Shown here one piece after another: positions 1 to 64,000 of a DNA stretch of 64,000 nucleotides. Made by a program: the position numbers and the translations under genes. Origin of the DNA: Polyangium jinanense (GTDB lineage: Bacteria; Myxococcota; Polyangia; Polyangiales; Polyangiaceae); the NCBI RefSeq assembly GCF_028435365.1, contig NZ_JAGTJJ010000007.1:248001-312000 (forward strand), written 5' to 3'. Under the pieces are notes generated by a model that saw only the letters and a list, made by a program, of their open reading frames with translations, had not been told where the DNA came from and made no database searches. How positions within the stretch are numbered: the first letter of the stretch is position 1; every line of letters begins with the position of its first letter.

Positions 1-243
1 GACGCGCGCGCGGCTCGTCGCGCGCATCGCCACGAGTGGCGGCAGCCAGCCGAGATCGACCTCGCCTGTCTCCAGGGCTTCGAGCAGTGTGTTGTAGTTC
101 CAGCCTCCGAGGCCGTTCACCTCGAAGCCCGTCGCCTCCGACAGCGCCTTGCAGAACGCGTTGAGCGACGTGCGTGACCCCTCTGGATCCGACGTGAGCA
201 CGACGCCCACGGTGAGGGCCGTCTTCTCTTCTTCCGGAGCCAT
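1..243 (-). CDS. PhnD-like phosphate/phosphonate-type substrate-binding protein (N-terminal fragment)
   Basis: Only the first 81 codons are present; the gene runs off the left edge of the window. It starts at an ATG at 243 and reads TALTVGVVLTSDPEG, then a helix-like stretch with FCKALSEATGFEV, then NTLLEALETGEVDLGWLPP. The order beta strand, an N-acting-on-arguments helix, and a 'GEVDLGWLPP' loop is typical of the PhnD/SsuA-like periplasmic-binding fold (PF12974). There is no signal peptide, so this could be a cytoplasmic or regulatory version rather than a transporter component. The next gene on the same strand ends 56 bp upstream. Family call is fair; substrate unknown. Confidence 0.55.
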   Translation of the reverse strand, partial: MAPEEEKTALTVGVVLTSDPEGSRTSLNAFCKALSEATGFEVNGLGGWNYNTLLEALETGEVDLGWLPPLVAMRATSRARV

Positions 244-299
244 GCCCCACGGTCGCAGGGGGTCACGCGGTGGTCAAGACGGGAGGAAGGACGGGCCTG

Positions 300-2225
300 T
301 CACTCCGCGGCGATCGGCTCGTACGTCGTCGTGCGAATCTCGGGGTTGTTCTCGAACACGGCCTTGCCCATGAGCTGCTCCAAGAGCGGTCGGAAGCGCA
401 CCATGGCCTTGCCGCGCACGATGTCCCGGAGGACGAGCGCGTCCTCGCGGGCCTTCGCGATCGTCTCGGGATTCGTCGCCTTTCGGTAGACCTCGGCGAT
501 CGTCCCGGGCGCGTTCACGGCCGCCTCGCGCAGCACCTCGGCCGCGTGTTTGGCCTTGTCGATCGCGCGCTCCGCGGCCGACTTCTTGATGAGCGGCGCC
601 ACCACGTAGACCAGGTTTGCCGCCGTCCCCGCGACGCGGTGGGGCGGGTAGTAGAGCGCGCTCTTGTACTTCGGGTTCGCGTCGAGGAACGCGCGCACCT
701 CTTCGATCGTCACGCCCTCCTCGGCGAGCACGCGCTCGAGCTCCTGCTCGGCCGCGATCCGCGCCTTGAACATGTACATCTGGATGCGCGAGTAGAAGTT
801 CGCCGCGCCGTCGCCGCTCGTCTCGACCGCGCAGAAGATCGTGCCCGGGTACTTCCCGGTGATCAGCGACTGCACGCCGTCCGAGACGCCGGACGACGGC
901 ATGCATCCAAACGGCTTCACGCTCACCGTGATGTGCGCCTTCGCGCGCACTGTGTTCACGATCAGCTTGCCGACCTCCATGTGCCCTTCGCCGCCGCGGA
1001 GATCGTTCGAGTAGTAGTCCTCGGCCACCTGCGCGACGAGGTCCATGTCCGGCAGGTGATAGTCGTGCAGGCCGATCGGTTGCGCGAACGCCTGGAAGCC
1101 GACCTTCAGCGCCGCCTCCGCGAGCCGCATCGTGGCGATCCGCTTCGCCACGTCGAACTCGCCCTGGTGGTCCTTGAGGCCCATCGTCCCCTCGTCCACG
1201 CCGCGCAGCACCTCGCGATCCTGCGTGTCGTGACGGACCTCCCACACGTTGTAGAGCAGCCACGCCGTCGTGAGCTGAATGTCGTTCTCGGCGCCCTCGC
1301 TCTCGAGGAACTTCTGGAGCTGGTAGTTGCCGTCGCCCTCCGTCGTCATCGCCCAGAACTCGCCGATGATCGACGCCTTCGCGCGCACACGCAGCCGGTC
1401 GACCTCGATGGCCTCGAAGAGCTTGCGGCACTTGTAGAGCGCGACGAACACGTTCGTCTGATCGTGCAGCGACTTGTAGATGATGCGCTTGGCCTCCTCG
1501 AGCGCCTTGTTCGTCGCGCCGGGCACGACCTCGTAGGGCCGGATGCGGTAGCCGAGCGCGTTCAGCACGTCGCCGCACACGATGCCCTTCACGATCCCCA
1601 CGAAAAACGCGGGGTTCATGTCGATGCCCACGTCGTCGCCCGTCGCTTGCGACAGGCCTCCGGTCTGCTGGAACAGCATCACCCGGAAGCCGTCGAAGCC
1701 CGCGTCGCGCAGCGCCTTGCGGTACTCCGTCACGTACATCCCGAAGCGGCAGGGCCCGCACGCGCCGGCCGTCAGGAACACGTAGTTCTTGACGACCTCC
1801 TCGCTGGTCAAACCCTGCTCGTCGCGGAGTTTGATCAGGTAGTTCACCAGGTTGCCGACGGTGAAATACGTCGGGTTGCACTGCCCGCGGTTGCCGAACT
1901 CCTTGCCGACCTGCAGGCCTTCCTGGTCCGGACAGCCGATGTTCTTGATCTTGTAGCCGAGTCCGCCGAGCGCGCCTTCCACGAGGAAGTCCTGCGCCGC
2001 CGTCAGGCCCGAGATCAGGAGCGTCACGTTCTCGCGCTCGGCCCGCTTCACCTGGGGGTTCAACATCGAGTCGACCCACTGCTTGCGGTCGGCCTTGATG
2101 CCGAGGCGCTCGCGCTCCGCCTCCTCGAAGGCGCGGAGCTCGGCTTCCAGAGCCTCGTCGACCACGGACTGCTTCGCGCCGCCGTTCATGATCGGCAGCC
2201 GCGTCCTTTGCACTGCAGTTTCCAT
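300..2225 (-). CDS. 2-hydroxyacyl-CoA dehydratase-type protein (COG3581-like)
   Basis: A 641-residue protein that resembles the 2-hydroxyglutaryl-CoA dehydratase/benzoyl-CoA reductase superfamily proteins that partner large BadF/HgdC-type activases. Cysteines that could ligate an Fe-S cluster sit in TAGACGPCRFGMY (about residue 155) and KPFGCMPSSGVSDG (about 440), with others in GCPDQEG and RGQCNPTYF. The family uses ATP-driven electron injection by the activase for radical dehydration of acyl-CoA substrates. A good Shine-Dalgarno (GGGAGG) lies 8 bp before the ATG at 2225. The activase gene ends only 25 bp upstream, so the two form an operon. Exact substrate cannot be told; no classical HgdA/HgdB pair is nearby. 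Confidence 0.75.
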   Translation of the reverse strand: METAVQRTRLPIMNGGAKQSVVDEALEAELRAFEEAERERLGIKADRKQWVDSMLNPQVKRAERENVTLLISGLTAAQDFLVEGALGGLGYKIKNIGCPDQEGLQVGKEFGNRGQCNPTYFTVGNLVNYLIKLRDEQGLTSEEVVKNYVFLTAGACGPCRFGMYVTEYRKALRDAGFDGFRVMLFQQTGGLSQATGDDVGIDMNPAFFVGIVKGIVCGDVLNALGYRIRPYEVVPGATNKALEEAKRIIYKSLHDQTNVFVALYKCRKLFEAIEVDRLRVRAKASIIGEFWAMTTEGDGNYQLQKFLESEGAENDIQLTTAWLLYNVWEVRHDTQDREVLRGVDEGTMGLKDHQGEFDVAKRIATMRLAEAALKVGFQAFAQPIGLHDYHLPDMDLVAQVAEDYYSNDLRGGEGHMEVGKLIVNTVRAKAHITVSVKPFGCMPSSGVSDGVQSLITGKYPGTIFCAVETSGDGAANFYSRIQMYMFKARIAAEQELERVLAEEGVTIEEVRAFLDANPKYKSALYYPPHRVAGTAANLVYVVAPLIKKSAAERAIDKAKHAAEVLREAAVNAPGTIAEVYRKATNPETIAKAREDALVLRDIVRGKAMVRFRPLLEQLMGKAVFENNPEIRTTTYEPIAAE

Positions 2226-2250
2226 CGATTCCTCCCTGACTCTTTCGACG

Positions 2251-5847
<3,597 letters not shown>

Positions 5848-5876
5848 GCGGTCCCTCTCCCGTGCCGTTTGCCGCC

Positions 5877-5896
5877 GACTGACTGTCCAGTCAGTC
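5877..5896. promoter_or_regulatory. Probable TetR-family operator in divergent promoter
   Basis: A perfect inverted repeat with 9-bp arms, GACTGACTG and CAGTCAGTC, around a 2-bp centre. It lies 30 bp upstream of the activase start (5847) and about 100 bp upstream of the tetR start (6000). Position, length and symmetry are those of a TetR-family operator that would control both the dehydratase operon and the regulator itself. A TATCAT box follows at about 5906 and could be a -10 element for tetR. Confidence 0.7.
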
Positions 5897-5999
5897 AGAT
5901 TGGGGTATCATGGTGCCCCGAGCGAGGCAAGGCAGAGCCCGCTCGCTCGGCGTGCTTCCGTTGTGCGCATCACGCGGGCGAGGTGGTACAAGGCCCTTC

Positions 6000-6641
6000 A
6001 TGGACAAGGCCGAGCGTCGTCTCGAGCTCCTCCGCGCGGCTCGCGACGTCTTCGCGACGAAGGGCTATCACGCGGCGAAGGTCGACGACATCGTGGCCCG
6101 GGCGAGCGTCGCCAAGGGCACGTTTTATCTCTACTTCCCCGACAAGCGTTCGGTCTTCGTGGAGCTCGTCGACGGGCTCTTCTCGCGCCTCGGCGGCGCG
6201 ATCCTCACCGTCGACACGCAGGGCGACATCGAGGCGCAGATCAAGCACAACATCCGCGGCATCGTGGCCGTCCTGCTCGACGACCCGGCGCTCACGCAGC
6301 TCTTGCTCTCCTTCGCGCCGGGCCTCGATCCGGCCTTCGCCGCGAAGATCCGCTCCTTCTATGACGGCGTGAAAACGCTGCTCCGCGTGAGCCTCGACGA
6401 GGGCCAGCGCCTCGGAATCGTGGCTGAAGGCGATACCTCGATGTACGCGACGTTCACCGTCGGCGCCCTCAAGGAGATCTTCGCCGAGAGCACCGATCGA
6501 GGCCAGGCCTGGCCCCGCGAGCAGCTCGTCGAGCAGCTCTTCCGCCTCCTGCAGCGCGGCTACCTGCGCATCGATCGCGCCCCCGAGGCCCCCGTCTCCG
6601 TGCCCCCGAAGCCGCGCAAAACCCGCAAAAAGACCGCTTAG
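6000..6641 (+). CDS. TetR/AcrR family transcriptional regulator
   Basis: A 213-residue regulator. The N-terminal helix-turn-helix is clear: RLELLRAARDVFATKGYH, then VDDIVARASVAKGTFYLYFP, with the family signature KGTFYLYFPDK at about residues 40-50. The C-terminal half is a ligand-binding helical domain, and the end is rich in Pro/Lys/Arg. I chose the ATG at 6000 because homology starts there and the upstream in-frame codons are unlike TetR N-termini. It is divergent from the acyl-CoA dehydratase operon and has a palindromic operator between. By analogy with FadR-type TetR proteins the ligand may be an acyl-CoA; this is inference. Confidence 0.9.
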   Translation: MDKAERRLELLRAARDVFATKGYHAAKVDDIVARASVAKGTFYLYFPDKRSVFVELVDGLFSRLGGAILTVDTQGDIEAQIKHNIRGIVAVLLDDPALTQLLLSFAPGLDPAFAAKIRSFYDGVKTLLRVSLDEGQRLGIVAEGDTSMYATFTVGALKEIFAESTDRGQAWPREQLVEQLFRLLQRGYLRIDRAPEAPVSVPPKPRKTRKKTA

Positions 6642-6693
6642 CGCAGCGCAGACCGGCCGGTCATTCGGAACCGCGAGCGGGGTTCGTCATGAC

Positions 6694-6715
6694 CTGACCC
6701 GCGAGTCAGTTTTTT
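6694..6715 (+). terminator. Weak hairpin plus T-tract after tetR; also an operator-like site
   Basis: CTGAC (6694-6698) and GTCAG (6705-6709) form a short stem around a 6-base loop, followed directly by TTTTTT. It could be a weak intrinsic terminator for tetR. The half-sites and spacing, CTGAC-N6-GTCAG, are the same as in the core of the palindrome at 5877-5896, so it may instead, or also, be a second binding site for the TetR protein. A separate 12-bp palindrome, GACCGGCCGGTC, lies at 6651-6662. Confidence 0.4.
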
Positions 6716-6751
6716 ACGGTGATGACGTAACGTGAGCGGAGTCGCGGAGCG

Positions 6752-7513
6752 TCAGCGTGCGCGGCGCGGGAGGATGTAGCGGATGAAGTTCAAGAGCGTG
6801 CGCCGCCCGAACTCGCCTTCCTCGATGTCGGCATGCAGCGTCTCCACCGCAAATCCCTCGCCGGCGAGGATTTCCCAGCGGTGCTCGATGTAGCCGCGCA
6901 TCACGTCGGCATCGAGCTCGGGGTGGAATTGCACGCCGTAGCAGGTCTCGGTGAAGCGGATCGCGTGGTGGTCTTCGAGGTCGTTTTTCGCGAGCGCCGT
7001 CGCCCCGCGCGGCAGCCGCACGACCGTGTCCACGTGCGTCACGTTCGCCCGGAAGACCTCGGGCAGGCCGTCGAAGATCGGGTCGTCCGCGAGCCTGTGG
7101 ATCGGCCGCGTGCCGATCTCGCGTCCGCGCGGGTTTCTCTGCACCTCGCCCCCGAGCGCCTGGGCTAGAATTTGGTGGCCAAAACAAATCCCGAACGTGG
7201 GCACGCCGAGGCCCACGACCTCGCGCAAAAAGCCCTCCGTGGCGAGCATCCAGGGCTCGCGGTTGGGCACGTTCGCCGCCGAGCCGGTGATCACGAGCGC
7301 GGCGGCGTCGCGCATGTCCGGCGGCCCGCCCTCGCGGGCGTCGAAGGTCTCGTAGTCGCCGCTCCAGGCGTCGCCGATGACGCCCGTGATGAGATCGGCG
7401 AACTCGCCGCGGCGCTCGCGCACCTTGGGCACGGGTTCGCCCGTCTTCATGATGTAGATTTTCCGGTTCGTAACGTCCGCACGCTCGGCTGCCATCACGC
7501 CGATCATAATCAT
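6752..7513 (-). CDS. Class I glutamine amidotransferase domain protein (GMP-synthase-like)
   Basis: About 253 residues with a type 1 glutamine amidotransferase fold. The nucleophile elbow is GICFGHQILA, with Cys as the predicted catalytic residue, and the catalytic His-Glu pair is in GVQFHPELDA. The strand KIYIMKTGEPV near the N-terminus matches the first strand of this fold, so the start must lie upstream of it; ATGs at 7513, 7507 and 7495 are all possible. I chose 7513, which has a GGGAGGGGG stretch upstream. Stand-alone members of this family (COG0518) hydrolyse glutamine or gamma-glutamyl compounds; the substrate here is unknown. The gene is divergent from the YkgJ-like gene. Confidence 0.8.
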   Translation of the reverse strand: MIMIGVMAAERADVTNRKIYIMKTGEPVPKVRERRGEFADLITGVIGDAWSGDYETFDAREGGPPDMRDAAALVITGSAANVPNREPWMLATEGFLREVVGLGVPTFGICFGHQILAQALGGEVQRNPRGREIGTRPIHRLADDPIFDGLPEVFRANVTHVDTVVRLPRGATALAKNDLEDHHAIRFTETCYGVQFHPELDADVMRGYIEHRWEILAGEGFAVETLHADIEEGEFGRRTLLNFIRYILPRRAR

Positions 7514-7565
7514 GTTGCGGGAAAAGGTCCCCCTCCCGGCGCTCCGCACGTTATAGGGGCTTCCC

Positions 7566-8255
7566 ATGTCCGCGCCGCCCGTGGAGCGCCCCGTCTGGCG
7601 CAGGTTTCGACCACGCAGGCTCTCGCGCGCGGCGGCCCACGTGCGCGCGGGCGGGTTCGCGGCGATCGTGGACGACCGGGATTCGGTGCAGATCCTGCTC
7701 GGGCTGACCGAAGCGGGAAAACTCACCGAGCTCGGCCTCTGCGCCCTGCTCACCCTGGAGCAGCGGCGATTTCAGCGCGTGAAGACCGGCCCGGCGGCGG
7801 GGCTCGCCCTCGTGCGGGTCCGGCCGCGCTTCCGGCCCGCCGTGCTCGACTGGTGCGCGCGCGACACGCTCTACGAGGGGCCGACGCGGACGATGCCGCT
7901 CGATTGCACGACCTGCGCGGCCTGTTGCCACGGCGCGGACGTGCGCCTCGACGCGCACGACCTCGCGCGGTTCCGCGCTGCGGGCCGACGGGACCTCGCG
8001 GGCCGGGCCTACGTGAAACGGTCGCGGGACGGGCGGGTCACGCTTCGTCTGGCCGACGATGGCCGCTGCCAATTGCTCGGCCCGGACAAACGGTGCACGA
8101 TTTACGAGATTCGCCCCGGGGACTGCAGGGCATTCGTGGCGGGAAGCGAGGCGTGCCTTTCGGCGAGGCGGGAGACGCTCGGGCTCCGGGACGGAGCCGC
8201 GTGGGACGAGATCCTCGAGGCGTTCGATCGGGGCCCTCGCACGCGAGGGCCCTGA
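7566..8255 (+). CDS. YkgJ-family cysteine cluster protein
   Basis: A 229-residue protein. The second half carries the YkgJ/PF03692 metal-binding pattern: DCTTCAACCHG (about residue 115), then GRCQLL and RCTIYEIRPGDCRAF. These eight or so cysteines are expected to bind an Fe-S cluster or zinc. The first half (about 100 residues, Arg- and Leu-rich) is not recognised. The ATG at 7566 sits directly after the divergent amidotransferase promoter region. The gene's last codons lie in a 10-bp-arm hairpin. Function of the family is poorly known. Confidence 0.8.
   Translation: MSAPPVERPVWRRFRPRRLSRAAAHVRAGGFAAIVDDRDSVQILLGLTEAGKLTELGLCALLTLEQRRFQRVKTGPAAGLALVRVRPRFRPAVLDWCARDTLYEGPTRTMPLDCTTCAACCHGADVRLDAHDLARFRAAGRRDLAGRAYVKRSRDGRVTLRLADDGRCQLLGPDKRCTIYEIRPGDCRAFVAGSEACLSARRETLGLRDGAAWDEILEAFDRGPRTRGP
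8231..8252. terminator. Perfect 10-bp hairpin at the end of the YkgJ gene, between convergent genes
   Basis: GGGCCCTCGC (8231-8240) and GCGAGGGCCC (8243-8252) form a perfect stem with a 2-base centre. It overlaps the last codons of the rightward gene and ends 8 bp before the stop of the leftward lipoprotein gene. There is no T-tract, so it may act as an RNA 3'-end stabiliser or as a factor-assisted two-way terminator. Confidence 0.5.
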
Positions 8256-8259
8256 ATCA

Positions 8260-8553
8260 CTACTCGGGGATGTCCTTGTTGAGGAACTGGTTCGCGGCCG
8301 CGTCCTCCACGCAGGTGAGCGTGTTGTCCGCGTTCAGGTTGCAGCGGATGAGCTTCGAGTTCGCGTCCGAGCAACCCCGGCCCATGCCGAGGAAGCCGCT
8401 CGAGCACGTGCCCTCGAGGTAGGTCTGGTACAGGGCGACGGGCTTGCGCTCTTCCGACATGAGCCAGCCGCCGGCGGTCCGGTAACGGACCTTGTTGCTG
8501 CACCCCGAGAGCAGGCAGAGCGCCGCGCCGATCAGGAACAACGTCTTTTTCAT
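8260..8553 (-). CDS. Small lipoprotein with Cys pair (fourth of four in tandem)
   Basis: A 97-residue predicted lipoprotein. The signal peptide ends in the lipobox LLSGC (MKKTLFLIGAALCLLSGC). The mature part includes TCSSGFLG and GRGCSDANS, then RCNLNADNTLTCVED, a Cys-x(9)-Cys pair found in a similar place in its three upstream neighbours. I chose ATG 8553, with a SD-like stretch, over the in-frame start seven codons upstream, because it gives a normal signal peptide. It is the last gene of the leftward train beginning at 14590. No family recognised. Confidence 0.7.
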   Translation of the reverse strand: MKKTLFLIGAALCLLSGCSNKVRYRTAGGWLMSEERKPVALYQTYLEGTCSSGFLGMGRGCSDANSKLIRCNLNADNTLTCVEDAAANQFLNKDIPE

Positions 8554-8570
8554 GGTCGTCGCTTCTCCGC

Positions 8571-8840
8571 TCAATAGATGCTTTGGGGGATGACGTTCGT
8601 GAGGACCTTCGTCTCCTTGCAGTTGGTCGCGCCGGTTTCGGTCGCGTCACAGACCTGGACGGAGAAGTCGAAGAGCATTTGCTTCGTGGCCGGGTCGATC
8701 TCGCCGCGGGTCTGGATGCGCTCCTGGTACACCTTCTCCCCGCCCAGGAAGGTTTGACGCGTCAAGACCTTCGGGGGCGGCCCACACGCGACGCCGAAGA
8801 GGGCGATCAATGCGACAAGCGCGATTTGAATCGATTTCAT
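8571..8840 (-). CDS. Small lipoprotein with Cys pair (third of four in tandem)
   Basis: An 89-residue predicted lipoprotein: MKSIQIALVALIALFGVAC, lipobox GVAC, then GPPPKVLTRQT. The mature end of the signal is strikingly like that of the first gene of the set (CTPPKVVTQIT). A Cys pair, VCDATETGATNCKET, lies at two thirds of the length. A strong Shine-Dalgarno, GAGGAGGAAG, precedes the ATG. It ends 17 bp before the start of the fourth gene. Likely anchored in the envelope; function unknown. Confidence 0.7.
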   Translation of the reverse strand: MKSIQIALVALIALFGVACGPPPKVLTRQTFLGGEKVYQERIQTRGEIDPATKQMLFDFSVQVCDATETGATNCKETKVLTNVIPQSIY

Positions 8841-8852
8841 CGTGCTTCCTCC

Positions 8853-9143
8853 TCAGCGGACGTTGCTACCCGCGCCGCCGTAACCGGCCTGCCCCTGCGG
8901 GCAAACGACATCATTCTTGCCGTCGCAGGACAGCTTGCACACGAGCTTGTCGCCCGTGTCCTGACACATGTAGAACTGGTGCGTCCTCTTCGCGAAGAAG
9001 AGGTAGTTCTCGGTCTTCAGGACCTCGAGCGCGGTCACTGGGCTCTTCAGGTTGTCCTCGAAGTTGACGACCGCGCGCGTGACGCAACCCGTCGAGAGGG
9101 CCGCGAGGGCGAAGGCAAAGAGCGCCATCGGGATGCGGGACAT
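8853..9143 (-). CDS. Small lipoprotein with Cys-rich tail (second of four in tandem)
   Basis: A 96-residue predicted lipoprotein with lipobox ALSTGC after MSRIPMALFAFALA. The mature region holds QFYMCQDTGDKLVCKLSC and a further Cys in DVVCPQGQ, so four cysteines besides the lipidated one. The tail is Gly-rich (AGYGGAGSN). I chose the ATG at 9143, five codons inside the longest frame, because it begins the signal peptide cleanly. It overlaps no neighbour; the next gene starts 12 bp on. Part of a row of four short lipoproteins with similar Cys spacing. Confidence 0.7.
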   Translation of the reverse strand: MSRIPMALFAFALAALSTGCVTRAVVNFEDNLKSPVTALEVLKTENYLFFAKRTHQFYMCQDTGDKLVCKLSCDGKNDVVCPQGQAGYGGAGSNVR

Positions 9144-9154
9144 GGTCATTCCTC

Positions 9155-9376
9155 TCAATCCTCATCCTGCAGGACGAGCTGCATCGTTTTGCATCCGGAG
9201 AGCGCGCCGTCGGCGGCCACCTGGCACTTGACGATCTGCTGGGAGTTGCCCTGGACGACCAGGAATTTCATCTGGTCACGAGCGCTCGTGATCTGTGTGA
9301 CGACCTTCGGAGGCGTACATCCGAAGGCGCCCGACAGCACCACGAAGGCGCCCGCGCTGAGTAGCCATTTGCTCAT
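9155..9376 (-). CDS. Small lipoprotein with Cys pair (first of four in tandem)
   Basis: A 73-residue predicted lipoprotein. The signal peptide MSKWLLSAGAFVVLSGAFGC ends in the lipobox GAFGC, followed by TPPKVVTQIT. The pair KCQVAADGALSGCKTM has eight residues between its cysteines. ATG 9376 was chosen because it starts the signal peptide; the longer frame adds 19 residues that do not fit. It is first in the lipoprotein row and lies 162 bp downstream of the kinase-FGE gene, with an inverted repeat and a TTGACA box in that gap, so it may have its own promoter as well. Confidence 0.7.
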   Translation of the reverse strand: MSKWLLSAGAFVVLSGAFGCTPPKVVTQITSARDQMKFLVVQGNSQQIVKCQVAADGALSGCKTMQLVLQDED

Positions 9377-9430
9377 CTGCACCAAGCTCCTGTGATCTCG
9401 CGCGGAGCCTGCGTGTGGCCCCCCGCCGCG

Positions 9431-9464
9431 CATAGACGCTCGCCAACTTTTACGTCTATGTCAA
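9431..9464 (-). promoter_or_regulatory. Inverted repeat with TTGACA box upstream of the lipoprotein row
   Basis: CATAGACG (9431-9438) and CGTCTATG (9453-9460) are perfect 8-bp arms 14 bp apart. On the leftward strand a perfect TTGACA (9459-9464) abuts the right arm. A good -10 hexamer at 17 bp is not evident. The site is 55-90 bp upstream of the first lipoprotein start, as expected of a regulated promoter that could uncouple these genes from the kinase gene. Confidence 0.4.
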
Positions 9465-9538
9465 CGTTTTCCCACGTGCGTGTGCTGACACGGGGGACTC
9501 GGACGTACCCGCGCGAAGGGGACTCGACAGCGGGGGGA

Positions 9539-11935
<2,397 letters not shown>

Positions 11936-11970
11936 GGGCGGCTAGCTTCTACCGCTTCCGGCGCCGCGCG

Positions 11971-12648
11971 TCATCGCTTGGCGCCGACGATGTCGGCGAT
12001 CGCTTGGTAGTCCGTCTCCTCGACGGCCCCCTGGATGAGGCAGGCGAGCTGCCCGCTCGGGGCGATGAGGGCGTGGACGGGGAGGTTGCCCGCGTCCTTG
12101 ACCCCGAGGGCCGAGATCCACGTGTCGCGCCCGCCGCCCTCGGGCAGCCAGTAGGACGCGCGTACGCCGGCCTCGGGTTGGGCTTCGAGGAACCGCGAAA
12201 GTTGCCGCTCGTCGTCGTCGAGCGAGACGAACGCGAGGTCGATCATCACCCCGGCGTTGCGCAGGCGGCTCTGGAAGTTCTGGAGCCGGGGCATTTCTTC
12301 TTTGCACGGCCCACACCAGGCCGCCCAGAGATTCACCCAGACCCATTTTCCGACGCCGAACGAAAGGCTCCCGGGCAGCGCCGTCGCGCCCGGGGCCGCG
12401 GCGGTCTTCAGCGCGCCCTTCGGCGCCGGGCGCGCCGTCGTATCGGCGCAGAGCTTGCGGGGCGCGGCGGGCGCGGCGCTCGGTTTGGCGGAAGCCGTGG
12501 CCGAAGCCGGGTTCGTCCCGGCCGCGCCATTCGGGGCCGTGACCGCATTGCTGCGGCCCGTCACCGGCGGCTCCGGCTTTGCCGTTTCGCCGTTTTGGCA
12601 CGCCGTGAGCAAGAGGACCGGGAGAATCAGAGCTGACAATCGACCCAT
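11971..12648 (-). CDS. Thioredoxin-like lipoprotein (TlpA/ResA type)
   Basis: A 225-residue predicted lipoprotein. The signal ends at VLLLTAC; a long Ala/Pro/Ser linker follows, then a thioredoxin fold with the active site WAAWCGPCKEEMPRLQ at about residues 130-145 and the cis-Pro region NLPVHALI. WCGPC is the classic thioredoxin/TlpA motif, and lipidation would place it on the periplasmic side. ATG 12648 was chosen since it starts the signal; it overlaps the end of the upstream OmpA-like gene by 22 bp. Context with a VKOR-DsbA fusion suggests a role in envelope disulfide exchange. Confidence 0.85.
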   Translation of the reverse strand: MGRLSALILPVLLLTACQNGETAKPEPPVTGRSNAVTAPNGAAGTNPASATASAKPSAAPAAPRKLCADTTARPAPKGALKTAAAPGATALPGSLSFGVGKWVWVNLWAAWCGPCKEEMPRLQNFQSRLRNAGVMIDLAFVSLDDDERQLSRFLEAQPEAGVRASYWLPEGGGRDTWISALGVKDAGNLPVHALIAPSGQLACLIQGAVEETDYQAIADIVGAKR

Positions 12649-13325
12649 GACACGAACGCGCTCCGGTTGATCGCCTCCGCGGCGCAGGGCTTGCCTTTCC
12701 GCGAGACATTCCATTCGCAGTATTCCTTGCCGAGCTGGGCAAACTCGTTGCCGAGCCAGAGCAGGCCCACCTGCTTGTCGAGATCGGGCTCCTTGAATTT
12801 GTCGCCGACGTGGAAAAACGCGCTATTCGCGCGCTTGTGCGAGAGCGACCGGTTGAAGTCCGGCGTGCCCGTCTTCGAGGCGCGGGCCACGATGAAGAAA
12901 TACCGGGCGCCCTTTCGCTCGACCCAGAGCTCCTCCAGCATCTTCTTGCCGTCGTCGTCGAGCTTCTCCGAGCCGTCGTCGAACATCACGACGCCCCCGC
13001 GCTCCTTCAGCGGCGTGAAGAGCGCGTTGAAATCGTCGTCGCTGATCGAGGCCAGCGTCTTCACGTCGGCCGGCTGACAGCCGCGCCGCGCCGCCCCGCC
13101 TTCGAGGCCGCAGGCATGAATCACGCGGGCCAGCACTTCCTTGAATTTCGGCGTGCAATAGGGGGCTTCCGCGTCGTTCGCGATCGCCACCGCCGGCTTC
13201 ACCGACTCCGCGATCCCCGTCTTCAGCCGCTCCGCCGAGGATTTTACCTCCGCGTGCACCGCGAAGGCCGATCCGGCGAGCAGCGTGCACCCGGCCACGA
13301 TTCCGATGATTCCAGCGTATTTCAT
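12627..13325 (-). CDS. Secreted OmpA-like domain protein
   Basis: A 232-residue protein with an N-terminal signal or anchor (MKYAGIIGIVAGCTLLAGSAFAV). The centre has VVMFDDGSEKLDDDGKKML followed by YFFIVARASKTG and SLSHKRANSAFFHV, which fits the beta-alpha pattern of OmpA C-terminal (peptidoglycan-binding) domains, though diverged. Six or more cysteines are present (APYCTPKF, HACGLEG, RGCQPAD, EYCEWN, KPCAAE, WVDCQL). The ATG overlaps the stop of the VKOR-DsbA gene (ATGA). The high Cys content fits a protein that needs the neighbouring disulfide enzymes. Confidence 0.6.
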   Translation of the reverse strand: MKYAGIIGIVAGCTLLAGSAFAVHAEVKSSAERLKTGIAESVKPAVAIANDAEAPYCTPKFKEVLARVIHACGLEGGAARRGCQPADVKTLASISDDDFNALFTPLKERGGVVMFDDGSEKLDDDGKKMLEELWVERKGARYFFIVARASKTGTPDFNRSLSHKRANSAFFHVGDKFKEPDLDKQVGLLWLGNEFAQLGKEYCEWNVSRKGKPCAAEAINRSAFVSWVDCQL

Positions 13326-14590
13326 GGCAACCTCAAGTCCGGCGCGAGCTTGCGGATGCTGTACGCGAGGCCGATGTCGCTGTCCTCGTCACAGAGCCGC
13401 GTGTCGCCGAGGAAGAGCTGCGGCGTAGAGACCTGCAGCTGGTTGTTCACGATGTGGCGGAGCATTCGATCGAGGCGGAGCTTCGTTTCTTTCGAATCGA
13501 TGCACGCGTCGAGGCTCGCCCATTTCTCCCGGATCGCCGCGCGCACGGTCGGCAGGCCCGCCGGAGACTTCGCGCCTTCGAGCAGCCGATCCTGGTTGTC
13601 GTAGGCCCATTCGAGCACGTCGACCGCGCGGTTCTCCCCGCAGAGCACGGCCTTCGAGACCAGGCAGGCGCCCGGGTGCAGCGGGCGGTCGAGCATCCAG
13701 TTGCACTCGTTGTCGAGTGGGAAAAGCACGAGCGTCGTGTCGAGGCGCTCGAAGATCCCGTCGGCTTCGAGGCGCTTGTGGAAGGCCTTGCACGTCGGGC
13801 AGAGCGGGTCGACGAAGAGCGTCGCCGGCTGCTTGGCCCCGGCCGGCGTGTGCCGGAGGAGCGCGTTGTTCGGCTCGGTGGGCTTCGCGAGCTTGCCGCA
13901 ACCCGTGATGTACGAGGCGTAGCTCGGCAGCGCGCTCAGGTAGATCAACGTCGGCGTGATCGTGAAGATCCCGAGCGCGACGAGCCAGGCGGGCACGAGC
14001 CAAATCGATCCCACGGGCCGCCCGCCAGAGCCCCCGCCTTCCGCGGCGCCTTCCGGCTTGTCCGCCGCGGGCGCGGGGGCCGAGGCGCCCTTGCGGGCGT
14101 CGAGGAGGATGACGATGCCGGCGATCGCGAGCAGGACCGACGAGATGTAGATCCCGACGCAGGTCTTGCAGTACTGCCCGAGCTTGAGCGCCGAGATCGC
14201 GAACATCAGCGCCGAGACGACGAGGGGCGTGACGCTCACGGCGCCGTAGAACTGGGCGGCGCGGCGCGGGGCCGTGGACCCGGCGAGCAGAAGGTAGAGC
14301 GCGTAGGCCGCGAAGAACGCGAAGGCGCCGACCGCGAAGAGCGAGATCGGGATGCCGCCCCAGTACCGATCGCGGAAGAGCGCGGAGTACGGGCTGTACA
14401 TGGCCGTGCGGCAAGCGCTCTCACCCGCCCCGCCGGAGGCGAGCCCCGGGATGAACGAGCAGTGGATGTCGTGGACCTGGCGGTCGAGGTGCTTCGAATA
14501 ATCGAGCGTCGAAAGACCGCCGAAGACGAGCCCGATCAGCGATGCGACGAGCGCGAGAGCCGAGGGCCAGCGACGAGGTGCGCCGGACAT
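13322..14590 (-). CDS. VKOR-DsbA-like fusion (disulfide-generating membrane protein)
   Basis: A 422-residue protein. The N-terminal half is a vitamin K epoxide reductase (VKOR) domain with about five membrane helices. It contains the loop cysteines in IHCSFIPG and SACRTAMY and the quinone-side CxxC, QYCKTCVGIY, at about residues 150-157. After an Ala/Pro/Gly linker and one more helix comes a thioredoxin/DsbA-like domain with VDPLCPTCKAFHKRL and the cis-Pro segment STPQLFLG. VKOR replaces DsbB in many bacteria, oxidising its partner thioredoxin and passing electrons to quinone. First gene of the leftward train; stop overlaps the next ATG. Confidence 0.88.
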   Translation of the reverse strand: MSGAPRRWPSALALVASLIGLVFGGLSTLDYSKHLDRQVHDIHCSFIPGLASGGAGESACRTAMYSPYSALFRDRYWGGIPISLFAVGAFAFFAAYALYLLLAGSTAPRRAAQFYGAVSVTPLVVSALMFAISALKLGQYCKTCVGIYISSVLLAIAGIVILLDARKGASAPAPAADKPEGAAEGGGSGGRPVGSIWLVPAWLVALGIFTITPTLIYLSALPSYASYITGCGKLAKPTEPNNALLRHTPAGAKQPATLFVDPLCPTCKAFHKRLEADGIFERLDTTLVLFPLDNECNWMLDRPLHPGACLVSKAVLCGENRAVDVLEWAYDNQDRLLEGAKSPAGLPTVRAAIREKWASLDACIDSKETKLRLDRMLRHIVNNQLQVSTPQLFLGDTRLCDEDSDIGLAYSIRKLAPDLRLP

Positions 14591-14855
14591 GGAAAGGGCT
14601 TACGCCGGACACACCGGCCCGTCAAACGGTCTCTGGAGTGCGCAGGGGCCGGCGCGGCTTGCGGTTGAGCGTCTCGGGTCTGCGCAGACGGGCATTCCGG
14701 AGAAGAAGCGGGCGTCCGCGATCCGTCTCGGTTCTGGACGGCACCACCGTTGCGAGGCGGTGAGGGCGGAGGCCCACCGGGACCTCGGGGGGGGAACCAG
14801 GCTCGTCATGGCCCGGCTTCCCGAGCGTCGAATGGGTCGGAGGAGACGGAAAGCC

Positions 14856-15293
14856 ATGAAGAAACTCTTTGGTCTGATGGCCGCGGCCGCGCTCGCCACC
14901 ACGGCGGGGCTCGCGATGGCCGAGGAAGGCGCGCAGCAGCAGCCGCAGCCGCAGCAAGGGGCCCAGCAGCCGCAGCAGGGCGCCCAGCAGCAGCAGGGCA
15001 TGCAGCAGCACAAGCAGCAGCGCGGTCAGAAGATGGCGCAGGCTGGAATCGGGCGCCATCAGGTGACCGGCCGCATCGTCGACATCGACAAGGAGAAGGG
15101 CGACCTCAAGGTGGAGACCGAGCGCGGCCAACTGGAGTTCAACTTCCCGCCCGCGTCCCTCCAGAATTACAACGAGGGCGATCAGGTGCGGCTCGAGGTC
15201 CTGATCCGCCCGGCCCAGCAGCAGCAGCAGCAGCAGCAACGCCAACAAGGCGGCCAGCAGCAGGGCGGCCAGCAGCAGGGCGGCCAGCGGTAA
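14856..15293 (+). CDS. Secreted glutamine-rich protein with small beta-domain
   Basis: A 145-residue exported protein. The signal peptide MKKLFGLMAAAALATTAG ends near AMAEE. A Gln/Pro-rich segment (about 25-60) follows, then a compact domain, HQVTGRIVDIDKEKGDLKVE to DQVRLEVLIRP, that looks like a small OB- or SH3-like barrel. The tail is a run of nine Gln and GGQQQ repeats. A clear Shine-Dalgarno (GGAGGAGACGGA) precedes ATG 14856, which decides the start. Not recognised as a named family. It is convergent with the KGG gene and followed by a terminator. Confidence 0.7.
   Translation: MKKLFGLMAAAALATTAGLAMAEEGAQQQPQPQQGAQQPQQGAQQQQGMQQHKQQRGQKMAQAGIGRHQVTGRIVDIDKEKGDLKVETERGQLEFNFPPASLQNYNEGDQVRLEVLIRPAQQQQQQQQRQQGGQQQGGQQQGGQR
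15213..15290 (+). repeat. CAG-type triplet run and GGCGGCCAGCAGCAG repeats in coding sequence
   Basis: The 3' end of the Gln-rich gene holds a near-pure run of CAG/CAA triplets followed by three copies of a GGCGGCCAGCAGCAG-like unit. It encodes polyglutamine and GGQQQ repeats. Such runs are prone to length change by slippage. Confidence 0.7.
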
Positions 15294-15318
15294 GTTTGCG
15301 GTCGTTCATGCGAACGCG

Positions 15319-15357
15319 GGGGAGCGGCGCGTGCTCGCGTTGGCTCCCCGTTTCGTT
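15319..15357 (+). terminator. Intrinsic terminator of the Gln-rich gene
   Basis: GGGGAGC (15319-15325) pairs with GCTCCCC (15343-15349) around a GC-rich loop, followed by a T-rich stretch, GTTTCGTTTG. It lies 26 bp after the stop codon. Confidence 0.5.
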
Positions 15358-15378
15358 TGTCCTGGAAAGCCATTCAAG

Positions 15379-15418
15379 AAAAAACGCGAGAGACCGGCGA
15401 TCTCGCGCCGGTCCCTCG
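15379..15418 (-). terminator. Intrinsic terminator of the KGG-protein gene
   Basis: On the leftward strand a 13-bp stem (arms 15387-15399 and 15406-15418, core GACCGGCG with CGCCGGTC, one G-T pair) is followed two bases later by six T. It begins 20 bp after the stop codon of the small KGG gene. This is the clearest rho-independent terminator in the window. Confidence 0.75.
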
Positions 15419-15438
15419 TATCCTCCGACGGGTCTCGT

Positions 15439-15618
15439 TCAGCGACTGCTCTTCTTGCCGCTGCTCTGCTCCTGTTCGCCGCCGCCGCTGCCTTCCTCGG
15501 CCTCGTGCCCTTTTTGCACGAGCTCGCGCTCGCGTTGCCCACCCTTCTCGCCCCCGAGCCGTCCGGCCTCTTGCACCGTCATTGAGCCCTTTTCCTGGTC
15601 CTTCTTCTGCTCGGCCAT
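15439..15618 (-). CDS. Small KGG-motif stress-type protein
   Basis: A 59-residue hydrophilic protein. TVQEAGRLGGEKGGQRER, at about residues 14-31, matches the KGG motif (PF10685, also seen in plant LEA group 1/Em-like and GsiB proteins), followed by LVQKGHEAEEG and a Gly/Ser/Glu/Lys tail. It is very rich in Glu, Lys, Gln and Gly and has no hydrophobic core, as expected of an intrinsically disordered desiccation or stress protein. The ATG at 15618 has a strong GGGAGGAGG Shine-Dalgarno, and a strong terminator follows the stop. Confidence 0.75.
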   Translation of the reverse strand: MAEQKKDQEKGSMTVQEAGRLGGEKGGQRERELVQKGHEAEEGSGGGEQEQSSGKKSSR

Positions 15619-15794
15619 GACAACCTCCTCCCGGGCCGCACTGCAAGGTCGGGGCCGCGATCCCGAGCTGCCCGCGCGCACGTGCCCGTCCGCGTAAAAT
15701 CCTTTCCGGGCACCACAATTGCCCCGGCACGTCGCGCGGGGCGCGCTCTCACGGGGAGCGTGTGCCGCGACGAACCGACCAGAGAGAGGGAGCC

Positions 15795-16586
15795 ATGGCA
15801 GCACGGAGGTTCACGCAAGGGCTCGTCGCGCTCGCGACGATCGCGGCGGCAAGCGTGGCAGGAGCCCAGGATCGCGCCGAGGAGGGGAGCCTCCTCCTCG
15901 ACCGCGCCTTCATCGGGCTCGACGCGGACCAGGACGGGAGGATCGAGCGGTCAGAGGCGATGACGCAGCTCAACATGCTCGTCGGCGCCGTGTTTTTCCG
16001 GGCCGACGCAGACGGCGACGGCGTGGTGTCGGCCGACGAGGCGCGAGAAGCGTCGGCGTCGATGCCGGCGCTGTCGCGGGTGCTCGGCGCGCTGACGGGG
16101 CAGATGAGCGGCGAGTCGCTCGACGCGCTGGAGGCCCGGATCGGCGTGACCTGGGGCGAGTCGATCTCGGCCGCGCAGGCGCGCGAGGCGACCGAGCGCG
16201 CGGTCGACGCACTCTTCGGCGCAGTGGACGAGGACGGCGACGGGACGATCTCGCCGCGCGAGCTGCACGAGGGCGCCGCCGCGTTCGCCGAGCGGATGGC
16301 GACGAGCGCATTCGAGAAGGCCGACGCGAACGGGAGCGGGACGCTCGACGCGAGCGAGTTCGAGGCGGCCATGCTGGTGCCGGCGCGCGCGGCGTTCGCG
16401 GCGGCGGACGAGAACGAGGACGGCGAGCTCTCGCCGGAGGAGGCGCAGGCCGCGACGGCGCTGCTCGGAAGCTGGGTCTCGCTCGTGCCGGCGGCGGCAG
16501 GGCAGCCGCAGGGGACGAGCCCGGAGCTCGAGCGGCGGATGCGGGAGCGGATGCGGCCGGAGGGCAGGGGGCGAGAGCCGCGTTGA
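15795..16586 (+). CDS. Secreted calcium-binding protein with five EF-hand loops
   Basis: A 263-residue exported protein. The signal MAARRFTQGLVALATIAA ends near AGAQ. Five canonical or near-canonical EF loops follow in two clusters: DADQDGRIERSE and DADGDGVVSADE, then DEDGDGTISPRE, DANGSGTLDASE and DENEDGELSPEE. The Ca-ligand positions 1, 3, 5 and 12 are occupied by Asp/Asn/Glu in nearly all. The C-terminus is Arg/Glu-rich. ATG 15795 has a good GAGAGGGAG Shine-Dalgarno. Probably a periplasmic or extracellular Ca2+ buffer or Ca2+-responsive partner; no enzyme domain is seen. Confidence 0.85.
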   Translation: MAARRFTQGLVALATIAAASVAGAQDRAEEGSLLLDRAFIGLDADQDGRIERSEAMTQLNMLVGAVFFRADADGDGVVSADEAREASASMPALSRVLGALTGQMSGESLDALEARIGVTWGESISAAQAREATERAVDALFGAVDEDGDGTISPRELHEGAAAFAERMATSAFEKADANGSGTLDASEFEAAMLVPARAAFAAADENEDGELSPEEAQAATALLGSWVSLVPAAAGQPQGTSPELERRMRERMRPEGRGREPR

Positions 16587-16620
16587 CGCGCGGGGAGGGG
16601 CCTTGCTACCACGCGGGGCC

Positions 16621-17139
16621 ATGTCCCTTCAGCCGTTCGACGAAGCGTTCCTCGCCGATCTACCCTACGACCCGGAGGTCTTGCTCTTCGACGCGATCGT
16701 CGAGCTCGACCCCGCCGGAAAACGCGTCGTCTGCCGGATGCCCACGGACAAACCGCTACCGTTCACGATCTCGCAACGCGCGCACCCGGTGCGTCACCCG
16801 CGGCACGTGGCGGGCGCGGCGATGGTGCATGCCTCGGGGATGCTCGGGTTCATCCATTCGTATTACCTGCACGGAATGCGGCATGCGGCGGGCTGGATCG
16901 GATATGGGACGCACCTTTATCAGGTGGTGTTCCGCAAGCTCGTGCCGCCGGGGGAGCCGATCATCGCGACCTGCCGTGAAGTGCGGGCGCGGCGGGGCGA
17001 GACGAAACAATTCGTGCGATACGCGTTCGAATTCCGGCACGAAGGCGACGTGTGTTACGAGGGGGAGCAGAGCGCGGTCTGGATGAAGGTGGGGGAGGGG
17101 GACGCGGCCTCGGGGCTGACGGAGGAGGCTTCAGGCTGA
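16621..17139 (+). CDS. Hotdog-fold-like protein (putative thioesterase/dehydratase family)
   Basis: A 172-residue protein. The central segment HPVRHPRHVAGAAMVHASGM with the following FIHSYYLHGM resembles the core helix of FabA/FabZ/YbgC-like hotdog domains, and the later strands (VFRKLVPPGEPIIATCREV, KQFVRYAFEFRHEGDVCYEGEQ) fit alternating beta strands. No classical catalytic Asp/Glu-His set can be named with certainty. The start at 16621 was chosen because it lies just after a purine-rich stretch and begins the conserved part. The family call is tentative; the substrate is unknown. Confidence 0.5.
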   Translation: MSLQPFDEAFLADLPYDPEVLLFDAIVELDPAGKRVVCRMPTDKPLPFTISQRAHPVRHPRHVAGAAMVHASGMLGFIHSYYLHGMRHAAGWIGYGTHLYQVVFRKLVPPGEPIIATCREVRARRGETKQFVRYAFEFRHEGDVCYEGEQSAVWMKVGEGDAASGLTEEASG

Positions 17140-17383
17140 CCCAGGGGAGCCCCGAGCCCCGCCCGTGAGCCTTTCGCCTGACCCGGGTCATCCCGCGAGC
17201 CTCGTCGAGAAGCCGCCGCCCTCACCCGGGTCACCTCGAAGCCTCGTCGACGAGCCTTCGCCCTCACCCAGGTCATCTCGAAGCCCCGTCGGCGAGCCTT
17301 CGCCCTGACCCGGGTCATCCCGGAAGCCTCGCTGGCGAGCCTTGGGGCTCCCTCGGGTCAGCTCGAAGCCTCGACGGGACGCC
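17139..17383. repeat. Intergenic tandem repeat, 42-43 bp unit, four good copies plus degenerate ends
   Basis: Good units begin at 17177, 17220, 17262 and 17304 (43, 42, 42 and 43 bp). Degenerate copies are at about 17139 and 17347. Each unit starts with a near-palindrome, GACCCGGGTCA, and continues with a segment such as CGAAGCCTCGTCGACGAG that can fold on itself. On the leftward strand a 14-residue repeat rich in Arg could be read, but no start context or coding bias supports a gene. The array fills the gap after the hotdog gene. Confidence 0.75.
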
Positions 17384-17578
17384 TGCTATCTCCAGGGAGT
17401 CACCGAAGCGAGGCGACGGCGAATCGCGAGCGTGCGCGTGAAAGAGGGGCCACGATTCGCAGCCGCACCCGGCGGACGTGGAGGGCGGCGTCCCACCCCA
17501 CGAGGTTCAGGGCGAGTCATCAAGGCGACGTGTTCCCGCTTGCCAAGCTCGCTGTGTTCGTCGTACCGTCCGCTACAT
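17384..17578. other. Non-coding gap upstream of the unknown protein gene
   Basis: Continues the 440-bp gene-free stretch after the repeat array. No gene, strong hairpin or clear promoter box was seen; the promoter of the gene at 17579 should lie here. Confidence 0.4.
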
Positions 17579-18325
17579 ATGCGACGTCTCCGCCTTCTCA
17601 ACCTTTCGGACCTGAAGCTGGGTCTCGACGACCTTTTCACCCAGCGTCTTCCAGCGCTGACCCTGTCTTCCCTCGGCAAGGGTTACGTCCCCTCGCTCAA
17701 GCTCAAGAAAGAGCTCGTCGATGATCTCCCACCTGCCCTTACCGGAGGGCGTCCGCTCGCCGAGGAGCTCGACGAGACCGACCGCGCGCATGACGGCTTC
17801 GGCGCCGCGCTTTACTACACGACCGAGGTATACCTGCGCCTTCCAGGCGCGGATCCGGCCCTCGTGGCCGCGGCCAAGCGTATTCGCGCCGCTTTCATTC
17901 CCGAGCTCGAAGACCTTCGCGACAGCTATGCCGACGAGGCCGCCGCCGCCGTCCGGCGCAAGGACGACCTGCCCGCGCTCGAAGCCGATCTCAAGCTCTT
18001 CCCTACCGCCAAGGGCGGCACACTCCACGACTGGGCCATCGCATACCTGGCCGCAGGCGAAAAACTGTCGACACTGCTCAGCAAGCGGGCCGACGTGGAG
18101 ACGGACGGTCGCAAGCACGCGTCGAAGCTCCGGTCGGAGACGGTGGCATTGCTGAACCGGGTGCGGAATGCGATCGCGGACGACGTCGCGACGATGCCCG
18201 AATTGCCGCGGGATCTCGACGCGCAGATCTTCGGCTACCTCGACGAGCTGGAGCAACGACGCGAGGTCGCAAATCGCGCGGCGAAGGCGGCGAAAGAAAA
18301 GAAGGACGCGGCCGCTATCGGATGA
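17579..18325 (+). CDS. Uncharacterised helical cytoplasmic protein
   Basis: A 248-residue protein with no signal peptide or membrane segment. After MRRLRLLNLSDLKLGLDDLF it is mostly alpha-helical by composition, with charged helices such as ELEDLRDSYADEAAAAVRRK and SKLRSETVALLNRVRNAI, and ends in a Lys/Ala-rich tail (AAKAAKEKKDAAA). I do not recognise a family. ATG 17579 is chosen because the helical, well-coded part starts there, while the in-frame extension runs back into the repeat array. The end overlaps the convergent ExbD-like gene by 11 bp. Confidence 0.6.
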   Translation: MRRLRLLNLSDLKLGLDDLFTQRLPALTLSSLGKGYVPSLKLKKELVDDLPPALTGGRPLAEELDETDRAHDGFGAALYYTTEVYLRLPGADPALVAAAKRIRAAFIPELEDLRDSYADEAAAAVRRKDDLPALEADLKLFPTAKGGTLHDWAIAYLAAGEKLSTLLSKRADVETDGRKHASKLRSETVALLNRVRNAIADDVATMPELPRDLDAQIFGYLDELEQRREVANRAAKAAKEKKDAAAIG

Positions 18326-19010
18326 ATCGGACCCGGATCGGCGGCGTCTTCGCCGCCATGGGCCGGCCGTCTTTGTCGAGCGCTGGCGAATACTTCCTCA
18401 CCATCGCGCATTGCGCTGCGACCATGCCGAACCCGTGGCCCGGGTCGTTCAGGATCTGCACCCACTCCGGGGATCCATTGGTGGTGACCCAGACCCTCAG
18501 CATGACGGTGGCGTCGTCGATCTCCGCCGCGTCGGCCGCCTTCGGGAATTGGCAATCCCACGTGTTCACCCCGCCCGGCGGTGGCGCGGCGTCGCTCGGA
18601 GCCGGCCTTTGCGGGGCGACGCCGAATGCGATTTTCGCGATCCCGCCTTGTCTCAAGAGATCCATCGTGTGCACGACGTCTTTCCACGGCGCCGCGGAAT
18701 CCGCCTGGATGACGGCCCTCACGTCCGGGGCTTTTTCGTGCGCGCGCGCCGCCGCCGCGCGGATCTCCTCGTCGGAGTGGACCACGTTCCCGTCGATCAT
18801 CGTCGCGCCGTTCGCGTTGACCACGACGACGAAGACCGTCACGACGTTCGACCATTCCGCGGCCTGTGGAAGGTCCACGGGGATCGCCGGCACGGCCGGT
18901 GGGGTGGTGGAGGGCGACGACGCGGCAGGCGGCGGCGCAGTCGCCTGGCACGCCGCGAGCAGCGGGAGCAAGCCGAGGAGGGCTCGGCGGAAGGGCACGG
19001 GTTGTCGCAT
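18315..19010 (-). CDS. Lipoprotein with ExbD/TolR-like periplasmic domain
   Basis: A 231-residue predicted lipoprotein; the signal MRQPVPFRRALLGLLPLLAAC ends in LLAAC. After a Pro/Ala/Ser linker, residues about 50-130 resemble the periplasmic domain of ExbD/TolR: VTVFVVVVNANGATMIDGNV, SDEEIRAAAARAHEKAPDVRA, VIQADSAAPWKDVVHTMDLLR and GIAKIAFGV. The last 90 residues (with WDCQFP and MLRVWVTTNGSPEWVQI) look like a TonB/AgmX-type C-terminal domain. Normal ExbD has a membrane helix for the proton channel; here it is replaced by a lipid anchor, so motor function is doubtful. Confidence 0.65.
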   Translation of the reverse strand: MRQPVPFRRALLGLLPLLAACQATAPPPAASSPSTTPPAVPAIPVDLPQAAEWSNVVTVFVVVVNANGATMIDGNVVHSDEEIRAAAARAHEKAPDVRAVIQADSAAPWKDVVHTMDLLRQGGIAKIAFGVAPQRPAPSDAAPPPGGVNTWDCQFPKAADAAEIDDATVMLRVWVTTNGSPEWVQILNDPGHGFGMVAAQCAMVRKYSPALDKDGRPMAAKTPPIRVRFIR

Positions 19011-19038
19011 CGAACCCGTATCCTGCCACGAGATGGGC

Positions 19039-20559
19039 TCAGGGCGAGAGCTTCATCACGAAGATATCGTCGTACCCGGTGCTCGAAAGCTCCGTGACGC
19101 CGAGGTTGATGTTGCCGTCGAACGAGCCGGCGAAGATCGTGTTGCCCGCGCGATCGATGGCCATTCCCTCGGTCACCTGGTCGTCGTCCTTGTCCCCGAA
19201 CGGCTTCGCCCACAGATATTTTCCGTTCGGATCGAGCTTGAGCGCGAAGAGGTCGTAGCGGCCCACGTCGAGCCCGCTATTGATGAGCGCGTCGTCGCCC
19301 GTGAACTGGAGGACGCCCTTATAACTTCCCGTGACAATCACGTTGTCGTCGGCGTCGACGCCGATGGCCTTGCCTTCCTGCGGGCCGACGCTGCCGGCGC
19401 GGAAGCTCCAGAGGTGCGCCCCGTCGGGATCGAACTTCGCGACGAACAGGTCCGGATCGCTGTTCGAAGGGCTCGAGAGCGGGTCTCCGCCGAAGTTGAT
19501 GGTGCCGGCGAGCTCGCCGGTCAGCAGGATGTTGTTCTTCGAGTCGATCGCGAGGGCGCGGCTGCGTTGCTCGGTATTGGCGGCGCCGAAGACCTTCTGC
19601 CAGAGCGGCACGCCGTTCGTGTCGAACTTGGCGAGCAACATGGTGCGGCTGCCGGGGCTCGCCTGATCGGGGAGCGGATCGCCGAGGCTCATGGTGCCCG
19701 CGAAGGCCGTCTCCAGGACGATGTTGTCCTGGTGATCGAGCGCGACGCGGCAGAGGATATGGTTCGGCGGGTCGCCCGGGGCCCCATTGCCGAGGCGCTT
19801 GCTCCAGACCGGATTGCCGTCCTTGTCGAGCTTCGCGAGGAAGACGTCTCGACCGCCTATCGCGTTGATCAGCTGGCCCGAGGCGAACTGCAGCGAGCCC
19901 TCGAAATACCCGGCGATGATCGTTTCACCCTTCGAATCGACGGCGATCGTCGTCGCAATCTTCGGCTGCGACGAGCCGTCCCCGAATCCCTTCGCCCAGA
20001 CGGTCGCGCCCTCCGGGTCGAGCCGCGCGACGAACACGTCGGATTGGCCGCCCAGGTCCGTGAGCTTGATGCCGTTCGGCAGCTGGAGCTCCCCCTGATA
20101 AGAGCCGGCGATGAAGATGTTTTGGTCGGGGCCAACGGTGACGGCGTTGACGTACTGGGCTTGCCAGTCGCCCGACCACACGACCCATTGAAATGCGCCC
20201 AGCGGATTGAATTTGGCCAGGTAGATGTCCCAGCCTTGCCCATTCGTTGAATTGTTCGCCCCATCGAACGAGAACCCCCCGTCGTAGTTCCCCACGAGGT
20301 AGATGGAGTCGTCCATCGGATCCACGGCGACGCCCGACGCGCGCTGGTGGTTGAACTGGCCGCCGAACGCCTTTCCCCAGAGGACATCACCCGTCGCCGC
20401 GCCGCCCGATCCGCCGGCCCCGCCGCCGCCCGCGCTCGAGCCGCCCGGCCCGCCCATGCCGCCCGCGCCCGCGTCGCGCTCGGGCGACGGGACGGCGTCG
20501 GGCGTGAGGCAAGCCGCGAGGAAAATGACCGACGAGCTCAGAGCGACGATAGCTTTCAT
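19039..20559 (-). CDS. Lipoprotein beta-propeller with SBBP-type repeats
   Basis: A 506-residue predicted lipoprotein. The signal ends in FLAACLTPD; a Gly-rich linker (GAGGMGGPGGSSAGGGGAGG) follows. The rest is eight or so repeats of about 55 residues with a common pattern, such as DVFVARLDPEGATVWAKGFG, DSKGETIIAGYFEGSLQF and DLFVAKFDPDGAHLW, the SBBP (seven-bladed propeller) type. Its ATG overlaps the upstream stop by one base (TAATG), so it is translationally coupled to the PEGA/TPR gene. It is a distant paralogue of the two proteins at 40914 and 43132. Probably surface-exposed; ligand unknown. Confidence 0.8.
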   Translation of the reverse strand: MKAIVALSSSVIFLAACLTPDAVPSPERDAGAGGMGGPGGSSAGGGGAGGSGGAATGDVLWGKAFGGQFNHQRASGVAVDPMDDSIYLVGNYDGGFSFDGANNSTNGQGWDIYLAKFNPLGAFQWVVWSGDWQAQYVNAVTVGPDQNIFIAGSYQGELQLPNGIKLTDLGGQSDVFVARLDPEGATVWAKGFGDGSSQPKIATTIAVDSKGETIIAGYFEGSLQFASGQLINAIGGRDVFLAKLDKDGNPVWSKRLGNGAPGDPPNHILCRVALDHQDNIVLETAFAGTMSLGDPLPDQASPGSRTMLLAKFDTNGVPLWQKVFGAANTEQRSRALAIDSKNNILLTGELAGTINFGGDPLSSPSNSDPDLFVAKFDPDGAHLWSFRAGSVGPQEGKAIGVDADDNVIVTGSYKGVLQFTGDDALINSGLDVGRYDLFALKLDPNGKYLWAKPFGDKDDDQVTEGMAIDRAGNTIFAGSFDGNINLGVTELSSTGYDDIFVMKLSP

Positions 20560-21534
20560 TAAAATCGACCCCCGACGGCAGCACCTGCGACATTCGGTCC
20601 GATCCAAGGGACGACCACGGGGCCCGCCGACGTCCCCCGAGAGGGCGACCGGGACCCGAGGACAAACCCCGTCACCGCCGCGCCGAGCGCGAGGACACCC
20701 CCGGCGCCGAGGCCCACGAAGAGCGCGAAATCCCGCTTCTTGCGGGCATTGTCTTCCGTGGGATCGTATTCCGAGAGCGGCGGGCACCCGCGCTCGAGCT
20801 CGCCGTTGCAACGCGCCTCCTGCCGCCCCTCGATGTGGGCCTGATCGACGCGGAAGGTCGCGGCCGCGACGCCGAGCGCGACGCCCCCGCCCGCGGCGAC
20901 CCACGCCCATGCCGGAATGCGCCCGCCGCCCGGCGTGGCCGCGTCGCCGCTCTCTGGTTCGAGCTTGATTGCAATCTCCTCCGTCTTGCCCTCGGCCGCG
21001 GTGAACGATTTCCGGATCGCGCGGAAGCCCGGCGCTTGCACGGCGAGCGTCTGCGGGCCCGGGTCCACGGGAATGACGCTCCCGAGCATGGCCGCGGGCA
21101 CCTCCTGGCCATTGCGCGTGATGTAAAGGCCGGCGGGCGGGTTCACGACCGTGAGCTTCACGCGCGGTAGCTTCGGCTCGATCTGCGTGATGCCTTCTTT
21201 CGCGATCGTGTCGAGCGCGCTTTTCCGCTCCGCGCCGGGCGTCTCCTGATTGAGGACGAGCGCCCGCTTGTACGCGGACCAGGCTTTGGCGAGCTTGCCC
21301 TCGTGCTCGTAGCACTTCGCGAGGTTGAGCATCGTGCTCGGTGCTGAATACACCATCAAGCTCGCCTCGAATTTCGCGCAGCCGGCGGCCCAGTCGCCCT
21401 TCTCCACGAGCTCCCGCGCGCTCTCGAAGAGCGCCAGCGCCGCGGGATCCGGCACGGCGGGCTCCGCGGCGGCCGCGGGACGGGCCCACGCGGTCGCCGC
21501 AAGGAGGCCGACCCAGGCGGCGCGCCGGGAATGC

Positions 21535-21557
<23 letters not shown>
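20559..21557 (-). CDS. Exported TPR/PEGA-domain membrane protein
   Basis: A 332-residue protein. A signal peptide (AAWVGLLAATAWARPAAAA) is followed by a TPR-like region (LALFESARELVEKGDWAAGC, MLNLAKCYEHEGKLAKAWSA), then a PEGA domain (LTVVNPPAGLYITRNGQEVP with the VDPGPQTLAVQAPGF strand), and two membrane helices (about 225-245 and 285-305). Such TPR-PEGA proteins are common beside kinases in myxobacteria. The start (ATG 21557) overlaps the end of the kinase gene by 23 bp. It lies between a kinase and a propeller lipoprotein, suggesting one signalling or envelope module. Confidence 0.75.
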
Positions 21558-22887
<1,330 letters not shown>

Positions 22888-22948
22888 GAAGGAGGAGACG
22901 CCGGGGGAGTGCTCGTGACGGCGATTGCCGTCGCCCGCGTGACGCGTT

Positions 22949-24934
22949 TCACTTGGGCGATTCCATCACGCATTTCTGATCGCAGCCGTCGCCCGGCGTC
23001 TTGTTTCCGTCGTCGCACGACTCGAAGCCCGCCTGCACGATGCCGTCGCCGCAGCGGGGCCCGAGCGCGCAGCCCGCGGCGCATTCGCCGTAGCCGCCGT
23101 CGTTCGTCCCGTCGTCGCAGAGCTCGCCGAAGAGGCTGTCGATCTGTCCGTCGCCGCAGGACGCGGCCGTCTTGCAGCCCGGCGCGCAGCCATTGCCGTA
23201 CGGGGTCAAATTCACGCCGTCATCGCACTCCTCGTTGCCTTCCGCCTGCACGATGCCGTCCCCGCAGTACGGGCCCTTCTTGCAATCGGGGGTGCACGAG
23301 CCGTAGCTGCCGTCGTTCGTCCCGTCGTCGCAGGCCTCGTTCGGGGTGACGATGCCGTCGCCGCAGACGCTCTGGCAGGTCGATTTCGTGTTCACGAAAT
23401 TGGAGAGCGTCAGCCGGTAGTTCGATTGCGTCGTGTGCCGTTCCGCTTGGAGCACGACGGTCTCGTAGATCTTGCCGACCTCGAGCCCGAGCTCCAGCGC
23501 CTTCGCCGCGTTCAGCAAGACGCTCCCGGAGAGCGCCCCGTGCACGCCGCCGAGGTTCACGGCGAGCCGCTTGTTCACGAAGACCCACACGTCGTCGTCG
23601 CCCGTGAAATCGAGCTGCTCGTTGCCCTTGTACTCGAACCAGTACCTGACCTCGCTCGTGAAATGGAAGTTGTTCGCGTTCCCCTCGTTGCCGAAGCCGA
23701 GCCCGTTCAGCGGGAAGAACGTCGTGTCGTCGAACCGGTACGCGCCCGAGGGCAACTTGTTCAGCGTGAGATTCTGCAGGACCGTGAAGTTTACCCCGGC
23801 GACGTCGCGGTACCATTGATCGAAGTTCGCCTTGCCCGAGGTGGTCGGCGTGGTCGGGTTGCCCGCGTAGACGGGTTTGCCGTCCGGGCCGAGCATGTTC
23901 TGCACGATCCCGAGGTCGCTGCCGTTCGGTCCCTCGAAATCGGGGTGCGCGATCTTGAAGTCGCGCAGGACGATCGGGATCTCCAGCGTGTCCCCCGCAT
24001 TCTGCGCGACGTCCTGGCAGGAAAAACCCGGCTCGATCTGGCAGGTCGAGGAGCAGCCGTCGCCGTTCGCGCTATTGCCGTCCTCGCATTGCTCGTCGTC
24101 GCCCGGAAGCTTGAGGCCGTCGCCGCAGGTCGATTTGCACGCGCCCATGGCGCAGTCGGGCTCGCGCTGGCAGAACGGCGTGCAGCCGTCGCCCATGTCG
24201 TTGTTGCCGTCGTCGCAGGGCTCTTTGCCCTCGACCACGGCGTCGCCGCAGACGGTGGGCTTGCAAGGCATTCCAGGCGGACAAACCCACCCGATTTCGA
24301 GCTGGCAATTCGTGTCGCAGCCGTCGCCGGGCGCCACATTGCCGTCCTCGCACTCTTCCTGTCCCGCGAGGATGCTGTCGCCGCACGCGGCCGCCTGGCA
24401 GGCGGCACCGATCACGGAGCATTGCCAGCCGAGCTCGACCTGGCAAAGCGCGTCGCAGCCGTCCCCCGGCGCCGCGTTCGTGTCGTCGCACGTCTCGGCG
24501 CCCGTCACCTTGCCATCGCCGCAGACGACCGTGCTCACGCAAGCCATGCCCGGCATGGGGCACGCGTAATCCTTCTCGATCACGGAGCAATCGTTGGAGC
24601 AGCCGTCCCCTGCGTTCACGTTGCCGTCGTCGCACGTCTCCCCCGGCTCGATGATCCCATTGCCGCACACCGGCCCGCAGGGCCCGCCGTCGCAATCGCC
24701 GCCGCCGCCGCCCCCCGCGCCGCCCTCGCCCCCCGCGCCGCCAGAGCCACCGGACCCGACGAAAATGTCCCCGCCCTCGCCCCCGCCGCCGGAATCGCCG
24801 CCGTCGGGCGCGCCGCCAGTCCCGGTCCCGCCCGGCGTGCCGGGGTTGGACCCGCCTCCGCAGCCGGCGGCGATCGCGGAGGCGAGGGAAACGGCCGCGA
24901 GGGGGAAGAAAAGCAAGGCGTGTTTGTGTCGCAT
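22949..24934 (-). CDS. Lipoprotein with myxobacterial Cys-rich (DUF4215) repeats flanking a fibro-slime domain
   Basis: A 661-residue predicted lipoprotein (signal to IAAGC, then a long Gly/Ser linker). Six or so DUF4215 repeats follow, each with patterns like CGNGIIEPGETCDDGNVNAG and GDGCSNDCS. Residues about 345-525 form a fibro-slime/PA14-like domain: IPIVLRDFKIAHPDFEG, NNFHFTSEVRYWFEY, FTGDDDVWVFVNKRLAVNLG and GGVHG. More Cys-rich repeats close the protein (CVMESPK at the end). The layout is that of secreted adhesion or matrix proteins of myxobacteria. Disulfide-rich, so it depends on envelope oxidation. The ATG at 24934 starts the signal peptide. Confidence 0.85.
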   Translation of the reverse strand: MRHKHALLFFPLAAVSLASAIAAGCGGGSNPGTPGGTGTGGAPDGGDSGGGGEGGDIFVGSGGSGGAGGEGGAGGGGGGDCDGGPCGPVCGNGIIEPGETCDDGNVNAGDGCSNDCSVIEKDYACPMPGMACVSTVVCGDGKVTGAETCDDTNAAPGDGCDALCQVELGWQCSVIGAACQAAACGDSILAGQEECEDGNVAPGDGCDTNCQLEIGWVCPPGMPCKPTVCGDAVVEGKEPCDDGNNDMGDGCTPFCQREPDCAMGACKSTCGDGLKLPGDDEQCEDGNSANGDGCSSTCQIEPGFSCQDVAQNAGDTLEIPIVLRDFKIAHPDFEGPNGSDLGIVQNMLGPDGKPVYAGNPTTPTTSGKANFDQWYRDVAGVNFTVLQNLTLNKLPSGAYRFDDTTFFPLNGLGFGNEGNANNFHFTSEVRYWFEYKGNEQLDFTGDDDVWVFVNKRLAVNLGGVHGALSGSVLLNAAKALELGLEVGKIYETVVLQAERHTTQSNYRLTLSNFVNTKSTCQSVCGDGIVTPNEACDDGTNDGSYGSCTPDCKKGPYCGDGIVQAEGNEECDDGVNLTPYGNGCAPGCKTAASCGDGQIDSLFGELCDDGTNDGGYGECAAGCALGPRCGDGIVQAGFESCDDGNKTPGDGCDQKCVMESPK

Positions 24935-25000
24935 GGGCAAGCTCCTTTGCTGGGGCCTCGGGTGTGCTTTGGGCACAATCATGGAAGATAGCGCGAACGG

Positions 25001-25048
25001 GCGAGCAAGCTCGCGGATGGCAAGGGCTTGACGGGTCCGCTTGCTCGC
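25001..25048. promoter_or_regulatory. Inverted repeat around a TTGACG box in the divergent fibro-slime/ygfZ promoter
   Basis: GCGAGCAAG (25001-25009) and CTTGCTCGC (25040-25048) are perfect 9-bp arms that enclose a TTGACG (25028-25033), a possible -35 hexamer reading toward ygfZ. It lies midway in the 180-bp gap between two divergent genes. Could be an operator or a looped structure. Confidence 0.35.
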
Positions 25049-25114
25049 TCTAGCCCGAAGAGCCCCGAGGCCTTGCCCCGTTCCCCTCCGAACCCCCATG
25101 AAACGCCGAGCCCC

Positions 25115-26038
25115 ATGAGCGAAAACGACATCGCCACCCTGCGCCGCGCCCTCACCGAAGGCGCCCTCCTCCTCCGCGCGCCCGAGCTTGGGACGCTGTC
25201 GGTGCGCGGCAAGGACCGACAAACCTGGCTGAACGGGATGATCACCTGCGACCTTGGGCCGCTGAAAGCAGGGCAGGGCGCGTATGGATTCGCCGTCGCC
25301 AAGACCGGCAAGATGCTCGCGGAGCTGCGGATCCTGATCGAGGACGACCGGATCCTCGTGGGCGCGCCGCGGGATCGGATCGCCACGCTCGTCGAGCACT
25401 TCGATCACTACGTGATCATGGAGGACGTCGAGCTCGAGGACGTGAGCGAGGAGGTCGCCTGGATCGTCGCGCACGGCCCCGGGGCGAAAGATCTCGGCTC
25501 GCTCGCGCGTGCACACGGCGCCCTCGCCGCAGCGTCGGTGGATATGTCGGGCAAGGGCGGGGCGCTGCTCGCGTTCGAGCCCAAAGACGTCGACACCGCG
25601 CTCGGACGCTTGGAGCGCAAAGGATCAGCGCCGCTGCTCCTCGCGGACGAGGCCGCGTGGGACGCGTTGCGCGTGGAGATCGGCCTCGGCCGCTGGGGCA
25701 AGGATTTCTCCGGGGAGAACTATCCGCAGGAGGCCTCGCTCGAGGCTTTCGCGGTCTCGTTCCAGAAGGGCTGCTACCTCGGGCAGGAAGCGGTCTTCAT
25801 GCTGCAGAACCGCGGGCACGTGAAGAAGAAGCTCGTGCCGATCTCGATCGAGGGCGACGCAGAGGTGCCTGCTTCCGCGGAGATCACCGACCCCACGGGC
25901 AAAGTGATCGGCGCCGTGACGAGCGCGGCGAAGGGCCCCGAGGCGGGTCGCGTGCTCGCGCTCGGGTACGTGAAGTACAAGCACGCGGCGAAAGGCACGG
26001 CGATCTCGGTGGCAGGGCGGCCGGCCGTCGTTTCCTGA
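25115..26038 (+). CDS. ygfZ: YgfZ/GcvT-fold folate-dependent Fe-S cluster assembly protein
   Basis: A 307-residue protein of the YgfZ/IBA57 family, which helps build or repair certain Fe-S enzymes with tetrahydrofolate. The signature KGCYLGQE is present as FQKGCYLGQEAVF at about residue 220. The N-terminal part has LSVRGKDRQTWLNGMITCDL and YGFAVAKTGKMLAELRI, typical for the fold. Length is normal for the family. ATG 25115 is used because the conserved part starts within 20 residues; the longer in-frame extension is Pro-rich and unlike the family. Divergent from the fibro-slime gene. Confidence 0.9.
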   Translation: MSENDIATLRRALTEGALLLRAPELGTLSVRGKDRQTWLNGMITCDLGPLKAGQGAYGFAVAKTGKMLAELRILIEDDRILVGAPRDRIATLVEHFDHYVIMEDVELEDVSEEVAWIVAHGPGAKDLGSLARAHGALAAASVDMSGKGGALLAFEPKDVDTALGRLERKGSAPLLLADEAAWDALRVEIGLGRWGKDFSGENYPQEASLEAFAVSFQKGCYLGQEAVFMLQNRGHVKKKLVPISIEGDAEVPASAEITDPTGKVIGAVTSAAKGPEAGRVLALGYVKYKHAAKGTAISVAGRPAVVS

Positions 26039-26049
26039 AGGATCGGCCG

Positions 26050-26089
26050 AAAAAAAAGCGGCGCGCGGATCCGAGATCTCGCGCGCCGC
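26050..26089 (-). terminator. Intrinsic terminator of the glutamate dehydrogenase gene
   Basis: GCGGCGCGCG (26058-26067) and CGCGCGCCGC (26080-26089) make a perfect 10-bp stem. On the leftward strand it is followed at once by eight T. It begins 26 bp after the stop of the dehydrogenase gene and lies just after the convergent ygfZ stop, so it may serve both. Confidence 0.75.
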
Positions 26090-26114
26090 AAAGACGGCCT
26101 TTATCGGGCTTGGA

Positions 26115-27440
26115 TCAGGGGAAGATGTCGCGCTCGCCGTAGGCGGCGGCGATGCGCTGGAGCGCGACGGCGTAGGCGGCGACGCGCATCGAGCACTTCT
26201 TCTGCCGCGCGACCTCGACGACCTCGCGGTAGGCGCGCTGCATTGCCTTCTCCAGGCGCTCGTCGACCTCTTCGAGCGTCCAGTGCTCCGAGCGCTTGTT
26301 CTGCACCCACTCGTAGTAGCTGACGGTCACGCCGCCGGCGTTCGCGAGCACGTCGGGCAGGATGTCGATGCCACGATCGATCAGGATCCGCTCGCCCTCG
26401 GGCGAGCAGGGGCCGTTCGCGCCCTCGGCCACGAGCTTCACGTTCAGCGCCTTCGCCTCGTCGATGCCGACCTGGTTCTCCAGCGCGGCGGGGATGAAGA
26501 TGTCCGCCTTGATCTTGAAGAACTCCTCGCGGCTGATGTGCTTGCCGCCCGGGTAGCCCGCGATCGAGCGGTTCTTCTTGACGTAATCCTGGAGCTTGTG
26601 CGGGTTGAAGCCCTCGGGGTTGTAGAGGTAACCCGTGTGATCACCGACCGCGATCGTCGAGGCGCCGAGCCGCGACAGGATGAGCGAGGTGAACGAACCG
26701 ACGTTGCCGAAGCCCTGCACGATGAGCGTCGCGCCGCCGAGCTGGAAGTCGCGCTCCTCGGCCCACTCCTGGATGCAGTACACGAGGCCCTGGCCCGTGG
26801 CCTTCTCGCGCCCGAGCGTGCCGCCGCAGGCGACCGGCTTGCCCGTCACGACGCCCTTGACCGACTGGCGGAAGAGGCTGCCGACGGTGTTCATGTACGT
26901 ATCCATGGCCCACGCCATGGCCTTCGCGTCCGTGCCGACGTCCGGCGCCGGGATGTCCGTATCCGGGCCGATGTTCGAGCCGAGCGCATGGAAGAACCGA
27001 CGCGTGATCCGCTGCAGCTCGTCGCGCGAGACCTTGTTCGGGTCGAACTTGACGCCGCCCTTGCCGCCACCGAGCGGCAGGTTCATCAGCGCGCACTTCC
27101 AGGTCATCATCGCCGCGAGCGCCTTGACGTCGTCGAGCGAGACACCCTCGTGATAACGAATGCCGCCCTTGTACGGGCCGAGCAGGTTATTGTGCTGGAC
27201 CCGGTAGCCCTTGAAGAGCCGGATCGAGCCATCATCCATCTTCACGGGGAAGTTGATGATGATCTCGTTCTTCGGCTGGCTGAGGATCGTCTTGATGTAC
27301 TCGGGCAAATCGATGACGCGGGCGGCCTCGTCCAGATAGCCCTGTACGACCTTGAAGAACTCGTACTTGTGGTGCTTCTCGACAGAGGCGGGCGGCACGC
27401 TCACGGACCCGGCAGTGCTCACCGTCTGTTGGTTATCCAT
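26115..27440 (-). CDS. gdhA: Glu/Leu/Phe/Val-family dehydrogenase, probably glutamate dehydrogenase
   Basis: A 441-residue enzyme of the ELFV dehydrogenase family, which interconverts glutamate and 2-oxoglutarate plus ammonia with NAD(P). The substrate region reads GPYKGGIRYH and WKCALMNLPLGGGKGGVKFD, with the catalytic Lys in the GGGKGG loop, and PAPDVGTDAKAMAWAMD. The Rossmann turn is LIVQGFGNVGSF. The length fits the hexameric enzymes. No Shine-Dalgarno is obvious. A long leader contains a 12-bp-arm hairpin 65-95 bp upstream. A strong terminator follows. Cofactor preference cannot be settled from the motif alone. Confidence 0.9.
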   Translation of the reverse strand: MDNQQTVSTAGSVSVPPASVEKHHKYEFFKVVQGYLDEAARVIDLPEYIKTILSQPKNEIIINFPVKMDDGSIRLFKGYRVQHNNLLGPYKGGIRYHEGVSLDDVKALAAMMTWKCALMNLPLGGGKGGVKFDPNKVSRDELQRITRRFFHALGSNIGPDTDIPAPDVGTDAKAMAWAMDTYMNTVGSLFRQSVKGVVTGKPVACGGTLGREKATGQGLVYCIQEWAEERDFQLGGATLIVQGFGNVGSFTSLILSRLGASTIAVGDHTGYLYNPEGFNPHKLQDYVKKNRSIAGYPGGKHISREEFFKIKADIFIPAALENQVGIDEAKALNVKLVAEGANGPCSPEGERILIDRGIDILPDVLANAGGVTVSYYEWVQNKRSEHWTLEEVDERLEKAMQRAYREVVEVARQKKCSMRVAAYAVALQRIAAAYGERDIFP

Positions 27441-27504
27441 GGGTGGCCGTTCTAGTCCGTGCCAAAGCCCAAATCCATTTTTTGTTTCGAGGTTCTGCGC
27501 ACGC

Positions 27505-27534
27505 GCCGCGCGTCATTCGCCGATGACGCGCGGC
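27505..27534 (-). promoter_or_regulatory. Perfect 12-bp-arm hairpin between cdsA and gdhA
   Basis: GCCGCGCGTCAT (27505-27516) and ATGACGCGCGGC (27523-27534) pair perfectly around six bases. It follows the cdsA stop by about 90 bp and precedes the gdhA start by 65 bp. No T-run follows directly on either strand. It may end cdsA transcripts or act in the gdhA leader. Confidence 0.5.
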
Positions 27535-27622
27535 ATCGACCCTTTTGCGAAAAAATTGCCATTGTGCGCTGCAACATCGCGCCCGGGCGACGATGCGCGT
27601 CAATGGGTGGTCACTCGATCGA

Positions 27623-28429
27623 TCAAGGTCGAACCCAGAAGAAGAGGACGTAGATGTATGTGAACGTCCCCGTCACCATGAGCGCATCAACACGATCGAG
27701 GATGCCGCCGTGCCCAGGCACGATGCCGCCCGAGTCCTTGACCCCGGCCGATCGCTTGATCATCGACTCCGCGAGATCACCCGCCTGGCCGAGCGCGCCC
27801 GCCACGAGGCCGAGCACGATCGCGTGGTTCAAGGGCAAACTCTTCACGTACACATAGTGCCCCACGACAGCGCCGATGACGGCCGCCGCGAGTCCACCGA
27901 TCGCGCCCTCGATCGTCTTCTTGGGGCTGACCGCTTCGTAAAGCTTGTGTTTGCCCAGGAACCGGCCCGCGAAGTATGCGCCGGTGTCGCTGAACCAAGA
28001 GAGCACGAGCGCGAGCACCACGAAGCCCGGCCCGCTATCGCCTGCGTCGCGCCGGAGCAGCGCGAGCGAGCCGAGCCCGCCCCCGAGCCACAGCGGGCCA
28101 AACCCCATCGCCGCCGCCCGCAACGCCGCCGTCTCGATCGAGCCGAGCCGGAAGAGCGTGAGGAAAAGCGCGACCGTCGGCAGCAGGAAGACGAGCGCCA
28201 CGAGGGCACGCGCATCCGTGCCGAAGAACCAGAGCACGGCCATCACGGCGAGCGTGACGCCGACGCCGAGGATCCGCGACGGGCCGTCCTGCGGATGCGT
28301 CATGCCGAAGAACTCGATCGCGCCGACGATGAGCGCGACCGCGAGGAAGATCGCCCAGCCCCACGCGGGGCCGAGATAAAGCAGCGCCAGGATGGCTGGG
28401 ACGCCGATCAGCGCCGAGAGCAGGCGCAT
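27623..28429 (-). CDS. cdsA: Phosphatidate cytidylyltransferase
   Basis: A polytopic membrane enzyme (about 268 residues, eight or so helices) that makes CDP-diacylglycerol from phosphatidate and CTP, the branch point of phospholipid synthesis. The family signature is complete near the C-terminus: SMIKRSAGVKDSGG, then VPGHGGILDRVDA. I chose ATG 28429, which starts right before the first helix (MRLLSALIGVPAIL). A TTG nine codons upstream overlaps the uppS stop (TTGA) and is also possible. It directly follows uppS, the usual bacterial order. Confidence 0.92.
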   Translation of the reverse strand: MRLLSALIGVPAILALLYLGPAWGWAIFLAVALIVGAIEFFGMTHPQDGPSRILGVGVTLAVMAVLWFFGTDARALVALVFLLPTVALFLTLFRLGSIETAALRAAAMGFGPLWLGGGLGSLALLRRDAGDSGPGFVVLALVLSWFSDTGAYFAGRFLGKHKLYEAVSPKKTIEGAIGGLAAAVIGAVVGHYVYVKSLPLNHAIVLGLVAGALGQAGDLAESMIKRSAGVKDSGGIVPGHGGILDRVDALMVTGTFTYIYVLFFWVRP

Positions 28430-28452
28430 CGCGAGGTTGCTACGGGCCAAGG

Positions 28453-29229
28453 TCAAACCCCAATCGCCCCGCCGCCAAGGGGCGAAGCCGTGCGCGGAGA
28501 CGTAGCATGCGACAGGACGCGACCGAAGCGCCTCTCGCGACGCTGGTAGCTCGCGAGCGCCTCGAAGAGGTCCTGTTCCGTGAAGTCGGGCCAGAGGACG
28601 TCGGTGAAGGCGAGCTCGGCGTAGGCCGCGCCAAAGAGCAGGAAGTTCGAGATCCGATGCTCGCCGCCCGTGCGAATGATGAGGTCGGGCTCGCCGACGC
28701 CGAGGCTCGGCAGGCGCGAGGCGATCGCCCGGGTGTCGATCGTCTGCGGGTCGAGCCTGCCCTCACGCGCCTCGATCGCGAGGTCCCGCGCCGCCCGCGC
28801 GATCTCCTCCTGGCCGCCGTACGAGAGCGCCAGCGCCAGCGTCATCTTGCGGTTGTCCCCCGAGGCCGCGCGCAGCGGATCGAGCGCGTCACGCACGAAC
28901 GGCGGCAGTCGCTCGAGGTCGCCGATCGCCACGAGCCGGATCTCGTTGTCGAGGATCTCGTTCCGCTCGGCGACCAGAAACTCGTGCAAGAGCCCCATCA
29001 GGGCGTCGACCTCACCGGTCGGTCGCGCCCAGTTCTGCTCGCTGAACGCGTATAGCGTCAGCGCCGTCAGCCCGAGCCGCCGCGCCGCTCGGACCACCCT
29101 TCGGACCGCTGCACTGCCGGCCTTGTGGCCAGCCTCACGAGGTTCGCCGCGCAATTCGGCCCAACGGCCGTTGCCGTCCATGATGATCCCGACGTGGTGT
29201 GGGAGGTTGCTCGCGTCTACGTACGTCAT
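28453..29229 (-). CDS. uppS: Isoprenyl transferase (undecaprenyl diphosphate synthase)
   Basis: A 258-residue cis-prenyltransferase that makes the C55 lipid carrier for cell-wall and polysaccharide synthesis. Motifs: [14 protein letters not shown] with the catalytic Asp at about 19, [28 protein letters not shown], and [19 protein letters not shown] near residue 200, followed by [14 protein letters not shown] 29229 is used; a GTG one codon earlier is possible. The end overlaps the possible TTG start of cdsA, so the two are coupled. Divergent from the Kal-Kce fusion gene. Confidence 0.93.
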
Positions 29230-29269
29230 CACAGTCTCGAACGCCCGAAAGGCGCGGCGCAGTTTCCCC

Positions 29270-29299
29270 TGTTGACTACCGACTGTCGACTGTTGAGTC
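29270..29299 (+). promoter_or_regulatory. GACT-rich direct-repeat cluster before the Kal-Kce start
   Basis: TTGACTACCGACTGTCGACT and the following GTTGAGTC carry three GACT units spaced 6-8 bp apart plus one inverted copy (GAGTC). It starts with a TTGACT, a -35-like hexamer, 36 bp before the ATG. It could be an operator or part of the divergent uppS/Kal-Kce promoter, but no -10 fits well. Confidence 0.3.
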
Positions 29300-29306
29300 T
29301 CCCGCC

Positions 29307-30644
29307 ATGAGCATCGGCCTAGGTTTGACCGTCACGCTTCGCGTCCGTATCGGAGCCCACGACGCCCACTACGCGGGCGAGCTCGTCGATGGGGCGCGAA
29401 TCCTCGGGCTCTTCGGCGACGTCGCCACGGAGCTGCTCATCCGCCTCGACGGCGACGAGGGCCTCTTCCGTGCCTATGAGGCCGTGGAGTTCCTCGCGCC
29501 CGTCCGTGCCGGCGACTACATCGAGGCGACCGGCGTCATCACGAAGGTCGGCAACACCTCGCGCACGATGGCCTTCGAGGCCCGCAAGGTCGTGGCGAAC
29601 GTGCGTGATCCCGCGCTCTCGCCCTCCGCGGCGGACGCGTTCGCCGAGCCCGTCGTGGTCTGCCGCGCGATCGGCACGTGCGTGGTGCCGAAGGATCTGC
29701 AGCGCCGGCCGCGCCTCGTGCTCCCCGCGCTCTCTTCGCCCGGCCCCGAGCTCGTGGCCAAGTTGCCCGAGCCGCGCCCGATCATCACGCCGCCTCCGAA
29801 CGTGATCGTCACGCCGCCCGAGTCGCCGCTCGTGCTCACGGCCGCGATCGTGGGCGCCGAGGTGACGCGCGCGCACACGCCCTACCTGCCGATCACGGCG
29901 CAGGAGCTCGCCGACGAGGCCGCTCGTTGCCGCGACGCCGGCGCCGCCGTGATCCACCTGCACGTGCGCAACGCCGACGGCTCGGCGTCACAATCGAGCG
30001 AGCTCTTCGGCGAGGCGATCGCCCGCATCCGCGAGAAGACGGACGTCATCATCCAGACCTCGACCGGCGGCGCCGTCGGCATGAGCGTCGAGGAGCGGCT
30101 CGGCCCGCTCGCGTGCAAGCCCGAGATGGCCACGCTGAACTGCGGCACGATCAACTTCGGCGACGACATCTTCGTGAACACGCGTCCCGACATCCGCGCG
30201 ATCGCACGCCGCATCCGCGAGGCCGGCAGCATCGCGGAGCTCGAGTGTTACGAGGTCGGCCACATCCACGAGGCGATCGCGCTGCTCAAGGAAGGCCTCA
30301 TCGGCGAGCCTTTGCACTTCCAGTTCGTCCTCGGCGTGCCCGGCGCGATCATGCCGAGCGAGGCGGTCATCCAGTTCATGCGCTCGCAGATCCCCGCGGG
30401 CGCGACCTGGGCCGTCGCCGCGGTTGGTCGTCACCAGCGGCCCATGACCGAGCTCGCGATCAAGCTCGGGGGCCACGCGCGCGTCGGCCTCGAAGACAAC
30501 ATCTACCTGGAGAAGGGCGTCCTCGCGGAGGGCAGCGCGCCGCTCGTCGCGCGCGCCGCTGCGTACGCGAAGAGCCTCGGTCGCGAGGTCGTCGACCCCG
30601 ATCGCGCCCGCGTGCTCCTCGGTATCACCACGGCCGCCGCGTGA
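29307..30644 (+). CDS. Fusion of 3-aminobutyryl-CoA ammonia-lyase (Kal) and beta-keto acid cleavage enzyme (Kce) domains
   Basis: A 445-residue fusion. Residues 1-130 are a Kal-type hotdog domain: [57 protein letters not shown] and [15 protein letters not shown]. After a Pro-rich linker, residues about 170-440 form a Kce/BKACE (DUF849) TIM barrel with the zinc-site [39 protein letters not shown] and [16 protein letters not shown]. In lysine fermentation Kce cleaves 3-keto-5-aminohexanoate with acetyl-CoA and Kal deaminates the resulting 3-aminobutyryl-CoA, so the fusion joins consecutive steps. Other kam/kdd genes are not in the window. ATG 29307 starts the conserved part. Confidence 0.85.
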
Positions 30645-30678
30645 TCGTGCGAGCCCAGAACATCCCCGCCCGGAAGCC

Positions 30679-33198
30679 ATGACGTCGCCGCGAGGCCCTT
30701 TTTTCGACACCCTCGCGGCGCACGCGCGCTCGCGTGGACCGTTCGTCCTCGGGATCGCGCTCGTCGCGCTCCTGATCCGCGTCGCCACGAGCCCCGCGCC
30801 TCCCGCGCGCAGCGTCGAGGCGATCGCGGCCATGCTCGGCGCCTCCGTCGGCGGCTCCGTCCAGCCCGAAGATTTCGTGTGGGAAGAGCGCGGCGGGTTG
30901 GTGCACGACGCCATGATCGGTCGTCGCGTGCTGTTCATCGCGGCGCGGCCGAGTGGCCCGAATGCTACGCCCACGAACGATCTCTACCGTGCGGAGGTAC
31001 GTATCTCGCGCGGCGGTCGTCCGATCTCCGTGCGCAGGGTCGTCAACCTGACGAACACGCCGCTCGGGCACGAGCACGACCTCGTCGCGCACGGCCGATG
31101 GGCCGCGTATGCCACGAGCGCCGACGGCCTCGTCCAGGGGATCACGATCCTCGATCTCGCGGGCGACGCGGCCTCGCAGGCCGCGCGCACCCGAAGCGAG
31201 CGCCTGCGCGCCTCCGTGGAGAACTGGCTCTCCGAGGGCGCGCTGCGTGGCATCGGGGAGACCGCGGTGCTCTTCGGCGTGCCGCCCAAGGAAGCGCGCT
31301 TCGAGCTCACGGAGGACATGCTCGTCATGGCCCTCGGCGAGGCCGCGCTGCCCGCCGCGGTGACGCTCGCCGACGCCTCGGTGAACCCCGGCCTGCGCGA
31401 TGAGCACGTGCTCGCGGCGCAGCGACTCCCGCACGACGTGACCCCGTGGTCGCGGTTCCTCGAACAGACCACGCGCGAGCTCGTCGGCGAGGGCGCGGCC
31501 GGTCGCGTGAAGCGGATCTCCACGAGCGCCCGGACGATCGCCATTCGCCTGCGCGAGGCGACCGCATCGCCGCCGCCCGAGCTCCCGGCCGCGCCGCCGC
31601 CCGAGACGCCCTCGGACGAAGGTTTCCCGCCGCCGCGCGTGGCCACGAAGCGCGACCGGACCTTGCCCGGCGAGGGCCTGTGGATCCCGGCGCCCGCGGC
31701 GCATCCCTTGCCGATGAGCAAGCCCGAAGCGCCGCCCGCAATCTTCACGACGCTCGTCCGCCCCGATCCCGATCGCCCGCACGCCGTCGTGCACCTCGTC
31801 GCGATGGATGGCCGTCGCCTCGAGCTGCGCCCGATGCCCGGCACGCTCGCGCCACGCACGCCCACGGGCCTGCGCGGCGAGGGCCGCATCCCGGCCGCCG
31901 ACGTGCCCGCCGCCGTCGCCGTGTTCGCGGGCGGCCCGCCGGCAAACACGCCTCCGCTCGGCCTCGTCGTCGAGCGCCGCACCTTCCTCTCGCCGCGCCC
32001 GGATGCCTCCACGCTCGCCGTCGATCGCTTCGGCCGTCCCTCGATCGGCGCCTGGCCCTTCGGCGCGGACGTGCCCGTGGGGATTCGCTCCCTCCGGCAA
32101 ACTGGCGCGCCGCTCGTCACGTCGGGCCACATCGGAAAACTCTCCGAGGCCGATGCCGTCCTCGCCGATCGCTCGGCGCTCTGCGTGACCGAGGCGGGCC
32201 ACCTGATCTACGGCTGGGGCGAGGCCCTGCCTGCGGAGCTCCTCGCGCGCGCGCTCGTGCTCGCCGGCTGCCGCGACGCGCTCCCGCTCGCCACGAGCCC
32301 GGATCCCACGGGCATCGGCTTCTTCCAGCGAACGGGCGACGAGATCGGCGCGCGCGCGCACGTGGCCGGCATGTCCCTCGCCCCGGAGCGCGCGCTCAGC
32401 GGCTCGCCCACCGAGCTCGTCTACGTCGTCGTGCGCAAGGCGAACCCGGATGCGCCGCTGCCCGAGGGCGTCGCGTGGGAGCCGGATCTCGGCACGCAGC
32501 CTGCGCCGCTCTGGCAACCGGGCATCTACACGGCGACCGTCTCCAAGCTCGGCGCGCAGGTGCGCCTCGCGTGGTTTGCCCCCGAGCGCTTCACCTTCCA
32601 CATCCGCGCCGGCGAGAAGGAGCTCTCGCACCGCTTCGGCGGCACCTTCCCGGCCGCGCTCTCCGACGCCGAGCGACCCCACGTCCTCGCCGCCACAGGC
32701 CTCGGCACGGGCCGCCGCAAGGGCCCGCGTGGCCTCGCCATCGACGGCTCCATCGGCCTCAAGTTCGGCCCCGGCGCCGGCGTGCTCGTCGTCGGCGACG
32801 GCCCCGTGCGCATCGACAAAAGCGAAGCCTTCACGCCCACGCCCGACGCCGACGCGACCGAGCTTCCTCTCACCGCGGACGAAGGCCGACCTCTCCCCGA
32901 GGCGCGTGTCGTCGGCTCGATGCGCCCGCGCACGGCCCTCTGCGCGTTCGGCGACGGCGCGGTCCTCCTCGCGTCGACCACCTTCGACACGGACGAGGCC
33001 ACGACCGAGGCGCTCGTGGACGCTGGCTGCACGCGTGTCGTGGCGCTCGATCGCGGCGCGCACCTCAACGCTTTCGTCCACCGCGCTGGCGGCGACACGC
33101 CGCCCGAGGCGCGTTACGAGCAGACGACGCTCTACGCCCTCGAGAGCCCCATGCGGGGCCGCGCGTCCACGTTGATCGATTCTACGAAAGCAAACTAG
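30679..33198 (+). CDS. Large membrane-anchored protein with possible phosphodiester glycosidase-like repeats
   Basis: An 839-residue protein with an N-terminal membrane helix (FVLGIALVALLIRVATS, about 22-38) and an exported remainder. It contains a Pro-rich break near 310 (PPPELPAAPPPETP). Two segments have the pattern 'Arg/Ser-x-ALC, strand, x-LLARAL/ TTEALVDAGC, x-LDRG' : ADRSALCVTEAGHLIYGWGE near 500 and RTALCAFGDGAVLLASTTF near 755, the second followed by DAGCTRVVALDRGAHLNAFV. This resembles the phosphodiester glycosidase (NAGPA, DUF2233) core, but the key residues cannot be assigned. It follows the Kal-Kce gene by 34 bp. Function not known. Confidence 0.55.
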   Translation: MTSPRGPFFDTLAAHARSRGPFVLGIALVALLIRVATSPAPPARSVEAIAAMLGASVGGSVQPEDFVWEERGGLVHDAMIGRRVLFIAARPSGPNATPTNDLYRAEVRISRGGRPISVRRVVNLTNTPLGHEHDLVAHGRWAAYATSADGLVQGITILDLAGDAASQAARTRSERLRASVENWLSEGALRGIGETAVLFGVPPKEARFELTEDMLVMALGEAALPAAVTLADASVNPGLRDEHVLAAQRLPHDVTPWSRFLEQTTRELVGEGAAGRVKRISTSARTIAIRLREATASPPPELPAAPPPETPSDEGFPPPRVATKRDRTLPGEGLWIPAPAAHPLPMSKPEAPPAIFTTLVRPDPDRPHAVVHLVAMDGRRLELRPMPGTLAPRTPTGLRGEGRIPAADVPAAVAVFAGGPPANTPPLGLVVERRTFLSPRPDASTLAVDRFGRPSIGAWPFGADVPVGIRSLRQTGAPLVTSGHIGKLSEADAVLADRSALCVTEAGHLIYGWGEALPAELLARALVLAGCRDALPLATSPDPTGIGFFQRTGDEIGARAHVAGMSLAPERALSGSPTELVYVVVRKANPDAPLPEGVAWEPDLGTQPAPLWQPGIYTATVSKLGAQVRLAWFAPERFTFHIRAGEKELSHRFGGTFPAALSDAERPHVLAATGLGTGRRKGPRGLAIDGSIGLKFGPGAGVLVVGDGPVRIDKSEAFTPTPDADATELPLTADEGRPLPEARVVGSMRPRTALCAFGDGAVLLASTTFDTDEATTEALVDAGCTRVVALDRGAHLNAFVHRAGGDTPPEARYEQTTLYALESPMRGRASTLIDSTKAN

Positions 33199-33207
33199 TT
33201 GCGTGCG

Positions 33208-33231
33208 CCCCTCTTCCGAGCGGGAGAGGGG
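33208..33231. terminator. Hairpin between convergent genes
   Basis: CCCCTCTTCCG (33208-33218) and CGGGAGAGGGG (33221-33231) pair with one T-G pair. It sits in the 40-bp gap between the stops of two convergent genes. No T-run is present, so a factor-dependent or bidirectional terminator is likely. Confidence 0.5.
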
Positions 33232-33238
33232 AGTGCGG

Positions 33239-33961
33239 CTAGGCCGCGGCCGCGGCGCGCTGGATGAGGATCTTCAGCCGCCCGAGGGCGCGCGCGTGGA
33301 GCTGCGACACGCGCGGCTCGCTCACGCCGAGGTGCGCGCCGATGTCCTTCAGCTTCACGCCGTCGAAGTAGTGCATCCCGACGATCTGCCGCTCGCGCTC
33401 GGGGAGCTGCTCCATCGCCCGGAAGAGCGCGCGGTACGACTCGCGGGCCTCGTATGCCGCTGCCGGATCCTCGTCCTCGGCGATGAGGTGCACCTGCTCC
33501 TCCATCGGCGTGAGCTCGTGCAGGCTCACGAGGCACGTCGGCCGCGCGGTACTCGAGTCGCCCTCTCGCGCGGCCGTCACGGCGGCGCGCCTTCGCCGGC
33601 TCAGCCAGTCCTGGGCGCGCAGCTCGTCCACCACGGCGCCGCGGATGCGCATGCGCGCGTACCACTCGAACGTCTCGCCCCCGTTGCCACCGTTTCTGCG
33701 GAGCGAGTCGAGCAGCCCGAACACGCCTGCGGCGAGCAGGTCGTCCCGCAGCACGTTGGCCGGCAGTCGCCGCGCGATCTGCGCGACGATCTGGTTCACG
33801 AGCGGCAGGTAGCTCTTGAGGGTTTGCGCGCACACCGGTGCCAGGCTCCCCTCTTGGAGCGCGCGCGCTCGTCGAGGTCTCACGTCGGACACCGGGCCTT
33901 CGGGGATCGAGCGGCGACTGACCATGCTGGCGGGCTCTTGCGGGGCGCAGGGCGACACCAT
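33239..33961 (-). CDS. FliA/WhiG-type sigma-70 family sigma factor
   Basis: About 240 residues. Region 2 is clear (YLPLVNQIVAQIARRLPANV, DDLLAAGVFGLLDSLRR, FEWYARMRIRGAVVDELRAQ with DWLSRRRR), and region 4 has ALFRAMEQLPERERQIVGMH, YFDGVKLKDIGAHLGVSEPR and VSQLHARALGRLK. This order and the RIRGAVVDELR motif mark the FliA/WhiG branch. No flagellar gene is near, and myxobacteria lack flagella, so it likely has another regulon. The start is uncertain: ATGs at 34048, 33961 and 33925 are in frame; 33961 gives the usual family length. A 12-13 bp direct repeat lies upstream at 34187-34220. Confidence 0.85.
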   Translation of the reverse strand: MVSPCAPQEPASMVSRRSIPEGPVSDVRPRRARALQEGSLAPVCAQTLKSYLPLVNQIVAQIARRLPANVLRDDLLAAGVFGLLDSLRRNGGNGGETFEWYARMRIRGAVVDELRAQDWLSRRRRAAVTAAREGDSSTARPTCLVSLHELTPMEEQVHLIAEDEDPAAAYEARESYRALFRAMEQLPERERQIVGMHYFDGVKLKDIGAHLGVSEPRVSQLHARALGRLKILIQRAAAAA

Positions 33962-34186
33962 GGCCGTGCACCCGCTCAGATCCGCCTGGGTGATGACGGT
34001 CGCGTCTCGTTCCTGAACATCCTGTCGGTGGAAGTAGGACTGCTGCATCTGTTCAGGGACCTCGTGATGTAAGCAACGTTCGTGGCACATCCTTGTGAGG
34101 TGGCAAGGAACGGCTCGTCCCAAACGTACACTGGTCCCGTCCTCCAGAGAAGGACCGCAAACGAATCTACACCACGCATTCTGCAC

Positions 34187-34220
34187 CAGGAAATTCCCTC
34201 AGACTATCAGGAAAATCCCT
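34187..34220. promoter_or_regulatory. Direct repeat upstream of the sigma factor gene
   Basis: CAGGAAATTCCCT (34187-34199) and CAGGAAAATCCCT (34208-34220) differ at one base and start 21 bp apart, two helical turns, which suits two protein monomers on one DNA face. The region is AT-richer than its surroundings. It lies upstream of the sigma factor gene and just after the stop of the LysM gene. Confidence 0.4.
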
Positions 34221-34226
34221 ACGGTT

Positions 34227-34256
34227 GCCCCGCCGGGGCTGGGTCAGTTCTGACCC
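34227..34256 (-). terminator. Paired hairpins at the end of the LysM peptidase gene
   Basis: GGGTCAG and CTGACCC (34241-34256) form a perfect stem that covers the stop codon. GCCCC and GGGGC (34227-34239) form a second one just after it. There is no T-run. Termination is possible but unproved. Confidence 0.35.
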
Positions 34257-35344
34257 GCCTTCGGCGCGTTTCGAGGCGTCGGATCCTGCGTGCTGGAGTT
34301 TCCAGTTGAAGGATCAACGACTTGCGAAGGGGGGGGATGGGTATCCCCGGACCCACCTCCCTGCGTGGGGGGTGTAGGCGGCGTTTCTTTTCCTGCCCCA
34401 CCGGGGGCAGGGGTTGCGCCCGAAGGCGCTTGATCCACGTCCGCGGTCGACTCGTCCGCCGAAGCTTGGGCCACGGGGGAATCGTAGCGGGGGGCCTCAC
34501 CTGGCCTGGAGTAGTCGATCCAGAAGGCCTTCGTGGTTCGAACGTCGAGGTGAACGAATGTGCTGTTCGGGTAGTAACCTACCCCAGCATTGCGGAAGGT
34601 CCGACAGAAATCGCGCAGCATCGTGTTCGGCACGCCCTCGATGCTGAAATCGATCGCCCTGCCCAGGTTGTGGTTGGAGTGCTTGGTGTACTGGGTGGGG
34701 GAATAGGGGCGGAACCCACTCGTGATGTGGATCGTGCGCCCGCCGAAGTGATCACTCACCATGCCGATCAGCGTTGCGAGGCGCGGATCGATCGCGGTCT
34801 TCGCGCCTGAAGGCCCGTGCCGCATCATCTTGCCGAGCCCCGTGAGCGCCGACGGCACGAGCCGCCCGTGCTTCGTGAGCAGCTGCGTCTCGAGCCGATC
34901 GGTACCGCGCACGAGCTTCACGAACCCCGGCCGCTTCGGCTTCATCACGAGCGGCTCGGGCTTCGCGGGTTTCGCGTCGCCCTTCTTTTTTCCCTTGCCA
35001 GCGGCGGCGTTCTCCTTCGTGTCCGCCTTCTTGCTGTCCTTCTTCGCTCGTTCCGCCGCCGCCTTCTTCGCGGCCTCCGCTTCTTTCCCCTTTTCGGGGA
35101 TCACGAGCTCCTGACCCGGCTTGAGAAGCTGCCCAGGTCGCAGCCCGTTTGCCGCTCGGATCGCGTCCACCGTCGTGCGATACCGCTTGGCGATCTGGAC
35201 GAGCACCTGCCCCTTGGCAACGACGTGAACGACGTCCCCCGCCTCGGCGTATACTGAGGTGAGCGCGACCGCGGCGCCGGCCAGCAAGGCCACGCAGCGG
35301 AGCCGGAACGAAGATCGAGCCGGTTTCGAGGCGAAAGCGTCCAT
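34244..35344 (-). CDS. LysM protein with M15/DUF882-type murein peptidase domain
   Basis: A 366-residue exported protein. A signal peptide (LRCVALLAGAAVALTSVYAEA) leads to one LysM domain (HVVAKGQVLVQIAKRYRTTV to LKPGQELVIP, about 38-85), a Lys/Ala-rich charged linker (KKAAAERAKKDSKKADTKE), and a YcbK/DUF882 M15-like domain with ITSGFRPYSPTQYTKHSNH, GRAIDFSIEGV and TFVHLDVR. The H-x(6)-D and HLD motifs are the zinc ligands of this family. The tail is Pro/Gly/Ser-rich. Likely binds and trims peptidoglycan. The start is ATG 35344; a TTG five codons up is possible. Divergent from pilM, with which it could help place the pilus machine. Confidence 0.8.
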   Translation of the reverse strand: MDAFASKPARSSFRLRCVALLAGAAVALTSVYAEAGDVVHVVAKGQVLVQIAKRYRTTVDAIRAANGLRPGQLLKPGQELVIPEKGKEAEAAKKAAAERAKKDSKKADTKENAAAGKGKKKGDAKPAKPEPLVMKPKRPGFVKLVRGTDRLETQLLTKHGRLVPSALTGLGKMMRHGPSGAKTAIDPRLATLIGMVSDHFGGRTIHITSGFRPYSPTQYTKHSNHNLGRAIDFSIEGVPNTMLRDFCRTFRNAGVGYYPNSTFVHLDVRTTKAFWIDYSRPGEAPRYDSPVAQASADESTADVDQAPSGATPAPGGAGKETPPTPPTQGGGSGDTHPPPSQVVDPSTGNSSTQDPTPRNAPKAGQN

Positions 35345-35547
35345 GTGTGATGTGTTCAACGTTGCCCGGGGGCTCCCTACGAACGCGCACCCAAGGCTGT
35401 CTTACCTTCGGTACGCGGAACCGTGCGATGCGTAAAGCACTATTTTGGCCGCGGATTGGCGGCGGTGCGATGCTGGCTCCGACCCCCTCCCGGGGTCTGG
35501 CCGGCGGAGCCCTCCCGCGCCGCAGCTGCGAGGACCAGGACTGATCG

Positions 35548-36606
35548 ATGGCGGACGGAAACAACCTGGTGGGCGTCGACATCGGTTCGAGCGCCATCAA
35601 GGTGTGCCAGCTCAAGGAAGGGCGCAAAGGGCTGTCGTTGGTCCGGGCCGGCTACTGCCCGCTGCCGCCGCAGAGCATCGTCGACGGCCACGTGATGAAC
35701 GCCTCGGCGATCGTCGCGGCCGTGGGCCGGGCGCTCGCGGACGCGAAGATCAAGCAGCGCGAGGTGGCGCTGAGCATCAGCGGCCAGGCCGTGATCATCC
35801 GCAAGATCACGGTGCCGCTCATGACCCAGAGCGAGCTCGACGAACAGATCCAGTGGGAGGCGGAGCAGCACATCCCCTTCGACATCAAGGACGTGCACGT
35901 CGACTACGAGGTGCTCCGTCGCCGGCCCGAAGCGGGGCAGATGGATCTTCTGCTCGTCGCCGCAAAGCGCGAAGAGGTCAGCGACTACCTGGAGATCGCG
36001 CGACAAGCAAAGTTGAAGCCTCTCGTCCTCGACATCGACGCCTTCACTGTCCAGAACCTCTTCGAGTACGGCCGCGGCATCCCCGCCGATCAGACGTTCG
36101 CGATCATCAACGTCGGCGCCTCGCTCACCTCGATCAACATCGTCTCGCGTGGCGCGAGCTCGTTCACGCGCGACATCCCGAACGCGGGCAACTACGTCAC
36201 CGAGCAGATCCAGAAACAGCTCGGCGTCACGTTCGAACAGGCCGAGGAGCTCAAGTGCCAGAGCGTGGCGCAGCCCTTCGGCCCGACGGCCCAGGTGCCG
36301 CCGATCGTCGACGCCGTTTGCGACACGATCGCCGGCGAGATCCAGCGCTCGCTCGACTTCTTCCTCGCCACGAGCGGCGAGCCCGAGATGCACCGGATCT
36401 ACCTCACGGGCGGCACCTCGAACCTGCCGGCGCTACCGGCGGCGATCTCGCGGCGCTCGCGCGTGCAGGTGGAGCTGCTCCAGCCGCTCGAGCGTGTGTC
36501 CGTCGAGGGCAAGGACGTCAGCGCCGACATGCTCCGCACCCGCGGCTCGCAGCTCTGCGTGGCCCTGGGTCTCGCCATGCGCAAAGACAAGGAGAAGCGC
36601 GCGTGA
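35548..36606 (+). CDS. pilM: Type IV pilus inner-membrane platform protein PilM
   Basis: A 352-residue FtsA/actin-like ATPase. N-terminal NLVGVDIGSSAIKVCQLKEG is the ATPase phosphate-1 motif, followed by the PilM features LSISGQAVIIRKITVP, QWEAEQHIPFDIKDVHVDYEV, INVGASLTSINIVS and YLTGGTSNLPALPAAI. PilM forms a cytoplasmic ring that binds the PilN N-terminus and links the motor to PilN/PilO. It begins the cluster pilM-N-O-P-Q; its TGA overlaps the GTG start of pilN. Length is usual for the family. Confidence 0.95.
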   Translation: MADGNNLVGVDIGSSAIKVCQLKEGRKGLSLVRAGYCPLPPQSIVDGHVMNASAIVAAVGRALADAKIKQREVALSISGQAVIIRKITVPLMTQSELDEQIQWEAEQHIPFDIKDVHVDYEVLRRRPEAGQMDLLLVAAKREEVSDYLEIARQAKLKPLVLDIDAFTVQNLFEYGRGIPADQTFAIINVGASLTSINIVSRGASSFTRDIPNAGNYVTEQIQKQLGVTFEQAEELKCQSVAQPFGPTAQVPPIVDAVCDTIAGEIQRSLDFFLATSGEPEMHRIYLTGGTSNLPALPAAISRRSRVQVELLQPLERVSVEGKDVSADMLRTRGSQLCVALGLAMRKDKEKRA

Positions 36607-37241
36607 TCCGGATCAACCTCCTTCCGCACAAGCGCGGCGCGGCGATGGGGGCCCCGAGCCAGCGCTGGCTCGTCGTCGTGCTCGCCGTGGTGCTGCTCGA
36701 GATCGTGGGGCTCTTCCTCTTCTACCAGTCGAAGCGCGAGGAGCTCGACGCGCAGAACCGCACGAACGCGCAGCTCAAGAGCCAGATCGACGACATCAAG
36801 CGCCTCGTCGCCGATCACGACGAGCTCAAGAAGGCCCTCGCCGTCCTACGCGCGCGCGAAGAGGCGATCGCGAAGCTCCAGGCGGGCCGCACCGGGCCGA
36901 CCGCGGTCTTGCTCGAGCTCGCGCAGATCATGACGACCGGCAAGGGGCCCTCGGCCGATCCGGACAAACTCGCGAAGCTGCGCAAGGACAACCCCCTCGC
37001 CGTCTTCAACCCGGCCTGGGACTCGCGCAGGCTCTGGCTCACGGGCTACCTCGAAGGACAGCGCACGGTGCGCGTCGAGGGCCTCGCGCGCGACGGCAAC
37101 GACGTCTACGAGCTCGCGCAGCGGCTCAAGCTCTCGCCCTACTTCTACGAGGTCACACTTTTGCCGGGAAAGAAGGACGAGGACCGCGTCTCGAAGATCG
37201 ATCTCGTGAGCTTCGCGCTCCAGCTCAAGGTGAGGTACTGA
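36603..37241 (+). CDS. pilN: Type IV pilus assembly protein PilN
   Basis: A 212-residue inner-membrane protein. It begins VIRINLLPHKRGAA, the INLLP motif that docks into PilM, then one membrane helix (WLVVVLAVVLLEIVGLFLFY, about 23-42), a periplasmic coiled coil (KREELDAQNRTNAQLKSQID), and a ferredoxin-like domain ending in SFALQLKVRY. The start is a GTG that overlaps the pilM stop by four bases (GTGA). PilN pairs with PilO to form the alignment complex across the periplasm. Confidence 0.93.
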   Translation: MIRINLLPHKRGAAMGAPSQRWLVVVLAVVLLEIVGLFLFYQSKREELDAQNRTNAQLKSQIDDIKRLVADHDELKKALAVLRAREEAIAKLQAGRTGPTAVLLELAQIMTTGKGPSADPDKLAKLRKDNPLAVFNPAWDSRRLWLTGYLEGQRTVRVEGLARDGNDVYELAQRLKLSPYFYEVTLLPGKKDEDRVSKIDLVSFALQLKVRY

Positions 37242-37885
37242 TGGCCGCCAAAGCACCCGCGGCGGGCAGCTCGTCGCTCGATCGCCTGCCCCTTGCCGGA
37301 AAGATTGGTGTCGGCCTCCTCTTCCTGACGCTCGTCGGCGCGCTCTTCTTCGTCTTCGTCTACGAGGACCTCTCGAACGAGCTCGCCGCCGCCAAGCAAC
37401 GCGAAGGCACGCTCCGCGGCGAGCTGCGCGCGGCCGAGGCCGTGAGGGATGCCTACCAGAAGGACCGCGACGAGAAGATCCGCAGCGAAGCGCGCGCCGA
37501 GCAGACGAAGAAGATCCTGCCCGACGAGCCCGAGACGCCCGCGTTCCTCGCCTCGCTCCAGCAGACGGCTACCATCGCCGGCGTGAACCTCACGAGCTGG
37601 ACGCCCGTCGACGAGATCCCGCAAGAGTTCTTCGCGAAGGTGCCGATGAAGCTCACGCTCACCGGCCGCTACCACCAGATCGCAAAGTTCTTCCACGGCG
37701 TGGGGCAGATCGACCGCATCATCAACATGGAAGACATCCAGATGAAGCTGTCGACGAAGAACGGCACGGTGAAGCCCGAGAACCCCGGCGAGCCGGAGGT
37801 CAACGTCGAGTGCCTCGCGACCGCGTTCCGCGCCCTCCGGCTCGACGGCAAGGACGGCGCGAAGCGCAGGGGGACCGGCAAATGA
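37241..37885 (+). CDS. pilO: Type IV pilus assembly protein PilO
   Basis: A 214-residue protein with one membrane helix (GKIGVGLLFLTLVGALFFVF, about 20-40), a coiled coil (LSNELAAAKQREGTLRGELR) and a ferredoxin-like domain (FLASLQQTATIAGVNLTSW, MKLTLTGRYHQIAKFFHGVG, NMEDIQMKL), all typical of PilO. The ATG at 37241 overlaps the pilN stop by one base (TGATG), and the end overlaps the pilP start (ATGA). It forms heterodimers with PilN in the periplasm and contacts PilP. Confidence 0.93.
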   Translation: MAAKAPAAGSSSLDRLPLAGKIGVGLLFLTLVGALFFVFVYEDLSNELAAAKQREGTLRGELRAAEAVRDAYQKDRDEKIRSEARAEQTKKILPDEPETPAFLASLQQTATIAGVNLTSWTPVDEIPQEFFAKVPMKLTLTGRYHQIAKFFHGVGQIDRIINMEDIQMKLSTKNGTVKPENPGEPEVNVECLATAFRALRLDGKDGAKRRGTGK

Positions 37886-38514
37886 AGCGCGCGCGTTCGC
37901 TCTTCTGGCTCCTCTTCGCCGCGCTCGTGCTCATCGTGTTCGCCTCCGGCTGCGAGGAAGACGAGCTCTGGGTGCCGCCGCCGAGCGCGACTCCATCGCC
38001 CGGCGCTGCGCCCGACGGCGGCGTGGGCACGGACGGCGGGCCGCAGACGGCCGCGAAGAAAGATCAGCCGGAGCTGCCGCAACGGGAGTTCGTCGAGGCC
38101 GACTTCACCGAGACCGAGAAGAACCGCGACCCGTTCCGCGGCTTCGCGAGCGTGTTCGCGCAGCAAGCCAAGGGCCGCGCCGTCGTGCAGCGGACGGTGG
38201 TGATCGAGCGGTACGCGCTCGACGAGCTCAAGCTCTCCGGCCTCGTCACGCGCTCGCAGCCCCGCGCGCTCTTCATCGACCCCGCCAACGTCGGGTGGGT
38301 CGTCAAGGTCGGCGATTACGTGGGCAAGCCCGAGATCGTGCGCACCGGCGGGCCCGCGGGGATCGACGTCGCCATCAACTGGCGCGTCGATCGTATTCGC
38401 GAGGGGGATGTCGTCTTTGTTCGCGAGGACCCGGCACACCCGGAAATTGCCCCCGTTACGCGCGTGATCGCGCTCTTCCCCGAGGAAAACGCCGGGAACG
38501 AAGCCCGGCGGTAG
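37882..38514 (+). CDS. pilP: Type IV pilus lipoprotein PilP
   Basis: A 210-residue lipoprotein: signal MKRARSLFWLLFAALVLIVF to the lipobox FASGC, then an unstructured Pro/Ala-rich linker. The PilP family core follows, with FTETEKNRDPFRGFAS, ERYALDELKLSGLVTR, RALFIDPANVGWVVKVGDYV and IREGDVVFVRE. PilP connects the PilN/PilO complex to the N0 domain of the PilQ secretin. The ATG overlaps the pilO stop (ATGA). The pilQ start is 46 bp downstream. Confidence 0.93.
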   Translation: MKRARSLFWLLFAALVLIVFASGCEEDELWVPPPSATPSPGAAPDGGVGTDGGPQTAAKKDQPELPQREFVEADFTETEKNRDPFRGFASVFAQQAKGRAVVQRTVVIERYALDELKLSGLVTRSQPRALFIDPANVGWVVKVGDYVGKPEIVRTGGPAGIDVAINWRVDRIREGDVVFVREDPAHPEIAPVTRVIALFPEENAGNEARR

Positions 38515-38559
38515 CGACGAATTGGGCCCCCTTCGCGCGGTTTGGGTAGGATCGGGGGC

Positions 38560-40869
38560 ATGCTGACGAAACCGCGCTCCGCGATGCTTCTCGCGGCGCT
38601 CCTCTCCTTCGTCCCCGCGAAGGCATCCGCCGACGGGAACACGCGGCTCGAAGTACGGGACGTCAAGCTTGCATCGTTGGGTCAAGGCGAGGCGCGTGTC
38701 TCGATCACGACGAGCGCCGAGCCTCGCTTCTTCGCGCGTGTCGACAGCGGTGGAAAGCGCCTCGTGATCGACGTCTCGGGCGCGGAGATCAAGGGCGCGC
38801 CCGCGGCCATCACGCAAGGCAACGCCCTCGTCGGCGGCGTCCTCACGCAGACCTTCGATCAGGACGGCAAGAAGATCACGCGTGTCCTCGTGCAGCTCGC
38901 GCGCACGGCCGAGTACCGCATCAGCGCGACGCCCACGGGCCTCGTCGTCGACCTCGCGGCCGCGGATGCGACCGCGCCGATGCGCGCGCCCGCGCCCGTG
39001 GTGACGTCCTCGTCGCCCTCCGCGACGACGCCGAAGGCCGAGGCGCGCAAGGTCGAGCAAGCCTCCGGCGCGGCCGTCACGAACGTCCGTTACGACCACC
39101 AGGCTGGCAAGGATCGCGTCACGGTCGAGCTCAACGAGAGCGTGAAGTTCTCGCACGTGACCTCGCCGAGCGGCCGCTCGATCCTCGAGCTCGAAGGCGC
39201 GCGCTTGCCCGACGCGCTCGAACGCAAGCTCGACGTGAGCGCCTTCGGCGGCACCATCACGGCGATCTCCACGTACCGGCGCAAGAGCGACTCCTCGCGC
39301 GTCGTCGTCGAGGTCGAGCCCAAGGGCGATGCGATCGGCGTCGTCTCGCGGGAAGGAAGCACGCTCGTCCTCACGTTCGCGGACACGGCCGCGCACCCGA
39401 TGCTCAGCGGCGTCGGTGCCGACGGCGGAGCCGCGCGCCGCGTGCGCACGGTGGCGCGGGAAGAGGACGTCCTGGCGACGCCGAGCACCTCGCGCGCTAC
39501 CGAGACGACGATCGACGGCGAAGAGGCCGCGGGCTTCTTGCCGACCACGCTCGCGCAGCAACGCCGCTTCACGGGCCGGCGCATCGACCTCGACCTCAAG
39601 GACGCCGACGTCCACAACGTCCTGCGCCTCATCTCCGACGTCGGCCGCGTCAACATCGTCACGTCCGACGACGTGAAGGGCAACGTCACGATCCGGATGC
39701 GCAACGTCCCGTGGGATCAGGCCCTCGAGACGGTCCTCCAGGCCAAGGGCCTCGGCATGGTCCGCCAGGGCAACATGATCCGCGTCGCGCCCCAGGCCGA
39801 GCTCAACAAGGAGCGCGAGCTCGACCTCGCGCGGCGAAGGAGCGAGCTCGCGCTCGCGCCGCTGGAGACGCGCCTCATCCCGGTGAACTACGCCGTCGCC
39901 AAGGAACTCCAGGCGCGCGGCAAGGATCTGCTCTCACCGCGCGGCTCACTCGCCGTCGACGAGCGCACGAACGTCCTCGTGGCGCGTGACGTTGCGGGCA
40001 ACCTCGACCAGCTCGAAGAGCTCGTGCGCGCGCTCGACACGCAGACGCCGCAGGTCCTCATCGAGGCGCGTATCGTCGAGGCCACGAGCCGCTACCTGCG
40101 CGACGTCGGCATCCAGTGGGGCGGCGACGGCACCTTCAGCCCTGCGACCGGCAACCCGACGGGCCTCGTCTTCCCCTCGCAGATTGGCCTCACGGGCGGC
40201 GCGAGTGATCAGACGACGCCCACGGGCGGCCTCTCGCCGTTCCAGAACACCGTCCCGAACCCGAACTTTGCGGTCAACTTGCCGGCCACCACGGGCACGG
40301 GCCTCGGCGGCGCGATCGGCATGACGCTCGGCTCGATCGACAACACGGTCAACCTCTCCGTGCGCCTCTCGGCGGCCGAGGCGAGCGGCCTTTTGCGGAT
40401 CGTCTCGAGCCCGCGCATCCTCACGCTCGACAACCGCGAGGCGCGCATCAGCCAGGGCACGCTCATCCCGTTCTCGCAGATCAGCGCGCAGGGCGTGCAG
40501 ACGACGTTCCAGGAGGCGAAGCTCCAGCTCCTCGTCAAGCCGCACGTCACGAGTGACGGCAGCGTCTCGATGCACGTCAAAATCAACCGCGACGAGCCCG
40601 ACTTCAACCAGACCTCGGCGCGCGGCGATCCCACCATCTTGAAGCGCGAGGCCGAGACCGATCTGCTCATCATGGACGGCCACACCGCGGTCATCGGCGG
40701 CATCTTCACGCGCAACACGGGCAGAAACCTCGATCAGGTCCCCGTGCTCGGCGACATCCCGATCCTCGGCGTGCTCTTCCAGCGCCGCAGGTCGAGCGAC
40801 AGCCGCAGCGAGCTCGTGATTTTCATCACGCCGCGCATCGTCAACCGGGCCGAGTCGCTGGGGAAGTGA
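38560..40869 (+). CDS. pilQ: Type IV pilus secretin PilQ
   Basis: A 769-residue outer-membrane secretin with signal peptide (MLLAALLSFVPAKASA). Two AMIN domains (about 25-130 and 165-265) should bind peptidoglycan. An STN/N0 region is near 335-410 (IDLDLKDADVHNVLRLISDV, NVTIRMRNVPWDQALETVL), then an N1 domain and the secretin C-domain with VLIEARIVEATSRYLRDVG, LSAAEASGLLRIVSSPRIL, and VPVLGDIPILGVLFQRRRSS. Ends with VIFITPRIVNR, the typical secretin end. ATG 38560 follows a GGGGG stretch; a TTG six codons up is less likely. Last gene of the pil cluster. Confidence 0.95.
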   Translation: MLTKPRSAMLLAALLSFVPAKASADGNTRLEVRDVKLASLGQGEARVSITTSAEPRFFARVDSGGKRLVIDVSGAEIKGAPAAITQGNALVGGVLTQTFDQDGKKITRVLVQLARTAEYRISATPTGLVVDLAAADATAPMRAPAPVVTSSSPSATTPKAEARKVEQASGAAVTNVRYDHQAGKDRVTVELNESVKFSHVTSPSGRSILELEGARLPDALERKLDVSAFGGTITAISTYRRKSDSSRVVVEVEPKGDAIGVVSREGSTLVLTFADTAAHPMLSGVGADGGAARRVRTVAREEDVLATPSTSRATETTIDGEEAAGFLPTTLAQQRRFTGRRIDLDLKDADVHNVLRLISDVGRVNIVTSDDVKGNVTIRMRNVPWDQALETVLQAKGLGMVRQGNMIRVAPQAELNKERELDLARRRSELALAPLETRLIPVNYAVAKELQARGKDLLSPRGSLAVDERTNVLVARDVAGNLDQLEELVRALDTQTPQVLIEARIVEATSRYLRDVGIQWGGDGTFSPATGNPTGLVFPSQIGLTGGASDQTTPTGGLSPFQNTVPNPNFAVNLPATTGTGLGGAIGMTLGSIDNTVNLSVRLSAAEASGLLRIVSSPRILTLDNREARISQGTLIPFSQISAQGVQTTFQEAKLQLLVKPHVTSDGSVSMHVKINRDEPDFNQTSARGDPTILKREAETDLLIMDGHTAVIGGIFTRNTGRNLDQVPVLGDIPILGVLFQRRRSSDSRSELVIFITPRIVNRAESLGK

Positions 40870-40878
40870 GGTCGTTGA

Positions 40879-40912
40879 CAGGTCGCTGGAAAGCCAGGTA
40901 ACTGGCGACCTG
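40879..40912 (+). promoter_or_regulatory. Hairpin ending directly before the start codon of the first MopE/SBBP gene
   Basis: CAGGTCGC (40879-40886) and GCGACCTG (40905-40912) are perfect arms, with a smaller CTGG-AAAG-CCAG stem inside. The right arm ends one base before the ATG at 40914, where a ribosome-binding site should be. No Shine-Dalgarno stands free, so the structure could control translation. The corresponding bases upstream of the paralogue (43132) share sequence but do not form the same stem. Confidence 0.4.
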
Positions 40913-40913
40913 A

Positions 40914-42752
40914 ATGACCTCGAACGACCACCGGACCAAGCGCTCGTCTTTTTCCCTTTCTCGCGTCTTCCTCGGCATCTGGGGCACGGCTGCGATCGTC
41001 GCGATCGCCGGTTGTGACGACGGCGCCGGCACGTCTGGCTCCGCGGGCGCGCCCTCCACGGGCGGCAGCGGCGGCGCGGGCGGCTCGATGCAAGCCGGCG
41101 GAATGGGCGGCGTCGGTGGAATGGGCGGCGCCGGCGGCGCCGGCGGCGTTGGCGGCGTTGGCGGCGTCGGTGGAATGGGTGGTTCCGGCGGGCAGAACTG
41201 CATCCCCGAGACCTGCAACGGCGTCGACGACGATTGCGACGATACCGTCGACGAGGACATCCCCGGCGTCGGCATGTCCTGCGACACCGCCCTCTCGGGC
41301 GTCTGCGCGGCCGGCACCACGGCCTGCAAGGATTCCGCGCTCACCTGCGTGCAGAACGTCCTTCCGAGCCCCGAGGTGGCGGATGCGCTCGACAACGATT
41401 GCAATGGCCAGGTCGACGACGGCCTCATGCTCGGCAAGGGGCTCTGGGCCAAGGGGTACGGCAATGACACGTCGACGCAGAGCGTCCTCCGCATCGCCAC
41501 CGATTCCGTGGGAAACATCGGCGTCGTCGGCTGGATGACGGGCGGGTTCGTCAATTTCGGCGGCAGCACCATGACCGTCTTGGGCTTGGAAGACGCCTTC
41601 CTCGTCAAGCTCGACCCGAACGGCGGCTTCTTGTGGCAACAGCAGTTCAGCGCCTCGAACAATCTCGGCTGGGTCTCGGCCCTCGCCTTCGATTCGACGG
41701 GGAACGCGTACACGGCCGGATATTTCATCAGCAACATGACCGTGGGGGGCAAGACCCTCAACCCGATCGGCAGCGGGGACATTTTCATCCTCAAGCACGA
41801 CGCCGCCACGGGCGCGGTGCTCTGGAGCAAGGTGTTTGGCGAGTCCACCAACTCGCAAGGCGTGTCGGACCTCGCGACCACGCCGGCCGGCAACCTCGTG
41901 GCCACGGGGACCGTGCATGGTGGCGCCGTGAGCCTTGGCGGCGCCCCCTTGGCCGGATCTTCCAGCGACGCCATCCTCGCCATGTACGACGCCACGGGCG
42001 TCCATCTCTTCAGCAAGCGATTCGGGGACGGCTTGATTCAGTCCGGCAAGAGCGTCGCCGTCAATGCGGCGGGCGAGATCGCCCTCGCCGTCGACCTCGA
42101 GGGCACGGTCGATTTCGGCGGCGGCGTGCTCACGTCGGCGGGCTCCACCGACGTCGCGATCGCGAAATTCGCCGCGGATGGGACCCACCTCTGGAGCAAG
42201 AACTACGGCTCCGCGATGCAGCAGGCAGTCAACAGGGTCGCCTTCGATGCGCAGGGCAACATCCTGATCACGGGTACCCATTACGATCCCATCGATTTCG
42301 GATGCGGGCCCGTATCGGCGGTGAACAACTACGGATTCTACGTGGCGAAGCTCGATCCGAACGGCGCGTGCCTCTGGACGAAAACCTACGGCACGACCCC
42401 TGTCAAAGGGGTGTACGCATCCAAGATGGCCGTGGATCCGACGGGCAACGTCGTCGTGACGGGCACGTTCCTGGGCAGCATGGACCTCGGCGGCGGCATG
42501 ATGACCGCCGTGGAATCGTCTCAGGATATCTTCGTGCTCAAGCTGAGCTCCACGGGCGCCTACGTGTGGAGCAAGCACTATGGCGACCCGGTCGTGTACG
42601 AGATGGACTCGGGCAACGACGTGGCGACCGATCCGATGGGGAACATCCTGCTCGGCGGGGATTTCGGCGGTAACATCGACTTCGGCTCGGGGACGATCTC
42701 GGCCGTCGACCTGAACCACCAAGACGCGTACGTGGCGAAGCTCTCGCCCTGA
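40914..42752 (+). CDS. Lipoprotein with MopE-like metal-binding motif and SBBP beta-propeller (copy 1)
   Basis: A 612-residue predicted lipoprotein (signal to VAIAGC). A Gly-rich linker leads to a Cys/Asp motif, ETCNGVDDDCDDTVDED, GVCAAGTTACKD and ALDNDCNGQVDDGL, which matches the MopE-type metal-binding repeat (PF11617). The rest is a propeller of about eight SBBP repeats such as AFLVKLDPNGGFLWQQQFSA and DAYVAKLSP at the end. Tandem paralogue of the gene at 43132, with which it shares the start MT-NDHR-KR, all domains and the ending AKLSP. Probably surface-located; binding partner unknown. Confidence 0.85.
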   Translation: MTSNDHRTKRSSFSLSRVFLGIWGTAAIVAIAGCDDGAGTSGSAGAPSTGGSGGAGGSMQAGGMGGVGGMGGAGGAGGVGGVGGVGGMGGSGGQNCIPETCNGVDDDCDDTVDEDIPGVGMSCDTALSGVCAAGTTACKDSALTCVQNVLPSPEVADALDNDCNGQVDDGLMLGKGLWAKGYGNDTSTQSVLRIATDSVGNIGVVGWMTGGFVNFGGSTMTVLGLEDAFLVKLDPNGGFLWQQQFSASNNLGWVSALAFDSTGNAYTAGYFISNMTVGGKTLNPIGSGDIFILKHDAATGAVLWSKVFGESTNSQGVSDLATTPAGNLVATGTVHGGAVSLGGAPLAGSSSDAILAMYDATGVHLFSKRFGDGLIQSGKSVAVNAAGEIALAVDLEGTVDFGGGVLTSAGSTDVAIAKFAADGTHLWSKNYGSAMQQAVNRVAFDAQGNILITGTHYDPIDFGCGPVSAVNNYGFYVAKLDPNGACLWTKTYGTTPVKGVYASKMAVDPTGNVVVTGTFLGSMDLGGGMMTAVESSQDIFVLKLSSTGAYVWSKHYGDPVVYEMDSGNDVATDPMGNILLGGDFGGNIDFGSGTISAVDLNHQDAYVAKLSP

Positions 42753-42799
42753 ACCGGGCGGAATCGCGCGAAAAGTAGCGTCTGCGCGTACCGGGGGGC

Positions 42800-43033
42800 G
42801 CTTGCAACGCTTGCAAGCGCCTCTTTGCGTGTACAGGGAGCCGGTTGCAACGCTTGCAAGCGGCTCTTTGTATGGTCACGGAGCCGCTTGCAACGCTTGC
42901 AAGCGCCTCTTTGTGTGTACAGGGAGCCGGTTGCAACGCTTGCAAACGGCTCTTTGTATGGTCACGGAGCCGTTTGCAACGCGTGCAGGCGGCATCCGGT
43001 ACGCGCAAAGCGCGGTTTGCACGCGTTGCAAGA
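42800..43033. repeat. Intergenic 43-bp hairpin-repeat array, five good units plus one degenerate
   Basis: Core palindromes like GCTTGCAACGCTTGCAAGC start at 42800, 42843, 42886, 42929 and 42972, exactly 43 bp apart, with a degenerate one near 43014. The 24-bp spacers alternate between two forms: type A with TTTGCGTGTACAGG (or TTTGTGTGTACAGG), and type B with TTTGTATGGTCACG. Around each type B spacer a 13-bp stem can form: TTGCAAGCGGCTC with GAGCCGCTTGCAA, and in the other copy TTGCAAACGGCTC with GAGCCGTTTGCAA, a paired base change. Rest of the 379-bp gap (42753-42799, 43034-43131) holds no gene. Confidence 0.85.
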
Positions 43034-43131
43034 GGGGGATCGCGTCCTGATCCGATGGGTCGACCGCGGGGGAGGCGCTGGGCAGGTAACCGCCTTGGCA
43101 GGTCGCCCGAAAGCCAGGTACCGTGAGGCTT

Positions 43132-44862
43132 ATGACCTTGAACGATCACCGACCCAAGCGTCCTTCCTTTTCTCTCCACCACGTATTCTTCGGCCTGTGC
43201 GGCTCGGCTGCGATCGCGATCGGCGGCTGTGGCGACGGCGGGAGCACGGCGTCCACGTCAACCGGCGGGCAGGCCGGCGGCATGGGCGGGGCCGGCGGGC
43301 AGACGTGCGTCCCCGAGATCTGCAACGACCTCGACGACGATTGCGACGGCAGCGTCGACGAGGACGTCCCCGGCGCCGGCCTTTCGTGCGACACCGCGCT
43401 CCCTGGCGTCTGCGCGGCCGGCACCTCGACCTGCAAGAATGCCGCGGTGACCTGCGAGCCGAACGTAAAGCCGAGCCCCGAGGCGCCGGATGGGCTCGAC
43501 AACGACTGCAATGGTCAGGTCGACGACGGCCTCTCCCTCGGCAACGGGCTCTGGGCCAAGGGATACGGGAGCGACGCGGCCTCGCAGTACGCACAAGGCA
43601 TCGCCACGGATTCGGCAGGGAACATCGCCGTCATCGGCCAGCTCAGCGGCGGCGACATCGATTTCGGCGGCGGCAAGATGAAGGTGACGGGCACGGACGA
43701 TTCGTTCCTCGTCAAGCTCGACCCGAGCGGCGGCTTTTTGTGGCAGCAGCAATTCGACTACGCCGGCGAGTACGACCGTATCAATTCCGTCGCTTTTGAT
43801 CCGGCCGGCAACGTGTTCGCGGCCGGAACCTTCTCCAGCGAGATGACCGTGGGGGGCACGTCCCTCGTCCCCAACGGCGGCGGCAAGGACATTTTCATCC
43901 TCAAGCACAACGCTTCCACGGGCGCGGTGCTCTGGAGGAAAGTCATTGGCGCATCCACCGAGCCGGAGAACCTGTTCGACATCGCCCCGACCCCGGCGGG
44001 CGGCCTCGTGATCACCGGGACGTCTTTGGGAGACACCGTGAATCTCGGCGGCGGCGCCTTGAAAGGTTCGTTCGCCGATGCCTACCTCGCCGTCTACGAC
44101 GCCGCGGGCGCCCACGTCTTCAGCAAACGATTCGGGAACGACGACCTGGGCCAGAACGGCCGGACCGTCGCCGTCAACGCGGCAGGCGAGATCGTGCTCG
44201 GCGTCGACCTCAACGGCGCGGCTGATTTCGGCGGTGGCGTGCTCACGTCGGCGGGCGGCAGCGACATCGCGATCGCGAAGTTCTCCGCGGACGGGACCCA
44301 CCTGTGGAGCAAGGTGTACGGCACCGCGGAGCAGCAGACCGTCAGCCAGGTGGCCTTTGATGCGCAAGGCAACATGCTGATCACCGGCCCCCACGTGGAT
44401 CCCATCGATTTCGGGTGCGGGCCCGCGTCGCCGCCGAACTACGCCGGGTTCTACGTGGCGAAGCTCGATCCGAGCGGCGCGTGCGTCTGGACCAGGACCT
44501 ACGGCACGACCCCCGGCCAGACGGTTGGCACGCCAAGACTCGCGGTGGATCCGGCTGGCAACGTCCTCGTGGCCGGTGGCTTCTCGGGCACCATGGACCT
44601 CGGCGGCGGCGCGATGGAGAGCGGGGGCAAGCAGACCGACGTCTATGTGCTCAAGCTGAGCCCCTCGGGCGTCCCCATCTGGAGCAGGCACTATGGCGCC
44701 CCGGCGCCCGAGAGCGACGGCTGCGCCGCGCTGGCGACGGATCCCATGGGCCACGTCGTGCTCACCGGCCATTTCGAGGCCAACATCGATTTCGGTACCG
44801 GGACGATCCCGTCGGGGGACCTGGGCGAGTCCGACGTGTTCGTGGCCAAGCTGTCGCCTTGA
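43132..44862 (+). CDS. Lipoprotein with MopE-like metal-binding motif and SBBP beta-propeller (copy 2)
   Basis: A 576-residue predicted lipoprotein (MTLNDHRPKRPSFSLHHVFF, lipobox IAIGGC). Linker shorter than in copy 1. MopE-like motif: EICNDLDDDCDGSVDED, GVCAAGTSTCKN and GLDNDCNGQVDDGL. Propeller repeats follow: SFLVKLDPSGGFLWQQQFDY, DIFILKHNASTGAVLWRKV, to DVFVAKLSP. The ATG at 43132 aligns with the start of copy 1; an ATG three codons up is in frame. About 30 bp of upstream DNA (GGCAGGTCGC, GAAAGCCAGGTA) is also shared with copy 1, so the duplication includes the 5' flank. Confidence 0.85.
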   Translation: MTLNDHRPKRPSFSLHHVFFGLCGSAAIAIGGCGDGGSTASTSTGGQAGGMGGAGGQTCVPEICNDLDDDCDGSVDEDVPGAGLSCDTALPGVCAAGTSTCKNAAVTCEPNVKPSPEAPDGLDNDCNGQVDDGLSLGNGLWAKGYGSDAASQYAQGIATDSAGNIAVIGQLSGGDIDFGGGKMKVTGTDDSFLVKLDPSGGFLWQQQFDYAGEYDRINSVAFDPAGNVFAAGTFSSEMTVGGTSLVPNGGGKDIFILKHNASTGAVLWRKVIGASTEPENLFDIAPTPAGGLVITGTSLGDTVNLGGGALKGSFADAYLAVYDAAGAHVFSKRFGNDDLGQNGRTVAVNAAGEIVLGVDLNGAADFGGGVLTSAGGSDIAIAKFSADGTHLWSKVYGTAEQQTVSQVAFDAQGNMLITGPHVDPIDFGCGPASPPNYAGFYVAKLDPSGACVWTRTYGTTPGQTVGTPRLAVDPAGNVLVAGGFSGTMDLGGGAMESGGKQTDVYVLKLSPSGVPIWSRHYGAPAPESDGCAALATDPMGHVVLTGHFEANIDFGTGTIPSGDLGESDVFVAKLSP

Positions 44863-44982
44863 ATGTGCGCATGACCACTGCATGGTACGTGAGGCCCGCC
44901 CCCCGCGTCGACGCGCGCGCCGGGCCAAGAATCCGCCGCCGATTTCTTTGCCTCCCGCCCCGCGGCCGCTAGGTTCCCCCCG

Positions 44983-45708
44983 ATGACCCCGCACTCGAAC
45001 TGGTTTCGCGCAGCCACCGCGGCCCTCCTCGGCCTCGCCTCGGCGGGCGCGTGCGGCGCGGCCATGCCCGAGGCCGATTCCACGAAGCAAACCGCCTCCA
45101 CGTCCGAAGCGGACGAGCTCGCCCGCAAGCGCGCGGACGGCGAAGGCGCCGATTCTCCGTCGAAATGCCCCCACGGCGCCCTCGAAGATCCGCACCGCGG
45201 GTTCGTCCGTTGCTTGCGCCCCGACGAGCGTGACGCCGGCTGGCTCCCGCCGCCCCCGCAACCCGAGCCGTCTTCCCCGGACGCCGGCACGGACGCGGCC
45301 CCGCCGCCTGAAACGGCCCCGCCGCCGCCTCCGCCGCCGCCGCCTCCGCCGCCGCCTCCGCCGGAAAAACCGAAGCCGGGGCCTCCGCCCCTCGTCACGA
45401 TCTCCACGCCCAAATTCGAGGGCGGCGACGTGCCCCGCGCCGAGAAGTTCATCACGTCGAACCTCGAAGGCATTGCCAAGTGCATCGCCGACAATGGCGG
45501 GCTCGAGGCGGCGAAGGGCTCGATCAAGGTGAGCTTCCTCGTCCGCGCGCGCGGCCGCGCCGAGGGCGTCGAGATCGAGAGCAAGAAGGGCATCACCGAG
45601 GAGGCGGCGTCCTGCATCCGCTTGCTCCTCAAGAACCGCGCCGTGGGCGCCCCGAGCTCGGATCCCGTCGGCGTCACGGTCACCTTCTCGCTCGAACGAC
45701 CCCGCTGA
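44983..45708 (+). CDS. Exported proline-rich protein with AgmX/TonB-like C-terminal domain
   Basis: A 241-residue protein. N-terminal signal (TAALLGLASAGACGAAM) might be a lipobox (GACG) but is not a perfect one. A negatively charged segment leads to KCPHGALEDPHRGFVRC, a two-Cys module, and then a Pro-rich arm with 15 consecutive Pro. The C-terminal 95 residues (AEKFITSNLEGIAKCIADNG, IKVSFLVRARGRAEGVEI, AASCIRLLLKNRAVG) look like the AgmX/PglI or TonB-type domain seen in myxobacterial gliding and envelope proteins. It precedes the large MYXO-CTERM gene by 18 bp and is likely co-transcribed. Confidence 0.65.
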   Translation: MTPHSNWFRAATAALLGLASAGACGAAMPEADSTKQTASTSEADELARKRADGEGADSPSKCPHGALEDPHRGFVRCLRPDERDAGWLPPPPQPEPSSPDAGTDAAPPPETAPPPPPPPPPPPPPPPEKPKPGPPPLVTISTPKFEGGDVPRAEKFITSNLEGIAKCIADNGGLEAAKGSIKVSFLVRARGRAEGVEIESKKGITEEAASCIRLLLKNRAVGAPSSDPVGVTVTFSLERPR

Positions 45709-45726
45709 CGATCGTATCCTGCCGGC

Positions 45727-48540
45727 ATGGCACGGCAGCGCTTCCTCTCCTTGTCCTCGGGCCTCGGCGCCCTGATCCTCGCCTTCGTCGGCGCGGGCGC
45801 GCGCCTGCCCGACGCCGGCCCGAGCGCGGCCCGCGTCGTCTCGCCCGGGATCCCGCTCGACGCGCCGGCTTATGGTCCTTCCAAGGGAAAACAGGCGACC
45901 CCCGCGGTCGCCTACGACGGAACGAACTGGCTCGTCGTGTGGGAACACCACGCGGCGGACGGTTTTTCCTCGGGCCTGCGCGGCGTCCTCGTGGGCCCGT
46001 CCGGCGCGCCGCTCGACCCGCAGGGCTTCGAGATCGAGCCGTCCGTCGGGTACAACTTCGCGCCCGCCGCCGCGTGGGACGGCGCGAACTGGGTCGTCGC
46101 CTGGGAAAGCGGCGTTCCGGGCGACGGTACGAACTGGGACATTCGCGCGCGGCGCTTCGGGCCGACCGGTACTCCGCTCGGCGACTCGTTCGTCCTCGGC
46201 GGCGCCACCAATGCGCAACGCGCCCCGGCCATCGCCGCGGCAAATAGCCGCGTCCTCGTCGTCTGGGAGGATTTCCGTAATGGCACCTCGAACGACATCT
46301 TCGGCGCGCGTCTCCTCTCGAACGGCGTCCTGCTCGACCCGCTCGGCCTTTCCATCGGCGCCGCCACGAACGAGCAGAGCCGCCCCGCGGTCGCCTGGGA
46401 TGGCACGAGCTTCGTCGTCGCCTGGCAGGACTATCGCAGCGGCACGAACCAGGATGTGTACGCGGCGCGCGTGACGCCCGCGGGCGTCGTCCTCGATCCT
46501 GCGGGCATTGTCGTCTCCACGGTCGCGGGCAGCCAGATGTATCCGTCTGTCGCCAGCAATGGCATGAGCTCGCTCGTCGTCTGGCGTGATTACCGCAGCG
46601 GCAGCTCGTACGACATTTACGGCGCGCGTATCGATCCGAACGGCACGGTGCTCGACGCCGCGGGCGTGCTCGTCTCGGCCGCGTCGGGCTCCCAGCGATA
46701 TCCCCAGATCGCCTGGGATGGCGTGAACTTCGTCGCCGTCTGGGAAGACCTGCGCAATGGCGGCGGCGTGTACGATCTGTATGCCACCCGCGTCGATTCC
46801 CAGGGCACGGTCCTCGATCCGGCCGGGTTCGCCGTGATCAAAGGCGGCACGGACGACCTCTCCGTCGCGCTTGCCCCCGGCGCGACCCACACCCTCGCCG
46901 TCTGGGATGTCGACCGGGACAACCGCGATATCGTCGGCGCGCGTATCAGCCAGGGCGGCACGGCCGTTGACACGCCTCCGGCGCTGCTCTCCACGGCGCC
47001 GAACGAGGAGCGCATCGGCGACGCGGCGTTCGACGGGACGAACTGGTTCGTCGTCTGGGCGGACTCGCGAAATGGAGAGAGCGTCATTGCCGGCGTCCGC
47101 GTGAGCCCTGCGGGGGCGGTCCTCGATGCCTCGGCGATCCTCATCGCCACCGGCCAGGGCCCCGTCGCGGACCCGCGCGTCGCGTTCGACGGGAAAAACC
47201 ATCTCGTCGTCTGGACCGACCGACGCACGATGCAAAACCAATCCGACGTCTACGCGGCGCGCGTGACCCCTGCCGGCGCCGTCCTCGATCCCGGTGGATT
47301 TCCCGTCGCCACGGGCACTTCGTCGCAGCAGTCGCCGTCCGTCGCCTCCACGGGGAGCGCCTGGCTCGTCGCATGGCTCGACGATCGCACGGGTGCCACG
47401 GCGTGGGACATCTATGGCGCGCGTGTCTCGCCTTTTGGCGCGGTGCAGGACCCCCAGGGCTTTCCGATCACGACCGCGCCGGGCTCCCAGTACATCTCGG
47501 ACATGGCCTCGAATGGCTCGCTCTACCTCGCCGTGGCCACCGATCACCGCAATGACACGACAGGCGACGTGTATGCCTTCCGGATCGACCCGAGCGGCGT
47601 AGTCCTCGACGCCGCGGGCATTCCCGTATCGGTCGCGCCGAATGCGCAGACGAGCCCCTCGGTCGGCCTCGATGGCAAGGATTTCCTCGTCGTGTGGTCG
47701 GACGACCGAGCGGCCACGGCCCCCGATATTCACGCCGCGCGGGTCACGGCCGCGGGGGTCGTCCTCGATCCGGACAGCCTCGTGCTCGCGGCGACCCCCA
47801 GCGCCGAGCGTGCGCCTTCCGTGGCCTTCGACGGCGCGCGCCACGTCGTCACGTATTCGATTGCCTCGGACAGCGCGAACGACATTGCGGGGCTTCGGCT
47901 GCACACGGATGGCACGCCCGTGGATGCGATGCCTTTCGTGATCAGCGCCGAGCCGGCGGAGGAGAATCCGTCGATCGCTTGCGCGGGGCCGCCTGGAAGT
48001 GTGCTCGTCGCATACGGGGCGCAGGACGACGTGACGGATCGAATTCGCGTCCGGGCGAGGGTCGTGACCGACGATGGAGGCGGCGGAGCCGGCGGCGCAG
48101 GAGGCGGAAGCGGAGGCGGAGGCGGAGGCGGAAGCGGGGGCGGAAGCGGGGGCGCAGGCGCAGGCGGAAGCGGTGGCGCAGGCGGAAACGGAGGCGCAGG
48201 CGCAGGCGGAAGCGCAGGCGCAGGCGCAGGCGGAAGCGGTGGCGCAGGCGCTGGCGGAGCCGGTGGCGGAAGTGGCGGCGCAGGCGGGACTGGCGGCATC
48301 GCTGGAAACGGCGGCGCTGGCGGCAGCGCCGGCGCGGGCGGGGAGGGGGGCCTTGGTGGAATGGGCGGTGGGGCTTCGTCGGGGGGCGGTGATCGGCCTT
48401 CGGGTCCGATCCTCGTGGATGACGGTTGTGGGTGCCGGATGACCGACGACGCTTCGGGGACATCGCCGGCTCTCCTCTCGCTTGCCGCGCTTTTTCTCCT
48501 GCGGAGACGTCGGATCGAGCGTAAGCTCCGGTCCGCGTGA
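45727..48540 (+). CDS. Large secreted beta-propeller protein with MYXO-CTERM-type anchor
   Basis: A 937-residue protein with a signal peptide (SLSSGLGALILAFVGAGA). Residues about 50-770 are some 13 repeats of 55 residues with a common core such as YDGTNWLVVWEHHA, PAVAWDGTSFVVAWQDYRSG and DVYAARVTPAGVVLDPAG. A Gly/Ala/Ser run of about 100 residues follows. The end carries GCGCRMTDD, a hydrophobic helix (ALLSLAALFLL) and RRRRIERK, the MYXO-CTERM sorting layout (Cys motif, helix, Arg-rich tail). Such proteins are processed and held at the cell surface. The TGA overlaps the GTG start of the next gene. Confidence 0.85.
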   Translation: MARQRFLSLSSGLGALILAFVGAGARLPDAGPSAARVVSPGIPLDAPAYGPSKGKQATPAVAYDGTNWLVVWEHHAADGFSSGLRGVLVGPSGAPLDPQGFEIEPSVGYNFAPAAAWDGANWVVAWESGVPGDGTNWDIRARRFGPTGTPLGDSFVLGGATNAQRAPAIAAANSRVLVVWEDFRNGTSNDIFGARLLSNGVLLDPLGLSIGAATNEQSRPAVAWDGTSFVVAWQDYRSGTNQDVYAARVTPAGVVLDPAGIVVSTVAGSQMYPSVASNGMSSLVVWRDYRSGSSYDIYGARIDPNGTVLDAAGVLVSAASGSQRYPQIAWDGVNFVAVWEDLRNGGGVYDLYATRVDSQGTVLDPAGFAVIKGGTDDLSVALAPGATHTLAVWDVDRDNRDIVGARISQGGTAVDTPPALLSTAPNEERIGDAAFDGTNWFVVWADSRNGESVIAGVRVSPAGAVLDASAILIATGQGPVADPRVAFDGKNHLVVWTDRRTMQNQSDVYAARVTPAGAVLDPGGFPVATGTSSQQSPSVASTGSAWLVAWLDDRTGATAWDIYGARVSPFGAVQDPQGFPITTAPGSQYISDMASNGSLYLAVATDHRNDTTGDVYAFRIDPSGVVLDAAGIPVSVAPNAQTSPSVGLDGKDFLVVWSDDRAATAPDIHAARVTAAGVVLDPDSLVLAATPSAERAPSVAFDGARHVVTYSIASDSANDIAGLRLHTDGTPVDAMPFVISAEPAEENPSIACAGPPGSVLVAYGAQDDVTDRIRVRARVVTDDGGGGAGGAGGGSGGGGGGGSGGGSGGAGAGGSGGAGGNGGAGAGGSAGAGAGGSGGAGAGGAGGGSGGAGGTGGIAGNGGAGGSAGAGGEGGLGGMGGGASSGGGDRPSGPILVDDGCGCRMTDDASGTSPALLSLAALFLLRRRRIERKLRSA
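48078..48350 (+). repeat. Gly/Ala-codon low-complexity run in the MYXO-CTERM gene
   Basis: About 270 bp of purine-rich GGC/GGA/GCA codons, built on short units like GGAGGCGGAGGC and GGCGCAGGCGCA. It encodes the flexible Gly/Ala/Ser linker before the anchor. The repetitive DNA invites length variation, and may cause assembly errors. Confidence 0.7.
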
Positions 48541-48977
48541 CGACGGCGGGGGATCCATCGGTGGGCACGGAGCTACGTTTCGGCGCGCACAGGCTCGCGT
48601 TCGAGGAGCCGGACACGGTCCATATCGAGCTTTGCGGCGAGCTCGGCGACGAGCTCCAGTCGTTGGTCGAGGCCCTCGAGGCCTGGTCCGTCGGCCGCCC
48701 CTACATACTCACGCTCGCCTCCGTCTCGCGCGTCACGACCTGGACCGCGGGGGCGCGGAAGGTCGCATTGTCGTCGCACCAGATTCGCCTCCCGCCGCGC
48801 GCCCTCGCCCTTTATGGGGGAGGTTTTGCTTTACGCATGTCCGTCGAAATGCTCATGCGCGCGACCGCCGTGCTCGGCGCCCGCGATCGATACTTCTTCC
48901 ACGGCCACGACGAGGCCGAGGCGCGCGCGTGGCTCACGGACATGCGCCCGAAGCTCGCGGGCGCGGCGAGGGCGTAA
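48537..48977 (+). CDS. STAS-like domain protein
   Basis: A 146-residue cytoplasmic protein. The pattern HIELCGELGDELQSLVEALE, PYILTLASVSRVTTW and ARKVALSSHQIRLPPRALAL resembles a STAS/anti-sigma-antagonist fold, in the diverged form common in myxobacteria that keep no clear phosphorylatable Ser. The C-terminus is helical (EAEARAWLTDMRPKL). The GTG start overlaps the previous stop (GTGA), so it is coupled to the MYXO-CTERM gene. The family call is moderate; partners unknown. Confidence 0.6.
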   Translation: MTTAGDPSVGTELRFGAHRLAFEEPDTVHIELCGELGDELQSLVEALEAWSVGRPYILTLASVSRVTTWTAGARKVALSSHQIRLPPRALALYGGGFALRMSVEMLMRATAVLGARDRYFFHGHDEAEARAWLTDMRPKLAGAARA

Positions 48978-49003
48978 CCCCGCGCGCGCTTCGTCGCGGG
49001 TTA
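48975..49003. terminator. Hairpin whose arms are the stop codons of two convergent genes
   Basis: TAACCCCGCG (48975-48984) pairs, with one bulged base, with CGCGGGTTA (48995-49003). The first TAA is the stop of the rightward STAS gene, and the last TTA is the stop of the leftward nuclease gene. A compact two-way structure; no T-run. Confidence 0.45.
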
Positions 49004-49987
49004 CCCCTCGTTCCGCGGCGCGAGCCAGCGTGCGAGCTCGTCCGGCGATCGATCGAGCACGACGTCCCCGACGCGAATCGCGCCGAGTTTGGCGAGCCGG
49101 TCGGCCAGGGTTTGTCGTTCCGGCGTGGTCAACGGGCGCCCGAGGCGCCGTTCGAACTGGTGGGCGAGTGTTTCGAGACGTCCCTGGAGACGCCCTTCCT
49201 TGCGTCCCTCTTTGCGCCCTTCCTTACGCCCTTCTCTGAAGATCCAGTTTTGCATGACCAACCTCCCGGACCCCACAGAAGCTACCACATCCCCAAGCCC
49301 TTTCACACGATCGTTTGTCTCCGCGAGGACGCTCATGGCTGCGCAGAGTTCCTCGAGCTCCGAGGCGGAGCACTGCGCGCGCAAAATCTCCATGACCTGC
49401 GCGAGTTTGTCCGCGTCCACATCCCGCGTCAGGGGCGCGAAGATCAACCAGAACGGACTTCCTTGTTCGGTTGCTCGTCGTACGAGCTCGGCCACGGTCC
49501 GCTGGTAGACCGGCTCCACGCGGAACGAGACCCCGGAAAACGGCCGATCGTCCGGCGAGGTTCGGTACACGCCTTGCTCGGGCCAGGGTTCGTCGCGGCC
49601 GGCCAGGAGCACGAGTACGCTCTCGATGCGCGGCGGCCTCTCGTCCGGGTTCGTCCCGCGCCGCGCGCGCGCCTCGTCCCCCAGCGCGAGCGCCGTCAGG
49701 GTGTTGTATTCGAACATCCGCCACGACACGTCCCGTGTCATGGTCCGCGCCCATTCCACGTGCAGCAGCCGTTTTCCCTCGGCTGCCTTCACGAGCAGCG
49801 CGCGATCGAGCCGCCGCTGTCGTGACGTCACCTGCGTATCGACCCATTCCAAAGGCTCGATGGGCCCCTCGCAATCGAGCAGCGCCCGCGCGACCGCGTG
49901 GGGCAGCTTCCGCGACACGTGCCGGAGGATCAGATCGATGTCGTCCCCCGCCAAGACTCGCCCCGCTCCTCGCTCGGTCGCTTGCAC
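49001..49987 (-). CDS. Rpn/YhgA-like putative PD-(D/E)XK nuclease
   Basis: A 328-residue protein. The N-terminal half fits the Rpn/YhgA-type (COG5464, PD-(D/E)XK) fold: RRLDRALLVKAAEGKRLLHVEW, where the last part matches the E-x-K/Q-like core strand, and MFEYNTLTALALGDEARAR. The middle has SVLVLLAGRDEPWP. The C-terminal part bears the run FREGRKEGRKEGRKEGRL, a hallmark of these proteins, then a short helical domain (QRLADRL type). Some relatives promote DNA cleavage and recombination. The start is a GTG at 49987. Convergent with the STAS gene. Confidence 0.65.
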   Translation of the reverse strand: MQATERGAGRVLAGDDIDLILRHVSRKLPHAVARALLDCEGPIEPLEWVDTQVTSRQRRLDRALLVKAAEGKRLLHVEWARTMTRDVSWRMFEYNTLTALALGDEARARRGTNPDERPPRIESVLVLLAGRDEPWPEQGVYRTSPDDRPFSGVSFRVEPVYQRTVAELVRRATEQGSPFWLIFAPLTRDVDADKLAQVMEILRAQCSASELEELCAAMSVLAETNDRVKGLGDVVASVGSGRLVMQNWIFREGRKEGRKEGRKEGRLQGRLETLAHQFERRLGRPLTTPERQTLADRLAKLGAIRVGDVVLDRSPDELARWLAPRNEG

Positions 49988-50180
49988 GCGCGGGGCCGAG
50001 AGCGATCCTCGTGCCAGGACAAAGCCCCTGCAATCCCTGCGAACTTCGGCCCTCCGGGGGTGGTGCCGCCGTTTTTCGCCAGGCGCCCGCCAGGCGCGCC
50101 CAAGCGACCCCTCGGCCTCGGCCGTGGCTCTTCGCGAGCGTAGCCCGGGGCGGAACCGGTGCTAAGGTGCGCGCGCCGCC

Positions 50181-51800
50181 GTGTCCGACCCTCAACTCCT
50201 CCAGCGCGAGATCGCTCGCCGCAAGACCTTCGCCATCATCTCCCACCCCGACGCGGGCAAGACCACGCTCACCGAGAAGCTCCTGCTCTACGGCGGGGCC
50301 ATCCAGCTCGCGGGCGCCGTCAAGGCCAAGCGCGCGCGCGCGCACGCCGTCAGCGACTACCTGGAGATGGAGCGCGAGCGCGGCATCTCCATCCAGTCGA
50401 GCGTCCTGCAGTTCCCTTACAAGGGCCGCCTGCTCTCGCTCGTCGACACCCCGGGCCACGCCGACTTCAGCGAGGACACCTACCGCGCGCTCATGGCCAC
50501 CGACGCGGCCATCATGCTCCTCGACTCGGCCAAGGGCGTCGAGGCGCAGACGAAGAAGCTTTTCCGCGTCTGCAAGCTCCGCTCGATGCCCATCTTCAGC
50601 TTCGTCAACAAGATGGACCGGCCCGGCCGCGATCCGTTCGAGCTCATCGGCGAAGTCGAGGAGGTCCTCGGCATCGGCGTCTACCCGATCACCTGGCCCA
50701 TCACCGTCCGTGGCCAGTTCAAGGGCGTCTACCACCGCCTCCTCCGGCAGGTGTTCCTCTTTCAGCAGGTCGCCCACGGCGCCGAGATGGCGCCCATGCA
50801 GGCCCACGACCTCTATGCGCCCGAGCTCGAGCAGGCCGTGGAAGAGGAGGGCGTCAAGCAGCTCCGCGAGGACGTCGAGCTCCTCGACGCGGCCGGCGAT
50901 GCCCTCGACACGGGCAAACTCGCGCGCGGCGAGGTCACGCCGATGTTCTTCGGCAGCGCATTGACGAATTTCGGCCTCCCGCAGCTCCTCGATTCCTTCG
51001 TGGAGATGATGCCCCAGCCGGCCCCTCGCGCGAGCGACAAGGGCGCGATCACCCCCGACGACGAGCGATTCACCGCGTTCGTCTTCAAGATCCAGGCGAA
51101 CATGGATCGCGCCCATCGCGACCGCATTGCGTTCGTCCGCGTCTGCTCGGGCCAGTACGAGCGCGGCATGAAGGTCCGCCACGTCCGGCTCGATCGCGAC
51201 ATTCGCCTCACGAACCCCGTGCAATTCCTCGCGCAGGAGCGCACCGTCGTCGACGACGGTTTCGCGGGCGACATCATCGGCGTCTTCGATCCGGGCATCT
51301 TCCTCATCGGCGACACCCTCACGGACGGCGCGAACGTCAAATATGCGCCGCTCCCGCAGTTCCCGCCCGAGCATTTCGGCCGCGTGGTGATGGTCGATCC
51401 GATGAAACGCAAGCAGCTCAAGAAGGGCCTCGAGCAGCTCGCGCAGGAGGGCAGCGTGCAGCTCTTCCGGCCACCGGAGGGCCGCGAGGGCGAGTCCATT
51501 CTCGGCGCCGTCGGCGAGCTCCAGTTCGACGTCGTCAAGCACCGCCTCCTCAACGAATACGGCGCGGACGTCCGTATCGAGCGCCTCTCGTGGAACATCG
51601 CGCGCTGGGTCGAGGGCGAGCCCGTGCCCCTCGCGGAGCTCGAATCGCAGCTCTACGGCTATGGCGCGCTCGACGTGCATGGCCAGCCCGTCGTCCTTTT
51701 CAAGGGCGACTGGCAGCTCGAGACCTGCGCGAAGGCCTTCCCCAAGACCCGCTTCGTCGAGCTCGGCGCGGGCGCGCTCAAATTGCCCACGGCGGACTGA
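50181..51800 (+). CDS. prfC: Peptide chain release factor 3
   Basis: A 539-residue translational GTPase that recycles class 1 release factors from the ribosome. G1 motif SHPDAGKTTLTEKLLLYGG, G2 ERERGISIQSSVLQF, G3 DTPGHADFSEDTYRAL, G4 FVNKMDRPGRD; the later domains have MFFGSALTNFGLPQLL, GAITPDDERFTAFVFKIQAN and VGELQFDVVKHRLLNEYGA, all typical RF3. The start is GTG 50181, and length is usual for the family. The 193-bp gap before it contains no other gene. Confidence 0.95.
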   Translation: MSDPQLLQREIARRKTFAIISHPDAGKTTLTEKLLLYGGAIQLAGAVKAKRARAHAVSDYLEMERERGISIQSSVLQFPYKGRLLSLVDTPGHADFSEDTYRALMATDAAIMLLDSAKGVEAQTKKLFRVCKLRSMPIFSFVNKMDRPGRDPFELIGEVEEVLGIGVYPITWPITVRGQFKGVYHRLLRQVFLFQQVAHGAEMAPMQAHDLYAPELEQAVEEEGVKQLREDVELLDAAGDALDTGKLARGEVTPMFFGSALTNFGLPQLLDSFVEMMPQPAPRASDKGAITPDDERFTAFVFKIQANMDRAHRDRIAFVRVCSGQYERGMKVRHVRLDRDIRLTNPVQFLAQERTVVDDGFAGDIIGVFDPGIFLIGDTLTDGANVKYAPLPQFPPEHFGRVVMVDPMKRKQLKKGLEQLAQEGSVQLFRPPEGREGESILGAVGELQFDVVKHRLLNEYGADVRIERLSWNIARWVEGEPVPLAELESQLYGYGALDVHGQPVVLFKGDWQLETCAKAFPKTRFVELGAGALKLPTAD

Positions 51801-51854
51801 GCGCGCGTCTCAGGACGCCCTTCGGGGCGCGACCGGCGCATGATACAAGGGATC

Positions 51855-53183
51855 ATGCGCCTTCGATCTCCCTCTTTCCTTCTCCTCACGGCCCTCTCCC
51901 TCCTCGTGGCGCCGGCTTGCGGCCCGGACGCGGAAACGCCCCCGACCATTGCCCCGGTCCGGCCGGAGCCGCCGGCCGAGAACGACCCTGCGTTCACCGT
52001 GACCGGCGTCCCGCGCTACGTCCTCGCCGGTGACGGCCTCACGGTGCCCACGAAGGCCTTTCAGATCAACGTCACGGCCCCCAAGGACATCGTCGACATC
52101 GACGCCTGGATCGACGGCGCCGCGGAGCCGGTTCCGCTCGTCTTCAACGGCAACCAGTCGGAGGGCGAGATCGGGACGCTCGACCTCCCGATTGGCAACC
52201 ATTCCTTCATGCTCTCCGTGCGTGGCTCGAAGGACGCCTTTTTTCGCGCGGAATTCGTCAAGGGCCACGCCCTCTACATGGTCATCTCGACCGACTGGGA
52301 TTTTTCGGACGTCGACGACCGCGTCCTCGACCACCACACCGAGCTTCACACGGCGCACCCCGAGCTCAAGATCACGCACCTCATCGGCCCGTACACCTTC
52401 ACGGATCCGGCCATTCCCCAGCAGCGCCGCGACGACCTCGTGAGCTGGGCCCAGGGCATGCGCAGCACGTACGGCGACGAGATCGGCCTCCACATCCATC
52501 CATATTGCAACTTCGTCGAGGCGGCGGGTGTGGCTTGTAAAACTTCGCCATCCGTCGCCGATCCGGCCGGGGACCCCACCGGTTACACCGTGCGCCTCGG
52601 GGCCTACAGCCGCGAGGAATGGAAAACGCTCTTCGGCAAGGCCAACGAGATCTGGGAGCAGGTCGGCTTCGGCAAGCCCACCTCCTTCCGCGCCGGCGCG
52701 TGGACGCTGGAGACGCACGTCGCGCAGGCCCTCGTCGATACGGGCTTTTTGGTCGACTCCTCCGCGAACAACTGGAAGCTCATGGAGGAGTGGATCGGCT
52801 ACGACATCTACGAGTTCAACAAAACGCAATGGGCGCCGATCGGCGACACGAGCCAGCCGTATCGTCCGACCGAGGACAGCATCGTCGCCGGCGGCAAGGG
52901 CCCCGAGCTCGGCCTGCTCGAGGTCCCGGACAATGGCTGCATGGTCGATTACTGGGCCGTGGAGGAAATGGAAAACATCTTCGACGCGAACTGGAGCGGA
53001 GGCGCGCTCACCGCGCCCACGCAGGTCTCGACGGGCTTCCACCCCGCGACCACGCAGTATTACTCCCCGAACGAGTTCGAGCGCCTCGACGCGTTCTTCA
53101 CGTACGTCGACCAGTTCCTCGCCTCGAAGCACGAGGGCCCGGTCATCTACATCAACATGACCGACGCCACGAACGTCTGGTGA
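51855..53183 (+). CDS. Lipoprotein with NodB-like (polysaccharide deacetylase/glycoside hydrolase) fold
   Basis: A 442-residue predicted lipoprotein (MRLRSPSFLLLTALSLLVAPAC). After an Ig-like N-terminal region (FQINVTAPKDIVDIDAWIDG, GNHSFMLSVRGSKD), a NodB-like barrel begins with VISTDWDFSDVDD (two Asp in place of the usual metal-binding DD), then GLHIHPYCNF (His-x-His) and SFRAGAWTLETHVAQALVDT. The strand ending VIYINMTDA fits the same fold. ATG 51855 has an AAGGG motif upstream; an ATG five codons earlier is also in frame. Could act on extracellular or wall glycans. Confidence 0.7.
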   Translation: MRLRSPSFLLLTALSLLVAPACGPDAETPPTIAPVRPEPPAENDPAFTVTGVPRYVLAGDGLTVPTKAFQINVTAPKDIVDIDAWIDGAAEPVPLVFNGNQSEGEIGTLDLPIGNHSFMLSVRGSKDAFFRAEFVKGHALYMVISTDWDFSDVDDRVLDHHTELHTAHPELKITHLIGPYTFTDPAIPQQRRDDLVSWAQGMRSTYGDEIGLHIHPYCNFVEAAGVACKTSPSVADPAGDPTGYTVRLGAYSREEWKTLFGKANEIWEQVGFGKPTSFRAGAWTLETHVAQALVDTGFLVDSSANNWKLMEEWIGYDIYEFNKTQWAPIGDTSQPYRPTEDSIVAGGKGPELGLLEVPDNGCMVDYWAVEEMENIFDANWSGGALTAPTQVSTGFHPATTQYYSPNEFERLDAFFTYVDQFLASKHEGPVIYINMTDATNVW

Positions 53184-53184
53184 A

Positions 53185-54561
53185 TCAATCGGGATCGCGC
53201 CGCGTCCTCCGCACCCGGAACGCCGTCTCCGGCGGCAGGACCGGCGTGACGCCCGTCCACGCTTCCAGCGCATCGAGCGCTTTCGCGCGGTCCGGCTCCA
53301 TCAGATCGACGATCGACGCGGAATGGTTTTTCCCAGGCGCGAGGAACCAGTAGCTATCCTTCGCACTCCCGAGCTCGAAGGCCGCCGCCGTGTAAGGATC
53401 GGTCTCCCCGTACACGAAAAGGAGCCGTTCCCCCTCCGCCGAGATCCAGGTGGAAATGTCCTGCATCGCCGACGCATCGAACACCGGCGTCTTGCCCGGC
53501 GTGAGATACGTCTCCGGCACGTCGATCCCGGGGAACTGTAGCAGATCCGCGACGTTCGATTCCGTGACCGCCGGATACCCGAGCTCCGTGGCGGCTTGCC
53601 AGTAATAAGGCTCGTACGTGAGGAACTCCTCGTCCGACCAGAGGCTCGGCGAGGCGATCTCGTCGAGGAACGTCCACACATCGTCGTCCGTCGGCACGAT
53701 GCTCATGTCGGGACAAACGCTCTCGTCGTAATACTGCCAGAACGTGAAGATGAGCTGCAGTGTGGCCACCTCGAGCGCCTTCTCCCGCCCGAGCAGCTCG
53801 TAACCGAGCCCGTTCTCCGCGGCCTGCGCGTCGATCCGCGCGAGCATCGCCTCGCGCCGCACGAGCACCTCCCGCTGGAAATACCGCAGCGCGTCCTTGC
53901 AGGTCGAGCTCCCGAGCGACCCCACGAAATCGAGGTACCGCGCATCCGCCGTGCCGAAGCTGTGCGGCGCCACGTACGCGACCGTCCCGTCCACGTCGTC
54001 GGGGAAAAACCGCCGATGATACACGGACGTCATCCCGCCCTTGCTCCCGCCGGACGAGATCCATTTGCCCGTGTAGATCGGCTTCAACGCAAGGGCGATG
54101 CGGTGGTGATCCGCCGCGGCTTGTTCGATCGTGAGCAGCGACCAGTCGGCCGGCTCCGGCCGCGAGGGCGCGAAGAACCGTTGCTCCACGTAGAGCTGAT
54201 TCGCGCCGAGCAACATGGCCGGCTCCCGGATCCTTTGTCGCGTCGGACTGACGTTGTACCCCGACGTGCCGAGCACGAACGGCGCGGCCGCGTCCCTGTG
54301 GTGCAGGAGCAAGCGCTGCCGGAAGACCGACCCGCCTGCCGCGCCGTGATCCGCCGGCTGCTCGTACTCCATCACGAAGTAACGATATCCTTCGGCCCCC
54401 GAGTTCTCCTCCGTCACCACCATTCCGGGGATGGCCGCGAGCCGGTCGAAAATATCGACCTCCGGCGGCGGACGCGTGGGTTCGTCCGAGCAGGCGGGCA
54501 GAAAGCCAAGGGCGAGCGGGGCGACGAGGCAAAGCGCGCCCCGCATCCTTCGAGACATCAT
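53185..54561 (-). CDS. Lipoprotein S37-family (PS-10) peptidase
   Basis: A 458-residue predicted lipoprotein (lipobox FLPACSDE). The alpha/beta-hydrolase core has the nucleophile motif SSGGSKGGMTSVYHRRFFP (Ser in GGSKGG) at about 165-175, the acid in FVYGETDPYTAAAFEL, and the His in APGKNHSASI. These match the S37 family of prolyl-type aminopeptidases (tripeptidyl aminopeptidase, PS-10). The family is secreted; here it should be lipid-anchored. Stop is 1 bp from the stop of the convergent NodB-fold gene. Two ATGs overlap at the start (54561 and 54558). Confidence 0.8.
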   Translation of the reverse strand: MMSRRMRGALCLVAPLALGFLPACSDEPTRPPPEVDIFDRLAAIPGMVVTEENSGAEGYRYFVMEYEQPADHGAAGGSVFRQRLLLHHRDAAAPFVLGTSGYNVSPTRQRIREPAMLLGANQLYVEQRFFAPSRPEPADWSLLTIEQAAADHHRIALALKPIYTGKWISSGGSKGGMTSVYHRRFFPDDVDGTVAYVAPHSFGTADARYLDFVGSLGSSTCKDALRYFQREVLVRREAMLARIDAQAAENGLGYELLGREKALEVATLQLIFTFWQYYDESVCPDMSIVPTDDDVWTFLDEIASPSLWSDEEFLTYEPYYWQAATELGYPAVTESNVADLLQFPGIDVPETYLTPGKTPVFDASAMQDISTWISAEGERLLFVYGETDPYTAAAFELGSAKDSYWFLAPGKNHSASIVDLMEPDRAKALDALEAWTGVTPVLPPETAFRVRRTRRDPD

Positions 54562-54568
54562 CGTTCCC

Positions 54569-56260
54569 TCAGAGCGGCGCGACCTTCACCCAGAACCGCG
54601 GCTCGTACGTGAAGAGCGTGTTGACACTGCCCGACCCCATGATCCCGAAGCCGAGCGGGGTGAATCCGATGGCGAAATGCGAGGTGAGCGGGAAGCCGAA
54701 GCCGAGCTGGAATCGCGCGCCGAACCCGTTCGCGGGCTCGAAATAGGCCGAGTCGAACACCACGCGCGAATAAAACGGCAGGGCCGTGAACTCGATCTCC
54801 GAGTACCTGCCGAGCCCCGTCACGAACCGGATCGGCACGCCGATGCCCCATTGCGCCGCATCGCTCGTCCCCACGAAGCGCCCTTCGAGGCCGACCTCGA
54901 AGCGCTGCCGGGGCCCTGTCGAGATGCGGTACGTCGCTTCGAGATCCACGAGCGCGCCGTCCTTCACGGCGAACCTGCCCGGCGCGAAATACCCTCCGCC
55001 CGCGAGGCCGATCCCGAAACGGAGCTTGTTGTAATCCTTCTGCGGATCCGCGGGCTTCTCCTCCGGCGGAAGCTCCTCGGCCGGCACCGACTTCACGCCC
55101 GCCTTCGGCGGCGTGGCGCCCTGCGGAGGCGGCGGATACGGGTAGGGGTACGGATACGGGTACGGATAAGGCGCGGCGCCCTGCGGCGGCGGCGGATACG
55201 GGTAGGGGTACGGATACGGCGCAGCGCCCTGCGGCGGCGGCGGATACGGATAGGGATACGCCGAGCCCTGCGGCGGCGGAGACGGCTGCGCCTGCTGCGC
55301 GGGCGGCGGCGGGGCGCTGGTTTGTCCCGCCGGCTGCTTGGGCGTCTGCCCCGCCGGCGCCTGCGTGGTTTGTCCCGCCTTCGCCGGTTGCGCCGCGGCC
55401 TCCTCCGGCACGACGAGCGCCGCCGCTGCCAGCATCGCCGACGCCAGGGACAACCGCGGGCCCTTTCGGGCGAGCAGAACCGCCGCGCCCACCGCGAAGA
55501 GCAACACGATCGACACGACCTGCGCCGAGCTCAAGGGCCCGTACGTCCCGCGCGACGCGTCGCCGCGCAGCATTTCCACGAAAAACCGCCCCGTCGCATA
55601 AAGCGCGATCCACGTCCCGAACGCCCGCCCGTCGCGCCGCGGCCCGAGCAGCCATAGCGAGGCGATCGCGCCCGCCACGAGCCCCACCGCGGCCTCGTAG
55701 AGCTGCGTCGGGTGCACGGGCAGGCTCGGCGCGCCGTGCGGCACCCAGCCGAGCGACGCGTGATCGAGCGCCGCCGGGCTTTCCGCCGGGAAACGCACCC
55801 CGAACAGCCCCGCCGTCGGTTTGCCGTAATCACACCCGGCGAGGAAACAGCCCGTTCGTACGAACCCGTACGAGATCCCGCAAAGCGGAACCGCTCGATC
55901 CAAAAAAGGCAGCGCCTTCGCGCCCCCGCGGCGCAGCACCCAGGCCGCCGCGAGCGCCCCCATCAAGAGCCCGCCATACGCCGCGCGTCCCGCGTGGAGC
56001 AGCGGATTCAGGGATCCCGCGGCGATCGCCTCCGGCACGGCCCGCAGCCATTCGAAGACGTAACCCCCCGCGAGCGCCCCGGCATAGGCCGCGACGAGCG
56101 CCCGCCCTTCGAGTCCCGCGTCGGCCCCGTCGCGCCGCGACAGTTTTTGCGTTGCAACCGCGCCGAGCAGCGCTGCGAGCCCGACCATCACCATGTAATC
56201 GGGCGCGAGCCACCCGGGCAGCCCGTTGCGCTCGAGCCAAGCCACGATGAGGGTTCTCAT
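54569..56260 (-). CDS. Lgt-like diacylglyceryl transferase fused to an outer-membrane beta-barrel-like domain
   Basis: A 563-residue fusion. Residues 1-265 are an Lgt-like polytopic domain: GRAAYGGLLMG, YGFVRTGCFLAGCDYGKPT (134-148), VHPTQLYEAAVG and TGRFFVEMLRGD. Compared with E. coli Lgt motifs, the His of the FHGG loop is Tyr and the Asn and Glu of the signature loop are Cys. Residues about 271-289 (ASAMLAAAALVVPEEAAA) look like an internal signal peptide, followed by a Pro/Tyr linker (AYPYPYPPPPQG repeats) and a 160-residue Gly/aromatic-rich barrel-like domain. The start overlaps the upstream stop (ATGA). Lgt normally lipidates lipoproteins. Confidence 0.8.
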   Translation of the reverse strand: MRTLIVAWLERNGLPGWLAPDYMVMVGLAALLGAVATQKLSRRDGADAGLEGRALVAAYAGALAGGYVFEWLRAVPEAIAAGSLNPLLHAGRAAYGGLLMGALAAAWVLRRGGAKALPFLDRAVPLCGISYGFVRTGCFLAGCDYGKPTAGLFGVRFPAESPAALDHASLGWVPHGAPSLPVHPTQLYEAAVGLVAGAIASLWLLGPRRDGRAFGTWIALYATGRFFVEMLRGDASRGTYGPLSSAQVVSIVLLFAVGAAVLLARKGPRLSLASAMLAAAALVVPEEAAAQPAKAGQTTQAPAGQTPKQPAGQTSAPPPPAQQAQPSPPPQGSAYPYPYPPPPQGAAPYPYPYPYPPPPQGAAPYPYPYPYPYPYPPPPQGATPPKAGVKSVPAEELPPEEKPADPQKDYNKLRFGIGLAGGGYFAPGRFAVKDGALVDLEATYRISTGPRQRFEVGLEGRFVGTSDAAQWGIGVPIRFVTGLGRYSEIEFTALPFYSRVVFDSAYFEPANGFGARFQLGFGFPLTSHFAIGFTPLGFGIMGSGSVNTLFTYEPRFWVKVAPL

Positions 56261-57579
56261 GGCCGCCTCCGACGCGAAAGGAGATACAGATACGCGACGG
56301 GGAGCGCGAGCCAGAACGCTGTCCCGACCGGCGCGGGCAGGGGCGACCGCCCGGGCCGCCGCGCGACGGCGCACTGGCTGCCCTTGCAGTTGTTGTTGCA
56401 GTCCTTGCAGTTCTGGTTGCAATCCGAGCAATTGTCATTGCACTTCGAGCAATTGTCGTTGCACTTCGAACAATCGTCGTTGCAACCGCCGCACGAGTCG
56501 CCCGAGCAACCCCCGCAGCTCGACGAGCTACTGCCGCCCGACGGCTCGCCCGAGAGGCTCCCGTCCGAGAGGCATTGCTGGAGCAAGCTCATGCAGCTCT
56601 CGCTCGCCAGGAACGCGAGCGCGTCGTCCCGCGTCGTCACCGGCAGCGCCGCGCAGATCGATCCGCCCGACTCCACGCACGCCCGCACCCCATCGATGTT
56701 CATCAGCGCGAGCACGCAGAGCGCCGCCGCGTTCGCCTCCGCCTGGTTCACCCACGTGCACTCCGCATTCGCGTCGGAGAACGTCGGATCCGTCACGTCG
56801 TGATCACACGTCCCGCTCGCCGCGCAGCCGCACGTCGTCTGCACCTGCAGCGAGCACTCCTCCAGGCTGTCGGGCAGCTTGTACGGATTGAAATCGACCG
56901 ACAAAGGCTTCGATCCCGGCCACTCCGGCATCGGCACGACCGCGGGGACGGGCACGACCTGCGCGCCCTCCTCCTCCAGTGCCGCGAGCGCGACGAGCCA
57001 CGACGCATTCACGTAGACCTTGTCCTCGAAGGCCCAGGCGCCCATCGGCAGACCCGTGGTCCGCACGATCTCCTTCGCCTCCGAACGTTTCGCGAGGTCT
57101 TGCACCCAGCGCCCCGCGCGCCCTTCGAGCGCCGCCTCTTCGAGCGCCGCGGTCACGTTCCCCGGGCGCCCCCGCATCTTCGGCGGCCCCTCGCTCGCGA
57201 CGCCGGTCTCCTTGGCTTCACGCGCTTCGAGGTGGAGCTCCGCGCCCTCTCGCTCGATCGCGCCGAGCACGAGCGCATCTTTTCCTTGCTCCTCGCGCTC
57301 CTCGTCGGCGGCGCTCGCGAGCGCGTCGATCGTCGTGATGTCCCGCGGCGGGATCACGAGCCGCTCCTCCACGGGACCGATCCCGGCCTCTTCCAGCCGC
57401 TGCGCCACTTCGCGTCGCGTCTCCTTGGGCAGCGACGCCATCACTTCGGGCGCTGCGCGGAGCGCGTCTCGCAGCGGAAGCGCATCATAAGGCGGCGCCT
57501 CCTCCCCGCACCCCGCGGCGAGCAACGCGGTCACGGCCAGCGCCCCGCACCTCCCCCAAAGCCTCCCCAACCTCCCCAT
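56257..57579 (-). CDS. Lipoprotein with 14-Cys heptad tail, membrane helix and Arg-rich end
   Basis: A 440-residue predicted lipoprotein (signal to LLAAGC, then GEEAPPYD). The middle has RRDITTIDALASAADEE-like charged helices and Cys-bearing segments (QVQTTCGCAASGTCDHD, CTWVNQ). Residues about 355-404 are a Cys-rich run in a 7-residue step C-N-x-x-C-x-x (CNDNCSKCNDNCSDCNQNC), 14 Cys in about 50 residues. A hydrophobic helix (VGTAFWLALPVAYLYLL) and RRRRP end the protein, a layout like MYXO-CTERM tags. ATG 57579 starts the signal. Its stop overlaps the Lgt-like gene start. The function is not known. Confidence 0.65.
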   Translation of the reverse strand: MGRLGRLWGRCGALAVTALLAAGCGEEAPPYDALPLRDALRAAPEVMASLPKETRREVAQRLEEAGIGPVEERLVIPPRDITTIDALASAADEEREEQGKDALVLGAIEREGAELHLEAREAKETGVASEGPPKMRGRPGNVTAALEEAALEGRAGRWVQDLAKRSEAKEIVRTTGLPMGAWAFEDKVYVNASWLVALAALEEEGAQVVPVPAVVPMPEWPGSKPLSVDFNPYKLPDSLEECSLQVQTTCGCAASGTCDHDVTDPTFSDANAECTWVNQAEANAAALCVLALMNIDGVRACVESGGSICAALPVTTRDDALAFLASESCMSLLQQCLSDGSLSGEPSGGSSSSSCGGCSGDSCGGCNDDCSKCNDNCSKCNDNCSDCNQNCKDCNNNCKGSQCAVARRPGRSPLPAPVGTAFWLALPVAYLYLLSRRRRP

Positions 57580-57928
57580 CGTCGCCCCCTTCCGTTTCCC
57601 GGGCGATCCACGAATATCAGACCCTTTACCGCGCGCCAAGCCCCTCCCGAGATCGTGATTCTTGCTACGCGTCGCCCCGCGTCAAAATCATGTCGGTGGC
57701 CAGCCCACGCACGTTTTTGCAAAGCTACGCAATCCGTATCGGCCCCTTCCGGGCCGGACTGCGAAAATGGCGTGGCACCAGGCGTGGGCGGAGCGGCCTG
57801 CCCATTGCGGTCGCCTTTCGGAGGTCCCGCTACGTGAAAGACCGCCGCCCCGACGCCCGGCCAAACCAGTTCTTTCGAGGATCAATCCCCGAGGCCGTAA
57901 AGGTCGATTCCTGGGGCGTTGTGCTCGA
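57580..57928. other. Gene-free stretch between the Cys-rich lipoprotein and the zinc-ribbon gene
   Basis: About 350 bp. No ORF with a credible start, Shine-Dalgarno or family match was seen. The left part must contain the leftward promoter of the Cys-rich/Lgt operon. A short hairpin is possible near 57745 (GGCCCC with GGGGCC-like arms), but it is weak. Confidence 0.4.
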
Positions 57929-58609
57929 TTAACGCCGCCGCTCGGCCCGTGCGCGGGCCTCTTCCTCGCCCATCTCCGCCTCGGCGAGCGCCTCCTGCTC
58001 GGCCGAATGCGGAGGCACCCGCGCCCCCGTCCCCACACGAACCCGCGGCGCGCCGATACGCGCGCCCATCATGTCCTTCACGTAATACCGGAGCGTCCCA
58101 TCGTCGTCGACCTCCAGCGTGACCCGTCCATCCGGCCGTTTCGCCATTTCCGTGAGCCGGGCGTCCGCCTCCGCCTCGGTGATGTTCACGGCGCGCGCGA
58201 GCTCGGCCGGCGTGACCGATCCGGCATTCCGCCGCGCCACCGCCAGGACCGCCTGCTCGTGCGCCCCGCGCTCGCGCTCCTTGCCCGTCTTCCAGAGCAA
58301 GCGGCCGCCCAGGATGAACAGGAGGCCGAACAGCACGCTCATGCCGCCCAGGAACCCGCCGACGATCCACGCGACCGTCACATTCAGGAGCCCGATCAGC
58401 CCCCCGAGCGTACCCGCCAGGAGGAGACCCGTGATCAGAATGACCCAGCCGGCCACGCTCGCCACGCCGCCGCCGATCTTGGACGGCTGGCCCGCGACGT
58501 TGACGGGCGTGTCCTCCAGAAGCGAGCGAGGCGCGCCGCAGGCCGTGCAATACGCGCGAGCTCCTCGCACGATGGTGGGCGCATCCTGACGGCAGTTCTG
58601 GCATCTCAT
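57929..58609 (-). CDS. Zinc-ribbon membrane protein with C-terminal winged-helix-like domain
   Basis: A 226-residue protein. N-terminal zinc ribbon: MRCQNCRQDAP and AYCTACGAP (two CxxC pairs). Two membrane helices follow (SVAGWVILITGLLLAGTLGG, and VAWIVGGFLGGMSVLFGLLF, about 50-105). The C-terminal part, HEQAVLAVARRNAGSVTPAE, LARAVNITEAEADARLTEMA and DGTLRYYV, reads like a winged helix. Ribbon and helix are on the same, probably cytoplasmic, side. Such a layout may make a membrane-tied sensor or regulator, but it is unproved. A clear SD is not seen. Confidence 0.65.
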   Translation of the reverse strand: MRCQNCRQDAPTIVRGARAYCTACGAPRSLLEDTPVNVAGQPSKIGGGVASVAGWVILITGLLLAGTLGGLIGLLNVTVAWIVGGFLGGMSVLFGLLFILGGRLLWKTGKERERGAHEQAVLAVARRNAGSVTPAELARAVNITEAEADARLTEMAKRPDGRVTLEVDDDGTLRYYVKDMMGARIGAPRVRVGTGARVPPHSAEQEALAEAEMGEEEARARAERRR

Positions 58610-58706
58610 CGTTCTGGCTCCGACTCCTGGCGGCCGAACATAAGACTCGTCTTTCCCGTTGTCGCGGGGAAAGCAGCCAGGCGACGGCCGAGCCGTTCAG
58701 GCCCGC

Positions 58707-59768
58707 TCAGGGCGCAGGCGGATGCACGAGGATCCGCTGGGTCTGCTTCCACGACACGAGGTCGGCCGTGCGCACGGTCGCCGAGACCTCCCAGCGCAGC
58801 TCGTTGTTCGGCGCGCCAAACGAGGGCGGCGCGCGCAGCGGAATACGAAACATCTCCTGCACCACGGTCACGTGTCCCGGCGGCAAGCGCAGCCGCGCCC
58901 GATCGACCGAGCGCCGCTCGCCGTGCAGCGAATGACGATAATGCCGCGGCTCGTCCGGCTCGCTCGACGGGCGCACCACGACCTCCTGCGCCGCGAGCGA
59001 AACGATGATCTCCTTCAGCACCTCGGGCCGGCCCGGCTTGAACGAGACCGACACCGTGATCACCTCGCCCGCCCGCACGATCTCCGGATGCACCGCGAGC
59101 TCGGGCGGGCCGAGCCGTTCGCGCAGCGTGCGCCGCCGGAGATGCGCGAAGAGCGCCGAGAGCCCACCGACGAGCAGGACCAACGCGAAGACCCGCGCGA
59201 ACGCCCCCGCGCGCAGGACGAGCAGCGCCGCGCTCGCCGCCGCGAGCGCCACGCCGACGATGGGATGCTCGAGCGTCTTCGGTTCGTCACGCTTGCCGAG
59301 CGAAGCGTCCGGCAAGGGTCCGGGGTTGTACACGAGCGCATGGCGCGACGGCGCCGTTCGATAACTCGTCGCCGTGAGCGCGCGCGCCTCCTCGGTCCAC
59401 GGCAGGAGCAGAATGCGCGCCTCGACGCGCTCGCGCGACGTCCAGCCGAGCTTCGCCTCGACGCGCAACGTCCAGCTCACCGTGAGAATGTGCCCGTGGT
59501 ACGTGAGCGGGCCGGCCGGCGCGGGAATCTCGAACGGCACGAACATCGGCTCGTCGGCCGGGAGCGCGAGGCCCGCGGCGAGCACGAGGGGCGCGCCGCG
59601 CACGGCATAAGGTTCGCCGCGGCTCTCGACGTCCCAATCGAGCGAGGCCACGAGCTCGTCGCAGCGTTTGCTTTCGGGACAAACGATTTCCACGCGCCCG
59701 GTGATGAGCTCACCGGGCCTGTGGACGGCATCGCGACGGTCGAGGTGGAGGGTCAGCCGGGGCGACAC
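58707..59768 (-). CDS. Arrestin-like membrane protein
   Basis: A 353-residue protein. Residues 1-130 have LTLHLDRRDAVHRPGELITG, VEIVCPESKRCDELVASLDW, SRGEPYAVRG and VPFEIPAPAGPLTYHGHILT, resembling the N-domain of Spo0M/arrestin-like proteins. Two close membrane helices follow (GVALAAASAALLVLRAG and FALVLLVGGLSALFAHL, about 170-210). The C-terminal part (VHPEIVRAGEVITVSVSFKP to WEVSATVRTADLVSW) could be a second arrestin-like sheet. Start is GTG 59768. It ends 18 bp downstream of the barrel gene's stop, likely the same operon. Family call is tentative. Confidence 0.55.
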   Translation of the reverse strand: MSPRLTLHLDRRDAVHRPGELITGRVEIVCPESKRCDELVASLDWDVESRGEPYAVRGAPLVLAAGLALPADEPMFVPFEIPAPAGPLTYHGHILTVSWTLRVEAKLGWTSRERVEARILLLPWTEEARALTATSYRTAPSRHALVYNPGPLPDASLGKRDEPKTLEHPIVGVALAAASAALLVLRAGAFARVFALVLLVGGLSALFAHLRRRTLRERLGPPELAVHPEIVRAGEVITVSVSFKPGRPEVLKEIIVSLAAQEVVVRPSSEPDEPRHYRHSLHGERRSVDRARLRLPPGHVTVVQEMFRIPLRAPPSFGAPNNELRWEVSATVRTADLVSWKQTQRILVHPPAP

Positions 59769-59786
59769 GGCATGGCCCTCGTTGCC

Positions 59787-61625
59787 TCAGAAGCGCGCCG
59801 AGACGCTGGCGCCGAAGCCGAGGAAGTTCGGGCTGATGAAGGTGCGGAGCGCCAGCGTGCCCTCGCTCGGGTCACGCTCGACGTACGTGCCGTTGTTGTC
59901 GCGCACGTACTGGAGCCACAGGAGCGCCGACATGATGGACGAGAGGTCCCATCTCAGGCTCGCGCGCGCCTGGAAGATCGGCACCGAGCCCTGGTTGACG
60001 GGCAGAATGGCGATGTTGCCCTGCTCGCGCACGACGACGGTGCGCGAGATGGGGGCGTCGGACTGGTCCACCGTGGAGGTGGAGAACGTCGACGGGAACT
60101 GGAGGCCCGCGCCGAGCCCGAACGTGAGCCGCGGGGCCGGGATGTGATAATCGGAGGCGACGGCCAGGAAGAACTCGTTCGCGGTCGCCGCGTCGTTCGG
60201 CAGCGACTGGAACGGAATGTAGCTTGGCTGGTTGCGCAGGACGTACGGCAGGTCGCGATAGATCGCCGTGAAGCTGCCGCGCAAGAAGCCGGACTTCACG
60301 TTCGCCTGCACCGCCGCGGCCCGTGCCTGCTGGTACGTGGTCCCGCCGGCGACGTCGAAGTCCTTCACGCGTTGCCAGAGGTTCGTCCCTTCGAGCGCGA
60401 GCGACCACGTCGTCTTGCCGGGGTTATAGACCTCCGGCTTGAAGATGATCATCGGCTTGTTCGGATCGTTCCGGTACAGCGCGAAATCGATCGACTGCGG
60501 CACCGGCGTGGTCTTGTCGTGGAGCAGGATGCGCATCGAGGCGCCGGCCGTGTGAATGCTCTGCCCCGCGACGTCGGGCAGATCGAACTTGCCCTGCTGG
60601 AAGAAGCCGCCGCCGACGTCGATGTGGAGGTAATCGTTCACGTCGACGCTGCCGCCGCCGAGCACACCGTAGTTCGTCTGGCCGATGCGGATCTCCTCGA
60701 CCTCGCTCGTGCCCGGCGTCAGCGTCTGCTCGACCTGCACGATCGTGGCGGTCTTCAGGCCGAAATACACGCTCCACTTGTCGCCCGTGTATTCGATCTT
60801 TCCGCCGGGGGCGCCGCCCTGCACGCGCGGGAAGATCGATTGATTGATGAACGGGTTCGTGCCGCCCCAGGAGATGTCGTAGAGGTAGCCGAGGCGGAAG
60901 CGGTCGGTGTCGAGCGGCCAGAGCGTCACCGAGATACCACGCTTGCCGTTCTTGTCGCCGTCCGTGTGATAGAAGGCGCGGATGAACGAGCCGGCGTCGT
61001 AGAGCGATTGATTGAGGTTGTTCGTCGCGCGCGCGAGCGAGGCGAGGTCGAAGCGCAGGACCATCGACGCCTCGGTATCGAGGCCCTTGATGAACCCAGG
61101 CATCTTCTTGTAGAGCGCGAGGTGCGTCAGGTTCTCGCGGCCGGCGAAACGCGAATTCAGGTTGTCGAAGAAGAGCCGGTACGTCCGCCGATCCCCGATC
61201 GACAGGTTCGGCGAGAGCGGCTGCGCCTGCCCCGTCTGGTGCAGCACGTCGTCGTCGCCCATGACCCACGTCAGGCGCGTATCCATGAAATCGCCGATAC
61301 GCACGGACGGCGGATTGTTATCGACCGTCTTCACCGGCCCCGGCTCGGCCAGGAGCACGGGCACCGCGGCGGGCGGCGTAGGCTTCGGCGTCTCGACGGC
61401 GGCGGGAGGCGCGGGCGGGGGCGGCGGCGGCGCCTCGGTCGTCGGCGGAGGCGTGGTCCCGCCGGGGTTCGTCTCCGCGGGCTGGGGGGTTGTCCCGCCA
61501 GGCTGTGCCGCCGGATCCGTCGGCGGAACCGGCTGGGCAGACGCGCCGGCGGCCGCGAGGAGGAGGGCAGGGATCAGGGCCAGGGGAGCGCCGGCGGCCT
61601 TGCGGAGTCGCATGCGGGAATGCAT
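59787..61625 (-). CDS. Outer-membrane beta-barrel protein with proline-rich N-terminal linker
   Basis: A 612-residue exported protein. Signal APLALIPALLLAAAGASAQ; then a long Pro/Thr linker (about 35-110). The remainder has alternating aromatic/polar strands, for example DFMDTRLTWVMGDDDVL, YTGDKWSVYFGLKTATIVQV, NDYLHIDVGGGFFQQGKFDL, WSLALEGTNLWQRVKDF, and ends FGASVSARF, a terminal Phe that is the BAM signal of outer-membrane barrels. It is in a leftward operon behind a lipoprotein and a 5'-nucleotidase-family gene, so it might import the products of those enzymes; this is inference. Confidence 0.75.
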   Translation of the reverse strand: MHSRMRLRKAAGAPLALIPALLLAAAGASAQPVPPTDPAAQPGGTTPQPAETNPGGTTPPPTTEAPPPPPPAPPAAVETPKPTPPAAVPVLLAEPGPVKTVDNNPPSVRIGDFMDTRLTWVMGDDDVLHQTGQAQPLSPNLSIGDRRTYRLFFDNLNSRFAGRENLTHLALYKKMPGFIKGLDTEASMVLRFDLASLARATNNLNQSLYDAGSFIRAFYHTDGDKNGKRGISVTLWPLDTDRFRLGYLYDISWGGTNPFINQSIFPRVQGGAPGGKIEYTGDKWSVYFGLKTATIVQVEQTLTPGTSEVEEIRIGQTNYGVLGGGSVDVNDYLHIDVGGGFFQQGKFDLPDVAGQSIHTAGASMRILLHDKTTPVPQSIDFALYRNDPNKPMIIFKPEVYNPGKTTWSLALEGTNLWQRVKDFDVAGGTTYQQARAAAVQANVKSGFLRGSFTAIYRDLPYVLRNQPSYIPFQSLPNDAATANEFFLAVASDYHIPAPRLTFGLGAGLQFPSTFSTSTVDQSDAPISRTVVVREQGNIAILPVNQGSVPIFQARASLRWDLSSIMSALLWLQYVRDNNGTYVERDPSEGTLALRTFISPNFLGFGASVSARF

Positions 61626-61642
61626 GAGCTATCGAGGGTCCT

Positions 61643-63088
61643 TCAGTTCGAGCCTTGATCGTTGTCGTCGATGGTCCGGAGGCGTACGCAGGCTTTCGTG
61701 GACGGCACGGTCGCTTTCACGCACCCCTGCGTCTGGCACACGAGATCGTCCGAGCAGCGCGTCTCGACGGTCCAGTTGAGCGAGCCTCCCGAGAAATTGC
61801 GGAGCGTGCCCGTGACGGCGTCGAGCGTCTCGCCCTTGTGCCCCGTCGGATCGAAGCCCGCCGCGGTGCCGGTCTGGATCTGGATCTGCGTGTTCCCTTT
61901 GAAGACCTTGTAATTGCCGCGCGCCGAGTACGAGGTCCACTCGGTACACTCGGCATCCGCGGCGCAGGCGTCCGAACACGCGCCCTCGGCCTGGCTCTCG
62001 AAATCGACCTGGCCGTCGCCGTTGAGGTCACAATTCGAGTGATCCGCGTCCGGAATGTTGTCGACCACGGGCTTCGGGCCGAACTTCGTGGCCACACGGA
62101 ACCCTTCGATCCGCACGAGGCCGGATTCGAGTTTTTCCATCGCGTCCGCGTTCCCGATCGTGGCGTCGTCGAGCACGGTCGGCTCGGGCACTTCACACGT
62201 CTCCTCGCCCTCGAGCGGGTAACTCACGACGTACGAGGGGAACGAGAGCTCCGTGAAGCCGAAGAACTCGACCACGGTGCCCGTCAGGAACGTCACGCGG
62301 TCGCAAACGCGCATGCCCGGCGGCGTGGAGAAATTGAACGCGAAGATGTGGTTGTACCCCGTCGCCGCTTCCGACAGGTCCGTCACGTAAAACCCGTCGC
62401 TCGCCACGCGCGTCACGACGAGCGGCTTCGGCCGGTGCGTGTTGATCTCGATGGCCTCGTACGGGAACGGCGTCGCCGCGCCGAGGCCCTGGATGTCGCT
62501 GATGCGCGGGAGCTCGTAATGCACGGGCGGCGAGATGCCGGCCGCGAACGTGCCCACGTCCTCATTGTCGTCGTCCGCGAACGCGCAACCGGGATCGGCG
62601 GGGAAATCGATGAGCACGTCGCCATCGTCGTCCTTGCCGTTCGAACACGCGGGCTTCTCCCCGAGCGGCACGGGCGTATACCCGAGATCGTCGATCCAGA
62701 GCCGCGCCGGGCCATACACGGCCGTCACCGTGGCGACGCCCTTCGCTTTGCCGCCCACCATCTTGATGTTCCGGCCCGCCGCGCCCTCGCCCGTGACGCC
62801 GAGGACGGTGCCCGGCTCGACGCTGACCCGCACGGTGCCATTGAAATCGACGGGCTCACCATAAGGCGAGCGCGCTTCGATCTCGAACGCCCACGTATCC
62901 TCGCGATCCCCGCGGTTCGCAGGCAGCGGCGTGTCGTCCGAGGGCGCGTCCGCGCCGTTCACCTGCGTGATCACCACGCGGAACGTCGACGCGCCGCTCG
63001 GCAGCGGGACCTGATCAGAGCAGGCGGCGAGCGCGAGGAGCGAAGCGAGGCCGAGAGATGCCCTCTGCGGAGCGGTGAAAAACTTCAT
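61643..63088 (-). CDS. Lipoprotein with Ca-binding-like Asp motifs
   Basis: A 481-residue predicted lipoprotein (MKFFTAPQRASLGLASLLAL, lipobox LALAAC). It has GKDDDGDVLIDFPADPGC, a motif common in myxobacterial surface proteins, and HSNCDLNGDGQVDFESQAEG, which is like a dockerin/EF Ca2+ loop. The rest is beta-rich (RLWIDDLGYTPVPLGE, FGFTELSFPSYVVSYPL, GNTQIQIQTGTAAGF). Four or five Cys pairs occur. Its ATG overlaps the stop of the upstream 5'-nucleotidase-family gene (ATGA), and the barrel gene starts 17 bp after its stop. I do not recognise a named family. Confidence 0.65.
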   Translation of the reverse strand: MKFFTAPQRASLGLASLLALAACSDQVPLPSGASTFRVVITQVNGADAPSDDTPLPANRGDREDTWAFEIEARSPYGEPVDFNGTVRVSVEPGTVLGVTGEGAAGRNIKMVGGKAKGVATVTAVYGPARLWIDDLGYTPVPLGEKPACSNGKDDDGDVLIDFPADPGCAFADDDNEDVGTFAAGISPPVHYELPRISDIQGLGAATPFPYEAIEINTHRPKPLVVTRVASDGFYVTDLSEAATGYNHIFAFNFSTPPGMRVCDRVTFLTGTVVEFFGFTELSFPSYVVSYPLEGEETCEVPEPTVLDDATIGNADAMEKLESGLVRIEGFRVATKFGPKPVVDNIPDADHSNCDLNGDGQVDFESQAEGACSDACAADAECTEWTSYSARGNYKVFKGNTQIQIQTGTAAGFDPTGHKGETLDAVTGTLRNFSGGSLNWTVETRCSDDLVCQTQGCVKATVPSTKACVRLRTIDDNDQGSN

Positions 63089-64000
63089 TGCCCGACCATC
63101 CGGATGCGACCATCGGAGAAGTTTCCGATGTAACGATCCACGCAAGCGAGGTACTTGCAGGTCTCGCCCGCCGTTCGGCAGGGCGCGAGCTCCCGCTCGC
63201 ATTCCCGCTCGATCGCGGCGGACGGCGCATTCTCGCAGACCGACCGCTGGAACGCCGCGATGTCGTTGCGGCAGGCGCGGAGCACACACGTCCCGCTCGA
63301 GCAGGGGCGCGCCGGGTCGGAGCTGCAGACGTCGCCCTCGATGACGGACTCGGGGCAGGCGCAGACGAAGTCCTTGTCGAGCTTCTCGCAATCGGCGTCG
63401 ACCTCGCAGCCGATGGGCTCGTCGTGGTCACACACGCCGTCGTTCGTACACGTGGCGGCGAGCCCGAGGAGCGAGGAGCACTCGTCCGATTGGCCGTTGC
63501 CGTTCAGATCGGCGGGGCAGGGGGGCCGGATCGTGCAGGGGTCGCCGGCGCGGATGTAATCGATGAGCGCGTCGCGCTGCTGGATCTGCGTGTCGAATTG
63601 CGTCGTGTTGCGCTGCAGGACGCGGAAGCCGCTGCCGCCGGCCGCGAGGTAGTTCGACGTGGCGAGCTCGTAGCTCGCGAGCGAGTCGAACGGCTGCCAG
63701 CAGACGCCGCCCTCGACGTCGCAGCTCCCGAGGCCCTTGTCGGGGCATTGCGCGTCGCTCGTGCAGGGGACCTTGGGGTTGCGCGCGCCGATGTAGATGT
63801 TCGTCGCGACGCCGGGCGGGCTGTCGGGCGTCTTCTGCTGCGTGCAATCGACCACGATGCGGGCGCCCGCGATCTGCACCTGCGAGACGCAGCCGCGGCC
63901 CGCGGACCTGCGCGCCACGAAATCGAAGAGGTCCTGCACCTCGACGCCCGAGAGCTGCATCTTCGAGATCGAGTTGTCGAACGGGAAGATGTTGTACATC
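63085..64000 (-). CDS. 5'-nucleotidase/metallophosphatase-family protein, C-terminal part (cut by window end)
   Basis: The visible 304 codons are the C-terminal portion; the N-terminal part lies beyond the window. The first segment MYNIFPFDNSISKMQLSGVE, VQDLFDFVARRSAGRG, with YELATSNYLAAGGSGFRVL later, matches the 5'-nucleotidase C-terminal (substrate-binding) domain of UshA-like enzymes. The following part is myxobacterial-type Cys-rich: DLNGNGQSDECSSLLG, CTNDGVCDHDEPIGCEVDAD and CENAPSAAIERECEREL. The enzymes hydrolyse extracellular nucleotides or UDP-sugars. The stop overlaps the downstream lipoprotein ATG. The metallophosphatase domain must be confirmed outside the window. Confidence 0.75.
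   Translation of the reverse strand, partial: MYNIFPFDNSISKMQLSGVEVQDLFDFVARRSAGRGCVSQVQIAGARIVVDCTQQKTPDSPPGVATNIYIGARNPKVPCTSDAQCPDKGLGSCDVEGGVCWQPFDSLASYELATSNYLAAGGSGFRVLQRNTTQFDTQIQQRDALIDYIRAGDPCTIRPPCPADLNGNGQSDECSSLLGLAATCTNDGVCDHDEPIGCEVDADCEKLDKDFVCACPESVIEGDVCSSDPARPCSSGTCVLRACRNDIAAFQRSVCENAPSAAIERECERELAPCRTAGETCKYLACVDRYIGNFSDGRIRMVGQ

Follow-up and report, generated by a model that had tools for sequence, protein, structure and literature searches.

An Lgt-like transferase fused to a predicted outer-membrane barrel and coupled to a gene for a Cys-tailed partner in Polyangium jinanense

Introduction

The stretch of the Polyangium jinanense genome analysed here (the window; 64,000 nucleotides of contig NZ_JAGTJJ010000007.1) contains one reading frame in which an Lgt-like membrane enzyme is continued by what looks like an outer-membrane protein. 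Why would an inner-membrane transferase and an outer-membrane barrel be encoded in one gene, and which protein would such an enzyme serve? The fusion gene had been described correctly in the original prediction, which missed the translationally coupled gene for a Cys-tailed partner next to it. FbcH, the cytochrome b/c1 precursor of Bradyrhizobium, is a bacterial membrane polyprotein that is cut at an internal signal peptide; it is unrelated to the fusion protein, and the likeness lies in the internal-signal-peptide polyprotein. A literature search on Lgt fusions or internal signal peptides returned no report on point.

Organisation of the fusion gene

Features of both genes are listed in Table 1. 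Read directly from the minus strand, the fusion ORF was unbroken and remained in a single frame. LGT was the sole Pfam match (residues 22-259), and no Pfam barrel family matched at E <= 1. Structure prediction of the C-terminal part gave a confident eight-stranded barrel with an OmpA/NspA-like fold. The same fold is predicted for the domain as is known from NspA, the OmpA N-domain, OmpX/Ail and the OprF N-domain, but sequence identity to these barrels is 9-15% (VIA rows), and unlike them it forms the C-terminal end of an inner-membrane enzyme. The linker is partly encoded by 48-bp and 24-bp tandem repeats. Pfam, predicted fold and alignments agree with the order of parts proposed originally, that is, an Lgt-like domain, an internal signal-like helix, a Tyr/Pro linker and a barrel.

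Table 1. Features of the fusion gene and the coupled partner gene (window positions)
Feature	Position	Strand	Basis
Whole fusion gene, 563 aa	54569..56260	-	ATG start at 56260, stop codon 54569-54571; orthologues found
Lgt-family transferase domain, residues 1-270	55451..56260	-	Pfam, alignment and predicted structure
Internal signal-peptide-like helix, about residues 265-290, ending AAA	55391..55468	-	AxA conservation and segment distribution
Disordered Pro/Tyr-rich linker, residues 291-412	55025..55390	-	Low pLDDT; repeats
Predicted 8-stranded outer-membrane-type beta-barrel, residues 413-563	54572..55024	-	Confident structure prediction
Partner gene (UP), 440 aa	56257..57579	-	Lipobox, two domains, Cys-rich stretch, tail of Cys, helix and RRRRP
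ATGA overlap of partner stop and fusion start, 4 nt	56257..56260	-	Read directly
Partner lipobox Cys, residue 24	57508..57510	-	Alignment of homologues
Partner tail Cys, residue 403	56371..56373	-	Only invariant Cys in 36 aligned homologues
Partner C-terminal membrane helix, about residues 418-437, then Arg cluster	56269..56328	-	Sequence and model

The nearest genome compared (G001) had 39% of the window's words in common. Starting 7 nt past the fusion-gene stop is a PS-10 peptidase S37 gene (53185-54561, minus strand) whose beginning is lipobox-like (FLPAC); it was not among the genes common to the distant loci compared.

Conservation of the fusion and of the internal signal

The original prediction had named a frameshift or assembly error at about 55450 as one thing that would refute its reading. 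This was not borne out, as the barrel was present in the same frame in 89 of 121 related proteins examined. Nothing was found in favour of an artefact; only P0073 and P0080 look broken, and elsewhere. An artefact is refuted by these relatives and has a practically negligible probability. The two Sorangium proteins P0073 and P0080 are apparently broken copies, in which an AAAQ- or AAAQA-type end is kept and the barrel is lost.

The junction in the fusion protein has the layout of a signal peptidase I substrate (RKGPR, a helix, then AAA|Q), with the cut predicted between residues 290 and 291. The small-x-small (AxA) pattern was found in 59 of 62 aligned fusions; the three without a good AxA count against the main proposal. 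The Ala290 column held Ala in 58 and Gly in 2 of the 62 rows, position -3 Ala in 45 and position +1 Gln in 42, and position -2 was variable. A second hydrophobic segment followed the Lgt core in all 86 anchorable barrel proteins (of 89) and in only 6 of 30 evaluable proteins without a barrel (of 32), namely P0073, P0080, P0085, P0091, P0112 and P0089. In three of these (P0085, P0091 and P0112) the enzyme is followed by a different secreted part, attached via a lipobox-like site at the place of the internal signal: VVGGC in P0085, ALAGC in P0112 and, less clean with Asp at -1, LLADC in P0091. The cargo behind the Lgt-like domain of P0085 and P0091 is homologous to the partner lipoprotein described below. 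P0112 (723 aa) carries a pectinase-like (polygalacturonase-like) domain behind its internal lipobox.

The distribution over barrel and non-barrel proteins, together with the lipobox variants, suggests that the helix belongs with the secreted part and that the type of processing suits the cargo. Polyprotein processing is the likeliest reading of the fusion as judged from sequence, and a conserved architecture with internal processing is very probable. The suggestion that cleavage could release two proteins is supported at this level by the AxA conservation and the helix distribution. It is very unlikely that the protein stays uncut and spans the envelope, with the Lgt domain in the inner membrane, the barrel in the outer membrane and the proline-rich linker as a strut. 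The linker of the window protein (about 122 aa) would be long enough by itself; linkers in relatives, however, range from 26 to 193 aa (median 97, below 40 in 5 of 62), of which the shortest are ill suited to an intermembrane tether, and the conserved AxA also argues against such a span.

Separate barrel genes in relatives, which had been proposed as a clue to the origin of the fusion, were represented by one likely case. A protein search with the barrel profile gave 29 short matches; among the 14 that were read, P0229 seems to have its own signal peptide, and the remainder look like pieces of fusions or start without a clear signal. No stand-alone barrel gene was found in 41 family genomes, where the profile matched in 4, each time inside a long fused frame.

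The Lgt-like domain

The fusion protein scored 115.5 bits against PF01790 (gathering cut-off 24.9) and, differing in this from Lgt proper, fell far below the NCBIfam lgt equivalog cut-offs (TIGR00544, 48.4 of 118.9 bits; NF000778, 101.9 of 334 bits). Residues were mapped onto E. coli Lgt (PDB 5azb/5azc). The core residues R143, Y235, R239, E243 and R246 are all matched, and their columns were invariant in 62 aligned relatives, which counts for a functional enzyme. Differences from E. coli Lgt are Tyr, Cys and Cys in place of His103, Asn146 and Glu151, the additional C-terminal secreted part and the enzyme's own coupled partner gene.

The Tyr and the two Cys had been taken originally as marks of a non-housekeeping enzyme, an argument that does not hold. 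Besides the fusion orthologue, G001 has four PF01790 genes (taken from the Pfam search, where a sixth row is a piece of one of them). Tyr is found at position 103 in three of the four, Cys at 146 in all four, and at 151 Cys in two and Asp in the others (E. coli numbering). Because these genes share most of the substitutions, the substitutions alone are not diagnostic of housekeeping status, and a 2026 paper (PMC13251419) reports similar natural variation in distant Lgt proteins (Y/W/F for H103, C or C/D for N146/E151). Cys counts over the scanned loci are biased, since the genome-scan patterns favoured GC..GCD-type Lgts. That the domain is an extra, specialised copy is better supported on other grounds, namely that G001 has four further Lgt genes and that, in a tree of 94 Lgt domains, the 20 partner-linked rows formed one group (support 100/99) separate from those genes. 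The sister group of the partner-linked Lgts, consisting of four loci (L025, L028, L029 and L033), lacks a partner gene, which counts against the main proposal; L032 has no upstream DNA.

Mutant data also weigh against the main proposal. Complementation is reported to fail for E. coli Lgt with H103Y and with further changes at H103 (PMC4728403) as well as with N146A (PMC13251419), and low activity is presumed for a Mycobacterium smegmatis Lgt copy that carries N146C and Y26H (PMC13251419). The domain might use another lipid donor or another acceptor, or serve the partner as a non-catalytic membrane chaperone. Such a change is suggested by the replacement of His103, Asn146 and Glu151 and by arm-2, which reads GRAAYGG in the window protein and, in a second subclade of partner-linked Lgts, GMTSFWGY. 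With the Arg/Tyr/Glu core invariant and the same replacements in other G001 Lgt genes, it is improbable.

The coupled partner gene

The start of the partner was taken at the ATG after GGAAGGGGG. The same A/GTGA junction was found in 16 of 16 loci printed, with the same offset in L013, L014 and L015. The partner adjoins the Lgt gene at every one of the 19 fetched clade loci that include upstream DNA; the partners of L030, L031 and L039 were missed by the first partner profile and match other partners by BLAST. Among the matches listed, only these two genes and their shadow frames were common to distant loci. Among the candidates scored, orthologues of the Lgt-barrel protein with E values of 1e-100 or better were present in 4 of 41 family genomes (G001, G015, G020 and G021, the first two of one genus), and barrel and partner were each found in the same four. 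P0085, in which enzyme and partner are joined in one chain, likewise counts for a partner-serving enzyme. Dedicated service of the Lgt to its coupled partner is given about even odds on this genomic pattern.

Outside the clade, L044 alone among 79 loci had a Cys-tailed ORF beside an Lgt gene, in a test that missed the clade loci L027 and L042. In this Desulfobacterales locus (L044:6039-8834), an ORF with Cys, helix and basic tail lies directly upstream of the Lgt-like gene with a gap of 37 nt: ICGRSRKKTMAVAPFVVFFGLFGIYRRIGRKRG.

AlphaFold2 gave two confident regions for the partner (about residues 30-200 and 235-340) and a disordered Cys-rich stretch. Foldseek found no fold match for the two domains in the PDB (best E 0.87). 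The C-terminal helix was clear in 96 of 103 homologues, and in all 96 a Cys was located at most 26 residues before it; six further homologues share this Cys before a weaker helix, and P0223 is cut short. The tail Cys is retained in partners that lost the CN repeats. These Cys/Asn repeats are encoded in the window by 21-bp tandem repeats (56382-56485), whose copy number varies among relatives. The last Cys pair stands about 25 residues before the helix in the Labilithrix partner (L019) and about 55 residues before it in the Pendulispora partner (L134); the latter spacing counts against the main proposal.

At the N-terminus, every one of the 93 evaluable rows had a Cys at most 14 residues before a PP..LRD motif, with lipobox-like letters before the motif in most rows printed, and the lipobox Cys reached 90% in the 36-row alignment. 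Either Cys may be the target, because the lipobox Cys (93/93) is as conserved as the tail Cys (96/96). The conserved lipobox, which the housekeeping Lgt could modify as well, speaks against the main proposal and for an alternative, namely an extra, broadly acting Lgt that modifies ordinary lipobox Cys residues including that of the partner and is not specially tied to the tail Cys. The barrel would then have become fused when a stop codon within an operon was lost, because the downstream signal peptide still works; the different secreted parts in different relatives fit this as well. A general enzyme, however, would not need to co-occur, and be coupled by 4 nt, with a single partner family throughout a whole clade, and the L030 partner seems to lack a lipobox (its N-terminus is of the signal-peptidase-I type) yet keeps the tail Cys. 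A broadly acting enzyme is a possible but less favoured explanation.

Comparison of the partner tail with sorting systems

All 96 tails with a clear helix have the Cys, membrane helix and Arg-rich end by which MYXO-CTERM is recognised. As in the MYXO-CTERM/myxosortase system of Myxococcus xanthus (PMC11980579), the tail is tripartite with an invariant Cys, a helix and an Arg cluster. Unlike MYXO-CTERM, it usually has one Cys instead of GCGC, scores below the curated cut-offs and belongs to a protein that also carries an N-terminal lipobox. Ten partner tails of 120 aa were compared with TIGR03901 and TIGR03382. None reached the cut-offs; two gave sub-threshold matches (window partner, TIGR03382, 14.1 of 15.85 bits; L021, TIGR03901, 16.9 of 20 bits) and the other eight matched neither model. 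A true MYXO-CTERM tail in the window, used as control, scored 29 bits as a 120-aa tail. Whole-protein NCBIfam scans are poor for tails and missed this one. The control protein is a 942-aa ORF (45709-48537, plus strand) about 6 kb from the fusion, with the tail DDGCGCRMTDD..RRRR (TIGR03901) and beta-propeller-type repeats below cut-off.

With 150 of 311 candidates scored, G001 had at least 80 MYXO-CTERM matches over cut-off, among at least 102 at E <= 1, and the G001 partner was absent from them. Some of its MYXO-CTERM tails (GCDCSVAGES, GCGCSVPGSS, GCGCSVEGQR) resemble the partner tails SCSVAGAG and NCSVARQ.

In PMC11980579, the acyl-transferase for the Cys in the myxosortase model is described as unidentified, with Lgt or an Lgt-like protein as the leading, predicted candidate, and MYXO-CTERM is called universal in the phylum. 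The fusion was rejected as the general enzyme of this pathway because Lgt-barrel proteins occur in just 4 of 41 family genomes.

Two further systems described in the same paper are comparable. MrtJ/JDVT-CTERM pairs are likewise two-gene neighbourhoods of a processing enzyme and a single Cys-tailed target, but here a myxobacterial host encodes an Lgt-family enzyme in place of a CPBP protease. MXAN_5598 also combines an internal sorting or processing signal with a following outer-membrane barrel in one protein; its first part is an adhesin with MYXO-CTERM, whereas here it is an enzyme.

Proposed mechanism

From the architecture, the conserved cleavage motif and the coupling and co-occurrence of the two genes, all read from sequence, we infer a scheme for cleavage, enzyme activity, the modified Cys and the role of the barrel. 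The first part would be a functional Lgt-family transferase that sits in the inner membrane and has its C-terminus in the cytoplasm. The helix that follows would act as an internal Sec signal peptide, after whose AAA signal peptidase I would cut, and the freed Pro/Tyr-rich barrel would go to the outer membrane. The transferase would give a diacylglyceryl group to the partner at one of its two conserved Cys residues, either the N-terminal lipobox Cys or, as a bolder version, the C-terminal Cys of the MYXO-CTERM-like tail. The barrel may be an optional outer-membrane helper, because enzyme and partner also occur without it. This polyprotein with an Lgt dedicated to its coupled partner is assigned a probability of roughly 0.5.

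The tail Cys as the target is doubtful. A dedicated module for C-terminal Cys lipidation, in which an Lgt paralogue would work with inverted topology on one coupled substrate and the barrel would aid display, is held to be similarly tentative. If true, the missing lipidation step of MYXO-CTERM-type sorting would gain its first candidate with a genomic tie, and the two genes would provide a natural enzyme-substrate pair for testing lipidation of a Cys in a C-terminal sorting tail. The fusion, if read correctly, would be a clear and recurrent bacterial example of a single gene that yields both an inner-membrane enzyme and an outer-membrane protein by way of an internal signal peptide; among relatives the site switches between the signal peptidase I and lipobox types.

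Elsewhere in the window, two neighbouring lipoprotein genes on the plus strand (40914-42752 and 43123-44862) have similar ends and are probably a tandem duplicate.
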